A stretch of 64,000 bases of DNA from Isosphaeraceae bacterium EP7. GTDB lineage: Bacteria; Planctomycetota; Planctomycetia; Isosphaerales; Isosphaeraceae. The DNA is taken from assembly GCA_038400315.1 (NCBI GenBank), contig CP151667.1, positions 2,863,174 to 2,927,173 of the forward strand, read 5' to 3'. Position 1 is the stretch's first letter, and each line of letters opens with the position of its first letter. A program made the position numbers and the translations under genes. This document shows positions 1-64,000 of this stretch, piece after piece. Below the pieces are notes generated by a model. It did no database searches, was not told the origin of the DNA, and saw nothing but the letters and a program-made list of their open reading frames with translations.

Positions 1-1
1 C

Positions 2-574
2 GTGACCAGTTCCAACAGCAGCGCCGCGGGAATCGCCGCGGGCTCGGGAGTGCCGACCCGGCACATCAGCCGCTGGCTGGGAATCGTCAAGGCATACACG
101 ACCCGCGTGGGCGGCGGGCCGTTCCCGACCGAGCTTCACGACGAGACGGGCGAGCGCATCCGCCGCGTGGGCCGCGAGTACGGCACCGTCACGGGCCGCC
201 CCAGGCGCTGCGGCTGGTTCGACGCGGTGGCCACCCGCCACGGGGCGAGGGTCAGCGGTGCCACCGAGATCGCCGTGATGCTGCTGGACGTCCTGAGCGG
301 GATCGACCAGCTCAAGGTGGCCGTGTCCTATGAAGATGAGAACGGCAAGCGAGTCGAGAACGTCCCGGCCCACCTCTCGGACCTGGCCCGCTGCCGGCCG
401 GTGTTCGAGACCTTGCCCGGCTGGACGGAAGACCTGACCGCCTGCCGCCACTGGGATGATTTGCCGGGAGCGGCCCGCGACTACGTCGGGTTCCTGGGCA
501 AGCAGCTGGGCGTCCCGGTGTCGATCGTCTCGGTCGGCCCCGAGCGCAAGCAGACGATCGACGTGCCTCGCTAG
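2..574 (+). CDS. purA: Adenylosuccinate synthetase, C-terminal part (cut by window edge)
   Basis: This is the C-terminal 190 residues of adenylosuccinate synthetase, the GTP-dependent enzyme that joins IMP and aspartate on the way to AMP in the cytoplasm. The signs are the [10 protein letters not shown] segment, the [10 protein letters not shown] block and the [11 protein letters not shown] segment, in the order found in PurA. The reading frame is open at the left edge, so the true start lies outside the window; the first GTG here is an internal valine, not a start. The family is usually about 430 residues, so a little over half the gene is missing. The isoprenyl transferase gene follows on the same strand after about 100 bases, which is compatible with cotranscription. 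Confidence 0.93.
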
Positions 575-671
575 GTCGACGCAGGATGGGCCGCACGCCC
601 GCCAGGCCCACTCGAATGGATTCGAGCCGGCGTCCCGAACCCGCACCAGAGCCCCCGAGGTTTTGCCAAGC

Positions 672-1460
672 GTGTCCCGGACCACGACAATCACCCCGGA
701 AGGCCTGGCGCGGATCGCGCCGCTGGGCCTGACGCCCGAGCAGCTCCCCCGGCACGTCGCCATCATCATGGACGGCAACGGCCGCTGGGCCAGGCGCCGC
801 GGCCTGATGCGCAGCGTCGGCCACCGGTTCGGCATCCGCAGCGTCCGGGCGGTCGTCGAGGAAGGCTGCCGCCTGGGCCTGGGGCAGTTGACCCTCTACT
901 GCCTCTCGGTGGAGAACTGGAAGCGGCCGGCCAACGAGCTGCGGTTCCTGATGCGGTTCCTCCGCCACTTCCTGGTGGCCGAGCGAGCCAAATTAATCCG
1001 CGAGAATGTCCGCCTGACCATGATCGGCCGCCGCGAAGGGCTGCCGCCCGAGGTGCTCGACGACCTCGACCGGACCATCGCCGAGACCGCCGGCAACACG
1101 GGCCTGACCCTGTGCCTGGCCGTGAATTACGGCGGCCGGACCGAGATCGCCGACGCCGCCAGGCGGATCGCCGAGGATGTCCGCGCCGGCGTGCTCGACC
1201 CCGAGCAGGTGGACGAGTCGACCGTCTCGGGCTACCTCTACACCGCCGGGATGCCCGACCCCGACCTCTTGATCCGGACCGCGGGCGAGATGAGGCTGAG
1301 CAACTACCTGCTCTGGCAGATCTCCTACTCCGAGATCTGGGTGACCGAGACCCTCTGGCCCGACTTCCGCGCCGACGACCTGCTCGCCGGCTGCCAGGCC
1401 TACGCCGGCCGCCAGCGCAAGTTCGGCGGCCTGCCCACCGAGGCCGCGGCGACGCGCTGA
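672..1460 (+). CDS. uppS: Isoprenyl transferase (undecaprenyl diphosphate synthase)
   Basis: This cis-prenyltransferase condenses isopentenyl diphosphates onto farnesyl diphosphate to make the undecaprenyl carrier lipid for envelope glycan synthesis. The signature DGNGRWA (Asp34 of this call) binds the diphosphate and magnesium. Also visible are LYCLSVENWKRP, AVNYGGR and the C-terminal DLLIRTAGEMRLSNYLLWQ block with its RTxGExRLSN motif. A GTG at 672 was chosen as the start because it gives 262 residues with a short leader before the motif; an upstream in-frame ATG would add 72 residues overlapping the purA coding end. A weak GAGG lies about a dozen bases before the start. Its neighbour cdsA is a common partner of uppS in bacteria. 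Confidence 0.92.
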   Translation: MSRTTTITPEGLARIAPLGLTPEQLPRHVAIIMDGNGRWARRRGLMRSVGHRFGIRSVRAVVEEGCRLGLGQLTLYCLSVENWKRPANELRFLMRFLRHFLVAERAKLIRENVRLTMIGRREGLPPEVLDDLDRTIAETAGNTGLTLCLAVNYGGRTEIADAARRIAEDVRAGVLDPEQVDESTVSGYLYTAGMPDPDLLIRTAGEMRLSNYLLWQISYSEIWVTETLWPDFRADDLLAGCQAYAGRQRKFGGLPTEAAATR

Positions 1461-1483
1461 GGCCGAAGCATGGCGCGTCACGG

Positions 1484-1512
1484 TTGGTTGGGGCGGTTTG
1501 GTGTTGTACACT
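1484..1512 (+). promoter_or_regulatory. Possible sigma-70-type promoter for cdsA
   Basis: TTGGTT (1484-1489) and TACACT (1507-1512) are separated by 17 bases in the 106-base gap between uppS and cdsA. This would start a transcript about 48 bases before the cdsA ATG. The call rests on sequence match only. Confidence 0.35.
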
Positions 1513-1566
1513 GAGTTCGCGCGATTCCCCCGCCCGAGACCACGGTCGCACGCACCAGAGACCTCG

Positions 1567-2481
1567 ATGCTCGCAGCACGCCTGACGACCGGCCTCTCGC
1601 TGGTGGCCCTGACCGTCGCGCTCCTCTGGGGCGATGAGCCGCTCGCCCCCTGGTACCCGCTCTGGTTGCTCACGTCGCTGGGCATCCTGGTGCTCTGCGC
1701 CCTGGAGCTGGTGGACCTGATGGAGCGGACGGTGGTCCGGACGTCGGGAAGGGCGGTGGTGGGCGGTGTGCTGGCGCTGGGGCTGTCCAACTGGGCCCCG
1801 CACATCATGGCTCACATCATGGCGAACGGGTCGACGCATACCGACCCGGGCTTCTGGGGCCTCAACCCGGTCGACGCGATGGCCTGGCCGCTCTGGGTCT
1901 TCGTCGGGATCTTGATGGCCCTGTTCGTGTCCCAGGCGTTGCAGTTTCAGGCCCCGGGGCCGACCCTGCCGAGGATCGCGGGTTCGACGCTGGCCATCGC
2001 CTATCTCGGCCTGCTGGGCAGCGTCCTGATCCAGTTCAGGTGGCTGGAAGGGACCTACCACGGGGTGATCCCGCTGCTGACCCTGGTGGCCGCGGCCAAG
2101 GGGAACGACATCGGCGCGTACACGGTGGGCCGCCTGATCGGCAGGCGCAAGCTCTGGCCGGTGCTCAGCCCCAACAAGACGGTCGAAGGGGCCGCCGGCG
2201 GCCTGGTCTTCGGCATCGTGTTCAGTCTGGCCGTCACGGCGATCGCCCGTTATGGCCTGCGTATCCCCACGCTGGGGTGGGCTGCGGCCGTCGGCTTCGG
2301 CCTGCTCGTGGGCGTGGCGGCTCAGATTGGCGACCTGATGGAGTCGCTGATCAAGCGGGATTGCGAGCGGAAGGACGCGAGCCAGACCTTACCCGGTTTC
2401 GGCGGGATGCTCGACGTCCTCGATTCGCTCCTCTTCGCCGCCCCCGTCGGCTTCGGCTACTGGCTCTGCTTCGGCCCCTGA
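1567..2481 (+). CDS. cdsA: Phosphatidate cytidylyltransferase
   Basis: This integral membrane enzyme makes CDP-diacylglycerol from phosphatidic acid and CTP, the branch point for bacterial phospholipids. It has a run of hydrophobic segments through its 304 residues and, near the C-terminus, the CDS signature: LSPNKTVEG followed by IKRDCERKDASQTLPGFGG and a downstream D-x-x-DS. Start ATG at 1567 was chosen because the residues encoded before it are proline- and arginine-rich and unlike a membrane protein start. It lies on the same strand as uppS. Its last 25 bases overlap the tail of the leftward membrane-protein gene, so the two units converge. Confidence 0.9.
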   Translation: MLAARLTTGLSLVALTVALLWGDEPLAPWYPLWLLTSLGILVLCALELVDLMERTVVRTSGRAVVGGVLALGLSNWAPHIMAHIMANGSTHTDPGFWGLNPVDAMAWPLWVFVGILMALFVSQALQFQAPGPTLPRIAGSTLAIAYLGLLGSVLIQFRWLEGTYHGVIPLLTLVAAAKGNDIGAYTVGRLIGRRKLWPVLSPNKTVEGAAGGLVFGIVFSLAVTAIARYGLRIPTLGWAAAVGFGLLVGVAAQIGDLMESLIKRDCERKDASQTLPGFGGMLDVLDSLLFAAPVGFGYWLCFGP

Positions 2482-3056
2482 GCCAGCCGGTCCGACAGAT
2501 CGACGAGCCTGACTTCGAGCCTGAGGATCTGCTCGCGGAGCGCCGACTCGGCGCGACCGATCCGCGAGTCGATGAGCATGACCGTGGCGAGGATCAGCAT
2601 CGCCAGGGCCGTGGTCAGCATCGGCATCCCTTCTGCCGCGCGAGCCGAGGCCGATGCGAAGATCGCCAGGGCGACGATCGAGACCAGGGTGAAGCCGAAC
2701 CCCATCCGGGCGGCGATCGCGTTCTGCCCGGAGAAGTTCCCCCTCGACCGCGAGAACCCCCAGGTGGCGAGCACGATCCAGGCCAGGCCGAAGCAGGCGA
2801 AGAGGGACAGGATCGCCCGCACCCGGAATGGGGTCGACGCCGGCTCGGTGAGGGCCAACGACCCGCAGACCAGGAACCCGGACAGGCCGCCCAGGCCCAT
2901 CAGCACAGAGCCTGCGCGTCGCCGGGCCGACGAGGCGTCCGACAGGCTTGCCTCAAGCTGGGCGCCCAGGGCTTGCCCGTAGCGTCCGTGGATTGCCGGG
3001 TCGTGCAGGTCGAAGTCGTGCAGGCGCTTTTCCGGGGAATTTTCGCGGTCAGACAT
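2457..3056 (-). CDS. Membrane protein cotranscribed with the ECF sigma factor
   Basis: This protein of about 199 residues has four hydrophobic segments: a pair near residues 50-105 and a second pair near residues 120-165. They are followed by a C-terminal heptad-like stretch (RAESALREQILRLEVRLVDLSDRL) that could form a coiled coil. No family was recognised. Its start overlaps the last 8 bases of the sigma-factor gene, so translation is probably coupled. A membrane protein encoded directly after an ECF sigma factor is often its anti-sigma factor, but no zinc-binding HxxxCxxC anti-sigma motif is present, so that role is only a guess. The 3' end overlaps the convergent cdsA gene. Confidence 0.7.
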   Translation of the reverse strand: MSDRENSPEKRLHDFDLHDPAIHGRYGQALGAQLEASLSDASSARRRAGSVLMGLGGLSGFLVCGSLALTEPASTPFRVRAILSLFACFGLAWIVLATWGFSRSRGNFSGQNAIAARMGFGFTLVSIVALAIFASASARAAEGMPMLTTALAMLILATVMLIDSRIGRAESALREQILRLEVRLVDLSDRLAQGPKQSQ

Positions 3057-3606
3057 GGCGATCACCTTCGGGTTGGAGGACGTTGCGTAAGGCGTTCTTC
3101 GCCTTGAAGAGCCGTGATTTGACCGTGCCGGGCGGGATGCCCAGCACCTCGGCCACCTCGGCGATGCTCAGGTCACGCAGGAAGAAGAGGGTCAGGACTT
3201 CGCGATCCGACCGACCGATGAGCGAGAGCCCGTAATGGACCGACTCCGCGTCGTCGAACGAGGCGAGGTCGTCGGCCGCCGGCGACTCGACGAGATCGGC
3301 GTCTTCCAGCGCCTTCTCTCGTGCGTAGCCGTCGCGATGATGGCTCATGGCCCTGTTGCGGGCGATCGCGTACAGCCAGACTGGCAGGCGTTGCGGGTCG
3401 CGCAGCGAATGGATGCCGCGGAGGACCTGGAGCCAGACCTCCTGGAGCGTCTGCCAGGCGTCCTCCTCCGTCGGCACGAGCCTGCGGAGGTAGAAGAAGA
3501 GTTTCCGCTCCCAGGCTTCGATCAGCTCGTCGAAGGCCGCCCGCTCCCCCCGCTGGCAGCGGAGGACGAGGATTTCCTGCTCGATCGCCCGACGGTCCTG
3601 GTTCAA
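3049..3606 (-). CDS. ECF-type RNA polymerase sigma factor
   Basis: This is a 185-residue sigma-70 family factor of the extracytoplasmic-function type. Region 2 (roughly residues 20-90) contains the FDELIEAWERKLFFYLRRL and WQTLQEVWLQVLRGI segments. Region 4 (about residues 130-180) holds SDREVLTLFFLRDLSIAEVA and a helix-turn-helix ending in PPGTVKSRLFKAKNALR. The linker between them is short, as in ECF factors. It is the first gene of a two-gene leftward unit with the overlapping membrane-protein gene. The target promoters cannot be read from this window, and no obvious autoregulatory promoter was found in the bases upstream. Confidence 0.88.
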   Translation of the reverse strand: MNQDRRAIEQEILVLRCQRGERAAFDELIEAWERKLFFYLRRLVPTEEDAWQTLQEVWLQVLRGIHSLRDPQRLPVWLYAIARNRAMSHHRDGYAREKALEDADLVESPAADDLASFDDAESVHYGLSLIGRSDREVLTLFFLRDLSIAEVAEVLGIPPGTVKSRLFKAKNALRNVLQPEGDRHV

Positions 3607-3810
3607 CGTCCTGCCCCCTTTGCTTGAGCATCAAACTAGTCGCGGGGCGAGGGCGATCGGTTCAAATGCGGGCGAGAATTCCCGTCGAATTCAATTGGCG
3701 GCGTGTCCCGCGTTGAACGACTGCCCAGGACAATACCTCGCAAAGGCGGGCGGCATCGGCGATATTCGGCGAGAAACGCATTGCATGCCCACCATCCACG
3801 GAGCACGGCC

Positions 3811-4140
3811 ATGGCGATCCCGCACGCAGCGTCCAATCACGTCATCTCGGTCGAGCCGCTCGGCCCTGACCTCGCCGCGACGAAGTCGTGGACCCTGCTC
3901 AAGACCGAGGCCATGCAGGTGATCCGCCTGGTCGTCCCCGCGGGCAAGGAGATCCCCGCCCACGCCGCCCCCGGCGAGATCACCGTTCAGTGCCTTGAGG
4001 GCCGCGTGGCCTTCACGGCCAAGGACAAAACCCAGGAGCTCACGCCTGGCCAATTGATCTACCTGACGGCCGGGGAAACCCACGCCCTCCTCGGTCTCGA
4101 GGATTCATCGTTGCTCGTGACCATCCTCCTGGGCCGATAA
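3811..4140 (+). CDS. Small cupin-domain protein
   Basis: This is a single-cupin protein of 109 residues. The barrel motifs are degenerate: PAGKEIPAHAAPGEITVQCLEGRV fits motif 1 with one clear metal-ligand histidine, and LTPGQLIYLTAGETHALLG fits motif 2 with a histidine. Proteins of this size and shape are usually annotated as cupin or cytoplasmic cupin-like regulators without known substrate. The ATG at 3811 was chosen, preceded by GGAG about ten bases away; the sequence before it has no protein character. The nitrilase gene follows after 24 bases on the same strand, which suggests an operon. Confidence 0.84.
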   Translation: MAIPHAASNHVISVEPLGPDLAATKSWTLLKTEAMQVIRLVVPAGKEIPAHAAPGEITVQCLEGRVAFTAKDKTQELTPGQLIYLTAGETHALLGLEDSSLLVTILLGR

Positions 4141-4164
4141 TCGGACTTCCAGGGCGGGAATTTC

Positions 4165-4974
4165 ATGGCCGGACGGAAACCCATGAACCTCTTTCGAATC
4201 GCACTCGCCAACATGAAATTCCCTGCCACCCCCGAGGACTCCATCACGCTCGCCGAGCGGGCCATCGATCGGGCCTCCCGCGAGGGCGCGAGGCTCATCT
4301 GCTTCCCCGAATGCTTCGTCCCCGGCTATCGAGATCCCGGCAAGAACGTTCCGCCTCCCGACGCGCAGTTCCTCGAACGCGCCTGGTCGGCCATCGCCAA
4401 AGCCGCCGCGAGGGCGAACCTCACGGTCGTGCTCGGCACCGAACGCATCGTGAACGACGCGCTGCTGGCGACCGCCCTGGTGATCGATCCGGACGGTTCG
4501 ATCGCGGGCTTCCAGGACAAGGTCCAGATCGACCCCTCGGAAGAGTCCACCTTCACGCCGGGCACAGGCCGCCGGGTCTTCCGGGCAGGCCCGCTCACCT
4601 TCGGAGTCGTGATCTGCCACGAAGGTTGGCGCTACCCCGAGACCGTCCGCTGGGCCGCCCGGAACGGGGCCCACGTCGTCTTCCACCCGCATTTCCACGA
4701 GGCCGAGCCAGGCTCCTACCGCCCCACAACCTTCGCCGATCCCGCGAACACCTTCCACGAAAAAGCCGCCCTCTGCCGCGCCGCCGAAAACACCTGCTAC
4801 TTCGCCACCGTCAACTTCGCCAGCCCCGGCTCCCCGACCACCTCGGCCGTCATCCGCCCCGACGGGACGCTCCTCTGCTATCAGCCCTACGGCGAGGAGG
4901 GACTTCTGATCGCGGACCTCGACCTCTCCACCGCGACCGGCCTGCTGGCGTCGCGTTACAGGACCGTGATGTGA
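4165..4974 (+). CDS. Carbon-nitrogen hydrolase (nitrilase superfamily)
   Basis: This cytosolic amidase or nitrilase superfamily enzyme hydrolyses a non-peptide carbon-nitrogen bond. Counting from the ATG at 4165, the catalytic triad is visible as Glu49 (CFPECF), Lys119 (FQDKVQID) and Cys151 (VVICHEGWRYPE). The length of 269 residues is normal for the family. A second ATG six codons in (4183) is an equally possible start. The substrate cannot be told from the sequence; the family includes aliphatic amidases, omega-amidases and N-carbamoyl hydrolases. It probably forms a two-gene unit with the preceding cupin. A noncoding stretch follows. Confidence 0.88.
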   Translation: MAGRKPMNLFRIALANMKFPATPEDSITLAERAIDRASREGARLICFPECFVPGYRDPGKNVPPPDAQFLERAWSAIAKAAARANLTVVLGTERIVNDALLATALVIDPDGSIAGFQDKVQIDPSEESTFTPGTGRRVFRAGPLTFGVVICHEGWRYPETVRWAARNGAHVVFHPHFHEAEPGSYRPTTFADPANTFHEKAALCRAAENTCYFATVNFASPGSPTTSAVIRPDGTLLCYQPYGEEGLLIADLDLSTATGLLASRYRTVM

Positions 4975-5338
4975 GAACGTGGTCCTGACGCCGGCTTCCC
5001 TGAATTCATGGAAGATGGGACGCCATCGGCAGACCGACCCGGCAGATTGTCCGGACGAGGCCAGGAAGGGAAAGAAAGAACGGGCCATGTTCTCAACGGC
5101 GAAGAACATCACGGCCCAATTATTTCTTCATTTGAAAATAGACAGACTAATCGACATGCTCAAGAGAATGGACGTGAAACGCATCCCTCGGTCCACCTGG
5201 TGGCGGAGTGCGGCACCTTGACCGGTCTGGCCTGAGGGGTATTCTGGGAGCTTTCAAGGCAGGCTCGCGCCCGCGTTCGGCCAGTCGGCCGCACCCAGGA
5301 CCGCGGCCGGTCTTCACACCTTGGGCCATGGATCTCGC
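4975..5338 (+). other. Intergenic stretch without a recognisable gene
   Basis: Short open frames exist on the plus strand here but they have no start signal, no family resemblance and the arginine- and proline-rich composition of chance frames. No hairpin, promoter or RNA gene was recognised. Confidence 0.5.
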
Positions 5339-6217
5339 ATGCACCGGAATCTCTATCACGCCCTGGCGATGCTGATTTGTTTGTCATTTCCGGGCCCGGC
5401 ATTCTCCCAGAAGCCTGGTTCGGTCGATTCGATTCGCGATGCCATGACGTTCTGGGCGAGCTTCGACAACGGAGCGGATGCCGATCTCGCCGGGGGCGAC
5501 AAGCGGATCTACACGGCCTCGTCGGCGCAGCGGAAAGACCCCAGGCCGGGCCTCACTTCAGGCGAGACCGAACTGGCTCGTGGGCTTGGCCGCCGAGGCG
5601 GCGATGCGCTCCGATTCATCAAGAAGACCGACAAGGATGTCTTCTACAAGGTCGCCGGGAACGTCGATTATCGTTCAAAGGACTGGAACGGGACGGCTTC
5701 GTTCTGGCTGAGTCTCGACCCCCAGACCGATCTCGGGGACTGGTATTGCGACCCGATCCAGATCACTGAAAAGGCCTGGAACGACGCAGCGATCTGGGTC
5801 GACTTCACCAAGGACGAGCGGCCAAAGCACTTCCGTCTCGGGGTCCTCGCCAACCTGGACGTGTGGAACCCCACGAACCGCGACTTCGAAAAGATGACAC
5901 CGGCCGAGCGGCCGATCTGCGTGGTGACCCAGCCCCCGTTCGCCCGAGGGAAGTGGACCCACGTCGCCATCACCTTCGAGAATTTCAACACCGGCAAGCC
6001 CGACGGCGTCGCGAAACTCTACCTCGACGGTAAGCTCCAGGGTTCGATCTCCGGAAAGAACCAGATCTATCGCTGGGACCCGGAGAAGGCGGCGATCCAG
6101 ATCGGCATGGGCTATGTCGGCCTTTATGACGACCTGGCGATCTTTAACCGGGCGCTGACTGAGGCGGAGATTCAAAGCATCTCCACCATCGAAAGTCGCC
6201 TCGGCGTCCCGAAATAA
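5339..6217 (+). CDS. Secreted LamG/concanavalin A-like domain protein
   Basis: This protein of about 292 residues has an N-terminal signal peptide (hydrophobic ALAMLICLSFPGPAFS, likely cut after FSQ) and then one laminin-G/jellyroll domain. Typical features are FWASFDNGADAD at the start, GNGTASFW-like core strands (NGTASFWLSLDP), GKWTHVAITF, AKLYLDGKLQG and the closing YDDLAIFNRALTEAEIQ. Such domains bind carbohydrate or protein ligands; planctomycetes encode many as single-domain exported proteins of unknown target. The start at ATG 5339 was preferred to a TTG six codons upstream. No operon partner is evident. Confidence 0.85.
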   Translation: MHRNLYHALAMLICLSFPGPAFSQKPGSVDSIRDAMTFWASFDNGADADLAGGDKRIYTASSAQRKDPRPGLTSGETELARGLGRRGGDALRFIKKTDKDVFYKVAGNVDYRSKDWNGTASFWLSLDPQTDLGDWYCDPIQITEKAWNDAAIWVDFTKDERPKHFRLGVLANLDVWNPTNRDFEKMTPAERPICVVTQPPFARGKWTHVAITFENFNTGKPDGVAKLYLDGKLQGSISGKNQIYRWDPEKAAIQIGMGYVGLYDDLAIFNRALTEAEIQSISTIESRLGVPK

Positions 6218-6485
6218 CCCGACGACCACCCCGGGCGGAAGAGTAGGCTCAAGCCCGAGATCTCGGTCTGCCGGGACTATCGCGTCGAGCCGACCCGGGG
6301 TGAACCTCGGCGGACAATTCTCGGCCGGGGTTTTCCGCAGTTTGGCCGAGACAAGTAACAGCGAGTCATCGCTCAATCTCGATGCCATTCCACCACGGGC
6401 TTGCCGGCACCACAAACAACGCCCCCGATCCGGTCGACTCCAGCCACGAACGCACGGCCTCGGCTGAGATTCACTTGTCGATGCA

Positions 6486-6533
6486 AAATGGGCGTCGCCC
6501 CGGCCGTTGGGTTGGCCGGGGCGACGCCCATTT
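6486..6533. terminator. Strong hairpin, likely terminator of tal-pgi
   Basis: A perfect 20-bp inverted repeat (6486-6505 and 6514-6533) with an 8-base loop lies 31 bases past the stop codon of the leftward tal-pgi gene. The arms start with A-rich and end with T-rich bases, so it could work in both directions. The 346-base gap 6218-6563 holds nothing else recognisable. Confidence 0.75.
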
Positions 6534-6563
6534 GCGTTGATCAGGTCATCCGGCGGTGATCGC

Positions 6564-9455
6564 TCAGGAGATGGCGTCGCGGATGAGGTCGGCGAGGAGG
6601 CCGAAGCCTTTGTCGACGTCGGTTCCGAGGTTGATGCTCAGGGCCCGGCGGTTGCGGGAGGTCAGGGACTGGAAGTCGCCGAGGGCCTGGGCCTGGACGA
6701 GGGTGGCGAAGCCGAATTTCTCGTTGGGGATGGCGAGGTCTTCGCCGTCCTGCGCGGTGAGTTGGAGGAAGACTCCGGTGTCGGGGCCTCCCTTGTGCAG
6801 CTGGCCGGTGGAGTGCAGGAAGCGGGGGCCGTAGCCGGTTGTGGTGGCCACCTTGTAGGTGTCACGCAGCTTGACGCGGAGGATTTGCAGGGCCTCGTCG
6901 CGGCGGCTCTTCTCGTCGAAGTACTGGGTGATCGCCAGGTAATCGCCGGCTTTGAGGCGGCCGAGGTGGGCCTTCAGGACGGCGACGGCCAGGTCACGGC
7001 CGGTCTTGGCGCCGGCTGCTTTCAGTAGGGCCGCCTTGTTTGTGGCGTCGGTGCTGAAGGTGAGAGCCTCGAAGGTGGCGACGGTTTCCTGCTGGGGCAG
7101 GGCCCCCTTGGCGGTGTACTCGGCGAGCAGGGCCTTGGTGTTGTCCTTGCTCTCCTGCACGTTGGGCTGGTCGAACGGGTCGATGCCCAGGCGCTGGCCG
7201 GCCAGCGGGGTGGCGACTTCCCAGACGAAGAACTCGGCGCCCAGGTCCATCGTGTCGGCCACGATCAGCTCGAGGACCGGGTGGCCCGCCTTGGAGAGGG
7301 CGATGAGCTGCGCGTGGTCCTCGACGGCCGGGCCGTCCAGGGTCCGGATCAGGACGAAGACGCGGTCATTGCCGTAGAAGTCGGGCGAGGTGAGGGGCTC
7401 GCCGGCGATCGGCACGATCCCCTTGCCTTCCTTGCCGGTGCTCTCGGCGATGAGCTGCTCGATCCAGAGGCCCAGGGCGTCGAACGGCGGCGGGGTGACG
7501 AGGGTCACCTTGTCGCGGCCCTTCTTGGCCAGGGCGCCAAGGGTGGCGCCCAGCACGGCGCCCGGGTTCTGGCGAATCGGCGTCTCGGGCTTGGTCGCCT
7601 TGATGACCGTGCCCGCGCGGTCGAGCAGGATGTCGACGTCCAGGCCCATCAGCGCGGCCGGGACCATGCCGAAGAAGGAGAGGGCCGAGTACCGGCCGCC
7701 GATGTCGCTGGGGTTGAGGAAGATCTTGCGGAAGCCGTCGCGGCGGGCGTCGGCCTCCATCTTGGTGCCTGGGTCGGTGATGGCGATGAAATTCTCGCCC
7801 GCCTTGTCCCCCTTCAGCTTCTTCACCAGGTCATAGAAGTAGGCGTAGAAGACCGAGGGCTCGGTGGTGGTGCCGCTCTTGCTGGCGACGATGAAGAGCG
7901 TGTGCGCCGGGTCGATCGCCTTCTCGATGCGGCGGATCGTGGCGGGGACGGTGCTGTCGAGGACGACCATCACGGGGTGGCCGGAGACCGGGACGTTGGT
8001 CCGGCGGATGACCTCGACGCAGAGGCTGGAGCCGCCCATGCCCATCACGACGATGTGGCCGAAGCCGGTCGCGGCGATCTCGTCGCTGAATGAGGCAAGG
8101 GCACCGGCCTCGGGCTTCACCACGTCGGCCACGGTCAGCCAACCCAGGGAGTTGGCGATGATCTTGGCGTGGTCGGGCTCGGCCTTGAAGAGGCTCGTGT
8201 CCTTGGCCCAGAGCCGCTTGACGGCGCCGATCTTGTCGAGGTCGTCCAGGGTGGCTTCGACGGCGTCCTTGTAGTCGCCAAGGAGCGCCGTGCTGCCGAC
8301 GCGCGACTTGCGGATGAGCTCGGCCTGCTTCTCGCGGATCGAGGTCATGAGCTGGCCGAAGGAGTCGGCGAAGATCTTGACGCCGTCGCGGAGGAGCTTG
8401 TCCAGGACGTCGTTGAAGTCGACGCCCAGGGCGCTCAGCTCCTCGATCTGGGCCTTGGCCTCGTCCATCCCCTTGAGCAGGGCGGGGGCCGCGTGGCCGT
8501 GGCCCTTGAAGGCGTCATAGGTGGGCCGGGGCATGGTGCTGACGGTGTCGGGGCCGATCAGCTCGTCGATGTAGAGGGTGTCGGGGTAGGCGGGGTTCTT
8601 GGTGCCGACGGAGGCCCAGAGCAGGCGCTGGACCTTGGCGCCCTTCTGCTTGAGCGCCAGGAACTGGGGGGAGCCGAATTCCTTCTCGTAGATGACGTAC
8701 GAGTTCTTGGCGTTGGCGATGGCCACCTTGCCCTTGAGCGCCTGGAGCCTGGCGACCTTGGCCTTGTCGTCAGCGGCGGCCTTGATCAGGGCGTCGAGCC
8801 GCTTGTCGACCTCGACGTCGATGCGCGAGATGAAGAAGCTGGCCACCGACGCGATGTGGTCGACGGGCTTGCCCTCGGCGGCGCGGCGGGCCAGGGCCTT
8901 GATGTAGGTCTGGGCGACCTTCTCGTAGGCGTCGACGCTGAAGAGGAGCGTGACGTTGACGTTGATGCCCGAGTAGAGCAGTTCCTCGATGGCGGGGAGC
9001 CCCTCGGGGGTGCCCGGCACCTTGATCATCGCGTTGGGGCGACCCAGAAGCTCCCAGAGCTGCTTGCCCTCGCGGATGCTCCCCTCGGTGTCGTGCGCTA
9101 GGAGCGGCGAGACTTCCAGGCTGACGTAGCCGTCCAGGCCGTCGGTCCGGTCGTACACCGGGCGGAACAGGTCCAGGGCCCGGCGGATGTCGGCGACGGT
9201 GAGCCCCTGGTAGATGCCGTCGATGCCGCTTCCCGACGCGACGAGCGAGGCGGTCTCTTCGTCGTAATCGCTGCCGGCGCTGATGGCCTTCTGGAAGATG
9301 CTGGGGTTGGACGTCATGCCTTGCAGGCCGTCCTCGTCGATCAGGCGCTGGAGGCTGCCGTCTTCCAGCATCTTGCGGCTGATATCATCCAGCCAGACGC
9401 TCTGCCCGAGCGCCTGCAGACCGGCCAGGTGTGCGGACGTCGACGCGGTGGCCAT
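6564..9455 (-). CDS. Bifunctional transaldolase / glucose-6-phosphate isomerase
   Basis: This 963-residue fusion joins two sugar-phosphate enzymes. Residues of about 10-370 are a transaldolase (LDDISRKML, DGLQGMTSNPSIFQKAI, NVTLLFSVDAYEKV), which moves a dihydroxyacetone unit between pentose-phosphate and glycolytic sugars. Residues of about 420-960 are a phosphoglucose isomerase-like SIS domain (VVMGMGGSSLCVEV, FIVASKSGTTTEP, GGRYSALSFFG). The reading frame is open upstream for 75 more codons, but the ATG at 9455 matches the normal transaldolase start (MATASTSAHLAGLQALGQS). Fused Tal-Pgi proteins are known from other bacteria. The strong hairpin just past the stop is the likely terminator. 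Confidence 0.94.
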   Translation of the reverse strand: MATASTSAHLAGLQALGQSVWLDDISRKMLEDGSLQRLIDEDGLQGMTSNPSIFQKAISAGSDYDEETASLVASGSGIDGIYQGLTVADIRRALDLFRPVYDRTDGLDGYVSLEVSPLLAHDTEGSIREGKQLWELLGRPNAMIKVPGTPEGLPAIEELLYSGINVNVTLLFSVDAYEKVAQTYIKALARRAAEGKPVDHIASVASFFISRIDVEVDKRLDALIKAAADDKAKVARLQALKGKVAIANAKNSYVIYEKEFGSPQFLALKQKGAKVQRLLWASVGTKNPAYPDTLYIDELIGPDTVSTMPRPTYDAFKGHGHAAPALLKGMDEAKAQIEELSALGVDFNDVLDKLLRDGVKIFADSFGQLMTSIREKQAELIRKSRVGSTALLGDYKDAVEATLDDLDKIGAVKRLWAKDTSLFKAEPDHAKIIANSLGWLTVADVVKPEAGALASFSDEIAATGFGHIVVMGMGGSSLCVEVIRRTNVPVSGHPVMVVLDSTVPATIRRIEKAIDPAHTLFIVASKSGTTTEPSVFYAYFYDLVKKLKGDKAGENFIAITDPGTKMEADARRDGFRKIFLNPSDIGGRYSALSFFGMVPAALMGLDVDILLDRAGTVIKATKPETPIRQNPGAVLGATLGALAKKGRDKVTLVTPPPFDALGLWIEQLIAESTGKEGKGIVPIAGEPLTSPDFYGNDRVFVLIRTLDGPAVEDHAQLIALSKAGHPVLELIVADTMDLGAEFFVWEVATPLAGQRLGIDPFDQPNVQESKDNTKALLAEYTAKGALPQQETVATFEALTFSTDATNKAALLKAAGAKTGRDLAVAVLKAHLGRLKAGDYLAITQYFDEKSRRDEALQILRVKLRDTYKVATTTGYGPRFLHSTGQLHKGGPDTGVFLQLTAQDGEDLAIPNEKFGFATLVQAQALGDFQSLTSRNRRALSINLGTDVDKGFGLLADLIRDAIS

Positions 9456-9664
9456 GATTCGCAATCTCCAAAGGTCGCCCGGCACGCCGGCAGAGTCGCC
9501 GATTCGCCCCAGGGCGGGGCTCATTTCTCCACCCAAGGATACGAAAAGGTCGTCGTGACTGCGACCCTCGCCCTCGATTTGAGCGGCGCGAACGCCGTTT
9601 CCGGCGTCGTTCGCCCCGCGATGCGCCTCCGAGATCGGACCAACCGGGGTCAATCTCGCCCTCC

Positions 9665-10330
9665 TCAGGCCCCCTCGCATCGGTCGCCGGTCGGCTTTTC
9701 ATCGGCGAGCGCCTTGATCGCGAGCAGCGCCGGCGCGGCGAGGTCCCCGGCACCAACTCCCGACCGCGTCAGGCAGCCGAGCAGGCCGAGCATCGACGTG
9801 TCAATCATGTGCACGCGCGAGGCTTCCACGATGCGCACGGCCCCGCTCGTCGGCGACGGCGCGTCGGGCAGAAACACGGTGCAGTACCCCGTCGGCAGGC
9901 GCTCGACCAGCAGGGCGAAGGCCCAACCCTCGTCCGTGGCCACGAGCGCGGGTGACACCGGGGGGTCCACGTGCAGGCCCGGGAATCGGCTCGCCGCGCC
10001 TCGCACGAGCAGATATCCCGGGAGCCGATAGAGCACACCTCGCTCCAGGTAATCGCTCCACAGCCGTCCCCGGCGCGTGCCCACGAAGAGGCCCGCGATC
10101 AGGAAGACCAGGACGATGGCGAAGATCGTCACGAGGTCTTCGCTCAGGATGCCAAAGAACCGTTCTTCCGGGAGCAGCCGCGCAACCGGCTGGAAGATCC
10201 GACGGAAGATCTGATAACCGTCGCGGCCCAGGATGGCGATGATCACGATCGGCACCAGGAACAATACGCCCCTCACGAGCGTGATCAGCAAAAACCGACC
10301 GAACTGACGCACCTTCGGACGAATCTCCAT
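9665..10330 (-). CDS. DUF502-type membrane protein
   Basis: This 221-residue protein has two transmembrane segments, near residues 12-34 (FLLITLVRGVLFLVPIVIIAIL) and 65-85 (VTIFAIVLVFLIAGLFVG), and a soluble C-terminal domain. The pattern of a two-helix anchor, the GLFVGTRRGRLWSDYLERGVLYRLPG junction and a following beta-rich domain (ALVATDEGWAFALLVERLPTGYCTVFLPDAPSPTSG) matches the DUF502 family, whose biochemical role is unknown. A GGAG lies before the ATG on the minus strand. It lies about 210 bases upstream of tal-pgi on the same strand; no shared function is suggested. Confidence 0.85.
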   Translation of the reverse strand: MEIRPKVRQFGRFLLITLVRGVLFLVPIVIIAILGRDGYQIFRRIFQPVARLLPEERFFGILSEDLVTIFAIVLVFLIAGLFVGTRRGRLWSDYLERGVLYRLPGYLLVRGAASRFPGLHVDPPVSPALVATDEGWAFALLVERLPTGYCTVFLPDAPSPTSGAVRIVEASRVHMIDTSMLGLLGCLTRSGVGAGDLAAPALLAIKALADEKPTGDRCEGA

Positions 10331-10560
10331 TTCGAGCTCCGATCTTCAGCGATCTCCCCGAAGGCCAGCCCGAAGTCTACGAAAACGGCCCCGGACTGAA
10401 TACGATGCGGAGGATTGCGGTCGTGAACAATCCCCCGGTGCCGACGACCTCGGCGTCGAAAGTTCGACGGCGGCCCATGGGAATCGTCCCGGCCCAATCC
10501 CGGGGGTGATCGAATCCCCTCACCCCGACCCGGACACGACGTTTGCCCGCGCACGACAGA

Positions 10561-10593
10561 GCCCCGGCCGTCCCATTGAAGGACGGCCGGGGC
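10561..10593. terminator. Hairpin, likely terminator of the Tyr/Gly-rich secreted protein gene
   Basis: A perfect 13-bp inverted repeat (10561-10573 and 10581-10593) with a 7-base loop lies 42 bases beyond the stop of the leftward gene at 10635. No clear T tract follows. The remaining bases between 10331 and 10634 show no gene. Confidence 0.58.
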
Positions 10594-10634
10594 CCCCGGT
10601 TCCATCGTCGATCGCCTCGATCGGTCGCGTCAGC

Positions 10635-11027
10635 TCACCAGCGACGGTAGCCGCGATACGGGTTGAAACCCGGGCGATAGCCGTAGACGGGCGGACGGTA
10701 GTAGTTGGCGTAGGGCGTCGCGGTCGAGTAGACGCCGCCCGGGGCCACGACCGTGGGGGCATATCCGCTGTAGCCCGAGCTGTAGTACGTGGTGCCGCCG
10801 GGATAGACGGTCGTTTGCTGCTGGACATAACCCTGGTTGCCGTATCCGTAGACCGGCGCGTATCCCTGGGTGTAGCCGGGATAAGCGTAGCCACGGCCGC
10901 CGATCACGCCATTGCTGTAACCGTAGGGGTTACCGCCGCCGACGCTGATCATCAACTGAGCGGACGAGGTCGCGTTGAGCGCCAGGACCAGGCCAAAGGC
11001 GAAGACGTACTTCTTCAGGCCAATCAT
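10635..11027 (-). CDS. Small secreted Gly/Tyr-rich protein
   Basis: This 130-residue protein has a signal peptide (KKYVFAFGLVLALNATSSAQ) and a low-complexity mature part built of glycine, tyrosine, proline, asparagine and threonine, with loose repeats such as GYAP, GYGNQGYV and PYGY. No enzyme motif or cysteine is present. Composition of this kind suits a cell-surface or matrix protein, but the function is unknown. The codon pattern, signal peptide and a GGGAG before the ATG support a real gene although the opposite strand is also open. It stands alone, with a hairpin after the stop. Confidence 0.72.
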   Translation of the reverse strand: MIGLKKYVFAFGLVLALNATSSAQLMISVGGGNPYGYSNGVIGGRGYAYPGYTQGYAPVYGYGNQGYVQQQTTVYPGGTTYYSSGYSGYAPTVVAPGGVYSTATPYANYYRPPVYGYRPGFNPYRGYRRW

Positions 11028-11547
11028 TGCTGAAGCTCCCGAAATCTAGAGGTCGCCCGCTTGCGACGCCATTCGATACGTTCGTTGGCCGAGATAATCC
11101 GGCGACCACGGGCGGCCGGTCCGTCGTTTTAACACCGATATCAGCACGCCCCATACCGACATACGCCAGAAATCCCCACTTGGGACTACTTGCGGCGGAA
11201 ATCCATCAAATATGCCCGATTCGAGGCAAGCTCGGCAGCCTGGGCCGACCCTCCGGCGCCCTTCCGACCGAACTCGGCACCGGGGGGGTGGAATGTGTTT
11301 GCGCATGATAAGGCAAGGAGCCGGCCGCCCCTGAGCCGCGAACCGTTGAGGATGGCCGCATCCCGGCTCGACCCGCGTCAGGCCCCGAGATCCGGCAACC
11401 CGCCCGATTCGCCCCACCTTCAGGGACAGTGCCGAGGATTCAGGTCCAATTCGCGGGTCGATCCTAGGGACAGCCGTTGCAGCCAGTCGAGTCCACGACC
11501 CTATTTTGGATGCCCAAAAACCAAATTCTCTCAAGCTAAAATCGAAC
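11028..11547 (+). other. Long intergenic region before the NRAMP gene
   Basis: About 520 bases lie between the start of the leftward secreted-protein gene and the promoter of the rightward transporter gene. A long minus-strand open frame crosses it, but it continues into the transporter gene and has no protein-like character. No RNA element was recognised. Confidence 0.5.
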
Positions 11548-11576
11548 TTGAGTTGGCCTTTGTTTCCCGTTAGGAT
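11548..11576 (+). promoter_or_regulatory. Possible promoter of the NRAMP-USP gene
   Basis: TTGAGT (11548-11553) and TAGGAT (11571-11576) are 17 bases apart inside a locally A+T-rich patch. Transcription would begin about 44 bases before the ATG at 11627, too short a leader for a manganese riboswitch. Confidence 0.4.
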
Positions 11577-11626
11577 AGTCGCGCGGTCCAGTCTGGAGTT
11601 GGATGGTGCGACCCTTGGGAGGGGCG

Positions 11627-13576
11627 ATGAGTCGGATCGAGGAAGCGGGAGGGCGGCGGAGCCTGTCGGAAGTGCATGGGTCGGTGTCCGTGACGCATGC
11701 GAACCCTCTGAAACGGATGTACGCGTTCCTCGGGCCGGCCTATCTGGTGAGCGTCGGCTACATGGACCCGGGCAACTGGGCGACCGACCTGGAAGGGGGC
11801 GCACGCTTCGGCTACGCCCTGATCTGGGTGCTGCTGATGTCCAACCTCATCGCCGTGCTGCTCCAGACGCTCTCTGCCAGGCTTGGGGTGGTCACCGGCC
11901 ACGACCTGGCCCAGGCCTGCCGCGCCGAGTACTCGCGCCGGGTGAACTTCGCCCTCTGGCTGATGGCCGAGGTGGCGATCGCCGCCACCGACCTGGCCGA
12001 GGTGCTGGGCACGATCATCGCCCTGAAGCTGCTCTTCGGCCTGCCGATGCTCTGGGGCTGCCTGATCACGGCGCTCGACACGTTCCTGCTGCTCTGGCTG
12101 CAGAAGTTCGGCATGCGGAGGATGGAAGCGTTCATCCTGGCGCTGGTCTGCACCATCGGCGCCTGCTTCCTGCTCCAGATCGTGCTGGCCCAGCCCGACT
12201 TCGGCCTGATCGTCGGCGGCCTGAGGCCGTCCCTCCCGCCCGGCGCCCTGTTCGTGGCCATCGGGATCCTGGGCGCCACGGTGATGCCGCACAACCTCTA
12301 TTTGCACTCGGCCCTGGTCCAGTCGAGGCAGATCGGCCACGACCAGAAGAGCAAGGCGGTGGCCTGCAAGTACAACCTGATCGACACGGCCATCGCGCTG
12401 AACGCGGCCTTTTTCGTCAACGCGGCGATCCTGATCCTGAGCGCGGCGGTCTTCCACGCCAACGGCCAGAACGTGGCCAGCATCGAGGAAGCGTACAAGC
12501 TGCTGCCCACCTTTTTAGCCCCGGTGGCGCCCACCCTGTTCGGCATCGCGCTGCTGTGCGCCGGGCAGAGCTCAACGCTGACCGGGACGCTCGCCGGACA
12601 GATCGTGATGGAGGGCTACCTCGACCTGAAGGTGGCCCCCTGGCTCCGGCGCGTGGTCACGCGGTCGCTGGCGATCATCCCGGCAGTGGTCGTCATCTCG
12701 CTGACCGGCGAGGGCTCGACGCAGCAGTTGCTGGTGCTTAGCCAGGTGATCCTCAGCTTGCAGCTCTCCTTCGCGGTGATCCCCCTGATCCACTTCACGT
12801 CGGACGCCAAGAACATGGGGTCGTTCGCCACCCCCTGGTGGGGCAAGGCGCTCGCCTGGCTCTCGGCCGCCGCGATCGTGGGCCTCAACGGCAAGCTCGT
12901 CTTCGACCAGATCGACACCTGGATCGAGCTCGCGCGCAGCTCCAACCTGGCCCTGGGCCCCATCCCCGCCTGGTGGGCCGTTGCGGTCGCCCTCTACGGC
13001 CTGGCCGCCGCGGTCCTGGGCCTGCTCGCGTGGGTGACCCTGAAGCCCTGGCTTCAGCCGGCACCCGCCTGGACGCCCCAGCCCGCCATCGAGTTGGACT
13101 GGGCCGACGCCCTGCGCCCCCGGCCGCTGTCGACGATCGGCGTGGCCCTGGAGCACAACGCCAACGACGGCGAGATCCTCAACCGGGCCCTCAGCCTGGC
13201 CGCCGCAGGCAAGACGAGCCTGGTCCTGATCCACGTCGTGGACACCCCGATGACCCGAATCTACGGCGCCGAGACCGCCGACCGCGAGACCGAGGCCGAC
13301 GAGCGCTACCTCGCCGAGGTCGTCCGCGTCCTCGAGCAGAAGGGCTACGACGCCCGGGCCGTCCTCCTCTACGGCCCCGACCGGGCCGGCGAGATCGTCG
13401 GCTACCTGAGGCGCACCCCTGTCGACCTCCTCGTCGTCGGCTCCCACGGCCACGGCCTGGTCCGAGACCTCCTCTTCGGCCAGACCGTCGACAAGGTCCG
13501 CCACTCCCTGGAAATCCCCATGCTCGTCGCCCGGCCGGATCGGACGGCGGGTGGGCCGGTGGTTGAAGGGGCCTGA
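11627..13576 (+). CDS. NRAMP-type metal-ion transporter fused to a universal stress protein domain
   Basis: This 649-residue fusion begins with an NRAMP (MntH-like) proton-coupled divalent metal transporter of about eleven transmembrane segments, residues 30-480. The metal-binding motifs are visible as MDPGNWATD in the first helix and MPHNLYLHS in the sixth. After a linker, residues of about 505-645 form a universal stress protein domain: TIGVALEHNANDGEILNRAL, SLVLIHVVD and the nucleotide-binding loop VGSHGHGLVRDLLFG. The ATG at 11627 was chosen because GGGAGGGG lies directly upstream. NRAMP homologues usually take up manganese or iron; the C-terminal domain may make transport respond to nucleotide or stress state (inference). 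Confidence 0.92.
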   Translation: MSRIEEAGGRRSLSEVHGSVSVTHANPLKRMYAFLGPAYLVSVGYMDPGNWATDLEGGARFGYALIWVLLMSNLIAVLLQTLSARLGVVTGHDLAQACRAEYSRRVNFALWLMAEVAIAATDLAEVLGTIIALKLLFGLPMLWGCLITALDTFLLLWLQKFGMRRMEAFILALVCTIGACFLLQIVLAQPDFGLIVGGLRPSLPPGALFVAIGILGATVMPHNLYLHSALVQSRQIGHDQKSKAVACKYNLIDTAIALNAAFFVNAAILILSAAVFHANGQNVASIEEAYKLLPTFLAPVAPTLFGIALLCAGQSSTLTGTLAGQIVMEGYLDLKVAPWLRRVVTRSLAIIPAVVVISLTGEGSTQQLLVLSQVILSLQLSFAVIPLIHFTSDAKNMGSFATPWWGKALAWLSAAAIVGLNGKLVFDQIDTWIELARSSNLALGPIPAWWAVAVALYGLAAAVLGLLAWVTLKPWLQPAPAWTPQPAIELDWADALRPRPLSTIGVALEHNANDGEILNRALSLAAAGKTSLVLIHVVDTPMTRIYGAETADRETEADERYLAEVVRVLEQKGYDARAVLLYGPDRAGEIVGYLRRTPVDLLVVGSHGHGLVRDLLFGQTVDKVRHSLEIPMLVARPDRTAGGPVVEGA

Positions 13577-13617
13577 CGGAGAAGCTGATTTGATCGAATC
13601 GCTCGGCAAATTTGACC

Positions 13618-14064
13618 CTACAAACCAGCCAAGAGTCGATCAATCCGCTCTTCGAAGACCGGACGCTTCCGTCGAAGTGCGATCAGGACTTCTCGAACTG
13701 CGTGCTTCTCATCCTCGGAGAGATTCTCGAACGCGATCGCATAGGCGGCAAGGGTTCTCGGTGAATTCATGATTCGCATATGTATGATGGAAGCCCATCT
13801 TGGAGCGGTTCTCCAAAATTCAGGCAGGTGGCGAATGATTTCCCGAACGAAAATTCGATCGTCAAAAATCTCGATCGCATGAATAATCGAGAACATTAAT
13901 TCATCGAATTCTGCATGGTCATCAAGAAGTGACAATAAAACATCGACGGAGGCGGGGTCCTTGAGCTCGGCGATCTGCCCGATGATTTCCTCGGATCGTC
14001 GAACATAGCCTTCGGCCTGATTCCGCAACTCATTTTTTAGCTGATCGACCAGGACTTTGATCAT
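13618..14064 (-). CDS. Imm30-like immunity protein, orphan
   Basis: This all-helical protein of 148 residues carries the pattern of Imm30 immunity proteins: a repeat-like N-terminal half (EIIGQIAELKDPASVDVLLSLLDD), the acidic EFDELMFSIIHAIEIFDD block, then REIIRHLPEF, WASIIHMRIMNSP and ENLSEDEKHAVREVL. Such proteins neutralise polymorphic toxins delivered between cells. No toxin gene lies nearby, so if the assignment is right this is an orphan immunity gene. It is visibly richer in A and T than its neighbours, which suggests acquisition by transfer. An ATG nine codons upstream (14091) is an alternative start. Confidence 0.65.
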   Translation of the reverse strand: MIKVLVDQLKNELRNQAEGYVRRSEEIIGQIAELKDPASVDVLLSLLDDHAEFDELMFSIIHAIEIFDDRIFVREIIRHLPEFWRTAPRWASIIHMRIMNSPRTLAAYAIAFENLSEDEKHAVREVLIALRRKRPVFEERIDRLLAGL

Positions 14065-14109
14065 TCTTTCACTCGCCAAAGCCCAACACAACGCACGACC
14101 ACATGCGAA

Positions 14110-14691
14110 TCAATAAGGCGTGCCCGCCTGCCGGGCCGCCTTCAGGGCATTCGCATACCACTCCAGCTCATCCAGAAACTTGCCGGCTCGCTTGCGGGCC
14201 TTCTCGTCTCTGGGGTTGCCGGCGTCGTCGTAGGCGTCCTGCACGGCGGGGATGGGGAGGAGGGAGGGGATGCTGGGGGTTCCCAGCTCGCAGAGCATGG
14301 CCCTCAGCTGCATGGCGGCCCTGACTCCTCCGAAGGGGCCGGCGGAGTAGCAGACGATGGCGGAGGGGTGCCAGAAGTATTCTTCGAGGAAGTGGTCCAG
14401 GAGATTGGAGAGGGCGGGGGGGATGCTGTGGTTGTACTCGCCCGAGACGATGATGAAGGCGTCGGCCTGCTTGATCCGGGCGGCCAGGCGCTCCAGCGGG
14501 GCGGGGGCCTGGCCGGGGTCGTATTCCTTGTACATCCGGTCGAGGAGCGGGAACTGGTCTTCCATCGGGTCGACCAGGGTCGCCTTGTGGCCCCGCGCCA
14601 GGCACTCGCCGAGGATGAAGCGGGCGGCCTTGATCCCCTGGCGATGGTGGCGGACCGAGCCGTAGATGACGAGCAGGTCGAGGGGGGTCAT
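14110..14691 (-). CDS. NADPH-dependent FMN reductase family protein
   Basis: This is a flavodoxin-fold oxidoreductase of 193 residues. The FMN-phosphate loop is IYGSVRHHRQG near the N-terminus, the second conserved block is FIIVSGEYNHSIPPALSNLLDHF, and a third flavin-contact segment is CYSAGPFGGVRAAMQLR. These match the NADPH-dependent FMN reductase family that includes azo-, chromate- and quinone-reducing enzymes. It lies on the minus strand 60 bases downstream of the thioredoxin-reductase-like fusion and probably belongs to the same transcript (UBP finger, fusion, FMN reductase). Confidence 0.88.
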   Translation of the reverse strand: MTPLDLLVIYGSVRHHRQGIKAARFILGECLARGHKATLVDPMEDQFPLLDRMYKEYDPGQAPAPLERLAARIKQADAFIIVSGEYNHSIPPALSNLLDHFLEEYFWHPSAIVCYSAGPFGGVRAAMQLRAMLCELGTPSIPSLLPIPAVQDAYDDAGNPRDEKARKRAGKFLDELEWYANALKAARQAGTPY

Positions 14692-14751
14692 GGCGTTTCC
14701 TGAATGGGTCAGATCCGCGTCAATTGATGTTCGAATTTCGAGGGCGGGCGT

Positions 14752-16404
14752 TCACATCCCCTTGAGATACTCGTGCACGAACTGGACGGCCATCGAGCCC
14801 TCGCCGACGGCCGAGGCGACCCGCTTGACAGAGCCGGATCGGACGTCGCCGGCGGCGAAGACGCCGGGGCGGCTAGTCTCCAGGTGGAACGGGGGCCGGC
14901 GGGGGGTCCATCTCGCGGATCCCACCAGGTCGGGGCCTGTCAGGACGAACCCCTTGGCGTCGCGCTCGATCTCGGGGGGGAGCCACTCGACGCGCGGGAT
15001 CGCGCCGATGAAGCTGAACAGGGCGGGGGTCTCGATCGTGCGGACCTCGCCGGTCGTGTTGCTCGCCACCTCGACGGCGGTGAGGTGGCCTTCGCCCATC
15101 AAGCAGCGGACCTCGGAGTTGCAGAGCAGCTCGATGTTGGGGGTCTGCAGGAGGCGCTCGACCAGGTAGCTGGACATATTCCGATGCAGGTCGTTGCCCC
15201 GGATCAGGAGCCAGACGTGGCGGGCCTGGCCGGCGAGGAAGACGGCGGCCTGGCCGGCCGAGTTGCCGCCGCCGACGACCATCACGTCGGCACCGCGGCA
15301 CATGCTGATTTCATTGGGGGTCGCCGCGTAGTAGACGCCCCGGCCCTCCATGGGCTCGCAGCCTACGACGCCGAGCTTGCGGTACTCGGCCCCGGTGGCG
15401 ATCAGCATGCACTTGGCCGCGACCGTCTCGCCGCCCTCCAGCTGGAGCAGCGGGTATGGGCCATCGAAGGTCAGGCCGACGACCTGCGTGGGCACCGGCA
15501 TGCTGGCGCCGAACTTGTTGGCCTGCATGCAGGCCCGATCCGTCAGTTCGGCGCCGGTGATGCCCAAGGGGAACCCCAGGTAGTTCTCGATGCGCATGCT
15601 CCGGCCGGCCTGGCCGCCGGGCCCCGACTGCTCGAGGACCATCGTGCTCAGGCCTTCCGACGCCGCGTAGACCGCCGCGGCCAGGCCGGCGGGCCCCGAG
15701 CCGACCACCGCGAGGTCGTAGGTCGTCGCCTTGATCGAAGGGCGCAGGCCGGCGGCATCGGCGAGCTGCCGGTCCGTGGGATTGCGCAGGATCTTGCAAT
15801 GGCCCCAGGCGACGACGGGCGTGTCGGCCTCGCTCAGGCCGAGCTGGCGGAGCATCGTCTCCACCTCGGGGGCGGCCTCCAGGTCGAGCCAGGTGAACGG
15901 CATGCGGTTCTTGGCCAGGAACTCGCGCACCCGGAACGTGTCGCGCGAGTACCTCGACCCGATCACCCGCAGCCCCGTGAACGAGCCCGACTCGCGCAGG
16001 AGCTGGCGACGGGCGATGAACGCCTGGACGATGATGTCCCCCAGGGTGGGGTGGTCATTGAGGATCGTCCGCAGCGCCTCGATGGAGACCTCGTACACAT
16101 CGCAGTCGCCCCGCGCGACGGCGCAGACGAGCGGATGCCCGCCGGCCAGGTCGGACACCTCGCCGGTGAACTCCCCCGGGCCGATGATGACGATCGAGTT
16201 CGGCACGTCGCCCGTCTCATCGATGATTTCAACTTCACCCTTTTTGATGAAGAAGAACAGGTGCTCGACCGAGCAGGGCTCGAAGAGTCGCTCGCCTTCG
16301 CGATAACGTCGCGACGTCGTCAGGTGGCAGGCCCCCAGCTCGGCCATCTGGCGGTCGTCGAGCTTGGGCAACGCCACGGATCTCAGGTCGCCGAAGTCCC
16401 ACAT
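14752..16404 (-). CDS. Cyclic-nucleotide-binding domain / thioredoxin-reductase-like flavoprotein fusion
   Basis: This 550-residue protein has three parts. Residues of about 15-130 are a cyclic-nucleotide-binding domain (YREGERLFEPCSVEHLFFFIKKGEVEI, IIGPGEFTGEVSDLAGG). Residues 145-215 look like a thioredoxin-fold module without cysteines (IGSRYSRDTFRVREFLAKN, DTPVVAWG). Residues 228-545 form a thioredoxin-reductase-type flavoprotein with the FAD loop VVGSGPAGLAAAVYAA, the NADPH loop VMVVGGGNSAGQAA and the closing GVFAAGDVR. The redox-active CxxC of true thioredoxin reductases is absent; its place reads YYAATPNE. It is therefore unlikely to reduce thioredoxin directly. The upstream UBP zinc-finger gene is 39 bases away on the same strand. 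Confidence 0.9.
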   Translation of the reverse strand: MWDFGDLRSVALPKLDDRQMAELGACHLTTSRRYREGERLFEPCSVEHLFFFIKKGEVEIIDETGDVPNSIVIIGPGEFTGEVSDLAGGHPLVCAVARGDCDVYEVSIEALRTILNDHPTLGDIIVQAFIARRQLLRESGSFTGLRVIGSRYSRDTFRVREFLAKNRMPFTWLDLEAAPEVETMLRQLGLSEADTPVVAWGHCKILRNPTDRQLADAAGLRPSIKATTYDLAVVGSGPAGLAAAVYAASEGLSTMVLEQSGPGGQAGRSMRIENYLGFPLGITGAELTDRACMQANKFGASMPVPTQVVGLTFDGPYPLLQLEGGETVAAKCMLIATGAEYRKLGVVGCEPMEGRGVYYAATPNEISMCRGADVMVVGGGNSAGQAAVFLAGQARHVWLLIRGNDLHRNMSSYLVERLLQTPNIELLCNSEVRCLMGEGHLTAVEVASNTTGEVRTIETPALFSFIGAIPRVEWLPPEIERDAKGFVLTGPDLVGSARWTPRRPPFHLETSRPGVFAAGDVRSGSVKRVASAVGEGSMAVQFVHEYLKGM

Positions 16405-16443
16405 GATCTGCCTCCCGGGGGGATGGGTCGGGCCGGAATCCGT

Positions 16444-16731
16444 CTATCGCAGGAGCGGTTCGAACCGCGCGGGCACGTCCAGCTCGGCCTCGTGGACGTA
16501 GCACCAGCCCCAGCGCTCGCCGGGTTCGTAGGACGCCATGACCGGGTGGCCCGTCCCGTGAAAGTGCTTCGTGGCGTGCATGCCCGGCGAGCTATCGCAG
16601 CAGCCGACGTGTCCGCATTCCAGGCAGAGGCGGAGGTGGACCCAGGGCGTCCCCTCCTCCAGGCACTCCTCGCAACCGTCGGGGGTCTTCGCGGGCACGG
16701 GCTCGACGCCGTCGATGTGATGGCAGGCCAT
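16444..16731 (-). CDS. UBP-type zinc-finger protein
   Basis: This is a stand-alone UBP-type zinc finger of 95 residues, the fold that in eukaryotes binds the free C-terminus of ubiquitin. The metal ligands are the Cys/His-rich blocks MACHHID, GCEECLE, WVHLRLCLECGHVGCCDSS, HATKHFHGTGHP and the closing WCYVHEAEL. It is the first gene of a likely three-gene leftward unit with the flavoprotein fusion and the FMN reductase. Bacteria generally lack ubiquitin, so the ligand is unknown; its tight linkage to a redox enzyme hints at a partner role. About 235 bases upstream of it hold no gene. Confidence 0.9.
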   Translation of the reverse strand: MACHHIDGVEPVPAKTPDGCEECLEEGTPWVHLRLCLECGHVGCCDSSPGMHATKHFHGTGHPVMASYEPGERWGWCYVHEAELDVPARFEPLLR

Positions 16732-16966
16732 CGGGGCTCCTCCTCGAATCGGGCCGAGTTCGGGGCGAACACGCTGACTCGCCGGGGGTGGCCGGCGAAC
16801 GATCGCTGCTGAGATCCCATGACGACCGCAATTCTACCCGAACCCGGCAAGGCCCGCATCCGGGGCGAAGGCGGCCGACGCGACACACGCATGCATAATC
16901 ACACTTGATAAACGAGAACACCGATCAATCCCGCCCTCGTCGCGTCGGCCCGGGGCCCCGCCCCGG

Positions 16967-17974
16967 TCACTTCGCGTCGGGTGCCTCCCCCTGGATGTAG
17001 CTCTTCACGATTTTCTCGCCCTCGATCTCGTAGACGGGCAGCCCGTCGGGGATCGGGACGTCGCCGAAGAAGGTCACCGGGTACGTCCCCGTCGGGGCCA
17101 CCGATTCGACCTCGATGGTGTCGGAGCGGATGAGGATATGCTTCCCTTCCCTCAGGCTCGCCCGGTCGTAGACGAGGTCCTTGTATCGGGACGGATACCA
17201 GGCCCCGGGCGAGAATTCCCGGAGTTCCTCGACCCGCCCGCTCACCATCGGCAGCGTGCTGCTGTAATCAACGGCGTAGCTCTCGAATTTCAACGGGAGG
17301 TAATTCCGACTGGGTGCCAGCCAGAGCAGGCCCAGGCTCCCGGGGTCTTCGGGGCGCTCGCGGTAACGTGACTCGCACCGGATTTTGAGGCATTCGATCC
17401 CATCCACGGCCTCGTGGCCGTCCAGCTTCACCGTGAGGATCGCGCGCTCATGATAGGGCCCGGAAAGCGGGTGCTTGCTCAGCTCCTTCCCGCCGCGAAG
17501 ATACAGGGACAGGGGGGCGCCGACGGACTGCCGGAACGGCAGCATGTGGGGGCGGTAGAACGTCTGGCTCTCCGCCCTTCCGTGGTAAATATTCGCATAT
17601 TCTCCGTTGTGATTGAACCTGGTGACCTTGCCGTCGTACCCGGCGATCTCGTCGAGATCGTGGCCCTTGGCGCCTTCGAAGGTGGTCCTGGCCCCGGCCT
17701 CGCGGAAATAGTAGAGGTCGCCCTGCGAGACGCTCCTGGAGGCCGTGGTGTACGACCGGAGGGCCTGCTTCACGTATTGATCTTCCGGCTGTTCCGCCAC
17801 ATAGGAATATTTGGACTTGACCTCGACGTCGCGATAGAGCCGTTCTTTCTCCCGCACCGCCTCGATGACCTCCTCCAGCGAGACGTCCCGCGCCGCCACG
17901 TCGGACGGCCAGCCGCAGAGCATGGCGAGAATCGCCAGGATTGCACGCCCATCGAACGCGTCCATTGCACGCAT
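16967..17974 (-). CDS. Exported protein of unknown function (lipoprotein-carrier-like fold possible)
   Basis: This protein of 335 residues has a signal peptide (AILAILAMLCGWPSDVAA) and a mature part with many beta strands and scattered YSYVAEQPEDQY, FNHNGEYANIYHGRA, LTVKLDGHEAVDGIECLKI and LLWLAPSRNYLPLKFESY segments. The mix of a bound-lipid-like beta sheet and the phrase about product identity (GIECLKIRC...LLWLAPSRNYLPLKF) resembles planctomycete proteins related to outer-membrane lipoprotein sorting folds, but this is only a resemblance. The start at 17974 places the signal peptide near the N-terminus; a longer frame begins at 18037. It may be cotranscribed with the TPR gene upstream on the same strand. 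Confidence 0.75.
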   Translation of the reverse strand: MRAMDAFDGRAILAILAMLCGWPSDVAARDVSLEEVIEAVREKERLYRDVEVKSKYSYVAEQPEDQYVKQALRSYTTASRSVSQGDLYYFREAGARTTFEGAKGHDLDEIAGYDGKVTRFNHNGEYANIYHGRAESQTFYRPHMLPFRQSVGAPLSLYLRGGKELSKHPLSGPYHERAILTVKLDGHEAVDGIECLKIRCESRYRERPEDPGSLGLLWLAPSRNYLPLKFESYAVDYSSTLPMVSGRVEELREFSPGAWYPSRYKDLVYDRASLREGKHILIRSDTIEVESVAPTGTYPVTFFGDVPIPDGLPVYEIEGEKIVKSYIQGEAPDAK

Positions 17975-18048
17975 CGTCCACCCCGAATCCAATGCCAACG
18001 AGGCCCGTTGACATTCGACACGACGCCGGAATGTCAATCAATGCTCGA

Positions 18049-20127
18049 TCAGGGCAACCGCTTGACCAGGCTGATGCGGTCAAGCACCTCGCGGAACCCG
18101 GGGCGGTCGCGGATGGAGTCCAGCTCGGGGTCGGCGGCCAGGGCGGGGGCATCCTTCCAGCCCAGGTCGACGGCCCGGCCCAGGGCTCCCAGCGCCAGGG
18201 TGGTGTAGCGTTCGGCCTCGGACGTGGCATCGGCGAGGCTGGCCGCGGCGGCGCACTGGGCGTAGCCCCCGGCGGCCCGGTAGAAGCCCTCGGCGTCCAG
18301 GCCCGGGGCCGCGGCCAGCTCGGCGGCGACACGCCCGGCCTCGTTCAGCTTGCCGCACCGGGCCAGGGCCAGCAGCAGGTCGGCCTCGCGCCCCAGGTCG
18401 CGGCCCGGGCCGGGGCCGGGGGGAGTCGACCGGCGGGCCCGCAGGCTGCGGTCGAAGAGCGCCTCGGCGCGGGCCGTGTCGCCCAGCTTCAGGGAGGCGA
18501 TGCCCAGGCGATAGGTGGTCGAGGCCAGGCAGCGCAGGGCCGCCGCATCGGGCGACTCCTGAGGCCGGAAGACCCGGTCGACGTCGCGGGCGGCCTCGCC
18601 GAAGCGGGGCCGCAGCGACTCGGGGCCGAGCTTCTCGCCGGCGCGGAGGGCCAGCCTCGCCGCGCCGAAGAGGGCCAGGATCGGGCTCGGCTCGTCGCCC
18701 GGCGGGCGAGGGGCCGACTTGGGAGTGGCGGCCTCGCAGAGCTCCAGGGCCTCGGCATAAAGGTCCCTGGCGCGGGCCGGGTCGCGGTCAAGCGTCAGCG
18801 CCACGTCGCCCAGGTAGTTCAGCGAACGGACCAGCTCGCGGGCGGCCCCCGCCTTGTCGGGGTCGCGGCGGGCGAGGCCCTTGCGGATGGTGTAGGCCTT
18901 GTCGAACTGGGCGTGCGCCGCCGCGCTATCGCCGCGACGCAGGGCGATTTCGCCGAGCCGGTCCAGGCCGGCGGCCTGGTCGCGCTGCACGTCCAGGCGG
19001 TTGCGCATCGGGGCGGGCAGCGCGTCGCGCAGGTCCAGGGCACGCAGGGTGTCGGCCTGCGCCGAGCCCGAGTCGCCCAGGCGCATCGAGAGCCCGGCGA
19101 CAAGCGCATAGGAGCCCGCGGCGTCGAGGTTCAGGGCGTCATTGCCGGGCTCCTTGAGCATCCGGTCAAGCCGCAGGCGGAGGGCGCGACGGGCGTAGGT
19201 GCGGGCCAGCTCGGCGCTGCCGCGGCCGGCCATCGCCACGTCGGCTAGATTGTTGAGGGTGGCGACCATGTTCCGGCTGACGATCGGGTCATCGGGCTCG
19301 CGCGCGGCCAGCTTCTCCAGGCGTTCCAGGGCGATTTCATACTGGCGGATCGCGCCGTCGGAGTCGCCCGCAGCGAGCAGGGCCTGGCCGATCCGCTGAT
19401 GCATGCCCGCCAGGCTTCGATCGGGCAGGTCCTTGGTCTCCGCGGCCCTGTCCACCTGCTGCAAGCCGGCGATGGCCGCGTCGAGCACCCCCTGGCGGGT
19501 CCGCTCCATCCCGGGCCGGTCGCGCAGCTGCGTGGCCACCTGCGTCGTCAGCGACCGGATCACCTCCAGGGCCGCCTGGCGCTGGAGCTGGGTCGCCTCG
19601 AGCGCCTCCTGCGTCTGCTTGATCGCCCGCCTGGCCTCGTCGGCGTCAGCCTCGGCCCGCCTGCGTGTCTCGGCGTCCCTGGCGGCCTCGCGGTTCGCGT
19701 CGTTCCGCTCCTTCAGGGCCGTCGCCTCGACCTCCTTCGCCCGCCTCAGCCCGTCCTCCGCCGCGCGCGCGGCGACCCTCGCCCGGTCGCGGTCGCGGCC
19801 CAGCGAGACGACCCGAGCCCCGAGCACGCCCAGCGACGCGACCAGCAGGGCCACCACGGCAATTCCCGCCGCGACCCAGCTCCGCCGCCGACGACGCATC
19901 GCGGCCGGCGCGGCCGGGGCCGTGCGGGTCGAAGGCGCGGGGAACCTGGCCGCCGAGCCGGTCGGGGCCGGGGTGCGCCCCACGCCCGACTTGGACGCGA
20001 CGGTCGGGCTGTCGTCGGGGCTGAGATCGTCCACGAGATCCGTCCCTCGCGTGTTCCACCGGGGACCGGCTGCGTCGCCAGTCGATCCCACCCGGGGGCT
20101 CGTCTCCTCTTCACCGGGGCGCCTCAT
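18049..20127 (-). CDS. Membrane-anchored TPR protein resembling a kinase C-terminal half
   Basis: This 692-residue protein starts with a disordered Pro/Ala/Thr-rich stretch of about 75 residues, then RRRRRS and one transmembrane helix (WVAAGIAVVALLVASLGVLGARVV, near residues 84-107). A long charged coiled coil (about 110-200) follows, then tetratricopeptide-like repeats to the end (RIGQALLAAGDSDGAIRQYEIALERLEKL, LGEIALRRGDSAAAHAQFDKAY, LGIASLKLGDTARAEALFDRSL). Planctomycete serine/threonine kinases often have this layout after their kinase domain; here no kinase motif precedes it. It may be a scaffold or a remnant of such a kinase. It lies just upstream of the exported protein on the same strand. 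Confidence 0.77.
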   Translation of the reverse strand: MRRPGEEETSPRVGSTGDAAGPRWNTRGTDLVDDLSPDDSPTVASKSGVGRTPAPTGSAARFPAPSTRTAPAAPAAMRRRRRSWVAAGIAVVALLVASLGVLGARVVSLGRDRDRARVAARAAEDGLRRAKEVEATALKERNDANREAARDAETRRRAEADADEARRAIKQTQEALEATQLQRQAALEVIRSLTTQVATQLRDRPGMERTRQGVLDAAIAGLQQVDRAAETKDLPDRSLAGMHQRIGQALLAAGDSDGAIRQYEIALERLEKLAAREPDDPIVSRNMVATLNNLADVAMAGRGSAELARTYARRALRLRLDRMLKEPGNDALNLDAAGSYALVAGLSMRLGDSGSAQADTLRALDLRDALPAPMRNRLDVQRDQAAGLDRLGEIALRRGDSAAAHAQFDKAYTIRKGLARRDPDKAGAARELVRSLNYLGDVALTLDRDPARARDLYAEALELCEAATPKSAPRPPGDEPSPILALFGAARLALRAGEKLGPESLRPRFGEAARDVDRVFRPQESPDAAALRCLASTTYRLGIASLKLGDTARAEALFDRSLRARRSTPPGPGPGRDLGREADLLLALARCGKLNEAGRVAAELAAAPGLDAEGFYRAAGGYAQCAAAASLADATSEAERYTTLALGALGRAVDLGWKDAPALAADPELDSIRDRPGFREVLDRISLVKRLP

Positions 20128-20350
20128 TGTAGCGCCCAGGGCCCGCCGGCTTCCATCACTTTCCGGAGCCCGCCCCGTCTCTGGCCGTTCGCGACCTTGC
20201 CGCTTGCACCCGGGGCCCGGACGGCCGACGATGGCGACTCCGATGTGGAACTCGCCGCTGTATCAGGGCTTGGGACAGGCAAGCATCGCCCCCCAGGGCC
20301 CGCAATGTGGCGGGCAGGCCTGCTCCAACATCGGGTAGGGGAGACTCAAC

Positions 20351-20965
20351 ATGAGCATCGTGACGGAAGGCCGAAAAGGCATCTCGCTCAGGCACGAGAT
20401 CGAAGCCCTGGGCGGCAACTGGCTCTGGTTCGTCGTGCTGGGTGCGGCGCTCATCGCGCTGGGCTCGGTCGCGCTCAGCTCGGTCGTCATCGCCTCCATC
20501 GTCTCGACCGTGGCCCTTGGCGTCGTCATGATCGCCGCCGGTATAGGCGAGATCGTGGGCGCCTTCTGGGTCCGCTACTGGAGTGGGTTCTTTCTCCACC
20601 TGCTCTCGGGCATCCTCACCGGCGTCGTCGGCCTGCTGCTGCTGAAGGCCCCGATCCAGGGGACCGCCACGCTCACCCTGCTCATCGCCAGCTTCCTGCT
20701 CGTCGGCGGCATCTTCAGCGTCATCACCGCCCTCAGCTACAGGTTCGCCGCCTGGGGCTGGCCGGTCTTCGGCGGCCTCGTCGACATCCTGCTCGGCTTG
20801 CTGATCCTGGCCGAGTGGCCCGCCTCGTCGCTCTGGGTCATCGGCATGTTCGTCGGCATTAACCTCATCTTCAGGGGTGTCAACTGGATCGTCCTGGGAT
20901 TCGCCGTCAAGTCGCTCCGCGACCGGATCGTCGCCAGGCACCCGGAAGGGGTCCAACCCGCCTGA
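20351..20965 (+). CDS. HdeD/DUF308-type membrane protein
   Basis: This protein of 204 residues has six predicted transmembrane segments arranged as in the HdeD acid-resistance family (DUF308): WFVVLGAALIALGSVALSS, VALGVVMIAAGIGEIVGAFW, FFLHLLSGILTGVVGLLLL, LTLLIASFLLVGGIFSVITAL, GWPVFGGLVDILLGLLILAEWP and LWVIGMFVGINLIFRGVNWI. In enteric bacteria HdeD helps survival in acid at high cell density; the mechanism is unknown and the role here is inferred by family only. An AGGGGAG sequence precedes the ATG. It stands alone between the leftward TPR gene and a rightward exported redox protein. Confidence 0.88.
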   Translation: MSIVTEGRKGISLRHEIEALGGNWLWFVVLGAALIALGSVALSSVVIASIVSTVALGVVMIAAGIGEIVGAFWVRYWSGFFLHLLSGILTGVVGLLLLKAPIQGTATLTLLIASFLLVGGIFSVITALSYRFAAWGWPVFGGLVDILLGLLILAEWPASSLWVIGMFVGINLIFRGVNWIVLGFAVKSLRDRIVARHPEGVQPA

Positions 20966-21075
20966 TCGGTGCACTAAGCTTGAGCCGAAGGCCGCGAGAC
21001 TTTCCGCAACCGACGGGGTTGGATGCGTAGGAGTCTCGCGGCCGAGGCCGGTCAGACATCGAGGGGTCCAAGGCA

Positions 21076-22503
21076 ATGCGCAGCGTCCGTGCGTTCTTCC
21101 TCGCGGCTTGTGCGGTCACGTCGTCGACCACACTGGCCATCGGGGGCGAGGCCCCCACGTTCCACAGGGACGTCTCGCGGATCCTCCAGGCGCACTGCCA
21201 GGAGTGCCACCGACCTGGGCAGGTCGCGCCGTTCCCGCTGCTCACCTGGGAACAGGCCCGCAAGCGCGCCGGCGACCTCGCCGCCGTCACGTCCGAGCGC
21301 ACCATGCCCCCCTGGCATGCCTCGACCACCGAGGGGGGCCCGTTCCGAGGCGCCCGCATCCTGACCCCCGCCGAGATCGCCACCCTGTCCGCCTGGGCCG
21401 AGGCCGACGCCCCCGAGGGCAACCCCGCCGAAGCCCCCGCGCCCCGCACCTTCAGCTCCACCTGGGCCCTGGGCGAGCCCGACCTGATCCTCACCCCTTC
21501 GAAGCCCTTCCGCCTGTCGGCCAACGGCCGCGACGAGTTCCGCGTCTTCGTCCTCCCGTCGGGCCTGACCGAAGGCCGCTGGATCTCCGCCGTCGACTTC
21601 AAGGCCGGCAACCCCAAGGTCGTCCACCACATCCTGGCCGCCTTCGACACCACCGGCCAGGCCCGCTCCAAGGATGCCGCCGATGACGAGCCCGGCTACC
21701 GCTCGTTCTCCGGCTTCGGGGTCCTCCCCTCGGGAGGCCTGGGAGGCTGGGCGCCCGGAAAGTCGCCCAGGGCCACCCCCGAAGGGATCGGCCGCTACAT
21801 CCCCGCCGGCGCCGATGTCCTCCTCCAGATCCACTACAACAAGAGCGGCAAGGAAGAGGACGACGCCACCTCGATCGGCCTCTATTTCTCCAAAAGGCCC
21901 GTCGACAAGCTCGTCCGGGGGGCCGCCGTCCGCCCCAACCTTCCCCTGCAAGGCTTCCGCCCCAAGATGATCATCCCGGTCGGCGACGCCAACTATCAGG
22001 TGCAAGGAACCTGGACCGCCCCCGTCGACATCCACCTCAACGCGGTCGTCCCCCACATGCACTGGCTGGGCAAAGACTTCAGGCTCACCGCCATCAGTCC
22101 CGACGGCACCCGCAAGCCCCTGATCCGGATCGACCGCTGGGACTTCAACTGGCAGGACACCTACGAGTTCAACGCCCCCGAGGCGCTCCCCCGGGGCACC
22201 AAGATCGAGCTCACCGCCCACTTCGACAACTCGGCCAGCAACCCGGCCAACCCCTCGAAGCCCCCGATCGAAGTCCACTGGGGAGAGCAGACCGAGGACG
22301 AGATGTGCATCGGCTTCCTGCAATACACCCGCGACGAGGAGCACCTCAACAACAACCCGCCCCCGCCCCGACTCACCGCCGCGGGCCGGGGAGCCGGCCT
22401 CGCCACCAAGCTCGACGCACTCCGCCGCTTCCGCCGCAATCAACAACAGTCCGAGACGCCAGAAGCCCCGGAGTTGAAGCCGGCCGAAGAAGGCAAGGAC
22501 TGA
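21076..22503 (+). CDS. Exported cytochrome c / copper type II monooxygenase-like protein
   Basis: This 475-residue protein starts with a signal peptide (VRAFFLAACAVTSSTTLAIGG). A heme c site CQECH follows at residues 41-45, and TMPPWHA further on could supply the axial methionine. The second part resembles copper type II ascorbate-dependent monooxygenases: VVHHILAAFD carries paired histidines for the first copper, VVPHMHWLGKDF gives the histidines of the second and DEMCIGFLQY offers the methionine ligand. Such proteins hydroxylate substrates outside the cytoplasm; this heme-fused form would receive electrons internally (inference). The C-terminus is a low-complexity tail. A hairpin 18 bases past the stop is the likely terminator. 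Confidence 0.88.
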   Translation: MRSVRAFFLAACAVTSSTTLAIGGEAPTFHRDVSRILQAHCQECHRPGQVAPFPLLTWEQARKRAGDLAAVTSERTMPPWHASTTEGGPFRGARILTPAEIATLSAWAEADAPEGNPAEAPAPRTFSSTWALGEPDLILTPSKPFRLSANGRDEFRVFVLPSGLTEGRWISAVDFKAGNPKVVHHILAAFDTTGQARSKDAADDEPGYRSFSGFGVLPSGGLGGWAPGKSPRATPEGIGRYIPAGADVLLQIHYNKSGKEEDDATSIGLYFSKRPVDKLVRGAAVRPNLPLQGFRPKMIIPVGDANYQVQGTWTAPVDIHLNAVVPHMHWLGKDFRLTAISPDGTRKPLIRIDRWDFNWQDTYEFNAPEALPRGTKIELTAHFDNSASNPANPSKPPIEVHWGEQTEDEMCIGFLQYTRDEEHLNNNPPPPRLTAAGRGAGLATKLDALRRFRRNQQQSETPEAPELKPAEEGKD

Positions 22504-22520
22504 TCAAGGCCCGTCCCATC

Positions 22521-22562
22521 AAGGGCGGCGCAATCCCCCACGCTGAGCGGGCCGCCGCCCTT
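22521..22562 (+). terminator. Hairpin after the monooxygenase-like gene
   Basis: A 10-bp perfect inverted repeat (22521-22530 and 22553-22562) with a 22-base loop begins 18 bases past the stop codon. Only two T residues close it, so it is a moderate terminator candidate. Bases 22563-22983 hold no gene that I can support. Confidence 0.45.
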
Positions 22563-22983
22563 CGACACCCGCGATCGAGCAAGCCTCACGGGCGTCACGC
22601 CCCGCGCAACACCCTGCCTCTCGCCCGATCCATCGCCCCACACGATTCCCGCCGAGATGCCGCGGGGCCGATCCACGACGGCACCAGGGGGATCGTCCGA
22701 TCGGACCCCCGCCCGGCGTCCCCTCTGAGTTGGCACCCGGCACTGCCAACGACGAGTCCTCCAAATGGCCCCAAGAGACAACCCTCAAAGGTCGCGACAG
22801 GCCTGATTAACGCAACTCCCGTCATTCTTTGAGAAGAAATTTCGAAACACTCCGGGCACGATTTGACTCGATAGCCTGGTTTGAAACGAAGTTCCTGATA
22901 GAATGCCCGGGCCGAAAGCAGACGAGGCATCGCCTCGTTTGCCACTATTTTCTTGGACTTGACTTGAAGCGTCCGAGAAATGA

Positions 22984-23068
<85 letters not shown>

Positions 23069-23088
23069 ATGGACTTACGGCGAATCAC

Positions 23089-23134
23089 GGGCGATCTTAC
23101 CAGAGGCCTTGGCAAGGATCTGGTAAGATCGCCC
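23089..23134. repeat. Perfect 16-bp inverted repeat between tRNA-Leu and the integrase
   Basis: GGGCGATCTTACCAGA at 23089-23104 is repeated inverted at 23119-23134. The 14-base loop contains a smaller CCTT/AAGG hairpin. The position, 22 bases after the tRNA and 39 before the integrase start, suits a tRNA terminator or a recombinase/excisionase site. Confidence 0.8.
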
Positions 23135-23172
23135 TCGCCGCGTTGGGGTGGCATCGCCCGCCGGGAGGGCAG

Positions 23173-24508
23173 ATGGCCGCACTTCAGGACAGGAACGGCA
23201 GCTACCGGATCCTCTTCGAGTACCAGCGAAAGCAGCGATCCTTCACGGTCGGCCGCGTCTCCGAGGCCGAGGCCAGGTCGATTACCTGCTGATGCGTCTC
23301 GCCCAGGGGCTGACCGAGTTGCCGCCGGGCATCGGCATCGTCGAGTACGTCCGGCAGGATGGTAAGCCGATTCTTATCAAGGACGGCAGCATCGCCCCCG
23401 CCACGCGGCTCACCCTCGGCTCGCTCCGCGACCGCTACCTGGAGACGCACGGCAACGGCTCCCTGGAGACGCACGGCAACGGCTCCCTGGAGGAGAGGAC
23501 GCTCGACGGCATCCGCCTCCACTTCAAGCACCTGGTCGCCGCCCTCGGCGAGGCGTTCCCGATCGGGGACCTCGCCCTGTCCGACCTGCAGGCCTACGTC
23601 GATCGCCGCGCCAAGGCGAAGGGTATCCGGGGCATGCTCTCCCCCGCCACGATCAGGAAAGAGATCATCTCCCTGCGCATGTCCTGGAACTGGGGCGTGC
23701 GGATGGACCTCGTCGCGGGCAAATTCCCGAACGGGGGGCTGCGCTATCCCAAGCGGGACGCCAAGCCGCCGTTCCAGACACGCGCCGAGATCGAGCGGCA
23801 ACTCGCCGGGATCACCGCCAAGGATCGGGCGGAACTCTGGGACGCCCTCTACCTCCGCCTGCCCGAGGTCGAGGAATTGCTCGCCCACGTCCGCGAGCAG
23901 GCCGGCCACCCGTGGATCCACCCCCTGCTGGCCACGGCCGCCTACACGGGCGCCCGGCGTTCCGAGTTGATCCGCATGCGGCTCTCCGACGTGGACTTCG
24001 AGGGCGGGTCATCACGGTGCGGGAGAAGAAGCGGTCGCACAGCGAGCGGACCACACGCCGCGTGCCCATCTCCTCGGCCCTGGCCGCGATCCTCCGCGAT
24101 TGGATCGCGATCCATCCCGGGGGGACGTGGCTCTTCTGCCAGTCAGGCGAGGTCGAGCGGAGCAAGAAACGGAGCCGCACGACCGGCCACACGTCTGGCG
24201 AAGGCCGCGCGAAGACGGCCGGAGAGAGGATGAAGTCGGTCCGCAATCGGGAGGGGCCCGGGATCACGCCCCTCACCCCGGACGAGGCCCACGATCACAT
24301 GAAGCGGACGCTCGCCGATTCGCCCTGGTCCGTTATGAGGGGCTACCACACCCTGCGGCACTCCTTCATCTCGGCCTGCGCCAGCAAGGGCATCGACCAG
24401 AGGCTCATCCAGGAGTGGGTGGGACACCTGACGGCCGAGGTCCACAAGCGATACTCGCACCTGTACCCGTCAGTCCAGGCCGAGACGATCAAGAGCGTCT
24501 TCGGATAG
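23173..24508 (+). pseudogene. Tyrosine recombinase (integrase), two frameshifts
   Basis: A phage-type integrase gene can be read in three pieces. It starts at ATG 23173 after GGGAGGG (MAALQDRNGSYRILFEYQ). It loses the frame near 23274, so the first piece ends at a TGA at 23290, and continues from VDYLLMRLAQGL in another frame. A second one-base loss near 24007 moves it again to VITVREKKRSHS. The SAM-like core-binding part is followed by the catalytic domain with TGARRSELIRMRLSDVDF (first Arg), HTLRHSFISACASKGI (HxxR), WVGH and HKRYSHLYP (Tyr nucleophile). Both shifts fall next to G runs, so sequencing error is possible, but as written the protein cannot be made. It lies beside tRNA-Leu. Confidence 0.85.
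23441..23488 (+). repeat. 24-bp tandem duplication inside the integrase gene
   Basis: Two identical 24-bp units (23441-23464 and 23465-23488) keep the frame and duplicate the residues ETHGNGSL in the linker before the core-binding domain. This is a recent slippage-type duplication. Confidence 0.95.
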
Positions 24509-24527
24509 GAGCCCCCTCTCCGACCCT

Positions 24528-24806
24528 TCACGCCCTCACGAGGCGAGGCAGCAGTCCGTGCTGGCGGTAGCGGAGAAGCTCGGCATGACTCACCACCCAC
24601 GCCGAGTACGCACCACGCCCCGACTGTCGCTTCTCGGCGTGGATGCGACCCAGCCTGGCCCATTCGCGGCAGGTGAACTCGGCCTTACCGACCAGGCGGG
24701 CGAATTCCTCGACGTCGTAGAAGTCCTTGATTGTCTCGCGCTCGACCAACATCGCCAATGATCGCTCGATCCGCTCAAGTCGATCCTTCAGCTCTTCGTC
24801 GCTCAT
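24528..24806 (-). CDS. Excisionase-like small helix-turn-helix protein
   Basis: This 92-residue protein opens with an acidic helix (MSDEELKDRLERIERSLAMLVERE) and then a winged-helix segment of the MerR/excisionase type: DFYDVEEFARLVGKAEFTCREWARLGRIHAEKR, ending SAWVVSHAELLRYRQHGL. The recognition pattern (V-x-E-x-A-x-L-x-x-x-x-x-T-x-x-x-W-x-x-x-G-x-I) is that of Xis/AlpA-type DNA-binding proteins. The ATG at 24806 has GGAG eight bases upstream; an earlier start adds 13 residues. It converges on the broken integrase, 20 bases past its stop, a usual place for a recombination directionality factor. Confidence 0.66.
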   Translation of the reverse strand: MSDEELKDRLERIERSLAMLVERETIKDFYDVEEFARLVGKAEFTCREWARLGRIHAEKRQSGRGAYSAWVVSHAELLRYRQHGLLPRLVRA

Positions 24807-24864
24807 GTTCTCGGCTCCAGGTTGATCGCCAAGTTGCTTTGCCAAGCAGGGCTAGCCGCCCCTT

Positions 24865-24878
24865 TGGGTGGTCGATGG
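24865..24878 (+). repeat. Copy of a dispersed TGGGTGGT motif
   Basis: TGGGTGGTCGATGG occurs here. Close relatives occur at 25135-25145, 25955-25964, 26042-26052, 27011-27021, 27921-27934 and 27958-27971, on both strands and only in this accessory stretch as far as I noticed. Confidence 0.55.
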
Positions 24879-24982
24879 CCCGCGAGGGCCGGAGTCTCCG
24901 CCTGATGGGCGGACGGCGTGAGACGTTCGGGCCGGTCGCTGCCCCTCGTTCATCCAGGGGGGCAGCGACCGGCCCGGCCGCG

Positions 24983-25957
24983 TCAGCGGATCGTCTTCGC
25001 CTGCTCGGCCCGATATCCTGCCACGGCGTCGGCGAACCGACCCGGCCCGATCTTGTTGTCGCGGGCGTAGCGATAGATCCCCTTCGCCTCGTCGGTCGCC
25101 TGACGGCTGATCTCGTTCATCGTCGCCGGCGATCCCGACCACCCAAGGTCTGGGGCGGCGGCGGGCTGGGGCGAGCGGGCGTAGTTCTTGCGGATCGATG
25201 CCACGTGGGACGAATACTGGATGTCGGTCATCCGCTCGCATCGGGCCAGCTCCGCGGGCACGTCCAGCCTGATGCCCTGCCTGGCCATCGCCTTGAGTTC
25301 GGCGCCTCGCTCGCCCCGGTCCATCCTGAGTTTGAGCGCGGCGAGCTTCGCCGCCTGGGCTTCGAGCCTGGCCGCCTGCGCTTCGAGGCTGGCGTTCCTG
25401 GCGGCCAGGCCGACTTCGGCGTCTCGGATGGCGGTCGCGGTCATGGTTCTCTCCTGATTGGAAGTCCGGGGGGTCGGCGTGTCGGATCGGGAGTAGGTCA
25501 TGAGCCCGAGAGATCGCTCGGGGCGGAACCGCAGCAGCGCCACGGCCGAGATGAAGTTCGACTGGCGAAGTTCCCCGTAGGCCCGCTCGATGGATCGGTG
25601 CGGGAAGCTCATCGCCAGGTCGAACTTCGCCTTCTTGTAGTGGAAATCCGCCAGCAGGCAGGGCCGCCCGTCGTACCGGCCGACGGTGAATTCGGAGATG
25701 TAGCCGACGATCGGGGGCTGGGCCATCTCGGGGAGGTCAGGGTCGGTGTGGCCGACGAAGATCAGGGCGTAGTCGCCGCGGGCCGACCGCGCGTTCGAGT
25801 TCGCCGCGATCAGCTCCAGCAGCCCCCGATCGACGGTCCCCTTGTCGTCGTGGCGGTGGACGTCGAGGATCGGGATCCCGCGGCGGATGACGTACTCGGA
25901 CTCGTCGAAGATGTCGGGGCCGCCTAGCCAGGCTTCTGGCAACTCGTCCAGCGGCAA
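24983..25957 (-). CDS. Prohead-protease-like accessory protein with coiled-coil C-terminus
   Basis: I do not recognise this 324-residue protein with certainty. The N-terminal 150 residues have a beta-rich pattern ending in GYISEFTVGRYDGRPCLLADFHYKK and SFPHRSIERAYGELRQSNFISAVALLRFRPE, which recalls phage head-maturation proteases of the Mu gpI kind: a conserved histidine and a serine sit in the PHRS segment. The second half (about 175-230) is a charged alanine- and leucine-rich coiled coil, as in protease-scaffold fusions. The frame starts with TTG at 25957; no ATG gives a better start. It lies between the excisionase-like gene and an XRE regulator in the integrated element. Confidence 0.5.
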   Translation of the reverse strand: MPLDELPEAWLGGPDIFDESEYVIRRGIPILDVHRHDDKGTVDRGLLELIAANSNARSARGDYALIFVGHTDPDLPEMAQPPIVGYISEFTVGRYDGRPCLLADFHYKKAKFDLAMSFPHRSIERAYGELRQSNFISAVALLRFRPERSLGLMTYSRSDTPTPRTSNQERTMTATAIRDAEVGLAARNASLEAQAARLEAQAAKLAALKLRMDRGERGAELKAMARQGIRLDVPAELARCERMTDIQYSSHVASIRKNYARSPQPAAAPDLGWSGSPATMNEISRQATDEAKGIYRYARDNKIGPGRFADAVAGYRAEQAKTIR

Positions 25958-26366
25958 CCACCCAGCCCGGGAAGCGGAGGAGGGGCCTGCGTGGTGATTA
26001 GGTCGAGGGTTGAAGCCAAAGCTCGACTCCGGCGAGGGTTGTGGGTGGTCGGGCGGGGGCGACCGTAAGCCTTGCCGAACAATTCAGGCTAATAATTCGG
26101 AATAATGAATAGCCTCTCATCTTGCCAACACGAAGTAAATGCGAGCGTGATCAAGTTTTTTTGAAAGGATGCCGAATACTCGAAACCGAGTTCGAATTCG
26201 GCCCACCGCGTTCATCGGTTGGCGAGTGATGGTGTGATTAGGCCGTCCGAGATGGGATAGGGCGGCTAAAAGGCGGCCGGAGCCCTTGTTTCAGCCATCC
26301 AAATCAGTTCCCATAGTATTCGGCCTACAGCACACGCGTCCAAACCCGGCCAGAACGAGGCGAGGC
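25958..26366 (+). other. A+T-richer intergenic region in the integrated element
   Basis: About 400 bases separate the divergent prohead-protease-like and XRE genes. The stretch is richer in A and T than its surroundings (26080-26210), contains two copies of the TGGGTGGT motif near its left end and short AATTC repeats. It is the likely promoter and operator region of both genes, but no promoter stands out. Confidence 0.5.
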
Positions 26367-26918
26367 ATGAGCAACGAAGGCAAGAAGCGACGCATACGAA
26401 CCACGCCGAAGGAGGTCGAGAATTCCTTCGTCGGGCTCCGGCTTAAGGGGCTGGTGGCAGCCCGCGGTTGGTCACAGACCGAGTTCGTCCAGCGGATCAG
26501 GGAGGCCGGCGGCCAGATCACCACCGCCTCGATGTCCGCCTGGTTCGCGGGCACGACGGAGCCGAGCCTGATCCCCTGCTACTATGCCGCCAGGGTCCTG
26601 GGGATCGACCTGGAGTCGCTGCTGGATCGCGATTCCGAGGTCGTGACGCCGGTGAGCCGGGTCGCCGCGAGGGCGGAGCCTGCGACCGCGGCGGCCCCGT
26701 CGCCCGACGAGGCCGCGAAGTTCGCTGCGTACCGAGAGGCGATGGGCGTCGATGTCTGGGTGCTCCTCAAGCTCGCGGGCCAGCTCGGGGCGGAGAGGGC
26801 CGTCGAGAGCCTCCTGGACGCGCGGGCCGATCAGAGGACCAGGGAGGCGGGCCAGGCGAGTCAGGCGGGGGGCGCCACGCAACCGCCGAGGAATCGTTTC
26901 TATCGGGACGGGATCTAA
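26367..26918 (+). CDS. XRE-family helix-turn-helix regulator
   Basis: This 183-residue protein carries a Cro/CI-type helix-turn-helix at residues of about 20-75: VGLRLKGLVAARGWSQTEFVQRIREAGGQITTASMSAWFAGTTEPSLIPCYYAARVLGIDLESLLD. An alanine- and proline-rich linker and a short helical region (AYREAMGVDVWVLLKLAGQLGAERAVESLLDAR) follow, perhaps for oligomerisation. The ATG at 26367 is preceded by GAGGCGAGG. In an integrated element this is the usual place for a repressor of element genes. It is divergent from the prohead-protease-like gene. Confidence 0.8.
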   Translation: MSNEGKKRRIRTTPKEVENSFVGLRLKGLVAARGWSQTEFVQRIREAGGQITTASMSAWFAGTTEPSLIPCYYAARVLGIDLESLLDRDSEVVTPVSRVAARAEPATAAAPSPDEAAKFAAYREAMGVDVWVLLKLAGQLGAERAVESLLDARADQRTREAGQASQAGGATQPPRNRFYRDGI

Positions 26919-27256
26919 GATTTGGAGGTAGGCTCCGGTGCTGTCTCGCGTCAGCCCGAGAAGTTCAAGAAGCACGGGTGATCGAGGACATCCCAGGTGA
27001 TAGGGCCTGCCCGACCACCCAAGGGGGCGGAGCGGCGAATGATTCGGTCGGGCCTCTAGAACCAGCCCCCGGAGTGTCCGATCCCTCCTCCATGGCGCCG
27101 ATGCTTCGGCGTCGGGATATGCGACGCTTGCGACTGCAGGAAGATCACAAGAATTATACAATTATTTGAACACTCAATGTAATTGAAAGCGTAATTATAC
27201 TTTATGTTGTACCGCCCTGGCTCGGGCATCATCGTGCGGCGGAGGGGAGGGATCGG
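26919..27256 (+). other. Intergenic region with an A+T-rich island
   Basis: No gene is supported in this 338-base gap. Bases 27150-27212 are strikingly A+T-rich with the segment AATTATAC twice, and probably hold the promoter of the next gene. A copy of the TGGGTGGT motif (inverted) is at 27011. Confidence 0.5.
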
Positions 27257-27889
27257 ATGGCCATCAAGCTCAGTAAGTCGCGACGTGACGAGGCGATCCG
27301 AGGGACGTCCGCGCCGTCCGCCCGGCGACACAGGGCTACAGGGCCGCCGGCAACCTCTCAGAAGGCGGCCCTTCTCGACGCACTCTCCCGGGGGAAGGAG
27401 CGAGTGAGGGCATGCCAGGAAGCCATGATCTCCACCGCCGACTTCTGCCGGGAGTTCGACGCCGATCCCGAATTCCGCGACGATGTCTTCGCGGCCGAGA
27501 TGGTCCCCAACGAAGATGTCAGGGAGAGCCTTTATCTGCTCGCGATGAGCGGCCAGAATCACGCGGCGGCGAGGGAGTTCCTCAACCTGCGGTATCGGGA
27601 TCTGGAACTCCAGATCATGGTCGAGCGGCACGAGCACGAGATGCGTGGCGTAGCACATGCCCCAGCCGCCTCATCCTCGGTCGGGCCGATCCTGAGCGAG
27701 TTCGTCGCGTCCATCGCCGAGTTCATCCGGCCCGAGGGTCAGGCCGATGTGCTGCTCCAACTTGCCGAGTCGCTCGCGAAGGCCGATGCTGCGGCCCAAG
27801 CTGAGGCAGGCCGGACGAGCGTGAGTGCCGCCTTGCCGTCCTGGGCGAGGGATCACGGCGGCCTGGGCGGCGACTCGTGGGACGACTAG
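27257..27889 (+). CDS. Accessory protein, possibly related to phage terminase small subunits
   Basis: I do not recognise this 210-residue protein firmly. After a basic N-terminal tail comes a helical block (ISTADFCREFDADPEFRDDVFAAEMVPNEDVRESLYLLAMSGQNHAAAREFLNLRYRDLELQIM). This recalls the region of terminase small subunits and related HTH proteins where an entry of the form DPEF is followed by an acidic helix and a helix that counts copies of bound residues. A long helical tail and a glycine- and aspartate-rich C-terminus close it. GGAGGGGAGGG lies before the ATG. It belongs to the integrated element together with the prohead-protease-like gene. Confidence 0.58.
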   Translation: MAIKLSKSRRDEAIRGTSAPSARRHRATGPPATSQKAALLDALSRGKERVRACQEAMISTADFCREFDADPEFRDDVFAAEMVPNEDVRESLYLLAMSGQNHAAAREFLNLRYRDLELQIMVERHEHEMRGVAHAPAASSSVGPILSEFVASIAEFIRPEGQADVLLQLAESLAKADAAAQAEAGRTSVSAALPSWARDHGGLGGDSWDD

Positions 27890-27920
27890 CGCGACGGGGT
27901 GGGCAGGGATGGGCCGCTGA

Positions 27921-27971
27921 CCATCAACCACCCAGATGTCGCGGTCGTCGCGGCCCGTGGGTGGTTGATGG
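27921..27971. repeat. 14-bp inverted repeat of the TGGGTGGT motif
   Basis: CCATCAACCACCCA (27921-27934) and its exact inverse TGGGTGGTTGATGG (27958-27971) flank 23 bases. It lies 32 bases after the stop of the preceding gene, so it could be a terminator or a protein-binding site. Confidence 0.7.
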
Positions 27972-28026
27972 CCCGGGGCCGATCGGGTGAATCCGTGGAC
28001 GCATCCGATATTCCGGGCGCGGAGGT

Positions 28027-28830
28027 ATGGTAATACTGCCGCTCAAATATCTAAATGGTTTGCCATATTTCTATAGAGAGCGCAAGGCCGGGGGCCGGGT
28101 CGAGTGGGAGTACGTCTGCTCGGGGGCGTCGGCCGTGGCCGCCTATTCACTCGACGCGACGTTCTCGGTCAGGCGGCGCGAAATTGAGCGCAGGATCGCC
28201 CGCGAGGGTCGCGATGCCGGGCTGCGGGCCCGCGCGGAGCGGAACTCCTGGCGGGCCGGGTTCCGCGAGATGAAGGCGGCAGCCGATGCCCGCGCAAGGT
28301 TGCTGGAGGAGGGCTTCCGCCTGGCGCGGTCCGCATTCATCTCTGCGATGCGGGCTGAGGGCTACGTCTCCTGCAATCGCTCGCGGTTCAATAAGCTCCG
28401 CAAGTCGCGGACTGATCTGGAGACGCGGGCCGATCGTGACGCCTCGGCTACCGCCATCGAGCTGGCCCGCCGATGGGCACCCCCGCCGTTGCCCGGCGCG
28501 ATGCCCCCCGCCGACACTGCCCTTCCATCCCTGGAGCAACTCTTCGCCTCCGTAGCCTCGGTCAACGTCGCCGAGTCGCTGGCCGAGGAGGCGACCGCTG
28601 CATCGGAGGGCTTCAAGGGGAGGGTCGCCTTGACCTGCCGCGATGTCGAGGCGGCCATGCGATGCGACAAGCGCGGGGCCCTGGCGTCCCGATCGGCTCG
28701 CCTGGCGCGACGCAGAGCCTTGTCTGCGGAGAAATTACTGGCGAAGCTTGCCTGGCACCTGGGACCTTCGTACGCCGTTGATGGCGGCTCCGGCGGGGCG
28801 CATGCCATGAGCGTGGGAGTCAGCGCTTAG
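28027..28830 (+). CDS. Accessory protein with YFYRERKAGG motif
   Basis: This 267-residue protein begins with LPYFYRERKAGGRVEWEYVCSGASAVAAY, an N-terminal motif I associate with planctomycete accessory proteins of unknown function. The rest is strongly helical, arginine- and alanine-rich (RRREIERRIAREGRDAGLRARAERN, MKAAADARARLLEEGFRLARSAF), with a central proline break and a basic C-terminal half. No catalytic motif is evident; a nucleic-acid-binding role is possible. GGAGGT touches the ATG at 28027 without the usual spacing, so the true start may be a little downstream. Its 3' end overlaps the next, convergent gene by 11 bases. Confidence 0.6.
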   Translation: MVILPLKYLNGLPYFYRERKAGGRVEWEYVCSGASAVAAYSLDATFSVRRREIERRIAREGRDAGLRARAERNSWRAGFREMKAAADARARLLEEGFRLARSAFISAMRAEGYVSCNRSRFNKLRKSRTDLETRADRDASATAIELARRWAPPPLPGAMPPADTALPSLEQLFASVASVNVAESLAEEATAASEGFKGRVALTCRDVEAAMRCDKRGALASRSARLARRRALSAEKLLAKLAWHLGPSYAVDGGSGGAHAMSVGVSA

Positions 28831-29071
28831 GCCTCTTGAAGACGTAGTCGGAGTACTGACTGAGATTGCTTCCCGCGGCGCACAGCTCCCAGCCCTGTGC
28901 GCCGAGTTCGTTGAAGGTTTCGACTCTGAAGCCTCTGATGACGGAATATTCCCAGCGTACGACAGCGCCCGGAGCAACGGCCTGGGCCTGGGTAGAGCGA
29001 CCCGCGGTCAAGAATGCCATCGCCACCACCGCGAGGACCAGCGACGATCCGAACAGGACAACCTTACGCAT
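28820..29071 (-). CDS. Small exported DUF4177-like protein
   Basis: This 83-residue protein has a signal peptide (KVVLFGSSLVLAVVAMAFLTAG, cleavage near AQA) and a compact domain RWEYSVIRGFRVETFNELGAQGWELCAAGSN, which matches the short DUF4177 pattern (WEY...LNELGxxGWELV). The role is unknown. The frame is open further upstream, but the ATG at 29071 puts the signal peptide at the N-terminus. It converges with the preceding helical accessory gene. Confidence 0.7.
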   Translation of the reverse strand: MRKVVLFGSSLVLAVVAMAFLTAGRSTQAQAVAPGAVVRWEYSVIRGFRVETFNELGAQGWELCAAGSNLSQYSDYVFKRPKR

Positions 29072-29347
29072 CGCCTGAGTCTCCCCTGTCTCGCCAGGCC
29101 ATATCCGCGGCTCGGATCGCGGCGGGAACGAGCCGGGCTGATTTCGATGACATGCTAGCACCCGCGATACGCCCAGGACAGTAGCCGTTTGATCGCTTCT
29201 CATTCCTCTCGGCGACGCCTGGAGGCGGGGAGAAGGCTCCTCGCGCGTCGAGTCACGAACCACCGAGTGCGACCGGCGAGCGACGCACTCGGGGTACTAC
29301 TCCGTCTCCAGTTGCCTGCAAGCTCGGGCTCGCCGACTTCGTCAACC
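29072..29347. other. Intergenic stretch, no feature recognised
   Basis: Open frames cross this stretch in several directions but none has a start signal, family likeness or coding bias. No hairpin or promoter was seen. Confidence 0.4.
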
Positions 29348-29578
29348 TCAGGGCGTGACGCTCGACGGCCTCCTCACGCATTCGAGGCATGTCGGCCATC
29401 CCGCCTGGACGTCGTCGCGCAGGCAGTGGGTGGTCCCGGAGCAGCAGGTGACAATCCGATTCGGGCATGACGGGACGAGGGCCTGCACCGCCTCGGACAT
29501 GTCGGTTCTCGCCGATCGGCGAGAGCCGCGGAGCACGAATGGGCCGGGATTTCGGCTTGGCGGCTTCTGCGGCGGCAT
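29348..29578 (-). CDS. Possible small Cys-rich protein, frame uncertain
   Basis: The C-terminal half of this frame (SEAVQALVPSCPNRIVTCCSGTTHCLRDDVQAGWPTCLECVRR) looks like a small zinc-binding protein with Cys pairs. The first 26 residues do not look like protein. A better start (ATG 29594 with GGAG upstream, MSRTTNAAAEAAKPKSRPIRAP) is in another frame, so the gene may be broken by one frameshift, or may begin at ATG 29500. Confidence 0.33.
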   Translation of the reverse strand: MPPQKPPSRNPGPFVLRGSRRSARTDMSEAVQALVPSCPNRIVTCCSGTTHCLRDDVQAGWPTCLECVRRPSSVTP

Positions 29579-29693
29579 TGGTGGTGCGTGACATGTTGCA
29601 ACTCCGATCTTGAGTGATGGGGGACGGTGCGCAGGGATCGACGCTTCGGGGGTGTGCTGTCATGTGTGCGGTTGGCGGCTGTCCGCAGCTCGG

Positions 29694-30035
29694 TCAAGGC
29701 GTCGTGGCGGCCTTGACCGAGCTTCGCCTCGCGAGAGCCTTGAGGGCTCGTTCGCGACGCGCGTCGAGGCGTTTCGCCTCCGCTGCGGCCACAGCAGCAA
29801 CCAGGCCGTCCTGATCGTTGCTGCGTCCGTACTTCTCGAAATGTCGGCTGCACACGCCGACATGGCCGATCATCCCGAGGCCGAGAAGAAGGAATCGGAA
29901 ACTGCATCGGCCACGACAATTCGTGATGCTGCAGCGCGGGGCTAGTTTCGGGTCATGGCGAATGGCGTCGAGGCCGAAAGGGAATTCTCGGCAGTCGGCG
30001 ATGCGATAGTCAGGCGGGGTTCCGGCGGTGTTCAT
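29694..30035 (-). CDS. Small accessory protein of unknown function
   Basis: This 113-residue protein has a cysteine cluster (PRCSITNCRGRCSFRFLL and GVCSRHFEKYG) that could bind a metal, then an alanine- and arginine-rich helical tail. The segment LGMIGHVGVCSRHFEKYGR was not assigned to a known family. GGAG sits before the ATG at 30035. The neighbouring small Cys-rich frame at 29348 lies on the same strand, and the two may form one transcript. The IS5 element begins about 215 bases upstream. Confidence 0.48.
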   Translation of the reverse strand: MNTAGTPPDYRIADCREFPFGLDAIRHDPKLAPRCSITNCRGRCSFRFLLLGLGMIGHVGVCSRHFEKYGRSNDQDGLVAAVAAAEAKRLDARRERALKALARRSSVKAATTP

Positions 30036-30251
30036 GGGTCGGGCTCCTGTTCGGAAGCAAGGACCGGTGTGGTGGCGGACTCTGGATGCAGGGCGGTGCG
30101 ATCGGGTGAGCGAGCGAAGGGGTCGGCGTTCGCTGTTTGGGCTATAGCCGGTGCTTGTCACCGGCAGTCACCGGCAAAAACAACCAAGCCGCTTCTACTG
30201 TGAAAACGAGCTGCATCAGAAGCACTATTGATGCTTTTCTTTGCTCTTTTA

Positions 30252-31183
30252 GAGGCTATCCGGCAACTGATAGCTGCTTTTTCGGGTAATGGAATGGATT
30301 CGCCTTGGTGGGATTTGGATCCAATCGCCTGAGCATGTGCTGAATTGCGCCGACCTTGATCATCGACTCGCTCGACGCGGTGAACCACTCGTAGTCCCGA
30401 CTCTGACGACGAGACCGCCCCAACCAGGCGAAGCTCCGCTCCACCACCCAACGCTTCGGCTGATGCACGAATCCCTTCACATCCTTGGGCCGGTCGATCA
30501 CCTCCATCACATACTTCACCCGCGCCTCTGCCATCCAACGATTCAGCTTATGATTGCGGTACTTCGAATCGCCCCGCACCGTCTCCAACCGCCCGGTCTG
30601 CTCCGGCGTCAGGCGACGCAGCACCCGCCGGGCTGTCGTCCCGTCATCCAGGTTCGCCACCGCGACCACGACGACCAGCAGTAAGCCCAGGCTATCGACG
30701 ACGATATGACGCTTCCGGCCCCAGAGCTTCTTGCCCCCATCGTAGCCCCGTGCGCCACCGACCTCGCTCCCCTTGACCGTCTGACTGTCGATGGCGGCGG
30801 TGCGTGGGGCGGGGTCGCGACCGGCGGCGACCCGGACCTTCTCGATCAACGCGTCCTTGATCTTGTCCCAGGTGCCATCGTCCCGCCAGGTGGCGAAGTG
30901 GTCATAGACGGTGCTCTTGGCGGGCAGGTCGTGGGGGAGCATGTCCCACTGACAACCGGATCGGTCGAGGTAGAACAGGGCGTTGAGGACTTCCCGCATC
31001 TCGACCCGCCGAGGTCGTCCGGTCTTCTTCCCGGGGATGAGCGGCTCGATGATGGCCCACTGGGCGTCGGTCAGGTCGGACGGATAGGGCTCGCGCATGG
31101 AAGCATGTCCCGGTGCCATTGGGTCGGGGTGACATCGTTTGCCACCAGTGTTTTACGGCAAATCTTTGTTCCCGGATAGCCTC
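30252..31183 (-). mobile_element. IS5-family insertion sequence, apparently intact
   Basis: The element is 932 bp. Its ends are inverted repeats starting GAGGCTATCCGG at the left (30252-30263) and at the right (31172-31183, inverted), and it is flanked by a TTA target duplication (30249-30251 and 31184-31186). A 3-bp TNA duplication fits the IS1031-like part of the IS5 family. It carries one transposase gene. The next element starts five bases later, and their target sites overlap. Confidence 0.88.
30256..31098 (-). CDS. IS5-family transposase
   Basis: This DDE transposase of about 280 residues is uninterrupted. The N-terminal part (YPSDLTDAQWAIIEPLIPGKKTGRPRR, LNALFYLDRSGCQWDMLPHDLP) is typical of the family. 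The catalytic residues lie in AAIDSQTVKGSE, VRGDSKYRNHK and VVERSFAWLGRSRR. An ATG seven codons upstream (31119) is an alternative start. The stop codon lies inside the left terminal repeat of the element. Because the coding frame and both ends are complete, this copy may still be active. Confidence 0.9.
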   Translation of the reverse strand: MREPYPSDLTDAQWAIIEPLIPGKKTGRPRRVEMREVLNALFYLDRSGCQWDMLPHDLPAKSTVYDHFATWRDDGTWDKIKDALIEKVRVAAGRDPAPRTAAIDSQTVKGSEVGGARGYDGGKKLWGRKRHIVVDSLGLLLVVVVAVANLDDGTTARRVLRRLTPEQTGRLETVRGDSKYRNHKLNRWMAEARVKYVMEVIDRPKDVKGFVHQPKRWVVERSFAWLGRSRRQSRDYEWFTASSESMIKVGAIQHMLRRLDPNPTKANPFHYPKKQLSVAG

Positions 31184-31187
31184 TTAG

Positions 31188-32594
31188 TACTACAGTTGTA
31201 ACTAACCCGGGGGCCCGGCCTCGCGTTTCTTGTAGTGGCAACGCCGCGCGAACGCCTGGTGGGCGCGCCGCCATACCGACCAATCCAGGACCTCGACGGC
31301 CTCCGGCAGGCGTCCCCACAGGAGTCGGACCAGGAGCCGACGGGCCTCGGGCACCGTCAGGGCGATCAACTCCGGCTCGTCGGCCGACTTTTTTTGGGCG
31401 GTGCGCCGGCAAGTCTCCGGATCGCGGCCAGGACGGCATGGGCCAGCAGGGCCAGGGTGATGTGCCGATGCCAGCCGGTCCAACTCCGCACCTCGTAGTC
31501 GGCCAGTCCAGCCTCCTGCTTGGCCGCCTCGAAACCGCCCTCCACCGCCCAGCGAGCCCCGGCGGTCTGGGCCAGCCGGGTTAACGTCGTGCGGCTCGGG
31601 CCGGCCGCGATGGAGTACGCCAACTCCTCGCGGCCATCCAGACTCTTGCGCACCAGCAGCCACCGCCTCCATGCCGGGCCCAGGTCGCTGTTGATCTCCA
31701 GCCACGCCCAGGCGTACCGCCTCGGCCCCTTGCTGCCCGCCGCGATGGTGATCTTGTGCCAGGCCTGCTTCGGCAACGCTCTGGTCAGGGTGGCGACCGC
31801 GGCCTGCCCGGACCCCGCCCAGACATACTGGTTGGCCCGGACCGCCAGCACGTACGGCCGCTTCTGCTCTTCCAGCCACCGCCGCAACTCCCACGCGCCG
31901 TAGACCTCGTCGCCGGTCACCCACGCCGCAGGCACCCCGGCCTTGAACGCCCGCTCGAGCATCGCCCTGGCCAGCCGGATCTTGGTCGCGAAGGCGGTCT
32001 TCTCCGGGACACCCGCCGCCTTGCACCGCCCGGGGTCGCCGGCCCACTCCTCGGGCAGGTACAGCGTGCGGTCGAGGAACGCGACGCCATGCCGGCTGGC
32101 GTACGCGAGGAAGACCCCGACCTGGGCGTTCTCGATCCGGCCCGCGGTGCCGGTGTATTGCCTCGCCACGCCCACCGACTTGGTCCCCTTCTTGAGGAAC
32201 CCGGTCTCGTCGAGGATCAGCACGGCGTCGGGGTCGCCGAGCGTCTCGACGACGTAGGCCCGCAGGTCGTCGCGGACGGAGTCGGGGTCCCAGTCGGCCC
32301 GGCCCATGAGGTACTGGACGCCGTAGGGCGTCTCGTCACCGATCTGCTCGGCGACCTGCCAGGCGTTCTTCCGCTGGACCGGCCCGAGCAGGCCGATGAG
32401 ATAGGCCCGGACGCGATCGCGGGTCTCGCTTCGAGGAAACCTCGCCCCGATCCGGCGGGCCACCTCGTCGATCTGCCGCCCCCAATCGTGGACGTCCTCG
32501 GGGCTGAAGGCGGCATCGGTGCTGGCCATGGTGATCCTCCTCGGGGATTCCATGGCCAAACTACCGGGCTGATCGGTTAGTTGCAACTGTAGTA
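31188..32594 (-). mobile_element. IS701-family insertion sequence
   Basis: The element is 1407 bp with 20-bp terminal repeats that match at 19 positions (31188-31207 and 32575-32594). It is flanked by a TTAG duplication (31184-31187 and 32595-32598); a 4-bp YTAG duplication is the known habit of IS701. The left TTAG overlaps the TTA of the neighbouring IS5. One transposase is encoded in two overlapping frames. Confidence 0.88.
31202..32529 (-). CDS. IS701-family transposase, made by -1 frameshift
   Basis: The first frame runs from ATG 32529 (MASTDAAFSPEDVHDWGRQ) through the DDE domain (LILDETGFLKKG, VTGDEVYG, WAVEGGFEAAKQEAGL) and would stop at 31366. The family's normal C-terminus (ADEPELIALTVPEARRLL...RRAHQAFARRCHYKK) is in the -1 frame. 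Both are joined at a run of seven A on the coding strand (31389-31395), within the codons for APPKK. A one-base slip there gives a protein of about 442 residues. The stop lies in the left terminal repeat. It is either a programmed frameshift or a one-base mutation; the A7 run and similar runs in other IS here favour the first. Confidence 0.85.
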
Positions 32595-32598
32595 TTAG

Positions 32599-33455
32599 AG
32601 CGAGTTGAGAAAGGGTGTCCTAGGCTTGGAGCATGGACACACGACGTCGCTATCCCAGTGACCTGACCAACCCCCAGTGGGCCCAGGTCTGCCGATTCAT
32701 CCCGGCCCCCAAGCCCGGGGGCCGGCCCGCCAAATACGACCGCCGCGAGATCGTCAACGCCCTGCTGTACGTCGCCCGCACGGGGTCCCAGTGGCGGGCA
32801 ATGCCGCACGACCTCCCCCCCTGGACCATCGCCTACTGGTACTTCCGGTGCTGGAAGAAGGACGGCACCTTCGACCGATTGATGGCCGAATTGCGGGGCG
32901 ACCTCCGCGTGGCCGAGGGGCGGCGTCGGCAGCCCTCGGGGGCCATCCTCGACAGTCAGTCGGTCAAGACCACCGAAAGGGGGGGCCCCACGGCATCGAT
33001 GCCGGCAAGAAGGTCGCCGGCCGCAAGCGGCACATCCTCGTCGACGGCCTGGGGCTGATCCTCTCGGTGGTCGTCCACGCCGCGAGTATCCAGGATCGCG
33101 ACGGTGCGAGGCTGGTCCTGGCCCCGCTGCGGCACCGCTTCATGCGGCTGCGGCTGATCGTCGCCGACGGGATCGGACAACGGCGGGATCGCCGAGTGGG
33201 TCCATGCGTTGCGGGGCCGCAACCGGCTGCGGCTGGAGATCAAGGCGAAGCGCCCCGGTGCCGACAAGTTCGAGCCGATCGCATTCCGCTGGCGTGTGGA
33301 GCGGACCTTCGCCTGGCTGGGGCGGAACCGTCGGCTGAGCAAGGATTACGAGGCGACGACCGCAAGCAGCGAAGCATTCGTCAAGTTGGCGATGATCCAT
33401 CTGATGGCCCGCCGACTACCGAAGATGTTGGCGAAAATGTAGCTTTCTCAACAGG
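32599..33455 (+). mobile_element. Degraded IS5-family insertion sequence
   Basis: A second, different IS5 relative lies directly next to the IS701 copy. Short terminal repeats GTTGAGAAAG (32604-32613) and its inverse (33443-33452) mark the ends approximately. No clear target duplication is seen. Its transposase is broken twice. Confidence 0.7.
32633..33442 (+). pseudogene. IS5-family transposase, two frameshifts
   Basis: The N-terminal part ([57 protein letters not shown]) starts at ATG 32633. The frame changes near 32980 at a run of seven G, continuing as [31 protein letters not shown]. It changes again near 33175, continuing as [36 protein letters not shown] to the stop at 33442. All three catalytic regions can be seen but not in one frame. 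The first shift, at a G run, might in principle be programmed; two shifts make decay the simpler reading. Confidence 0.78.
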
Positions 33456-33552
33456 ATTTCAGACAAGTTCAGCGTGTTGCGATCCATGGCGCACACGGGC
33501 GGAGGGCACCCGGCCGTGACCTTCCCCAGGAATCGTGGGCGCTCGGGGCGGG

Positions 33553-34416
33553 CTAGGATGCGAAGCGTACTTCGTAGTCCGCCGGACTGCGATAGCCAAG
33601 CGTCGAATGCAGGCGTTGACGGTTGTAAAAGATCTCGATGTAGTCGAACAAGGACCGACGCGCCTCCTCCCGGGTGACGTACGACTCGTGGTGGGTCAAC
33701 TCTCGCTTTGCTGTACTGAAAAAACTCTCGGTCACCGCGTTATCCCAGCAATTGCCCGTCCGGCTCATGCTCGGTTCGATCCCGGATCCCGCCAGAAGTT
33801 CCTGGTAGGCCCCGCTGGCGTATTGCACGCCTCGGTCGCTGTGGTGCATCAGCTCCCCCCTCGGCCTGCGATGCTCCAAGGCCATCCGCAAGGCGTCGCA
33901 GGCCAGCTCGGCACGCAAGTGATCGGCCGTGGCCCAGCCCACCACGCGGCGTGAGAACAGGCCCAGGACCACCGCCAGGTAGAGCCAACCCTGAGCCGTC
34001 GGCACGTAAGTAATATCAGCCGTCCATACCGCGTTCGGTCGATCTGGATAGAACTCGCGATTCAGGGTGTTGGCGGCCACGGGGTGGCCGTGCCGGCTGT
34101 CCGTGGTCCTGACCACGAACGGCCGGGCCGCTTTGGAACGCAGCCCCGTCGCCCTCATCAGCTTGGCCACGGTGTTCTCGCAGCAAGCGGCGCCCACAGC
34201 CTTGAGGGCCCGGTACACGCGTGGAGAGCCGTAGGTGTTACGGCTGTCGCCGTGGGCCTTGCGGATCTGCCCCACGAGTCGGTCGCGACGCAGGGTCGCC
34301 GGGCTAGGCGGCCGTCGAGTCCAGGCGTAATAGCCACTGCGCGAGACCTTCAGGACGTCGCAGAGGGCCTCGACGGGGAAACACGCCCTCTGGTCCCGGA
34401 TGAAGGCGAACTTCAC
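33553..34416 (-). CDS. IS3-family transposase OrfB (catalytic part)
   Basis: This is a 287-residue integrase-core protein with the DDE motif in VWTADITYVPT, HHSDRGVQYASG and the Glu in NCWDNAVTESFFSTAKRE. The N-terminal HTH_21-like segment (YYAWTRRPPSP, DSRNTYGSPRVYRAL) is complete. It begins with GTG overlapping the end of orfA by 4 bases. The active OrfAB fusion is expected from a -1 frameshift at the seven-A tract in orfA; read that way the frames join as ILKK-SDGILCKGAAVKFAF. Confidence 0.92.
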   Translation of the reverse strand: MKFAFIRDQRACFPVEALCDVLKVSRSGYYAWTRRPPSPATLRRDRLVGQIRKAHGDSRNTYGSPRVYRALKAVGAACCENTVAKLMRATGLRSKAARPFVVRTTDSRHGHPVAANTLNREFYPDRPNAVWTADITYVPTAQGWLYLAVVLGLFSRRVVGWATADHLRAELACDALRMALEHRRPRGELMHHSDRGVQYASGAYQELLAGSGIEPSMSRTGNCWDNAVTESFFSTAKRELTHHESYVTREEARRSLFDYIEIFYNRQRLHSTLGYRSPADYEVRFAS

Positions 34417-34703
34417 GGCAGCTCCTTTGCAAAGAATGCCGTCGCTTTTTTTAAAATCTCGCGTTCCATGAGGAGCCTGCGGTTATCCTCGCGCAGGCGG
34501 AGGTTCTCGCGTCGGAGTTCCTCGACCGAGGCGTCGGGCATCGCGACGACGGGGCCGGAGACGGCGCGGACCCACCTGCGAATGGAGCTGGGATCGACCC
34601 CCAGGCTCTCGGCAGCCTGCGAGGCCGAATAACCTTGCTCGCGGACCAGCTTGGCCGCGGCGGCCTTGAACTCGTCGTTGTAGCTCTTGGGCGTCATGGG
34701 CAA
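34413..34703 (-). CDS. IS3-family transposase OrfA
   Basis: This 96-residue protein has an HTH_8-type helix-turn-helix (KLVREQGYSASQAAESLGVDPSSIRRWVRA) followed by a leucine-zipper-like helix (EELRRENLRLREDNRRLLMEREILKKA) used for multimerisation. A run of seven A on the coding strand (34446-34452) in the LKK codons is the likely site of the -1 frameshift that makes OrfAB. OrfA alone usually acts as a regulator of transposition. Confidence 0.9.
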   Translation of the reverse strand: MPMTPKSYNDEFKAAAAKLVREQGYSASQAAESLGVDPSSIRRWVRAVSGPVVAMPDASVEELRRENLRLREDNRRLLMEREILKKATAFFAKELP

Positions 34704-34763
34704 ACTCCTCGGCTCGGTGTTATATCACCTCGACCGAGCGCCCACGATTCCTGGGGAAGGTCA

Positions 34764-35573
34764 CAACTGTCCGCGGAGACGGCGTCGCGCGTCTTCTCGG
34801 AGACCATGCCGGGCGGGAACAAGCCGGTGCAGCTCTTCACCCGGGACGACGAGATCAGGTCCATCCACGGGCACAGCTACTCGAGGCTCCACGACTCGGA
34901 GCTCGTCTCGATGCTGATGGAGTTCGCGGTCGACTTCTCGCCGCCTCAAGGTGGGGCGACGGGCGGGACCGGGCTCTATCGCGGGGAGCAGGACCTCTTC
35001 TGCTTCATGATCGATCCGACCGGGTGGGTCGAGGTGGAGGGCGAGGCGTTCGCGCCCGGCTTCTTCGCCTGGAACTCGGAAGTCGGGAAACGCTCGGTCG
35101 GGATCCAGTCGTTCTGGTTCCAGGCCGTCTGCGCCATCCACATCGTGTGGGACGCGGTCGACATCACCGAGTTCACGAGGAAGCACACGGACAAGGTGTC
35201 CGACGCCCTGCCCGAGATGAGGCGAATTGTCGAGGCGCTCGTCCAGAAACGTGACGAACGGAGGGACGGCTTCGTCGCCACGATCCGCCGCGCGATGGAG
35301 ACGCGCCTCGGGGACGACACCGAGGAGGCGATGAGGTTGCTCTCGACCCACGGGATCAAGGGGATGCTCGCCAAGCGCGCCCTCGAGATCGCAAGGGAGC
35401 ATGGGCGGTTCACGGTCTTCTCGCTCGTCGATGCACTCACGCGTATCGCAGGCGAAATCAAAAACGCAGGCGACAGGGCCGAGACGGACCAGAAGGCGTC
35501 GAAGCTCCTCGGGCTCGCGGCGAAGCCAGTCCCGCCGTGGGTCGCCCTCGCGACCGTCGGCGAGGGGAGGTGA
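34764..35573 (+). pseudogene. DUF932-family protein, 5' end lost to IS3 insertion
   Basis: The reading frame is already open at the IS3 end and continues for about 269 codons (QLFTRDDEIRSIHGHSYSRLHDSEL, GGTGLYRGEQDLFCFMIDP, RSVGIQSFWFQAVCAIHIVWDA, THGIKGMLAKRALEIAREHGRFTVFSLVDALTRIA). This is the second half of a DUF932 protein, a family found on plasmids, phages and integrated elements. The first half is absent from the other side of the IS cluster, so a deletion accompanied the insertions. An ATG at 34807 could still express a short version. The next gene begins 6 bases after the stop. Confidence 0.78.
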
Positions 35574-35578
35574 GGAGG

Positions 35579-35896
35579 ATGTCGAGGCAAAGCGCGGTCA
35601 CCGGCGGGGCGAGCGAATCGAAAGGGTCGCAACCAGCGCCCGAAACGAACGTCGAACGGAATCGGCCCGTCCACTCGGTCAGTCTCCGTAACATCCGGGC
35701 CGCCGTATGGGCGAACGACGGCGAGCAGGGGGCGTGCTTCAACGCGACGCTCGCACGGCTCTACAAGGATGGCGAAGGCAACTGGCGGTCGAGCGAAAGC
35801 TTCGGGAGGGACGACCTGTTGCTCCTCGCGAAGGTCGCCGACATGGCCCACACCTGGATCTCGGAACAGTTGCAGGCCCAGGACGTGCCATTCTGA
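35579..35896 (+). CDS. Conserved accessory protein of unknown function
   Basis: This 105-residue protein has a disordered N-terminus and a compact domain VSLRNIRAAVWANDGEQGACFNATLARLYKDGEGNWRSSESFGRDDLLLLAKVADMAHTWI. The pattern (I-x-A-A-x-W-x-N-D, then N-x-T-x-x-R-L-Y-K-D-G-x-x-W, then S-F-x-R-D-D-L-L-L-L-A-K-x-A-x-x-A) is one I associate with planctomycete accessory genomes, but I know no function. AGGAGG precedes the ATG at 35579. It follows the DUF932 remnant by 6 bases and was probably in its operon. Confidence 0.75.
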   Translation: MSRQSAVTGGASESKGSQPAPETNVERNRPVHSVSLRNIRAAVWANDGEQGACFNATLARLYKDGEGNWRSSESFGRDDLLLLAKVADMAHTWISEQLQAQDVPF

Positions 35897-36065
35897 TGAG
35901 GTTCATGGGCGCGAAGACGGGACGGGCGGATGCGACACGATGTTGCTCCGCTCGGGTCCTTCGCGATTCCCACTCAAAGGTTTCGATATGTCGCCGCCCC
36001 CTTCCACCGCTCAGTTAGCGAGCGAGCAAAAACGACGAAACGTAGATGAGAAGGAGGGTAACGAG

Positions 36066-36347
36066 ATGGGTACGCTATGCAGGACGATCTGGTGCGGGCC
36101 GTGCGCGATGAAGCTCGGGCTCGAGATGAAGAGCGAGATTGGCCGAGCGAGGGCCGTGCGCTGGGGGCTGGTCGATCTGCCGTTCCTCACGTGCGACTGC
36201 TGCCGCGGGAGGATTGTCCGCCGCGACATCGCGGTCGGCGTCACGGCGTACCGCGGGCTCGAAGACTACGAGACGTGGGAGTGGGAGTTCCTCCACGACA
36301 TGGATGTGGGCCTCATCGAGTCGGAAGCCTCAGGAGGTGCCCTATGA
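36066..36347 (+). CDS. Small Cys-rich accessory protein
   Basis: This 93-residue protein has two cysteine pairs, TIWCGPCAMK near the N-terminus and FLTCDCCRGRI in the middle, consistent with a zinc ribbon, then an acidic C-terminus (EDYETWEWEFLHDMDVGLIESEA). AAGGAGGGT lies before the ATG. It overlaps the next gene by 4 bases (ATGA), so the two are translationally coupled. The function is unknown. About 170 noncoding bases separate it from the preceding gene. Confidence 0.6.
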   Translation: MGTLCRTIWCGPCAMKLGLEMKSEIGRARAVRWGLVDLPFLTCDCCRGRIVRRDIAVGVTAYRGLEDYETWEWEFLHDMDVGLIESEASGGAL

Positions 36348-36553
36348 GTGGGCAGTGGGAGGAGGAGCGGTGGGACCGCGTCCTCGCGAGCCGGAGGAGG
36401 ACGATGAGATTCGCTCACGGCCTGGCCTTCATCGCGGGAATGATCCTCGGGCTCGGTATCGTCACCGGAGAGCCTCTCGACCCGACCCTGCTCGGCGCAT
36501 TCGCATGCTTCGGGAGTGCAAGTTTCCTCGTAATCCATCGGGCAGTCCGTTAG
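36344..36553 (+). CDS. Small membrane protein
   Basis: This 69-residue protein has a charged N-terminus (EEERWDRVLASRRRTMRF) and two closely spaced hydrophobic helices (GLAFIAGMILGLGIVTG and LLGAFACFGSASFLVI). It starts at ATG 36344, overlapping the stop of the preceding Cys-rich gene, with CAGGAGGT upstream. Small two-helix proteins of this type are common at the ends of element operons; nothing more specific can be said. It is the last gene of the integrated-element module on this side. Confidence 0.6.
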   Translation: MSGQWEEERWDRVLASRRRTMRFAHGLAFIAGMILGLGIVTGEPLDPTLLGAFACFGSASFLVIHRAVR

Positions 36554-36609
36554 GGAAGCGCCGTCGACCTCGCGAAGAGGGCGTTGACCACCACATCGAA
36601 CGGCACGAT

Positions 36610-36990
36610 CTACGTCGACGGATGGACGGTGGATAGCTGCGATTCGCCCCGGATGTCGAAACGCTTGACGCGGCCATTTTCAAACCGAAAAACGTGAGTG
36701 AGCATTTCATCGAGCAAGGGTTGCCCGTCGAGGCCGCGGACGGTCAGGTGCACGTCCACCTCCATCGAGCCGTCCGGTGCCTCGTTGATCTGCTTCGGCT
36801 CGACGTGCGGGTCGATCACCGACCATTGATGCGTCCAATACTCCCTGACGGCTTCGGGGCCATGGACATGGGTGCCCTCCATGCCGTTCGCCCAGGCCAC
36901 GCCCTCGGCGAGCATCGCGAGGACGGAGTCGAGGTCTCTGGAGTTGAAGTTTTCGTACAACTGTCTAATAAGCTTTACTTTGTCATCCAT
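36610..36990 (-). CDS. NTF2-like (SnoaL-type) protein
   Basis: This is a single-domain cone-fold protein of 126 residues (VKLIRQLYENFNSRDLDSVLAMLAEGVAW, GPEAVREYWTHQW, VDVHLTVRGLDGQPLLDEMLTHVFRFENGRVKRFDI). These features are typical of SnoaL/NTF2-like proteins, which are small-molecule binders or isomerase-like enzymes. The substrate is unknown. It is the last gene in a leftward unit with an alcohol-dehydrogenase fragment, an old-yellow-enzyme and an aldo/keto reductase, all below the first AraC regulator. Confidence 0.85.
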   Translation of the reverse strand: MDDKVKLIRQLYENFNSRDLDSVLAMLAEGVAWANGMEGTHVHGPEAVREYWTHQWSVIDPHVEPKQINEAPDGSMEVDVHLTVRGLDGQPLLDEMLTHVFRFENGRVKRFDIRGESQLSTVHPST

Positions 36991-37076
36991 TGATTGCCTC
37001 GTCCGATATTGCTTTGGCCCTGCTGGCTGCCAGGAAGGTAATCGTACCTGCTCAGACGCATTCTTCGCACCAAGAA

Positions 37077-37313
37077 CTAAGCCGAGGGGCTCGCCCCGAC
37101 CGCCACCACCTCGCCCACCCCGTCGCTCACGGGGACCAATCCCTTTCGATGGGGCAAGGGATACCGGTCGCGAATCAACGCGATGTCGCGGAAGTTCAGA
37201 GAAACCGCATTGAACCGGACGAGCACCTCGTCACGTTGCGGTTCTGCGTCGGCTTCTTCCTCAAGACGAAGTTCGTCGAGGCTCGTGAAGCCATCGAAGC
37301 GGTAGGCTTTCAT
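37077..37313 (-). pseudogene. Zinc-type alcohol dehydrogenase / quinone reductase, N-terminal fragment
   Basis: This frame of 78 codons starts normally (MKAYRFDGFTSLDELRLEEEADAEPQRDEVLVRFNAVSLNFRDIALIRDRYP) and matches the GroES-like N-terminus of the medium-chain alcohol dehydrogenase/quinone reductase family. It stops soon after the VPVSDGVGEVVAVG segment. The remaining 250 or so residues are not present in this window. It is a remnant inside the operon of the first AraC regulator, lying 25 bases after the old-yellow-enzyme stop. Confidence 0.75.
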
Positions 37314-37338
37314 GGAAAACTCCCGAGTTCGGACGGAC

Positions 37339-38451
37339 CTATTCAGCCTCCGGCGGCTTGGCCTGACGCTTCAGCCAGTACGCGTACTGCTCTGGTAGGG
37401 TGTTCTGCGGCGTCTCGACCTCAAGGATTTGGGCCGCACGATACGGCCAGTGCGGGTTTTCAAGCAGTGCCTTCCCGAAGAGGATGAGGTCCACCTGCTC
37501 GTCGCGGATGTACTGGTCCGACTTCCTCGCGTCCGAGATATTCCAGGAGGTCGCGGCAGGGATGCCGACTTCCCGCCGAATTCGCTCGGCGATGGGGACG
37601 AGAAATCCGTGTTCCGCCCACGGAACTCCCGACACATCGGGCGTGTTGAAGCCCATGCTCACGTCGACGAGGTCCATGCCCGCGGCCTTCAGTCGGCGAA
37701 CCAGTTCGATGGACTCCTCCATCGGTTGTTCCCCCTCGACGTAGTCGATGACGCCGAGTCGGACCGTGAGTGGGAGTCGCTCCGGCCAGACCTCTCGGAT
37801 AGCGGCGACCGTTTCGAGGAGGAACCGTGCCCGGTTCTCGAAGCTCCCTCCGTACTCGTCCGTCCGGTGATTCGCGAGCGGGGAGAAGAAGCTCTGTCCG
37901 AGATAGCCGTGGGCGAAGTGCAACTCGAGCCACTTGAACCCGGCCTCGAATGCTCGGCGTGCCGCCGAGGCGAAGTCTCCACGCACGCGGTCGATATCCG
38001 CTCGCGTCATCTCGCGAGGCACGCGCGGGAGATTCGCACCCAGGGCAATCGGGGATGGCCCGAGCGTTTCCCATGCCTCCGGGTGGCCGAGAGGCAGGTG
38101 ATCGTCGCCTTCCCAGGGTCGATTCGAGCTCGCTTTCCTGCCGGCGTGAGCGAGTTGAATGCCCGGGACCGCGGCTTGGCTCTCGATGAATCGAGTGATC
38201 GGCTTGAGCACATCGATTTGGGCATCCTTCCAAAGCCCCGTGTCTCTCGGAGTGATGCGACCCTCGGGAGAAACGGCAGTCGCTTCGGCGATGACGAGCC
38301 CGGCCCCTCCGATTGCCAGGCTGCCCAGGTGGGAGCTATGCCACTCGTTTGCAAGTCCGTCGGTCGCCGAGTATTGGCACATCGGCGAGACGCCAATTCG
38401 ATTCTTGAGCTGCACGTCCTTGATCGTGAGTTCGCTGAACAGAATGGGCAT
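37339..38451 (-). CDS. Old-yellow-enzyme family NADH:flavin oxidoreductase (YqjM type)
   Basis: This FMN-dependent ene-reductase of 370 residues reduces alpha,beta-unsaturated carbonyl compounds with NAD(P)H. The TIM-barrel features are all present: LKNRIGVSPMCQYSATDG at the start (PMCQYSA with the YqjM-type cysteine), QLAHAGRKA, HFAHGYLGQSFFSPLANHRTDEYGGS and LILFGKALLENPHWP near the end. The length is normal. The start at 38451 begins MPILFSELTI; an ATG 18 bases upstream is possible. It follows the aldo/keto reductase on the minus strand after about 170 bases. It is a plausible detoxifier of reactive carbonyls and quinones. Confidence 0.92.
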   Translation of the reverse strand: MPILFSELTIKDVQLKNRIGVSPMCQYSATDGLANEWHSSHLGSLAIGGAGLVIAEATAVSPEGRITPRDTGLWKDAQIDVLKPITRFIESQAAVPGIQLAHAGRKASSNRPWEGDDHLPLGHPEAWETLGPSPIALGANLPRVPREMTRADIDRVRGDFASAARRAFEAGFKWLELHFAHGYLGQSFFSPLANHRTDEYGGSFENRARFLLETVAAIREVWPERLPLTVRLGVIDYVEGEQPMEESIELVRRLKAAGMDLVDVSMGFNTPDVSGVPWAEHGFLVPIAERIRREVGIPAATSWNISDARKSDQYIRDEQVDLILFGKALLENPHWPYRAAQILEVETPQNTLPEQYAYWLKRQAKPPEAE

Positions 38452-38622
38452 GACTGATTCCTTTATCACGGGTCTTCGATTTCACCCGAGCAGCCAGCGA
38501 ACCAGCATTGCCCGCGTTGGAAATTCCACTGATTCTTCCAAATCGAAGAGAGCCCCTGAAGGTGGCTCGTTTTGGGGGTGTTGCCGGAGAAGATTCCAGT
38601 CCTCTCCGGTAAAAGCCACCGC

Positions 38623-40900
<2,278 letters not shown>

Positions 40901-40996
40901 AAACAGCGAGTCAATTCAAAGAGACCGTCGCATAAACCACCTTATGTTTCCACGGCCTCTTTCGCGCGACTCGGCCAGGGACGAGTCCTCGCCGCC

Positions 40997-41440
40997 TTAC
41001 TTTTTCTTGTCGCTCAGTTGGACAGAGACCATCTCGATGAGCTTGCGAGACACGACCATGTCCTTGGTGATAGCTCGAAACTTCTGGAAGTGTGGCGACT
41101 CGATGTGCGACTTGAAGGCGGCCTCGTCAGCGTACATCTCGAAAAACCTGAGTTTGGCCGTGTTGTCCTTTTCGGCGACGGCGTAGATTGCGAGAACCCC
41201 AGGTTCCACTCGGACCGAAATCTCCATCTCCTCTTTGACCGCCGCCGTGAAACTCTCCAGTTGGGCGGGGTCAATCTCCAGGTCGGCCATGCGCACGATT
41301 GGCATGCGAGGCTCCTCGGCGGCGGCAACGGACCAAAGCGACATGGCCGCGACGAGGCCGACCCCCGCCGCTAGAGACTCTCTGCGGTTCAATAGGCCCG
41401 GCCGAGGCTTCCGACACCGGTCGTCATTGCGTTTGGACAT
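40997..41440 (-). CDS. ABM-type putative quinol monooxygenase with export leader
   Basis: This 147-residue protein has an arginine-rich leader with a twin-arginine-like motif (LNRRESLAAGVGLVAAMSL) and then an antibiotic-biosynthesis-monooxygenase (ABM/YgiN-like) ferredoxin-fold domain: PIVRMADLEIDPAQLESFTAAVKEE, EPGVLAIYAVAEKDN, LRFFEMYADEAAFKSHIESPHFQKF. Relatives oxidise quinols or break down small phenolics without cofactors. The ordinary cytosolic start equals internal Met46, preceded by GAGGAG six bases upstream, though that sequence also codes for Glu-Glu. It is the last gene of the leftward operon divergent from the second AraC gene. Confidence 0.82.
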   Translation of the reverse strand: MSKRNDDRCRKPRPGLLNRRESLAAGVGLVAAMSLWSVAAAEEPRMPIVRMADLEIDPAQLESFTAAVKEEMEISVRVEPGVLAIYAVAEKDNTAKLRFFEMYADEAAFKSHIESPHFQKFRAITKDMVVSRKLIEMVSVQLSDKKK

Positions 41441-41504
41441 GCGATGAAATCTCCCGAGAGCGTCGTTGCCAGGCTGTCAATCGGATGAGCCCAATGCGGA
41501 TTCC

Positions 41505-42008
41505 TTACTTGCGGTACTGCTCGACGGTCACGTGTTCCAGCCATTCAACCATATTGCCGTCGAGTGCCTCCTGAATCGCGGTGTGAGTCATCGCCGTCGT
41601 CGGACTTGCCCCATGCCAGTGCCGCACGCCGGGAGGGAACCAGACCACGTCACCAGGTCGTACCTCCTCAACCGGGCCGCCCTCTTGCTGAACCCAGCCT
41701 AAGCCGGCCATGACGATGAGCGTCTGCCCCAGCGGGTGCGTGTGCCAGGCCGTGCGGGCACCGGGCTCGAAGGTGACGGCGTTGCCGGCCGCACGGGCCG
41801 GGGCCTTCGCGGGGAATAGCGGGTCGATGCGGACCATGCCCCTGAACCACTCGGACGGTCCTTTGGTCGAAGGTTGCGAGCCTACTCGGGTGATATCCAT
41901 CTTCTCCTCCTGCGTTGTGTTTGAAGGGCTCGCGTGGGCCCGTCGCGTGGCGAAGTACGCGAGCACGGGACCCGCGAGTGCCACGAACGAGCGACTGGAA
42001 AGGGACAT
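41505..42008 (-). CDS. Cupin-domain protein with export leader
   Basis: This protein of 167 residues has a leader of about 26 residues ([25 protein letters not shown]) and a cupin barrel resembling the mandelonitrile-lyase/carboxymuconolactone-associated cupins: [47 protein letters not shown] with metal ligands in HTH, and [20 protein letters not shown]. The usual cytosolic start corresponds to internal Met37 (MDITRVG) at 41898-41900, with a perfect AGGAGG five bases upstream, so two forms could be made. It overlaps nothing and follows the SDR gene by 32 bases in the leftward operon. Confidence 0.88.
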
Positions 42009-42040
42009 GCTGGCGTCTCCTTGAGCTTCATGAGGCCCCA

Positions 42041-42808
42041 TCAGACGACCGTCATGCCGCCGTCAACGGTGAGGGCGTGGCCGATGACGTAACTCGCCCC
42101 CGGGCTGCATAGCCAGAGCACGGTCGAGGCGATTTCCTCGGGCCTGCCCGCCCGACCGATGGGAACGCTCTTCGCGATTTCGCCGTAAGCCTCCTCACTC
42201 CCAGCGACGACGTCACGGGCAACCTGGGTGTCTATGAGGCCGGGATTGACCGCGTTGACGCGGATGCCGTGTTTGACGTATTCGAGGGCCGCCGTCCGCG
42301 TGAGGCCGACTACACCGTGCTTCGAGGCGATGTAGGAGCCGATGCCAGGATTTCCGGTCAAGGCACCCACCGAGGCGTTATTGACGATGGCCCCGCTCTT
42401 CTGGCGTTCCATCTGCCGAAGCTCGTGCTTCATGCAGCTCCAGACGCCACGGAGGTTGACCCCGATGACGCGTTCCCACTCCTCGCGGGTGCTCTCTGCC
42501 GTCGGTGCGATGCGTGCCATGACGCCCGCGTTGTTGAACGCGGCGTCGAGTCGGCCGAACTCAGAAACCGTGCGGTCGACCATCGCCTCGACCTGGGCGT
42601 CGTCCGAGACGTCGCAGCGGACGGCAATCGCCTTGTGACCGGCGGCGACCAGCTCCGCCGCCAACGCCTTCACGGCGTCCTCCTTGAAATCCGCCAGGAC
42701 GACGGCCGCACCGGATTCGGCGAAGGCCCTGGCCGTTGCGAGCCCCATGCCGGCCGCAGCCCCGGTGACGAGTGCCACCTTGCCGCTGAAATCGAGTGTG
42801 TTCTCCAT
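42041..42808 (-). CDS. Short-chain dehydrogenase/reductase
   Basis: This classical NAD(P)-dependent SDR of 255 residues has the cofactor loop TGAAAGMG near residue 15, the NNAG motif, the active-site serine block NNASVGAL and the catalytic SYIASKHG (Tyr-x-x-x-Lys). The PG motif NPGLI follows, and the C-terminal [13 protein letters not shown] is typical of the FabG-like group. The asparagine and alanine after the glycine loop do not settle NAD or NADP preference. It starts at ATG 42808 with GGGAG upstream and has no export leader, unlike its neighbours in the same operon. Confidence 0.93.
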
Positions 42809-42852
42809 CTCCCGTCTCCTCATCCGTACTCGTTACTTCGCCGTTTCGTCCG

Positions 42853-43341
42853 TTACTCAAGCTCGAAGCTCACCTTCACGCTCCCCGAACCGACCGCAGC
42901 CGCGAGGCCCTCTGGGTCGTCGATTCGCCCGAGTCGGGTGTAGCTGTAGCTGGTCTTGAAGCCCTTGTAGAAGACCACCAGCGTATCGGACCCCCAGAGC
43001 ATGAGGTCTCCGTTTCGAATCGTCCCAGTGTCCGTGGCTTCGGTCGGGAGCGGATTCGGTAAGCGGGCATGCTTCTCGTTGCCGTTCAACTCGGCCATGT
43101 CGAGTGTCAGGGGGAGCATCGCCCGGAGCTTGGACGTCGCCTCGTTGTTGTCGAGCGTGGCCTTGAAGGTCTTGGTGCCGATGGTGATTTTCATGGGGTT
43201 ACTCTTCGTTTCACCGCGAGGCTTGTCGCGCTGGACTTCCAAACCGACGACGGCGTCTCGCTCCTGGCCCGTTTCGTCGCAGCCCGTAAGCCCGACCAAC
43301 AGGCCGGCCGCGAGGAGGGCAATTCGTCGTGAGTTGCGCAA
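42853..43341 (-). CDS. Cyclophilin-like domain lipoprotein
   Basis: This 162-residue protein begins with a lipoprotein signal (LLAAGLLVGLTGC, lipidation expected at Cys21). From Met50 on it matches the small cyclophilin-like fold proteins: KITIGTKTFKATLDNNEATSKLRAMLPLTLDM, EKHARLPNPLPT, GDLMLWGSDTLVVFYKGF, YTRLGRIDDPEGLA. Such proteins are normally cytosolic and start at the equivalent of Met50; here they are made as a lipid-anchored protein. The ribosome-binding site at that Met is weak. The gene lies between the SDR and the alpha/beta hydrolase in the operon of the second AraC regulator. Confidence 0.82.
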   Translation of the reverse strand: MRNSRRIALLAAGLLVGLTGCDETGQERDAVVGLEVQRDKPRGETKSNPMKITIGTKTFKATLDNNEATSKLRAMLPLTLDMAELNGNEKHARLPNPLPTEATDTGTIRNGDLMLWGSDTLVVFYKGFKTSYSYTRLGRIDDPEGLAAAVGSGSVKVSFELE

Positions 43342-43364
43342 GGCGAACCTTACCGCCTCCGTTG

Positions 43365-44435
43365 TCAGTTCAAGTGCTCAGTAAAGAAGGAGGCAAGCTT
43401 ATCGAATGGGATGACGTCCACGCGGTCATAGAGGTCGACGTGCCCCGCGTTCGGGACGATGAGCAGTTCCTTCGGCTCGGCGGCGAGCTTGTAGGCGTCC
43501 TCGCTGAACTCGATGGAATGGGCCTTCTCGCCGGCGATGAAGAGGAGCGGTCGGGGCGATATCGTCTCGATGTCGTTGAACGGATAGAAGTTCATGAACT
43601 TGACGTTGCTGGAAAGCGTCGGATGGGTGGTCAGCTCGGGCGTTGAGCCCTTCGGAGTGAACTCGCCGCGAGGCGTGCGATAGAAGTCATAGAACTCCCG
43701 TTCGATGGGGTGGGAGCTTGCCGAAAGCTCGTGCACGGACCCGCTCGTGTACTTGGTCTCGCCGCCCGCGAACTCGACGTCGCGCTGCGACGCGGCTTGG
43801 GCGATGGCTTGCTTTCGCTGTTCGACCGTCACCGATTTCCTGAGCCCATGACGATTGGCAGCCCCCATGTCGTACATGCTGACGGTCGCGACGGCCTTCA
43901 TTCGCGGGTCGATTTTGGCGGCACTGATAACGAAGCCCCCGCTGCCGCAAATCCCGATGGCACCGATTCGGCCCTTATCGACGAGTGGCCGAGAGCCGAG
44001 GAAGTCCACGGCGGCACTGAAGCTCTCCGCGTAGAGGTCGGGCGTCACGACGTTGCGAGGCTCCCCCTCGCTCTCGCCCCAGAATGGCAAATCAATCGAC
44101 AGCGTGACGAATCCCCGTTCGGCCATCTTGGTGGCATAGAGGTTGGCACTCTGCTCCTTCACCGCCCCCATCGGATGCCCGACGACGATGGCGGGTAGCT
44201 TCGCGTCCCGCTTCGAGCCCTTGGGGACGAACAAATTCCCCGCGATGCTCATCCGGTACTGGTTGTTGAAGGTGACCTTCTCAACGGTCACCTTGTCGCT
44301 CTTGTAGAAATTGTCCGATCCGTTGTTCATGTCTTGTCCCATGAGGTGTGATGAAAACACGGCGAGCCCGACCAAGATGGCGGGCACGGCCGAGAGGAGT
44401 TTTACTCCGGCGGCCAAGACATTGGCTTTGAACAT
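43365..44435 (-). CDS. Alpha/beta hydrolase with N-terminal export signal
   Basis: This hydrolase of 356 residues has a hydrophobic N-terminal signal (VKLLSAVPAILVGLAVFSSHLMG) and a fold typical of YcjY-like or DUF1100-type hydrolases. The nucleophile elbow is GICGSGGFV (Gly-Ile-Cys-Gly-Ser-Gly), where the serine or cysteine is the nucleophile. The acid is in LFIAGEKAHSIEF and the histidine in NAGHVDLYD. The oxyanion segment is VVGHPMGAVKEQS. It is the first gene of the leftward operon opposite the second AraC regulator. The start at 44435 was preferred over a longer frame because it gives a clean signal. Confidence 0.86.
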   Translation of the reverse strand: MFKANVLAAGVKLLSAVPAILVGLAVFSSHLMGQDMNNGSDNFYKSDKVTVEKVTFNNQYRMSIAGNLFVPKGSKRDAKLPAIVVGHPMGAVKEQSANLYATKMAERGFVTLSIDLPFWGESEGEPRNVVTPDLYAESFSAAVDFLGSRPLVDKGRIGAIGICGSGGFVISAAKIDPRMKAVATVSMYDMGAANRHGLRKSVTVEQRKQAIAQAASQRDVEFAGGETKYTSGSVHELSASSHPIEREFYDFYRTPRGEFTPKGSTPELTTHPTLSSNVKFMNFYPFNDIETISPRPLLFIAGEKAHSIEFSEDAYKLAAEPKELLIVPNAGHVDLYDRVDVIPFDKLASFFTEHLN

Positions 44436-44528
44436 GGGTCGTCTCCTTTGGTAGCCGTCAGGCAACGAGCCTCGAAATGCCACGATTCAGCTTCACTCCC
44501 ATTAAAGGCCAGCCGGCTCCGAACTGAA

Positions 44529-44540
44529 AGGAACGTTCCT
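44529..44540. promoter_or_regulatory. Palindrome between hydrolase and AraC genes
   Basis: AGGAACGTTCCT is a perfect 12-bp palindrome in the 209-base divergent region of the second AraC gene, about 95 bases from the hydrolase start and 105 from the AraC start. It is a candidate operator. Confidence 0.28.
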
Positions 44541-44644
44541 CCGAAGTTTTAGCCTAATTCTCCTGGGCATCGAAGAAGTTACCCAAAAACCGCCGTTAAC
44601 TGTAACCTGATACTGCTGTAGTCGAGTGAGCCGAGGAGTAAACG

Positions 44645-45547
44645 ATGGACGAAGCAGTGAACTACCGAGAGCGTCTCGCCGGCCTTCTCGGCGAGATTGC
44701 GGTGGAGGAAGGCTTGCAGCCAACCCGCATCGAAGGCGTTCACGTCTTCAAGGGCTCGAAGTCGGTGCCGCGTGCCCCGATGGTCTACCGGCCGCACATT
44801 ATCGTCGTGGGGCAAGGCCGCAAACATGCTTACCTCGGCGGCGAGACCTACCAGTACGATCCGGCCAATTACCTCGTCCTAGCCGTGCCTCTGCCCGCCG
44901 AATGCGACGCCGAGACGGAGGACGGGAAGCCCATCCTCATGGTCAACATCGACGTCGACGCGACGATGGTCGGCGAGATGCTCCTCGAAATCGACGGGAC
45001 GTCGCCCCTCTCGGGCGAGACCCCGCGAGGCATCTCCTCGACGCCGATGAATCCGGGGCTGGCCGGGGCGGTCATCCGGCTCCTCGAATGCCTCAAGTGC
45101 CCGGTCGACAGCCGCCTACTCGGCCGCCAGATGGTGCGGGAGGTCGTCTACCGCGTGCTCCGGGGCGACCAGGGCGGGGCACTCTACGCGATGGCGAGTC
45201 GCGACGACCATTTCACGCGGATTGCCCGCGTCCTGAGGCACATCCATTCGAATTTCGCGAAGCCGCTCGGGACCGAAGAAATGGCGAAGATGGCGGGCAT
45301 GAGCGTGTCGGTCTTCCACCACTACTTCAAGCTCGTGACGGCGTGCTCTCCGCTCCAGTACCTCAAACGCATCCGGCTCGACCGGGCCAGGATGCTCATG
45401 ACCTTAGACGGCTACAACGCGGGTTCGGCTGCACACGCGGTCGGCTACGAGAGTGCCTCGCAGTTCGGACGGGAGTTCAAGCGACTCTTCGGAGTAACCC
45501 CGGTCGAAGACGCGGAGTTTGCGCGGGCACGGCTCGTCGCGAGTTGA
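44645..45547 (+). CDS. AraC-family regulator, second copy
   Basis: This 300-residue regulator has the same layout as the copy at 39,959. The sensor domain (RAPMVYRPHIIVVGQGRKHAYLGGETYQYDPANYLVLAVPLPAECD) is followed by the double helix-turn-helix (KPLGTEEMAKMAGMSVSVFHHYFKLVTACSPLQYLKRIRLDRARMLM, GYESASQFGREFKRLFGVTP). It is divergent from the alpha/beta hydrolase and hence from the five-gene enzyme operon. GAGGAG lies shortly before the ATG. The regulator is likely to act on that operon, by analogy with its family; the inducer is unknown. Confidence 0.92.
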   Translation: MDEAVNYRERLAGLLGEIAVEEGLQPTRIEGVHVFKGSKSVPRAPMVYRPHIIVVGQGRKHAYLGGETYQYDPANYLVLAVPLPAECDAETEDGKPILMVNIDVDATMVGEMLLEIDGTSPLSGETPRGISSTPMNPGLAGAVIRLLECLKCPVDSRLLGRQMVREVVYRVLRGDQGGALYAMASRDDHFTRIARVLRHIHSNFAKPLGTEEMAKMAGMSVSVFHHYFKLVTACSPLQYLKRIRLDRARMLMTLDGYNAGSAAHAVGYESASQFGREFKRLFGVTPVEDAEFARARLVAS

Positions 45548-45605
45548 GCATCTGCAGTCGACCGAAAGCGAGGGAACCGTGGCATCCCGATTGACTTCCT
45601 AGCAT

Positions 45606-45619
45606 GTTGCATATACAAC
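45606..45619 (+). promoter_or_regulatory. Candidate MarR operator upstream of marR
   Basis: GTTGCATATACAAC is an imperfect palindrome (12 of 14 positions symmetric) lying 22 bases before the MarR start codon. It shares its GTTG/CAAC ends with the perfect palindrome at 46126 on the other side of the gene. Confidence 0.5.
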
Positions 45620-45640
45620 TATCCAGAGAAAGGAGACGAC

Positions 45641-46102
45641 ATGTCCGGTACGAAAGACACCTTACCAGCTGCCGAACTCATGGCAGGCGAGTGCCTGGGG
45701 GTTCGAATGCGAACGCTCAACCGGGCCGTTACCTCAATCTACGACGATGTCCTGCGGCCTCACGGCCTGAGGGTTGGGCAGCTCAACCTGCTGGTCGCCA
45801 TCGCGCGGATGGAGCCCGCCAGGCCGAGCGACCTGTGCCGCTTCCTCAGGATGGAGAAATCCACACTCAGCCGAGACGTCGAACTGATGAGGCGCAATGG
45901 CTGGCTCGACGTAGACGATTCGGGGGACAAGCGAGCCCGACCTTTGAAGGTTTCAGCCGACGGGCAAACCCTCCTCAAGGCGGTCATACCCGCCTGGCGG
46001 CAGGCCCAGGAGCGGGTGATGGCGTTGCTTGGGGGCGAAGTGATTTCCTCCGTGAGACACGCCGCCGACCGACTCTGGAAAGAGGGCGCCACCAAACCTT
46101 AA
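45641..46102 (+). CDS. MarR-family transcriptional regulator
   Basis: This 153-residue winged-helix regulator has the usual order: dimer helix (ECLGVRMRTLNRAVTSIYDD), recognition core (GLRVGQLNLLVAIARMEPARPSDLCRFLRMEKSTLSRDVELMRRNGWLDV), wing (DDSGDKRARPLKVSADG) and C-terminal helices. GAAAGGAG precedes the ATG. Palindromes with the same GTTG/CAAC ends lie both before the gene and after it, ahead of the Fe-S/SCP2 gene. The regulator probably represses itself and that gene in response to a small-molecule signal (inference). The residue pattern gives no hint of a redox-sensing cysteine near the N-terminus apart from Cys18. Confidence 0.92.
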   Translation: MSGTKDTLPAAELMAGECLGVRMRTLNRAVTSIYDDVLRPHGLRVGQLNLLVAIARMEPARPSDLCRFLRMEKSTLSRDVELMRRNGWLDVDDSGDKRARPLKVSADGQTLLKAVIPAWRQAQERVMALLGGEVISSVRHAADRLWKEGATKP

Positions 46103-46125
46103 AGGTCCCTTTTCACCGCAATATA

Positions 46126-46139
46126 GTTGTAATTACAAC
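46126..46139 (+). promoter_or_regulatory. Candidate MarR operator upstream of the Fe-S/SCP2 gene
   Basis: GTTGTAATTACAAC is a perfect 14-bp palindrome, 24 bases past the marR stop and 91 bases before the Fe-S/SCP2 gene. Size, symmetry and position fit a MarR-type operator. Confidence 0.55.
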
Positions 46140-46229
46140 GACCTAAGCGATTCGTTACGACCATGGGATCTCGCAATCGAAGTCGCCTTTTGGTCCGGGG
46201 CGGCAGGACACACCTTGGGGGAGAGAATT

Positions 46230-47561
46230 ATGGCCAAGCTTGAAGAACATCCCAGCGTAATCCGCTTCAGAAAATCAGGGCCGCAAGCCCGCCCGGTGCG
46301 TATCGACGTGGAGAGGTTGAGGCGAATCTGCGTGGAGGCCGGGGCCGACGACGTCGGTTTCGTGGCCATCGACCGCCACGAACTCGACGACCAGCGGGCC
46401 GAGATCCTTGCGCTCTACCCATGGACGAAAGGGCTGGTGAGCATCGTCTGCCGCATGAATCGGGAGCCGGTCCGCAGCCCGGCCCGGTCGGTCGCCAACT
46501 TGGAGTTCCATCACGTCGGACACCATACCGACGAGGTGGCGAGCACGATTGTTTCCGCCCTGGAAGCCGAAGGGATTCGCGCAGTCAATCCGTCGATGGG
46601 CTTCCCGATGGAAGTAAACCGTTTCCCAGACAAAGTCTGGGTCGTCTCGCACAAGCCGGTCGCCGTCGCGGCGGGCCTGGGCCAGATGGGCATCCATCGC
46701 AACGTCATCCACCCAAAGTTCGGCAACTTCATCCTCCTCAGCACGATCCTCATCGAAGTCGAAGTCTCGGAGCAAACACGACCCATCGAATACAACCCGT
46801 GCCTGGGGTGCAAGCTCTGCGTGGCAGCGTGCCCGGTCGGCGCCATCGCACCGGACGGCCATTTCGACTTCACGGCCTGCCTGACTCATAACTACCGGGA
46901 GTTTCTCGGGGGATTCACCGACTGGGTCGAGCAGGTCGCCGACAGCAAGGACGCGCTCGACTATCGCAGCCGGGTCGAAGATTCAGAGACCGTCTCGATG
47001 TGGCAGAGCCTCAGTTTTGGGCCGAATTACAAGGCGGCCTACTGCATGGCGGCTTGCCCGGCGGGCGACGACGTAATCGGCCCGTTCCTGAGCGACCGCA
47101 AGGGCTTCCTAAAGGAGGTCGTCAATCCGTTGCAGGAGAAGGTCGAACCGATCTACGTCGTTCCCGGCTCCGACGCCGAGGCGTACGTCTCGAAGCGATT
47201 CCCCCATAAGAGGCCCCGGCTGGTTGGAGGCGGCCGACGGCTCAGGTCCATCAAGTCCTTCCTGTCCGCACTCCCCCACGCCTTCCAGCGGCATGCGTCG
47301 GAGGGACTGGAGGCGACCTATCACTTCGCGTTCACCGGGGAAGAGTCCGCCGAGGCGACAATAGTCATCGGGGGCAAGACCATCCGGGTCGAGCCGGGCC
47401 ACGTCGGCACCGCCGACCTCCGCGTCGTCGCCGACAGCCGGACCTGGCTCGGCTTCCTGGCAAAGGAACGAAACCTCGCCTGGGCCCTAATCCGAAGGAA
47501 AATCCGCCTGAAGGGGTCTCCCCGTTTGCTGGTCGCCTTCGGGCGTTGCTTTCCGTCCTGA
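46230..47561 (+). CDS. 4Fe-4S protein of the QueG/reductive-dehalogenase type with C-terminal SCP2 domain
   Basis: This 443-residue protein starts with a domain like that of epoxyqueuosine reductase and reductive dehalogenases (RRICVEAGADDVGFVAID, VAVAAGLGQMGIHRNVIHPKFGNFILLSTILIE). A ferredoxin domain follows (CLGCKLCVAACPVGAI with CxxCxxxC-P, then FTACL and YCMAACPAG). The C-terminal part (about 335-440) resembles an SCP2 sterol-binding domain (ATYHFAFTGEESAEATIVIGGKTIRVE, ADLRVVADSRTWLGFLAKER). Such proteins reduce or bind hydrophobic substrates, but the substrate here is unknown. The ATG at 46230 has GGGGGAGAG upstream; an upstream TTG start is less likely. It is downstream of marR. Confidence 0.8.
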   Translation: MAKLEEHPSVIRFRKSGPQARPVRIDVERLRRICVEAGADDVGFVAIDRHELDDQRAEILALYPWTKGLVSIVCRMNREPVRSPARSVANLEFHHVGHHTDEVASTIVSALEAEGIRAVNPSMGFPMEVNRFPDKVWVVSHKPVAVAAGLGQMGIHRNVIHPKFGNFILLSTILIEVEVSEQTRPIEYNPCLGCKLCVAACPVGAIAPDGHFDFTACLTHNYREFLGGFTDWVEQVADSKDALDYRSRVEDSETVSMWQSLSFGPNYKAAYCMAACPAGDDVIGPFLSDRKGFLKEVVNPLQEKVEPIYVVPGSDAEAYVSKRFPHKRPRLVGGGRRLRSIKSFLSALPHAFQRHASEGLEATYHFAFTGEESAEATIVIGGKTIRVEPGHVGTADLRVVADSRTWLGFLAKERNLAWALIRRKIRLKGSPRLLVAFGRCFPS

Positions 47562-47735
47562 GACCAGCCAAAGAAGATTCTGCCCTGAGTAATTCCTTAC
47601 GTGTCGAGCTATCGCTAAGCTCGAGGCATGAAACGCGTCCTTCTCACCGGCATTGACTGACGTGCCCCCGATTTCCTGGGCCATCGCACTTGAGAGTTCG
47701 GATACGATGTGCGCTTGACCCCATTTCGAGTCCAC

Positions 47736-48605
47736 TCATAACGAGAGTTTCGCTGGGATCTTCGGCCCTTGCTCCCTGGCCTTGGATGCGGCGAATTCCC
47801 CGGGGGCCAGGTAGCCCAGGGCGCTGTGCGGGTGGTCCTTGTTGTAGCTCGCTCGCCACGCCTCGATCTTCACCCGGGCGTCCTCCAGGCACAAGAACCA
47901 GCTCGGCGAGAGGCACTCCTGGCGCAGGCGGCCGTTGAACGATTCGATGAAGGCGTTGTCCGTCGGCTTCCCCGGCCGGCTGAAATCCAGCGTTACGCCG
48001 TTGAAGTAGGCCCACAGGTCGAGCGACCGCCCGACGAACTCCGGCCCGTTGTCCACGCGGATGCTCCCCGGCACGCCCCGCTCGGCGACCAGCCCCTCCA
48101 GGACCCGGACGACCTGGTCGCCGGTGAATCGTGCGTCGGCCCGGGCGGCCAGGGCCTCGCGGGTGTAGGTATCCACGACGGTCAGGATGCGGAACCGACG
48201 GCCATCCGAGAGTGCGTCGCTGACGAAGTCCATCGCCCAGATGCGGTCGGGTGCCTCGGCGGCGGCCCGCGCCGCCCGCACCTGAGAGCTGGCGTGCCGC
48301 CGCGGGGCCTTGCGCCGCACGGCCAGGCCCTCCTCGGCGTAGAGTCGGTAGGTCCGCTTGTGGTTGACCTGCCAGCCCTCGCGGCGGAGCAGGACGTGGA
48401 GCCGGCGGTAGCCGTACCGGACGCGTGCCCCGGCCAGGTCGCGCAGGCGGACCCGCAGGGGGCCCTGCGGGTCGCGTCGGCTGACGTAGCGATGGCTCGC
48501 CCGCGGGAAGTCCATCGCCGAGCAGGCCCGGCGCTCGCTCACCCGGTAGGCGGCCTGCAGGCCCGCGACGACGTCGCGGCGCCGGGCCGGGGTCAGACTT
48601 TTTTT
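47736..48605 (-). CDS. IS3-family transposase OrfB (IS407 group)
   Basis: This is the catalytic part of an IS407-type transposase, about 285 residues. It runs from SLTPARRRDVVAGLQAAY through an HTH_21-type segment (RVRYGYRRLHVLLRREGWQVNHKR) to the DDE core (RIWAMDFVSDAL, IRVDNGPEFVG, the Glu in TDNAFIESFNGRLRQECL) and ends at 47736. It has no convincing start of its own and is expected to be made as an OrfAB fusion by a -1 slip at the seven-A tract (48599-48605 on the opposite strand) near the end of orfA. Confidence 0.9.
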   Translation of the reverse strand, partial: KKSLTPARRRDVVAGLQAAYRVSERRACSAMDFPRASHRYVSRRDPQGPLRVRLRDLAGARVRYGYRRLHVLLRREGWQVNHKRTYRLYAEEGLAVRRKAPRRHASSQVRAARAAAEAPDRIWAMDFVSDALSDGRRFRILTVVDTYTREALAARADARFTGDQVVRVLEGLVAERGVPGSIRVDNGPEFVGRSLDLWAYFNGVTLDFSRPGKPTDNAFIESFNGRLRQECLSPSWFLCLEDARVKIEAWRASYNKDHPHSALGYLAPGEFAASKAREQGPKIPAKLSL

Positions 48606-48859
48606 GACAGGACGTCCTGGAGCATGGCCTTGTCCAGGCTCAGGTCGGCGACCAGCTGCTTGAGCTTGCGGTTCTCCTCCTCGAGCTGCCGCAACCGCCT
48701 CACCTCGCCGACGCCCATGCCGCCGAAGCGTTGCTTCCATCGGAAAAACGTGGCCTGGCTCACGCCCAATTTGCGGCACACCTGATCGACCGGCGTGCCG
48801 GCCTCGGCCTGCCTCAGGGCGAAGCCGATCTGCTCCTCGGTGAACTTGCTCTTCTTCAT
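48593..48859 (-). CDS. IS3-family transposase OrfA (IS407 group)
   Basis: This 88-residue helix-turn-helix protein (KSKFTEEQIGFALRQAEAGTPVDQVCRKLGVSQATFFRWKQRF) has a leucine-zipper-like tail (VRRLRQLEEENRKLKQLVADLSLDKAMLQDVLSKKV). A seven-A tract in the SKK codons (48599-48605) gives the frame change into orfB just before the stop. OrfA alone usually binds the element's ends and regulates transposition. Confidence 0.9.
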   Translation of the reverse strand: MKKSKFTEEQIGFALRQAEAGTPVDQVCRKLGVSQATFFRWKQRFGGMGVGEVRRLRQLEEENRKLKQLVADLSLDKAMLQDVLSKKV

Positions 48860-48971
48860 CGCTCGGGCCTCCGATCCGAGGCCGATTATCCCATGACGGT
48901 TCTCAAATGCGATGGACTCGATTCCGGGGTCAAGCGCAGATGAGGCCTCGGGTTTTCAGGAGCTCAGGCCC

Positions 48972-49238
48972 ATGAAGAAGTCGAAGTTCACCGTCGAGCA
49001 GATCACCTTCGCCCTGAGGCAGGCCGAGTCCGGACTGGGGGTCGAGGAGACCTGCCGCAAACTGGGCGTCAGCCAGGCCACGTTTTTCCGTTGGAAGGTC
49101 AAGTACGGCGAGTTGGGCACCCCCGAGGTGCGGCGGCTCCGCCTGCTCGAGGAGGAGAACCAGAAGCTCAAGCAGCTGGTCGCCGACCTCAGCCTCGACA
49201 AGAAGATGCTCCAGGACGTCCTGGCAAAAAAATCCTGA
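48972..49238 (+). CDS. IS3-family transposase OrfA (IS407 group), second element
   Basis: This is an 88-residue homologue of the neighbouring element's OrfA: KSKFTVEQITFALRQAESGLGVEETCRKLGVSQATFFRWKVKYGEL, then the leucine-rich helix VRRLRLLEEENQKLKQLVADLSLDKKMLQDVLAKKS. A seven-A tract (49226-49232) in the AKK codons is the -1 frameshift site; read through, the joined sequence is LAKK-ILSPPQRRAVV. It is encoded on the opposite strand to the left-hand IS407 copy, so the two elements face away from each other. Confidence 0.9.
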   Translation: MKKSKFTVEQITFALRQAESGLGVEETCRKLGVSQATFFRWKVKYGELGTPEVRRLRLLEEENQKLKQLVADLSLDKKMLQDVLAKKS

Positions 49239-50095
49239 GCCCGCCGCAGCGACGGGCGGTCGTAGCGGACCTGACCGTCCGCTTCGGCGTCAGCGTGCGG
49301 CGGGCCTGCCAGGTCGTCGGTTACCCGCGGTCAACGTATCACTACCGGAGGACCCGCGACGCCCAGGAGCCCCTCCGGCTGCGGCTGCGCGAGCTGGCCA
49401 CCAGCCGCGTCCGATACGGCTACCGCCGGCTGCACATCCTGCTCGAACGCGAGGGCTGGGCCATCAACGTCAAGCGGGTCGATCGCCTCTACGGCCTGGA
49501 GCGATTGACGTTGCGGCGGAAGGCCCCGAGGCGACGGGTGAGCTCTCGCCATCGCGACGACCGGCCGGCCATCGAGGCGGCCAACCAGGCCTGGGCGATG
49601 GACTTCATGAGTGACGCACTCTCGGATGGCGGCAAGCTCCGCGTCCTGACGGTGCTCGACCTGTTCACCCGCGAGGCGGTGGCCATGCGAGTGGCCCCGC
49701 GGTTCACCTCCGGGCAGGTCGCCGAGGTGATGGCGGAGGTCTCCTCGACCCGAGGGGCGCCGCGTGCACTGCGGGTGGACAACGGCCCGGAGTTCACGGG
49801 CAAGATGCTCGACCTGTGGGCGCACCTGAACGGCGTGACGCTGGATTTCAGCCGCCCCGGCAAGCCGACGGACAACGCCTTCATCGAGTCCTTCAATGGC
49901 CGCGTCCGCGAGGAGTGCCTCAATCAGACCTACTTCACCAGCCTCGAAGACGCCCGGGAGCGGGTGGAATCGTGGCGGGTCGACTACAATGAAGTCCGCC
50001 CGCACGGCGCCCTGGGGAACCTGGCCCCGAGGGATTTCGCCGTATTGAAGGCCAGTGATCTGAACGCCTCGTCCGACCGGAAAACTCTCGTTTAG
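49226..50095 (+). CDS. IS3-family transposase OrfB (IS407 group), second element
   Basis: This is the catalytic part, about 288 residues, in the -1 frame from orfA. It shows an HTH_21-type segment (SRVRYGYRRLHILLEREGWAINVKR), then the DDE core (AWAMDFMSDALSDGG, LRVDNGPEFTGKM, the Glu in TDNAFIESFNGRVREECL) and a normal C-terminus. The stop lies inside the tandemly duplicated right end. The frame is uninterrupted, so the enzyme could still act on related ends elsewhere even though this copy lacks its own left end. Confidence 0.88.
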   Translation, partial: KKILSPPQRRAVVADLTVRFGVSVRRACQVVGYPRSTYHYRRTRDAQEPLRLRLRELATSRVRYGYRRLHILLEREGWAINVKRVDRLYGLERLTLRRKAPRRRVSSRHRDDRPAIEAANQAWAMDFMSDALSDGGKLRVLTVLDLFTREAVAMRVAPRFTSGQVAEVMAEVSSTRGAPRALRVDNGPEFTGKMLDLWAHLNGVTLDFSRPGKPTDNAFIESFNGRVREECLNQTYFTSLEDARERVESWRVDYNEVRPHGALGNLAPRDFAVLKASDLNASSDRKTLV

Positions 50096-50172
50096 CTGGT
50101 CCAACTTTCCGGGGCGGGTCAGTCCGACCGGAAAACTCTCGTTTAGCTGGTCCAACTTTCCGGGGCGGGTCA
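50071..50172 (+). repeat. 51-bp tandem duplication of the IS407 right end
   Basis: The units 50071-50121 and 50122-50172 are identical. Each contains the end of orfB and the element's terminal repeat, so the element ends in two tandem right ends. Confidence 0.95.
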
Positions 50173-51060
50173 TCACACGTCATCGCAGGGACTCCTTGAG
50201 CTTGCTGAACATCGCCTCGATCGGGTTCAGGTCGGGGCTGTAGGCCGGCAGGTAGCGGACCTCGGCGCCGGCGGCGGCGACCAAGCGGGCCACCTCGGCA
50301 GTCTTGTGGCATGAGAGGTTGTCCATCACCACGATGTCACAGGGCCTGAGTGTCGGGGCCAGGCACTCGCCGATGTCGGCCTCGAAGCAGGCGCTGTTCG
50401 TCGCCCCGTCGAAGGCCAGGCAGGCCCCGATGCCGCCGAGGCGGACCGCCGCGGTCAGGGTGAGCACCTTCCAGTGGCCGTGCGGCACCGCCGCATCGAC
50501 CCGCTTGCCGCGCGGGGACCGTGCGTACCGCCTGGTCATCGCGGTCGTCGCGCCGCTCTCGTCCAGAAAGACCAGGCGGGACGGGTCGACGCCGGTGAAC
50601 TCGGCCCGCCAGGCCGCCCTGGCCTCCTTCAAGTCGGGCCGGTCCTGCTCGGCGGCCCGGGGCGACTTTTTTTGCGCGTGATGCCCAGCCGTCTCAGCGC
50701 CCGGTCGGTGGCCGAGGTGCCGCAGGCCACGCCGGCGGCGGCCGCCAGCTGCCTGAGCGTGGCATCGGGATCGGCCGCGACGGCGTTGCAGAGCCGCTCG
50801 GCCGCCTCGCCGGAGAAGGCCGGGGCCCGGCCCCCGCCGTGCGGCCTCGGCGCGATCGAGCCGGTCTCCCGGCGCCTCTTGAGCAGCAGGCGGACCCAGG
50901 ACTGGCTGACGGAGAATCGTTCGGCGACCTCGGCGCGCGTCTGAATCCCCTCATCGCAGGCGGCAATGACCCGCTCCCGCAGGTCCATCGAGTATGCCGC
51001 CATTCTCCGTGCCCTCCTATCACGGAGAATCGGAAAAAAGCACGCCACGTTCAATGGGGA
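50173..51060 (-). mobile_element. IS630-family element, truncated
   Basis: Only the transposase gene and its upstream end are recognisable. The 3' part of the transposase is cut where the right end of the IS407 element begins, so an insertion or deletion by that element removed the distal end. No complete terminal repeat pair remains. Confidence 0.75.
50180..51003 (-). pseudogene. IS630-family transposase, C-terminally truncated
   Basis: The first frame (from ATG 51003, SMDLRERVIAACDEGIQTRAEVAERFSVSQSWVRLLLKRRRETG) contains the HTH_29-type DNA-binding part and would end at 50629. A -1 slip at a seven-A tract (50667-50673) joins it to the catalytic part: LVFLDESGATTAMTRRYARSPRGKR, DIVVMDNLSCHKT and YLPAYSPDLNPIEAMFSKLKESLR. 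The family normally continues for another 30-50 residues; here a stop follows directly at the IS407 junction. All three catalytic acids (Asp, Asp, Glu) are before the cut, but activity is doubtful. Confidence 0.78.
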
Positions 51061-51066
51061 ACTGCT

Positions 51067-51327
51067 CTAGGGGATCGAGTCGGCGGCGAAAAAGGCCATG
51101 GCGATGACCAGCCAGATGACTGACTCGGCGGGCAGGCGACGGCGGTGTTCCAAGGCCCGGCGGGCGTGTGATCGGATGGCGGCGAGTCGGGCCCGTGAGA
51201 TCAACTTCCCAAGACCGCGGGTAGAGGGGATGGTGTCGAGGGCGATCGAGTCGAAGGCATGCGGTCGCCGGGGCGATGGATATATCAGGGCTTCCTTATG
51301 ATTTAGGGGTCGGGTCAGCAACCTCAC
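51067..51327 (-). pseudogene. IS4-type transposase N-terminal fragment
   Basis: The frame of 86 codons contains FDSIALDTIPSTRGLGKLISRARLAAIRSHARRALEHRRRLPAESVIWLVIAMAFF. This pattern (an arginine-rich helix, RRRLPAE and a hydrophobic WLVIAMALF-like segment) is the N-terminus of IS4-family transposases. The catalytic part is missing, cut at the IS630 remnant. It is a fossil at the right end of the second IS cluster. Bases 51328-51506 have no recognisable gene. Confidence 0.55.
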
Positions 51328-51506
51328 AATAGCAAGGGGGCCCTGATCTTACGGCTAACTAACGGGCATTGGGTGTAGACGTGTCGGCAATTCGATGCAC
51401 GCCAACAACTCGCGTCCACCAGCCGCTGGTGATCGCATCATGCTGATGATCTCCCGGATGGCCTCAAGGTAAAGCGGGCCCTCTCGAACCCGCCCATCCC
51501 TGCATC

Positions 51507-52358
51507 TCAACCCTTCACCATCTCGGAGACCACAGCCGCTAGAGGCGTCGTCGGCCGCCCGATGAGGCGGCTCATCTGACGCCCATCGTCGAACAAGCCA
51601 CCCCTGGACGCCACCGCATCGCTATTGGCCAGCAGTTCCGCGAACTGGTCTGGAATGCCCGCCCCGGTGAGGAGAGCCCGATAGTCCGCCTCGGGCATGT
51701 CCCGGTACGCCAGCGGCTTGCCCGACTGGCGGGCAACCTCGGCGGCGAATTCGGACAGGGTCTGGCCCTCGTCGCCCGCCAGCTCGTAGATGCGCCCCGC
51801 ATGCCCTTCGGTCGTCAGGACGGCGGCCGCCGCCTCCGCGTAGTCGACGCGAGCCGCCCAGGAGAATCGCCCGTCATTCGCGCAACCGGGGAGTTGGCCA
51901 CGCTTCAAAGCAGCCGGAAGCGACATGGCCCTGTTCTCGGCGTACCAGCCGTTCCGCAGGAACACGACCGGGACGCCCGACTCCCGGAGAATCACCTCGG
52001 TTTCCCGGTGCTCGACACCCAAGAGCAGCTCCGTCGTGTCGGCACGCAGCACGCTCGTATAGGCCAGGAGCCTCACCCCAGCCCGCTTGGCGGCCTCGAT
52101 CACGTTGCGGTGCTGGGGGACGCGGCATCCAACCTCACTGCTCGAGATCAGCAGCACCTGGTCGATGCCATGAAGGGCCGCATCGAGCATTTCCGGCTTT
52201 CCGTAGTCGGCCTCGCGAACCTCGACCCCGAGGCCGGCAGCTTTCTTGACGTTGCGTGCCGTCGCGACGATCCGGTCGGCGGGCATGGTTTCGAGCAACT
52301 TTGCGACGACGAGGCGGCCAAGCTGGCCGGTGGCGGCGGTCACGAGAATGCGGGACAT
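51507..52358 (-). CDS. NmrA-like NAD(P)-binding oxidoreductase
   Basis: This atypical SDR of 283 residues belongs to the NmrA/QOR2-like group. The cofactor loop is TAATGQLGRLVVAKLL at the N-terminus, followed by VEVREADYGKPEMLDAALHGIDQVLLISSSE and LLAYTSVLRADTT. Later blocks are FLRNGWYAENRAMSLPAALKRGQL and YELAGDEGQTLSEFAAEV. Members of this group act as quinone reductases or NADP sensors. It is divergent from the HxlR gene, with 83 bases between their starts, the usual arrangement for a HxlR-regulated oxidoreductase. Confidence 0.9.
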   Translation of the reverse strand: MSRILVTAATGQLGRLVVAKLLETMPADRIVATARNVKKAAGLGVEVREADYGKPEMLDAALHGIDQVLLISSSEVGCRVPQHRNVIEAAKRAGVRLLAYTSVLRADTTELLLGVEHRETEVILRESGVPVVFLRNGWYAENRAMSLPAALKRGQLPGCANDGRFSWAARVDYAEAAAAVLTTEGHAGRIYELAGDEGQTLSEFAAEVARQSGKPLAYRDMPEADYRALLTGAGIPDQFAELLANSDAVASRGGLFDDGRQMSRLIGRPTTPLAAVVSEMVKG

Positions 52359-52382
52359 GAGCGGTCTCCCTTACCAGGTCTC

Positions 52383-52459
52383 TTTTGGTAACCTGGTGAA
52401 GAATAGGGACCACCCCCGATGCTTCAAGGAGGCAGGAATTCGTGACAAGGTTACCCAAA
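52383..52459. promoter_or_regulatory. Inverted GGTAACC motifs in the HxlR/NmrA divergent region
   Basis: CTTTTGGTAACCTGG (52383-52397) and the inverse CAAGGTTACCCAAAG (52446-52460) share 12 of 15 positions. One lies between the two genes, 25 bases from the NmrA start. The second overlaps the HxlR start codon region. They are candidate HxlR binding sites. Confidence 0.38.
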
Positions 52460-52894
52460 GGTGACCGCCCCGAGGGCGTACGGGACGCCCTGGCGACGCG
52501 GTTCGACGGCTGGATGACGGACGATCTCGCCCCGGAGCAGTGCCCGGCGCGTGACGCGTTCGACCGGATCGGCGACCGCTGGACCGCGTTGATCATCGTA
52601 GCCCTCGCCAAGGAGCCTCGGCGTTTCGCGGTCTTGCTCCGGCTCATCCCGGACATCTCCAAAAAAATGCTGACACAATCGCTGCGGGGGCTGGAGCGGG
52701 ATGGCCTCGTCACGCGACACGTCTTTCCGACCAAGCCGCCTGCCGTCGAGTACCGGCTGTCGCCGTTGGGCGAATCGATGCTGGAGCCGCTTGTCGGACT
52801 GGTGAGCTGGGCCGAGCGGACACGAGCCGAAGTATTGAGCGCCAGAGAGCGGTTCGATCGGGCGGGACAGCCTCTCGAACTCAGGCAGGGCTGA
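52442..52894 (+). CDS. HxlR-family transcriptional regulator
   Basis: This 150-residue winged-helix regulator has the CPARDAFDRIGDRWTALIIVALAKEPRRFAVLLRLIPDISKKMLTQSLRGLERDGLVTRHVFPTKPPAVEYRLSPLGESM core that defines the family, including the conserved N-terminal cysteine that in some members senses electrophiles. Start GTG at 52442 is preceded by a GGAGG. It is divergent from the NmrA-like gene, and inverted GGTAACC motifs in the gap are candidate operators. It likely controls that gene in response to quinones or aldehydes (inference from family). Confidence 0.9.
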   Translation: MTRLPKGDRPEGVRDALATRFDGWMTDDLAPEQCPARDAFDRIGDRWTALIIVALAKEPRRFAVLLRLIPDISKKMLTQSLRGLERDGLVTRHVFPTKPPAVEYRLSPLGESMLEPLVGLVSWAERTRAEVLSARERFDRAGQPLELRQG

Positions 52895-52937
52895 AACGGC
52901 GTGTGGTAGGGCACAAGCCGAAGGCATCGCCCACCAC

Positions 52938-53005
52938 GCATGAAAAAGCCCCCGGCTCTCCGTAGCCCAGGGGCGAACCTACCTGCTCGTGTTCCGCGAT
53001 CGGCC
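52938..53005. repeat. Dispersed repeat, copy 1
   Basis: A 68-base sequence with a T-tract hairpin on the minus strand (AGCCGGGGGCT then TTTTT) matches 63525-63590 at most positions. It lies in the 301-base gap after the HxlR gene, which shows no gene. It may be a shared transcription-terminator-type repeat. Confidence 0.65.
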
Positions 53006-53195
53006 GCTCGGTGGACCAGATGGGTGTCGCTCATCGCCAGCGGAGCCATTGCCTCGAACAGCGGGGGCGACTCAGTCTTCACCGTCGCGGCTGTCATTGG
53101 CGTGACCACCGTCTGCGGCAAGGATAAACTCGCTGCCGGCGGCTGGTCGGTCTACTTCGGACTGAGTCAGTCACGCCACCATCTCGGAGGCCACC

Positions 53196-53594
53196 ATGAA
53201 GGCGATTCTCTCCCTGGCGTTGATCCTCGGGACATGCGGCCTGGCGGACGCGGCTGATGACAAGGCGGCCGACCCGGTCGGAAAGTGGCATTGCAGCTAC
53301 GAGATCGGCGAGCAGAAGCGGACGTCCACCCTGACGGTCAAGAAGGAGGGGGACGAGCTCGTCGGGACCATGGATTGGGCGGATCAGAAGGACGAAAAGC
53401 TGAAGGATCCGAAATTCAAGGACGGGAAGCTGACGTTCTCCGCGGTGCGGAAGTTCCAGGGCAACACGATCCCCATCGACTACACCTTGAAGATCGACGG
53501 AAACGAGCTCAAGGGTACGGGTGAGGCGGATTTCGGAGGGCAGAAGCAGGAGTTCGACATCGAGGGAAAGCGCGAGAAGAAGGACGAGAAATAA
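53196..53594 (+). CDS. Small exported protein of unknown function
   Basis: This 132-residue protein has a signal peptide (AILSLALILGTCGLADAA) and a mature beta-rich domain: PVGKWHCSYEIGEQKRTSTLTVKKEGDELVGTMDW, then FKDGKLTFSAVRKFQGN and TLKIDGNELKGTGEADFGGQKQEFDIEGKRE. The strand pattern and the GKW start resemble small lipocalin-like or beta-barrel proteins that planctomycetes export in numbers, but no family is certain. It lies alone between the HxlR gene and a leftward cluster. Confidence 0.72.
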   Translation: MKAILSLALILGTCGLADAADDKAADPVGKWHCSYEIGEQKRTSTLTVKKEGDELVGTMDWADQKDEKLKDPKFKDGKLTFSAVRKFQGNTIPIDYTLKIDGNELKGTGEADFGGQKQEFDIEGKREKKDEK

Positions 53595-53635
53595 TCGCAC
53601 GGGCCGGCGGTGGATAGGTGAAGTGTGGACGAACC

Positions 53636-54007
53636 TCAGACGTACTCGATCCACCGCCGGACCAGGTCGGCGAACGCTCTCTTCTTCGCCTCGAGGTCCT
53701 CCATATTCTGGAACGAGACCGACGCCCGGTCCTTGCCCAGCCACTTCAGCAGTGGGCTCTCCAACTCAATGCCGGGCGTGTCCCTGGTCTTTGCGCCCAA
53801 GTGCAGAATCACCTGGAAGCCTCCCCGCAGGTGGAACGTCGCGAACCACTCGGTCGTGCGAAAGCTCGGGGCGTTCCACTTAATCCCCTCACCGATGGCA
53901 GGATCGGCGCCGAGGATGATCTGGCGGACAGCGAGGATCTCGGGCTTGAGCGGATGCTCGAGCGACTCGAGGAATGCCTCGACGCTCTCCGGGGGCTTCT
54001 TGGCCAC
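53636..54007 (-). CDS. DUF1801-domain protein
   Basis: This is a 123-residue DUF1801 (YdhG-like) protein: KPPESVEAFLESLEHPLKPEILAVRQIILGADPAIGEGIKWNAPSF, FHLRGGFQVILHLGAK and ASVSFQNMEDLEAKKRAFADLVRRWI. This family is often found beside ArsR and SRPBCC genes; the function is unknown. It is the last gene of the leftward group starting with ArsR at 55154. About 25 bases separate it from the DUF4287 gene. Confidence 0.9.
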   Translation of the reverse strand: MAKKPPESVEAFLESLEHPLKPEILAVRQIILGADPAIGEGIKWNAPSFRTTEWFATFHLRGGFQVILHLGAKTRDTPGIELESPLLKWLGKDRASVSFQNMEDLEAKKRAFADLVRRWIEYV

Positions 54008-54032
54008 TTGATACTCCTGGCGGCGGACACGC

Positions 54033-54263
54033 CTACGCGTCGCCTTCTTGTTTCGTACCCTTCAGCAAGGCCACGACGGCCTGGGCGTGACCGTGGCCGA
54101 GCTCGAAATCCCTCTTCAGCCACTCGATGACCTGTCCCGCCTTCACGTCGGCGCGGAGCTTGCTGTCCGCCATGAATCCCTTCTCATCGGCGAGTCTCCT
54201 AAAATCGTCGGGACCCTGGCCGGTCTTCGTCTTGATGTTGTCCAGATAGGCTTGGAACGACAT
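54033..54263 (-). CDS. DUF4287-domain protein
   Basis: This 76-residue protein has the conserved start SFQAYLDNIKTKTGQGPDDFRRLADEKG, then LRADVKAGQVIEWLKRDFELGHGHAQAVVALLKG. DUF4287 proteins are small and their role is unknown. The ATG at 54263 gives the conventional N-terminus; the frame is open for 15 codons before it. It sits between the SRPBCC and DUF1801 genes on the same strand, a frequent neighbourhood for these families. Confidence 0.87.
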   Translation of the reverse strand: MSFQAYLDNIKTKTGQGPDDFRRLADEKGFMADSKLRADVKAGQVIEWLKRDFELGHGHAQAVVALLKGTKQEGDA

Positions 54264-54336
54264 TCGAGCATCCCTCCCTTGGAATCGGCTGATCCTTCCA
54301 CGGCCCACTCGGGCCTACTGCCATCGGAACGACGGC

Positions 54337-54819
54337 TCACCAGCTCTTCGCCAACGTCACGAGCTGGTCCAACGCCGCGCCCCAGCCGTTGTGGAAGCCC
54401 ATTGCTTCGTGCTTCGAGCGCCCGTCCTCGGTGCTGTGGAGGGCGGTCGCCGTGTATTTCGTGCCTGACTCGTGCGGCTCGATCTCGATGATCGCCGTGA
54501 AGACGAAGGGCACGTCCGCGCCGAGGTTCGCCGGGCGGTATCCGGGCAGGAGAGCCCCGGTCCAGACCAGCTTCCTATTCGGCACGACCTCGAGGTAGCA
54601 ACCGGTGTTGGGGAACTGCTGCCCCTCGGGTGATTCCATGACCGTATGGAACTTGCCGCCGGGTTTCAGGTCGATCTCGCAGCCCACGGTCTTCCACGGG
54701 GCCGGGGTGAACCACTTTTTCAGGTGCTCCGGCGTCGTCCACGCCTTCCAGACGAGTTCGGGCGGCACGTCGACGACGCGTTCGAGCACGAGATCGGTCT
54801 TGGGGTCCAGTGGCGTCAT
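54337..54819 (-). CDS. SRPBCC (AHSA1-type) protein
   Basis: This is a 160-residue SRPBCC-fold protein ([107 protein letters not shown]). The family binds hydrophobic ligands in a deep cavity; the ligand is unknown. Its start overlaps the ArsR stop by four bases (ATGA), so the two are translationally coupled, the common ArsR-AHSA1 pair. Confidence 0.92.
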
Positions 54820-55154
54820 TCGGGTTGCTCCTTGAGGTCTTCGAGATAGGAATCGAGCTGATCGAGGCGACGTTCCCAGAGCAGCCGCTGGGTCGCCATC
54901 CAGTCCTCAGCCTCCCTCAGCGTGCTCGGGGCGAGTTCGTAGGTGCGGACCCGTCCGGACTTGCGCGACTTGACCAGCCCGCACTTCTGCAGGACGTCCA
55001 GGTGCTGGAGGAAGGACGGTAAGGCCATCTTGAACGGCCTGGCCAGCTCGCTCGTCGCGGTTGGACCACGCGAGAGCCTCTCGACCACGGCCCGGCGGGT
55101 CGGGTCGGCCAAAGCCTGGAACAGGAGGTTCAGTCCAGCGGCATGGCTAGGCAT
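54816..55154 (-). CDS. ArsR-family transcriptional regulator
   Basis: This 112-residue winged-helix regulator ([67 protein letters not shown]) lacks metal-binding cysteine pairs, as usual for members linked to AHSA1 genes. It heads a leftward unit of ArsR, SRPBCC and perhaps DUF4287 and DUF1801. A clear promoter lies upstream with its -10 hexamer ending 7 bases before the start codon, so the transcript seems to begin at or next to the AUG. No Shine-Dalgarno sequence could then be used. Confidence 0.92.
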
Positions 55155-55161
55155 TCGACTA

Positions 55162-55189
55162 ACTATAAATGAAGCGAAGGTTAGGTCAA
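55162..55189 (-). promoter_or_regulatory. Strong sigma-70-type promoter of the arsR operon, leaderless
   Basis: On the minus strand TTGACC (55184-55189) and TATAGT (55162-55167) are 16 bases apart. Transcription would start about 7 bases after the -10, at the A of the arsR start codon at 55154. Confidence 0.65.
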
Positions 55190-55773
55190 GCCCTAGCTAT
55201 TCGGTCCCGGCGGTGCTTGCCACTCACTTTGAACGACGGAAGGGCGGTCCGGCGAAGAAACCGCTTGCGCGAAGCTCCGGAGTCAGCCATGGTCGGCTCA
55301 TGCGACTGAGCCACGACATCCAAAACAGCTTATCCGCGTAGCACGTGTCGCCCCGTTCAGTCGCATAATCGAACGCGAGTGCTTCGCCGAACGCGGGAAG
55401 CGAGGATCAGTGAGTGAAGAACCTCATTGACAGCAGATGCAGCCGCGAAGGGACCTTCCGGACCGTTTCCCTTGACCTGGCCCTCAGGTAAGCCGCGTAC
55501 GACCTACCCAGAACGCAGCCGCTTCGACACCCCGTTCGCTCGTGCCCCCAACCAGTTGCCCCATGAGATCGAGCTGCTGGGCGGCACTGAGCCGATCCTC
55601 TCGACGAACATCCCACCGCGTAAGGATGAGCTTCCCTATGCCTCGTTCGAAGACCCTCGTTCCATGTTTGTGAGGGACGGTCCTGACCGCCCCTGATACC
55701 GCCGACAAGCTCCACGCCATGGACGACCGCGAACTCGACATCGGATTTCTCAGATATCTTGGGCCGAATCTGA
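55190..55773. other. Long intergenic region
   Basis: No gene is supported in these 584 bases. Open frames on both strands have no family resemblance, coding bias or start signal. No RNA or repeat was recognised. Confidence 0.5.
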
Positions 55774-56406
55774 TCAACGAAGCCTCTTGCTGAAATAATG
55801 TTTCCAACTCTCGGGCAGTACCCCGGACTGCATTGCTCGGCGCAAAAGTTCCTGATTTCTTGAGTCCACCGTGTACAACTTGACGATGTCGGCAACGGTT
55901 AAGTTCTCCTCAGATCGAGCCAGCGGCTCGATGGCATCGCCCGCTCCGACATCCCCCTCTTTCGTCACCGAGAAATAGAATCCGGTCCTCCCGCTCTTCA
56001 ACATCCGCTTCAGCATGTCCATTCGTCCAAACCGTATGCCGAGCTTGTAACAAGGCATTCTCGGCTGGGTGACCATGAACTCAGCCGAGCCGATCCTGAA
56101 GCGGTCGCCGATTCGGACGTCCTCGAGGATGCCCTCAATCGTCAGGTTCTCTCCAAAGACCGCCGGTGGGAATTCCACCTCGGGCAATTCCTGCCGCCAC
56201 GGCTCGTAGTGCTCGGAAGGGTAGACGTAAACGGCCTTTTCGAAGCCTCCGTGCACCGTCAGGTCGGATTGCTCGTCGCCCTCGAAGTTGAGCCTGGTAA
56301 CTCGAAGTCGACGGTCCACCGGCTCTTTGAAGATCGAGGTCAGTACGGTCTCACCGTCGAAGTCGATTTCACGCGGGAGCCCAACGCTCAGCGATAGCAC
56401 TTTCAT
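55774..56406 (-). CDS. MOSC-domain protein (YiiM type)
   Basis: This is a 210-residue MOSC protein, the beta-barrel domain shared with molybdenum-cofactor sulfurases. Typical blocks are VDRRLRVTRLNFEGDEQSDLTVHGGFEKAVYVYPSEHYEPWRQELP, FGENLTIEGI, RIGSAEFMVTQPRMPCYKLGIRFG and FYFSVTKEGDVGAGDAIE. The conserved cysteine in PRMPCYKL is the putative catalytic or sulfur-carrying residue. YiiM-like members help reduce N-hydroxylated bases and amides. It stands alone. Confidence 0.9.
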   Translation of the reverse strand: MKVLSLSVGLPREIDFDGETVLTSIFKEPVDRRLRVTRLNFEGDEQSDLTVHGGFEKAVYVYPSEHYEPWRQELPEVEFPPAVFGENLTIEGILEDVRIGDRFRIGSAEFMVTQPRMPCYKLGIRFGRMDMLKRMLKSGRTGFYFSVTKEGDVGAGDAIEPLARSEENLTVADIVKLYTVDSRNQELLRRAMQSGVLPESWKHYFSKRLR

Positions 56407-56564
56407 GGGAGCCTTTCTGCGTCAAAGCCGCGGTGCTCTGCGGATGAATTTCGCACATCGGCCTGACCATGTCGTTGCAGCCAATGGCAAAACGGTCCTG
56501 AAGTCGATTTGGCAATTTGCAGGCGGGCCGCTCAGCGGATCGAAGGGCCAGGTCGAGCAGGCGC

Positions 56565-57149
56565 TCATCCGCCCCGCTTCGCCGCCTCCAGGGAATACGT
56601 CGGGTCAGCGTCGTCCCACTTCACATCCCCCGATGGACCGTAGATCGCCGGAACTGGCTCATGGCCAGCCTGACGCAACCAGGCCTGCACCTGGGTCCGG
56701 TGGTGGCAAGTGTGCAGGACTCGCCGCCAGAACACCCAGATACGCTCACGCTCCAGGCCGCCAAAAAACCGTCGCCCCTCCAGCCACCAGGCTCGATCGC
56801 CTTTCGCCAACTGCGGCAGGCGTCGCCTCACATGCAAGGTGTACTTATTGATGTAGTCCCGGCTTCCGGGCTTCTCGCCGGAGGGCAGAAGTTCCTCAAC
56901 CGGCGGTTCCTCGGTGCCCACGAACTGGGCGAAAAACCGGCGCTCGGACAGGAGCTGGTGAACCATGATGGTGCGGATCGAATTGCACTTCTCGTGCGGC
57001 GAGAATTCAAGCATCCCATCCGGCACTGCCCGCCACATGCTGACCGCCTTGTTGGTTTCGCTGACATAAGTCGTTATGGCATTCTGGAAAACGGGATCAG
57101 CGGCTTGCGGGACCTCATCATCGGATATCGCCGTGAAGTCGTAGTGCAT
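56565..57149 (-). CDS. DinB-like four-helix protein
   Basis: This 194-residue protein fits the DinB/YfiT metalloprotein family of four-helix bundles: the segment ISNSIRTIMVHQLLSERRFFAQF (here CNSIRTIMVHQLLSERRFF) carries the first metal histidine and VFWRRVLHTCHHRTQVQAWLRQAGHEPVPAIYG carries the His-x-x-x-His ligands. Such enzymes use a divalent metal for thiol-dependent transfer, for example of bacillithiol. The substrate is not known. It lies 160 bases upstream of the MOSC gene on the same strand. Confidence 0.78.
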   Translation of the reverse strand: MHYDFTAISDDEVPQAADPVFQNAITTYVSETNKAVSMWRAVPDGMLEFSPHEKCNSIRTIMVHQLLSERRFFAQFVGTEEPPVEELLPSGEKPGSRDYINKYTLHVRRRLPQLAKGDRAWWLEGRRFFGGLERERIWVFWRRVLHTCHHRTQVQAWLRQAGHEPVPAIYGPSGDVKWDDADPTYSLEAAKRGG

Positions 57150-57383
57150 GGCTGAACTCGGTAGGAGTCTCTGGGTCGGGAGACCTGGCCATTTTCGCCC
57201 TCAAGGCGGCCTGAGTCGAGGGGAGCCGAAAGTTGTGGGCCGGATGACCGACGCCCCAACTGCAAGAGCCTCAATTCACATTCGACGCCTGGCCAGCCCT
57301 TCCACCAGGACACGGGTTCATCAGCGTGCGTGTCGCCGGCGGCTGGAGCCGGTATGCTGTCGGTCCCCTAAAGCTGAGGAGCT

Positions 57384-58808
57384 ATGATGCGAAGACTCCG
57401 TCGAGCGGTTGTGGTCGGGATTTTGATGCTGGTCGTCGGTGCTCCGGCGACTCTGGCTTTCGACGACGGGAAAACGCCCTGGAAGGCCGGGACGGCCACG
57501 GTCAAGATCACGCCCGAGCGGCCAGTGACCTTGCTCGGCTACACCACCCGCAAGGGGCCGTTTGAAGCGGTATCCGACGATCTGTCGGCCCGCGCGTTGG
57601 CTCTGGAGGATGCACAGGGCCGCCGCGCGGTGATCGTCGCGGCAGACCTGGTTGCGTTACAGTCCGCCATCGTCACCGACGCCGTGACGCGCCGGATCGC
57701 CGAGCGGACGGGCCTGGGCCGCGAACGGCTGATCTTCAACGCCTCGCACACCCACACCGGGCCGGTCGTCAGCCTGGAACCGAACCTGAAGCTCAACGTC
57801 GCCCACCCGGACATGACGCCCGAGCAGGCCGAGGTGACGATCGCCTACACCCGCCGGCTGCAGGACCAACTCGTCGAGTTGGTGGAACGTGCCCTGGCCG
57901 ACTTGAAGCCGGCAAAGCTCTCCTGGGCGACCGGCCGCACGAAGGTCCCCACGAGTCGGCGACTCCCCAAGCCGGAAGGGGTCATCATGTCGCCGAACCC
58001 GGCCGCCCCGGTTGACGACGCGGTCCCAGTCCTGCGGGTCGACTCGCCGGAAGGGAAGCCCCAGGCCGTGGTCTTCGGCTGCTCCTGCCATGCCGTGGCC
58101 GCCGGTTTCCAGAACGCCATCAGTGCCGATTACCCCGGCTACGCCAGAGCCGTCATCGAGGAGCGTCACCCCGGCGCGACGACCCTGTTCCTGGCCGGGT
58201 GCGGCGGCGATGCCAACCCGGAGCCTCGCGGCACGATCGAACAGGCCAGGACGCACGGCGAGGCGCTGGGCCAAGAGGTTTGCCGGGTACTCGAAGGGAC
58301 GCTCGCTACCGTCGACGGGCCACTTCAGGTCGCTTATTCGCAGGTGGACCTGCCTCTCCAGCAACTGTCCCGCGAACAGATCGAGGGCTACCGGGATCGC
58401 CCGAACTTCCAGGCGTGGCAGGCCCGGCACATGCTCGAAGTGCTGGACGCGGGCGAAAAGCTGCCGACTCAATACACGGCGCCGGTGGCGGTCTGGCGGT
58501 TCGGCAAGAACCTGACGCTGGCGGCGTTGCCGGGCGAGCCGGTCGCCGAGTACGCGACGCTGCTCCGCAAGGCACTCGGTTCGGACGGGCTCTGGATCTC
58601 TGGCTACAACAACGACTGCTTCGGCTATTTGCCCTCCGCAAAGGTGGTCGCCGAAGGAGGCCACGAGGCGATCGGCGTGACGCTCTGGGCGTGGAGTCGG
58701 AACCTGAACTCCATGGTCGGCTTCTTCGAGCCTCGCGTTCAGGATGTGGTTGTTGACGCAGTGCGTCGACTGGCGAAGGAGGCTGGAGACGGGACTGGCG
58801 TGAAGTAA
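57384..58808 (+). CDS. Exported neutral/alkaline ceramidase-family hydrolase
   Basis: This protein of 474 residues has a signal peptide (VVVGILMLVVGAPATLAF) and then a domain like the N-terminal catalytic domain of neutral ceramidases: WKAGTATVKITPERPVTLLGY, RLIFNASHTHTGPVVS, VVFGCSCHAVAAG and TTLFLAGCGGDANPEP. Zinc ligands would be the His residues in SHTHTGP and SCHAV and a Glu and Tyr further on (LPGEPVAEYATLL, WISGYNNDCFGY). Planctomycetes encode several such proteins with unknown natural substrate; not all are true ceramidases. GAGGAG lies before the ATG. It stands alone. Confidence 0.88.
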   Translation: MMRRLRRAVVVGILMLVVGAPATLAFDDGKTPWKAGTATVKITPERPVTLLGYTTRKGPFEAVSDDLSARALALEDAQGRRAVIVAADLVALQSAIVTDAVTRRIAERTGLGRERLIFNASHTHTGPVVSLEPNLKLNVAHPDMTPEQAEVTIAYTRRLQDQLVELVERALADLKPAKLSWATGRTKVPTSRRLPKPEGVIMSPNPAAPVDDAVPVLRVDSPEGKPQAVVFGCSCHAVAAGFQNAISADYPGYARAVIEERHPGATTLFLAGCGGDANPEPRGTIEQARTHGEALGQEVCRVLEGTLATVDGPLQVAYSQVDLPLQQLSREQIEGYRDRPNFQAWQARHMLEVLDAGEKLPTQYTAPVAVWRFGKNLTLAALPGEPVAEYATLLRKALGSDGLWISGYNNDCFGYLPSAKVVAEGGHEAIGVTLWAWSRNLNSMVGFFEPRVQDVVVDAVRRLAKEAGDGTGVK

Positions 58809-58854
58809 GAATCGCAGTCCACCCAAGAGGGCTCGCTCCTGCCTCGCGTACTAT

Positions 58855-58898
58855 CTTCATACGGAAAATTTGCAGCCCCGCAAATTTTCCGTATGAAG
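58855..58898. repeat. Perfect 19-bp A+T-rich hairpin after the ceramidase gene
   Basis: CTTCATACGGAAAATTTGC (58855-58873) and its exact inverse (58880-58898) flank a 6-base loop, 46 bases past the stop. Its low G+C content is unlike its surroundings. It may be a terminator or the fused ends of a lost element. Confidence 0.65.
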
Positions 58899-58920
58899 GC
58901 CGGGGCTGGTGTAGCTCTCT

Positions 58921-59341
58921 GTGTCTATCCGGCAATCATCTTCGGTTTTCTCGGGGAGCTGCAGGCAATCGACTCGGCTGGATTGTCATTCAAGAGAATG
59001 AGCATACTATGCATCAAGCATACCTTGATGATCGCCTCGCTCGACTCCACGCGCCGCTCATGGCCCCGACTATTGCGGCGAGATCTCCCCAGCCAGGCGA
59101 TGGTCCGCTCCGCGACCCGGCGGTGATGCAGCAGGACGAATCCCTTCACCCCCGCCGGGCGGTCCACCACCTTGTGGACGGGGATGAGAGGCTCGCCGAT
59201 GGCCCACGTCTCGTCGCTGAGGTCGGATGAGTAGGCCCTACGCATCGAGGCATGCCTTCTCGCCGGTGTGCCGTGCGGGGACGATCGTCCCGGCAAGAGT
59301 TTGCGGCGATCCTGAATGACCGGATAGCCTCTCACTTCGGC
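58921..59341 (-). mobile_element. Internally deleted IS5-family element
   Basis: The 421-bp element has ends related to the intact IS5 at 30252: CTATCCGG at 58925-58932 and CCGGATAGCCTC at 59330-59341, of which 10 of 12 positions pair. It keeps only the two ends of the transposase gene. No target duplication is seen. Confidence 0.75.
58925..59245 (-). pseudogene. IS5 transposase with a large internal deletion
   Basis: The frame begins with RAYSSDLSDETWAIGEPLIP, the family N-terminus, and jumps directly to VVDRPAGVKGFVLLHHRRVAERTIAWLGRSRRNSRGHERRVESSEAIIKVCLMHSML, the C-terminal part. About 150 residues with the first two catalytic acids are missing but the frame is preserved. The rest is a non-autonomous, MITE-like relic. 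Confidence 0.78.
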
Positions 59342-59492
59342 AACACCGGCACCGCCGCCAGCATCAAGACGACGATCCACACCGCCCCATGGTCCGCCCG
59401 CAGATCGGAGATAGGCTCGCGACGAAGGAGCCGCGGCACCCCACCGCTTCGATCCGGCTTATCGCGTCGCTCGAAGTGAGGACCGGCATCCG

Positions 59493-61280
59493 TCAACCGA
59501 ATGACCCCACCGCTTCGCTCTGAAGAACTGAGGAAGAGCGATCGCCGGGCGAAGGATCATTGACACGCCCCAGGCAGCGGTTGAATGTCTTCATCGTGGC
59601 AAGCAGCAAGGCGAGCGCGATGCCGCTATAGGCGAGGATCCAGAAGACCATCCAGGCGGTCTGGGCCCCCAACTCGTAAGCGGGCCTATGACCAGCCAGC
59701 AGCGAGCTGTAGAGGCCGACGCCCATCAGCGGACTCCCTGCCTGAACGCCATTGACGATGCCCCCGACGTTCCCTCCGAAGATGAAATGGGCCAGTGGGA
59801 TGATGAGGACAACGGTCAGCGGGATCCAGCCGAGGCACATCATCGTATAGAGCCCAACCGTCGTCCCCACCGCCTGGCTCAGCCGCGGCATCCAGGTCGC
59901 CAGGGCCAGGCCCAGGCTGGTGATCGCCGCAGCATAGGCGAGGATTAGGGCGACCACAGGTGCCACGCCCCAGAAATGCCCGGATCCGAAGCTGAGCGCG
60001 AATGTCAGCATCGTCGGCAGGATCAGCAGCCCCGACACCGTCCGGAAGGTGCCCCACCACTTGCCCCAGACGATCGACCGGGTGGAGAGCGGCGTGGCCA
60101 TCAGCACGTCGAGGCTGCCCCGCTGCCGCTCCTCGGCCAGGCTCGTCGCGGCCGAGACGCTGAGCATCAGCAGCCCGCCCGCGGTCTGAAGGGCATTAAC
60201 CACGGAGCCGAACTCGCGACCCCACAATTGGCCGTCAATGATGAGGCTGATGGAATACAAGCCGAAGCCTCCGCAGAGCAGGATATAGATCCCCCACACC
60301 GCCAGCGCCCAGCGTGACGGCCGCTTCCTCCGGCACTCGAGCCACAGCACCGGATTGCGGTCCAGCGACGGCATGGGTACGAGCCGGCGATAGAACCGAC
60401 GAAGGTTGCCTGGTTCGGGGTCGATCAACCGTCTCGATGCGCGCTCGACCTGTCCAAGCTGGCGGATGACGACCCTCCGGATCTGCCAGGTCGCGATCCC
60501 GGCCAGGCCTGCCGAGACCGAAAGTCCAAGCCCCAGGAACCTAGCATGCGTCCACTGCGTGATCGGTCGCATGCCGGGCGGCGTCCGGTTGAACACCGAG
60601 AGCACCAGGAAGATCGGATGATAGTTCATCAGTTCCATGAGCGTCGGGAGCCACGACGGCCACCACGGCGGGTTCCGCCCACCCCAGAATCCCAGCATGA
60701 GCGGAACCGACAGCAGATAGAGGACGCCGAAGGCGTAGGTCGCCAGCAGCACCTCGTGCGTCTTCCGCCCCCAGACCGAGAGCGTCAAGGCCAGGGTGCA
60801 GCCGAAGATGGCGCAGGAAAGCACCACCAGCAGGGCACCCACCAGTCCGACCGGGTCGATGCCGCCGAAGAGTGTGGCGATCGACAACACAGGTGCGGCG
60901 CAGAGGATCAACCCCAGCACCGGCACCAGCCTCGATGCCAGCTTGCCCAGCACGATCTCCGCGTCGGATAGATCCGTGGCGAAGAGCAGCGTGAGGTTCC
61001 CACTCGCCTTGTCCTGGCAGATCGAACCGGCCGCGGCCGCCGGGGCCGCCAGGCTGATCAGCCCGAGCAGGAGCAAGGCCGTCGAGCCGTAGAACGCCTT
61101 GCCGATGTCCGCCTGCTGCTGGAAAGACATCTCGCCCGACGGCGAATCGATCCATACCAACGACATCGCCGTGAGCAAGACCAGCACAATCACCGACCGC
61201 ATTGCATAGGCTTGCCACCGCCGCGCAGTCATCAGCCATTCGAAGGCAAAGACCGGCCCCAGCCCGACGCGAATCGCCAT
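59493..61280 (-). CDS. ABC-2-type transporter permease
   Basis: This membrane protein of 595 residues contains two tandem permease-like halves. Each has a group of hydrophobic helices: in the first half RSVIVLVLLTAMSLVWI, TALLLLGLISLAAPAAAAG, VLGLILCAAPVLSIATLF; in the second ALAVWGIYILLCGGFGLYSI, LMLSVSAATSLAEERQRGSLDVLMATPLSTRSIVWGKWWGT. The LAEERQRGSLDVLMATPLS motif is typical of ABC-2 permeases. No ATP-binding subunit is near, so its partner must be elsewhere. The ATG at 61280 has GGAGGGCGGGG upstream; a longer frame starts at 61379. The substrate is unknown. Confidence 0.87.
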   Translation of the reverse strand: MAIRVGLGPVFAFEWLMTARRWQAYAMRSVIVLVLLTAMSLVWIDSPSGEMSFQQQADIGKAFYGSTALLLLGLISLAAPAAAAGSICQDKASGNLTLLFATDLSDAEIVLGKLASRLVPVLGLILCAAPVLSIATLFGGIDPVGLVGALLVVLSCAIFGCTLALTLSVWGRKTHEVLLATYAFGVLYLLSVPLMLGFWGGRNPPWWPSWLPTLMELMNYHPIFLVLSVFNRTPPGMRPITQWTHARFLGLGLSVSAGLAGIATWQIRRVVIRQLGQVERASRRLIDPEPGNLRRFYRRLVPMPSLDRNPVLWLECRRKRPSRWALAVWGIYILLCGGFGLYSISLIIDGQLWGREFGSVVNALQTAGGLLMLSVSAATSLAEERQRGSLDVLMATPLSTRSIVWGKWWGTFRTVSGLLILPTMLTFALSFGSGHFWGVAPVVALILAYAAAITSLGLALATWMPRLSQAVGTTVGLYTMMCLGWIPLTVVLIIPLAHFIFGGNVGGIVNGVQAGSPLMGVGLYSSLLAGHRPAYELGAQTAWMVFWILAYSGIALALLLATMKTFNRCLGRVNDPSPGDRSSSVLQSEAVGSFG

Positions 61281-61613
61281 GTCCCCGCCCTCCAGTTCAC
61301 TTCGCAGCTTCCGCCAAGCTTTGCGAGGCAAAGTCTCATTGTCAAGAGGGGGGATATTGCGATATTTCACATCCTGCACGCATCAGAGACAATGACTCAT
61401 CAGAGGCGAACGCATCGCGGCTCGAGGGGCGTAAGCCGGTAGAAGGCGGGCCGGAGGCGACGACCAATCCCGGTTGCCCCGACTCCCTGCTGATCCACGA
61501 TCCATCGGGCACGGATGGCGTGGTCCGCGGCCGAGGCGCAACACCGCGTCCGGCCAGTTATGATCTCGAGCCGTCAGCCCCGCAGACTCGCCTTCCTCCC
61601 GTGCGGAGAGGTT

Positions 61614-62843
61614 ATGAGCCGAATCCGCAGCTCCATCGCGACGGGACTTTTCCTGCTCATCGCCCGCGAGGCAATCGCCGAGGTGCCCCGTTTTAAGATG
61701 CAGCAGATCGACGCGAATGTCGGCGAGGTCTGCTACGCGCTTTGCCTCGCGGATGTGAACGGCGACGGGCGGCAGGACGTCATTGCCGCGACCGAGGATG
61801 CCGTCCTCTGGTATGCCAACCCAACCTGGAAGCGTGAGACGATCCTGCGAGAGCAAACCAAGCCGGACAATGTCTGCATCCAGGCCGGCGACGTCGACGG
61901 CGACGGGAGGGTCGATTTCGCGGTCGGCTCGGGCTGGGGGCCGCTCGGCTTGAGGGGCACCGAAAGCCTGACCTGGCTGTCGAGGGAGAAGGGATCGGAT
62001 CGTTGGCGTGTCCATCACGTGGCGCCGGTCCCTTCGTTGCACCGCCTCAGGTTCGGCGATGTTCTCGGAGAGGGGCGACAGCAACTCATCGTCGCCCCAC
62101 TGCAGGGCCGCGGCGTCAAGGAGCCAGACTGGGGGGCCGGGCCGGGCGTGAAGATCGAGGTGTTCCGCGTTCCGGCACGACCGGAATCGGAGCCATGGAC
62201 GTCGGAGGTCGCCGACGAGGGCCTGCACACGGCGCACGGGCTCCAGGTCGTCGACTTCGACGGCGATGGCCGCGAGGAACTGCTGGTCGCCGCCTGGGAA
62301 GGGGTCTTCGTCATCAGACGCGACGCGAAAGGCCACTGGTCGCGCGAGAAGGTGGGAGAAGGCGAGCAGGCGAACGGCCCCGTCAAGGGAGTGAGCGAGG
62401 TGCGTCTCGGCAAGCTGGCCAGCGGCCGCAGGTTTCTCGCCACGATCGAGCCCTGGCATGGGTCGCGGTTGGTGGTCTATCACCCCAACGACGGCGGAGC
62501 CTGGGAACGCCGCGTGATCGACGAGGACGTCGCGGGCGGGCACGCCTTGTGGTGCTGCGACCTAGACGGGGATGGCTCCGACGAGGTGGTCGTCGCACAG
62601 AGAGACCCGAACCACGATTTGGCGACGCCTCCGAATGGCTCACGCATTCTGGTCTACGCACCGAAGGCTGACCGACGATTGCCGCTGGTATTCGAGAAGT
62701 CAGTCGTGGATGACGGGGGGATCGCGGCAGAGGACCTCGTCGCTGGCGACCTCGACGCGGACGGCAGAATCGACCTCGTCGCCGGCGGCCGCGAGACGCA
62801 CAATGTCCGCATCTACTGGAACCGTGGGGCGGATCGTCGATAA
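61614..62843 (+). CDS. Exported FG-GAP/VCBS-repeat protein
   Basis: This 409-residue protein has a short signal peptide (IRSSIATGLFLLIAREAIAE) and a beta-propeller of FG-GAP type repeats with calcium-binding loops: DVNGDGRQDVIAA, DVDGDGRVDFAVG, DFDGDGREELLVA, DLDGDGSDEVVVA and DLDADGRIDLVAG. These propellers fold around calcium and often bind other proteins or sugars at the cell surface. The ATG at 61614 has GGAGAGG upstream and gives the signal peptide; the longer frame upstream does not. It is flanked by a leftward permease and a rightward 2'-5' ligase-like gene. Confidence 0.87.
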   Translation: MSRIRSSIATGLFLLIAREAIAEVPRFKMQQIDANVGEVCYALCLADVNGDGRQDVIAATEDAVLWYANPTWKRETILREQTKPDNVCIQAGDVDGDGRVDFAVGSGWGPLGLRGTESLTWLSREKGSDRWRVHHVAPVPSLHRLRFGDVLGEGRQQLIVAPLQGRGVKEPDWGAGPGVKIEVFRVPARPESEPWTSEVADEGLHTAHGLQVVDFDGDGREELLVAAWEGVFVIRRDAKGHWSREKVGEGEQANGPVKGVSEVRLGKLASGRRFLATIEPWHGSRLVVYHPNDGGAWERRVIDEDVAGGHALWCCDLDGDGSDEVVVAQRDPNHDLATPPNGSRILVYAPKADRRLPLVFEKSVVDDGGIAAEDLVAGDLDADGRIDLVAGGRETHNVRIYWNRGADRR

Positions 62844-62960
62844 GCATGGATGCCCGGGATTTCGCTGCTGTCGTGGTAGCGACATCGTCTACCCGTCGAT
62901 GCCGTAGGCCCCATCCTTGCTAATGTCACGCAGGAGAGATTTCAGGAGGAAAGGAATCCA

Positions 62961-63464
62961 GTGCAGCCGCCATCTTTTGTTGCGACTTTGAAGCTCGACG
63001 ATGAGGCGTTGGATCGGCTGAACGCACTTCGAAAGCAGTATTTCCCGCCGGCCCGCAACTTCCTCGACGCGCATGTGACTCTCTTCCACAAGCTCACTGC
63101 GGAATCGCTCACCATCCTGGAAGGGGCGGTGGCTGAGATCGCACCTCGGTCCTTCGAGGTCGAGTTGGCGAGACCCTATTCCTTGGGGCGAGGCGTGGCG
63201 ATCCGGATCGAGTCCGAATGCCTGCTCTCGATCAGGAACCAACTCGCAACCCGCCTCCACGCCGATCTGTCCGCACAGGACAGGCAACCCTACAAGCCGC
63301 ATGTGACGATCCAGAACAAGGTCACGGCGGAGGAGGCGAGCAAGAGTCTGGTCGCGATTGGCGGCGAGTGGAATCCGGGCGTTGCCCGTGTCGAAGGGAT
63401 CGACCTCTGGGAGTACCTGGGCGGCCCCTGGCAGCACCACGGACGGCTCGTCTTTCAGGTGTAA
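62961..63464 (+). CDS. 2'-5' RNA ligase-like 2H phosphoesterase
   Basis: This 167-residue protein has the two HxT motifs of the 2H phosphoesterase family: HVTLFHKL (His38, Thr40) and HVTIQNKV (His114, Thr116). These act on 2',3'-cyclic phosphates or 2'-5' linkages in RNA. The arrangement (FVATLKLDDEALDRLNALRKQYFPP at the N-terminus) and length agree with the LigT/YjcG group. GGAGGAAAGG lies before the GTG start at 62961. Its in-cell substrate is unknown; a role in RNA repair or nucleotide signalling is possible. Confidence 0.86.
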   Translation: MQPPSFVATLKLDDEALDRLNALRKQYFPPARNFLDAHVTLFHKLTAESLTILEGAVAEIAPRSFEVELARPYSLGRGVAIRIESECLLSIRNQLATRLHADLSAQDRQPYKPHVTIQNKVTAEEASKSLVAIGGEWNPGVARVEGIDLWEYLGGPWQHHGRLVFQV

Positions 63465-63524
63465 TGCCAGGCGTTTTTCCCCGATCGCTGCGGCAACCGC
63501 TCCGGTCAGTGTCCCGTCGATCTC

Positions 63525-63590
63525 GCATGAAAAGCCCCCGGCTCTCCGTGGCCGCGGGGCGAAGCGATCTGCTCGTGTTTCGCGTCGGCC
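63525..63590. repeat. Dispersed repeat, copy 2
   Basis: This 66-base sequence matches 52938-53005 at most positions, including the small hairpin followed by a T tract on the minus strand. It lies in the tail after the ligase-like gene. Confidence 0.65.
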
Positions 63591-64000
63591 GATCAGGCGT
63601 CCATCTGCGCTGCGGCCAGCGTGATCGTGGTGATCCCCGGAGCCACATCCTCGAACAGTGGATACGCCGCCGCCTTTCCCGGGGCAGGGGGCAGGTGTCC
63701 GCCCTTCCAGGAAGCCGATCTTCTTCCGCAGCCGGGCTCCGACGCCTGCATGGGCTGCCCGGCTTTGCGTGACGTGGAACAGCTTCGGACCGGCCGCCGG
63801 GCCATACTTCCCGACGTCGTTTTCGAGCCGCCTCACCGGCCCAAAGTTTGGCGCAAACACTATGTGATTCTATGGCTGGAAGGCGAAGCCCCTCGGAGCG
63901 GCGCAGCCGGAAGTCCCTTCAGGGGCTCGGCCTCGCGAAGAGCCTGGCCATCGCCCAAGCGAAACTTACGGTGTACAACCGTTGACTTTCTGCCGATGAA
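63591..64000. other. Right-end tail without a supported gene
   Basis: A minus-strand frame at 63593-63805 has no recognised family and an arginine- and alanine-rich composition like a chance frame. No RNA gene or clear promoter was found. Any gene beginning beyond 64000 cannot be judged. Confidence 0.4.

Follow-up and report, generated by a model that had tools for sequence, protein, structure and literature searches.

The window analysed here, a stretch of 64,000 nucleotides, carries on its minus strand the genes for a UBP-type zinc finger protein (the finger), a fusion flavoprotein (FUS) and an NADPH-dependent FMN reductase (Table 1). All three lie where the preliminary description had placed them, with domain matches to PF02148, PF00027 and PF03358, respectively. 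As the gaps are only 39 nt between finger and FUS and 60 nt between FUS and the FMN reductase, an operon of the three is plausible, and the FMN reductase is probably part of it. A fourth same-strand gene, 18 nt past the FMN reductase and absent from the preliminary description, encodes an Imm30/HEAT-like protein; no homologue of it was found near FUS in the other related loci, and it is local to the window.

Table 1. Genes and protein features of the finger–FUS locus, in positions of the window.
Feature	Position	Strand	Details
UBP-type zinc finger protein	16444..16731	−	95 aa; PF02148, E = 3 × 10−14
Fusion flavoprotein FUS	14752..16404	−	550 aa; CNB-like, Trx/Grx-like and TrxR-like FAD/NADPH modules; Pfam, NCBIfam and PDB matches
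CNB-like domain of FUS	16051..16311	−	residues 32–118; PF00027; phosphate-binding-cassette Arg missing (GEVSDLAGGHPLV)
Trx/Grx-like domain of FUS	15751..15975	−	residues about 144–218; SRYS instead of CxxC
TrxR-like FAD/NADPH module of FUS	14755..15726	−	residues 227–550; GxGxxG, GGGNSAGQA and Arg402 retained
Former CxxC site of FUS	15316..15327	−	AATP, residues 360–363
Cys369 of FUS	15298..15300	−	just past the former CxxC helix; kept in 49/54 relatives
NADPH-dependent FMN reductase (flavodoxin-like)	14110..14691	−	PF03358, E = 7 × 10−29
Imm30/HEAT-like protein	13618..14091	−	PF15565, E = 1 × 10−15

Profiles, an AlphaFold2 model (mean pLDDT 83) and a family alignment all confirm the make-up proposed for FUS, that is, a CNB-type domain, a Cys-less Trx fold and a TrxR-like part without CxxC. 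The TrxR-like part matches TIGR01292 with an E value of 1 × 10−62, yet at 212 bits stays below the cut-off of 343, and comparison of the model with the PDB returns the TrxR fold over 300 residues (Z 35 to 5mh4, flavin-reducing conformation). In the secondary structure of the model, the Trx/Grx-like domain follows a beta-alpha-beta-alpha-beta-beta-alpha order, and a helix spans residues 363–368 of the protein with Cys369 directly after it. Family alignments show the FAD (GxGxxG) and NADPH (GGGxSA) motifs to be invariant or nearly so, and Cys369, the only near-invariant cysteine of the family, is strongly constrained together with Glu365.

CxxC is absent from the redox site of all 54 FUS relatives aligned, with Ala361 in 54 and T362 in 44 of them, and the window protein lacks it in both redox domains (AATP in the reductase part, SRYS in the Trx-like part). 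Thus, FUS cannot serve thioredoxin in the ordinary way, as the preliminary description had argued. The same genome also encodes a normal, CxxC-bearing TrxR (CATC), but the CxxC-less state is common to the whole family, which rules out that FUS is a decayed copy of a CxxC paralogue.

The CNB fold is present in FUS, with a PF00027 score of 41.9 bits (threshold 27.5, E = 1 × 10−10), a modelled beta-roll with C-terminal helices and, among the closest solved domains, the cAMP/cGMP-binding domain of SthK. None of the 47 relatives with a CNB-like domain carries the phosphate-binding-cassette Arg: position 91, which aligns with the SthK Arg, is A, S, T, I, K, V or P. In a sister group of FUS, a response-regulator receiver takes the place of this domain. 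These two observations do not support the idea that the system is nucleotide-gated; the sequence argues against canonical cyclic-nucleotide binding, and the findings weaken the notion of a system necessarily driven by cyclic nucleotides.

The finger scores 53.4 bits against PF02148 (threshold 22.7), has the UBP zinc-ligand pattern and belongs to a prokaryotic clade with the motif WVHLR.C..CG.VGCCDSS....HA.KH....HP......EPGE.W.WCY. In an alignment of 20 homologues the zinc-ligand Cys and His residues are invariant, with 28 invariant columns overall. Its predicted structure was poor (pLDDT 52) and was set aside in favour of a solved homologue of about 50% identity, Rhodopseudomonas palustris RPA1320 (PDB 2IDA), which, like the ZnF-UBP domains of HDAC6 and USP16, has the UBP zinc-finger fold, the Trp and the WCY in common with the window finger. 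In HDAC6, the pocket Arg R1155 contacts the terminal carboxylate of ubiquitin; in the window finger it is replaced by Ser (CDSS motif, Cys+2), so that binding of the ubiquitin C-terminus in the HDAC6 manner is unlikely on sequence grounds, and with this clamp missing a ubiquitin-like role is disfavoured. UBP fingers elsewhere occur in fusions with TrkA-containing Kef-type antiporters, with LtrA and with a DAC (c-di-AMP cyclase) domain.

A gene-neighbourhood search for the proposed trio upheld the linkage of two of its members. Finger and FUS are same-strand neighbours, in either order, in 20 of the 27 evaluable related loci, which makes them a conserved pair. The pair is present in Nitrospirota, Acidobacteriota, Verrucomicrobiota, Planctomycetota, Cyanobacteria and Dadabacteria, as well as on actinobacterial and rhizobial plasmids, and because it recurs in six phyla and on plasmids the pairing is more than chance. 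Nine of 11 checked genomes where no finger was seen beside FUS carry one elsewhere, and UBP and FUS occur together in 30 of 199 Acidobacteriota genomes (UBP in 43, FUS in 38; P = 3 × 10−18, ignoring kinship). The actinobacterial pairs sit in a dnaK-clpB-trxA chaperone operon. Pairing is nevertheless clade-specific, since Planctomycetota FUS homologues at 41–50% identity lack a finger, both within 1.5 kb of the gene (none) and anywhere in the genome (0/9 genomes checked). Deep nodes of the FUS tree, built with FastTree, are weakly supported, and we therefore claim no number of independent gains. The FMN reductase, by contrast, is not conserved in this setting: no related locus has one beside FUS, and a single match (E = 0.006) lies about 7 kb off across the related loci. 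It adjoins the pair only in this genome, and the trio as a unit is rejected.

The genomes that encode FUS tend to encode ergothioneine synthesis. Of 34 genomes that encode a close FUS homologue, 33 carry egtD. In genome counts that ignore phylogeny, as do all our co-occurrence figures for egtD, FUS and UBP, the gene is present in 35/38 FUS-positive compared to 40/161 FUS-negative Acidobacteriota (n = 199), in 41 of the 43 Acidobacteriota with a finger, and in 16/18 compared to 72/374 Planctomycetota with FUS as the criterion. The Planctomycetota effect lies mainly between families. As controls, KatG showed no association (19/38 compared to 13/42) and TreS a weaker one of the same sign as egtD (14/38 compared to 4/42); the egtD association persists among genomes of at least 4 Mb (31/33 compared to 6/14).

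Gene order points the same way at some loci. The arrangement is UBP-FUS-egtB-egtD at locus L103 and UBP-FUS-egtB at L104, a second FUS-egt arrangement occurs in Nitrospira and Bryobacterales, and such same-strand operons with egtB/egtD are found in separate FUS clades; no more than 10 kb separates FUS from egtD in 6/35 genomes, compared to 0.2 expected. The window genome has complete egtB/egtD, but about 3.35 Mb from finger–FUS, and on the plasmids egtD was detected but not adjoining the pair. The link is not universal, as two control genomes with a UBP finger, Deinobacterium chartae and Methanosarcina acetivorans, have no egtD. Co-occurrence and shared operons together hint at what the finger–FUS pair may work on. 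Mammalian TrxR reduces oxidised ergothioneine (PMC8868364), the sulfenic acid product of EgtE requires a reductant (PMC4493562), and literature searches turned up no specific account of a bacterial enzyme that reduces ergothioneine disulfide.

By sequence, then, FUS is a TrxR-fold FAD/NADPH enzyme whose N-terminal input domain can be swapped (CNB-like or receiver), and a UBP-like finger is encoded next to it. Most likely it is a flavoprotein that, with the finger as partner, uses NADPH to reduce an acceptor other than thioredoxin as part of the defence against thiol stress. NADPH would reduce the FAD, and the reduced flavin would serve the acceptor in the space that the lost CxxC leaves open, possibly aided by Cys369 and Glu365, while the CNB-like domain would act as a scaffold or sense something besides a cyclic nucleotide and the finger would dock on FUS as a regulator or acceptor adaptor. 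Whether finger and FUS together make up a conserved redox module with two components that serves the response to thiol and oxidative stress is, in our judgement, evenly balanced. The acceptor would most likely be an oxidised low-molecular-weight thiol, for which ergothioneine in an oxidised form (its disulfide or sulfenic acid) is the single best, if rather doubtful, candidate. Flavins seldom reduce a disulfide or sulfenic acid directly unless a redox-active disulfide is at hand, which counts against this proposal, as does the chaperone-operon setting of the actinobacterial pairs. In an unlikely stronger form, the pair would be a dedicated ergothioneine system: FUS would either reduce ergothioneine disulfide or the EgtE sulfenic acid with NADPH or act as the sensor of the redox state of ergothioneine, and the finger, which has an aromatic pocket but no ubiquitin Arg and is joined elsewhere to antiporters and a c-di-AMP cyclase domain, would read ergothioneine or ergothionylated proteins.

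The ergothioneine part may instead reflect nothing but a lifestyle common to soil aerobes with large genomes, and so be uninformative on function. This is a serious possibility, somewhat short of even, and it overlaps the other readings: the TreS control, the between-family effect in Planctomycetota and the UBP fingers in genomes without egtD all agree with it, whereas the lack of a KatG association, the persistence in large genomes and the egtB/egtD operons in separate FUS clades do not. Rather unlikely, but compatible with the loss of CxxC from both redox domains, is that FUS is a pseudo-reductase, a sensor of redox state or NAD(P)H and not a turnover enzyme: its CNB or receiver domain would signal the NADPH/FAD state to the finger, and the finger would act on target proteins. 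The signalling type of the input domains and the regulatory use of UBP fingers fused to Kef-type antiporters/TrkA, LtrA and DAC would fit such a role, but the constrained FAD/NADPH motifs and Cys369/Glu365 suggest catalysis, and the egtB/egtD operons suggest metabolism.

We regard as very unlikely a redox signalling system in which cAMP or cGMP on the CNB domain switches the flavoenzyme and the finger is a peptide-binding partner; nucleotide gating was suggested in the preliminary description and, reportedly, in a 2011 prediction. The significant PF00027 match, the likeness to SthK and the conserved fusion speak for it, but 47 of 47 relatives lack the cyclic-phosphate Arg and the sister group has a receiver instead. 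Highly improbable, finally, is that FUS is a TrxR-type ferredoxin/flavodoxin-NADP reductase with the FMN reductase as its acceptor or source of reduced flavin: such FNRs also lack CxxC, 8c16 (Z 28.4) and 8c3m (Z 27.2) are structural matches and the FMN reductase follows closely downstream, but the latter does so only in the window, and both sequence and fold place FUS nearer to TrxR than to FNR.

The finger–FUS pair shows how bacteria, across a wide range, employ a 'ubiquitin' zinc finger. If the ergothioneine association survives a phylogeny-corrected test, it would suggest a definite substrate for a widespread, misannotated flavoenzyme, and, if true, bear on how bacteria re-reduce oxidised ergothioneine, a step to which the searched literature assigns no bacterial reductase. 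Literature searches returned neither papers on the finger–FUS pair nor an experimentally assigned function for it.

The pairing itself is already on record in NCBI annotation; the ergothioneine link appears to be the new part. Burroughs, Iyer and Aravind (Mol BioSyst 7:2261, 2011, cited in PMC4506424) are said to have predicted a bacterial ZF-UBP / cNMP-binding / TrxR neighbourhood and to have proposed for it a ubiquitin-unrelated role and cyclic-nucleotide dependence. The window has the same partners, a UBP finger gene next to a CNB-TrxR fusion gene, but its family lacks the Arg needed for such dependence. Pairs of the same architecture and order are annotated by NCBI on Rhodococcus and Streptomyces plasmids, as 'cyclic nucleotide-binding domain-containing thioredoxin-disulfide reductase' and 'UBP-type zinc finger domain-containing protein'; given the absent CxxC, 'thioredoxin-disulfide reductase' is unjustified. 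FUS shares the FAD/NADPH fold of low-Mr thioredoxin reductase (TIGR01292; PDB 5mh4, 1f6m) and, with AhpF, an N-terminal Trx-like part, but differs from both in lacking CxxC in either domain and in its extra CNB-like domain. The bacillithiol disulfide reductase Bdr/YpdA has lower similarity to FUS (YpdA 49 bits against a cut-off of 340) and carries a Cys in the GxGPxG motif that FUS does not have; it is nonetheless, like the TrxR-type FNRs and FUS itself, TrxR-like and without CxxC, and Bdr/YpdA and the FNRs serve other acceptors, as FUS probably does.

The UBP-type zinc finger, the FMN reductase and the fusion flavoprotein (FUS), which joins a cyclic-nucleotide-binding (CNB)-like domain, a Cys-less thioredoxin/glutaredoxin-like domain and a thioredoxin reductase (TrxR)-like FAD/NADPH module, are encoded as the preliminary description had them, with gaps of 39 nt between finger and FUS and 60 nt between FUS and FMN reductase. 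The 7.2-Mb genome carries one UBP finger and one FUS.

Coordinates of the finger–FUS genes and their neighbours in the window
Feature	Position	Strand	Length	Remark
UBP-type zinc finger	16444-16731	minus	95 aa	
FUS fusion flavoprotein	14752-16404	minus	550 aa	
NADPH-dependent FMN reductase	14110-14691	minus	193 aa	
Imm30/HEAT-like gene	13618-14091			18 nt past FMN reductase; fourth gene of presumed operon
Nramp-type metal transporter	11603-13576			C-terminal universal stress protein (Usp) domain

Of the 32 related loci whose FUS gene is long enough to be useful, 20 have the finger adjoining FUS, in every case on one strand, 9 times upstream and 11 times downstream; once five finger-less loci with a contig end beside FUS are left out, the count is 20/27. 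Nine of 11 checked genomes with no finger seen beside FUS carry one elsewhere. No finger was found for the more distant planctomycete FUS proteins. Of the trio suggested earlier, finger and FUS form a conserved pair; the FMN reductase is not a conserved partner in related loci, and the Imm30/HEAT-like protein has no homologue near FUS in other loci. Plasmid-borne pairs occur in Rhodococcus, Nocardia, Streptomyces and rhizobia. On Rhodococcus and Streptomyces plasmids (L024 and L025, two actinobacterial cases) the pair ends a dnaK-grpE-dnaJ-cbpM-clpB-trxA operon, whose thioredoxin in Rhodococcus is TrxC-like, with extra N-terminal CxxC motifs and WCAPC. In Isosphaeraceae and Fischerella (L037, L056, L057) it lies amid DJ-1/PfpI, aldo-keto reductase and Zn-alcohol dehydrogenase genes, conceivably a reactive-carbonyl stress island. 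At L106:6296-7759, between FUS and finger, lies a gene for a CNB-domain protein resembling histidine kinases.

FUS matches the thioredoxin reductase family TIGR01292 at 1e-62, yet far under the family cut-off. In its AlphaFold2 model (pLDDT 83) the CNB-like part forms a beta-roll and the middle part a Trx/Grx-like fold, and the TrxR module takes the flavin-reducing arrangement, matching 5mh4 with Z 35 and an rmsd of 2.4 over 300 residues. At the CxxC site of a 54-row alignment most rows have (Y/F)-A-A-T, and all 54 have Ala361. The FAD motif and the NADPH motif GGGNSAGQA are essentially invariant, Arg402 is invariant, Glu365 is kept in 52/54 rows and Cys369, which closes the short helix following the former CxxC, in 49/54. 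The middle Trx-like domain has SRYS where CxxC would stand. The loss of CxxC is therefore old and maintained. The genome does encode an ordinary thioredoxin reductase with CATC (36% identity to the FUS core), the kind of paralogue of which FUS might have been a decayed copy, but decay is rejected because the CxxC-less state is family-wide.

Nucleotide gating, also proposed at the outset, is not supported by the CNB-like domain. Most relatives have the phosphate-binding cassette F-T-G-(D/E)-(V/I)-x-x-L-T-G-x-P-A. The cyclic-phosphate-binding arginine of the cAMP-binding SthK domain aligns with FUS residue 91, and none of the 47 relatives having the domain has Arg there. Related planctomycete proteins exist with a response-regulator receiver in place of the domain; these (L013, L018 and relatives) form a sister family that shares the Trx-like and CxxC-less TrxR parts. 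The CNB-like domain probably serves as an input or assembly module for something other than a cyclic nucleotide.

The finger, a member of a prokaryotic clade, is about 50% identical to its solved relative 2IDA, and 28 columns are invariant across 20 homologues. Of the eukaryotic UBP pocket, Trp and WCY are largely retained. In HDAC6 a pocket arginine grips the ubiquitin C-terminus; in the finger this position is Ser, within a CDSS motif. Because it is fused elsewhere to Kef-type antiporters with TrkA domains (L107, L109, L023), to LtrA (L111) and to a DAC (c-di-AMP cyclase) domain (L113:2515-3525, Acidobacteriota genome G500), the finger is best read as a regulatory adaptor.

Clustering of neighbouring genes showed that in Nitrospira and Bryobacterales the pair is accompanied by EgtD, a protein resembling EgtB/OvoA and an OpuAC/OsmF-type ABC importer, and egtD occurs in 33/34 genomes with close FUS homologues. 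Across 199 Acidobacteriota (FUS in 38, egtD in 75, UBP in 43), FUS and egtD overlap in 35 genomes (p=9e-15) and UBP and egtD in 41 (p=2e-19), p values that ignore phylogeny; egtD is also present in 11/13 UBP genomes without FUS. In 392 Planctomycetota it occurs in 16/18 FUS genomes against 72/374 others (by genus, 12/13 against 54/254), an effect mainly between families. FUS and egtD lie within 10 kb in 6/35 Acidobacteriota genomes (0.2 expected). The order is UBP-FUS-egtB-egtD in L103 and UBP-FUS-egtB in L104, each on one strand, and FUS-UBP-DUF5996 faces egtD-egtB in three further loci (L099, L100, L101; the DUF5996 assignment covers L099 and L101, and in L100 the facing egtD was placed by its coordinates). 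In the FUS tree these arrangements and the Nitrospira type occupy separate clades. The DUF5996 gene (L099:8418-9371, L101:7980-8966), directly after FUS-UBP and before egtD-egtB, is possibly ergothioneine-related.

In 80 of the same Acidobacteriota genomes KatG shows no association with FUS (19/38 with, 13/42 without), and TreS a weaker one than egtD (14/38 against 4/42). Among genomes of at least 4 Mb, egtD is found in 31/33 with FUS and 6/14 without, KatG in 18/33 and 9/14. Against the link count two control genomes, one archaeal, with a UBP finger and no egtD, the plasmid-borne pairs, which have no egtD alongside, and a distance of about 3.35 Mb between FUS and egtB-egtD in the genome studied here. 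That bona fide egtB and egtD (L117, C1:6226000-6238000) lie beside an EgtUV-like ABC importer with fused OpuAC/permease.

From motifs and fold, NADPH would reduce the FAD of FUS; as CxxC is absent, the reduced flavin would serve a non-thioredoxin acceptor or reach thioredoxin by another route. The contexts in which the genes occur, namely thiol redox, chaperones, carbonyl detoxification and ergothioneine, suggest thiol and electrophile stress. Oxidised ergothioneine is reduced by a mammalian thioredoxin reductase (PMC8868364), and the sulfenic acid that EgtE leaves has to be reduced, a task for which only general cellular thiols have been suggested in vivo (PMC4493562). Given these contexts and two chemical precedents, we favour FUS as a candidate enzyme for reducing an oxidised low-molecular-weight thiol, with ergothioneine as first choice; its N-terminal domains and the finger would tune it. 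Architecture, conservation and association are observations; the reaction is a proposal.

NCBI annotation already covers both genes, and their pairing is visible in annotated records. Burroughs, Iyer and Aravind (2011) reportedly predicted bacterial ZF-UBP domains in a cyclic-nucleotide-dependent redox system. The pair in the window is therefore a fresh instance of an already known kind. In literature covering few subscription journals we found no paper on the missing arginine or the ergothioneine association, and it is these two that the present analysis adds to the predicted system.
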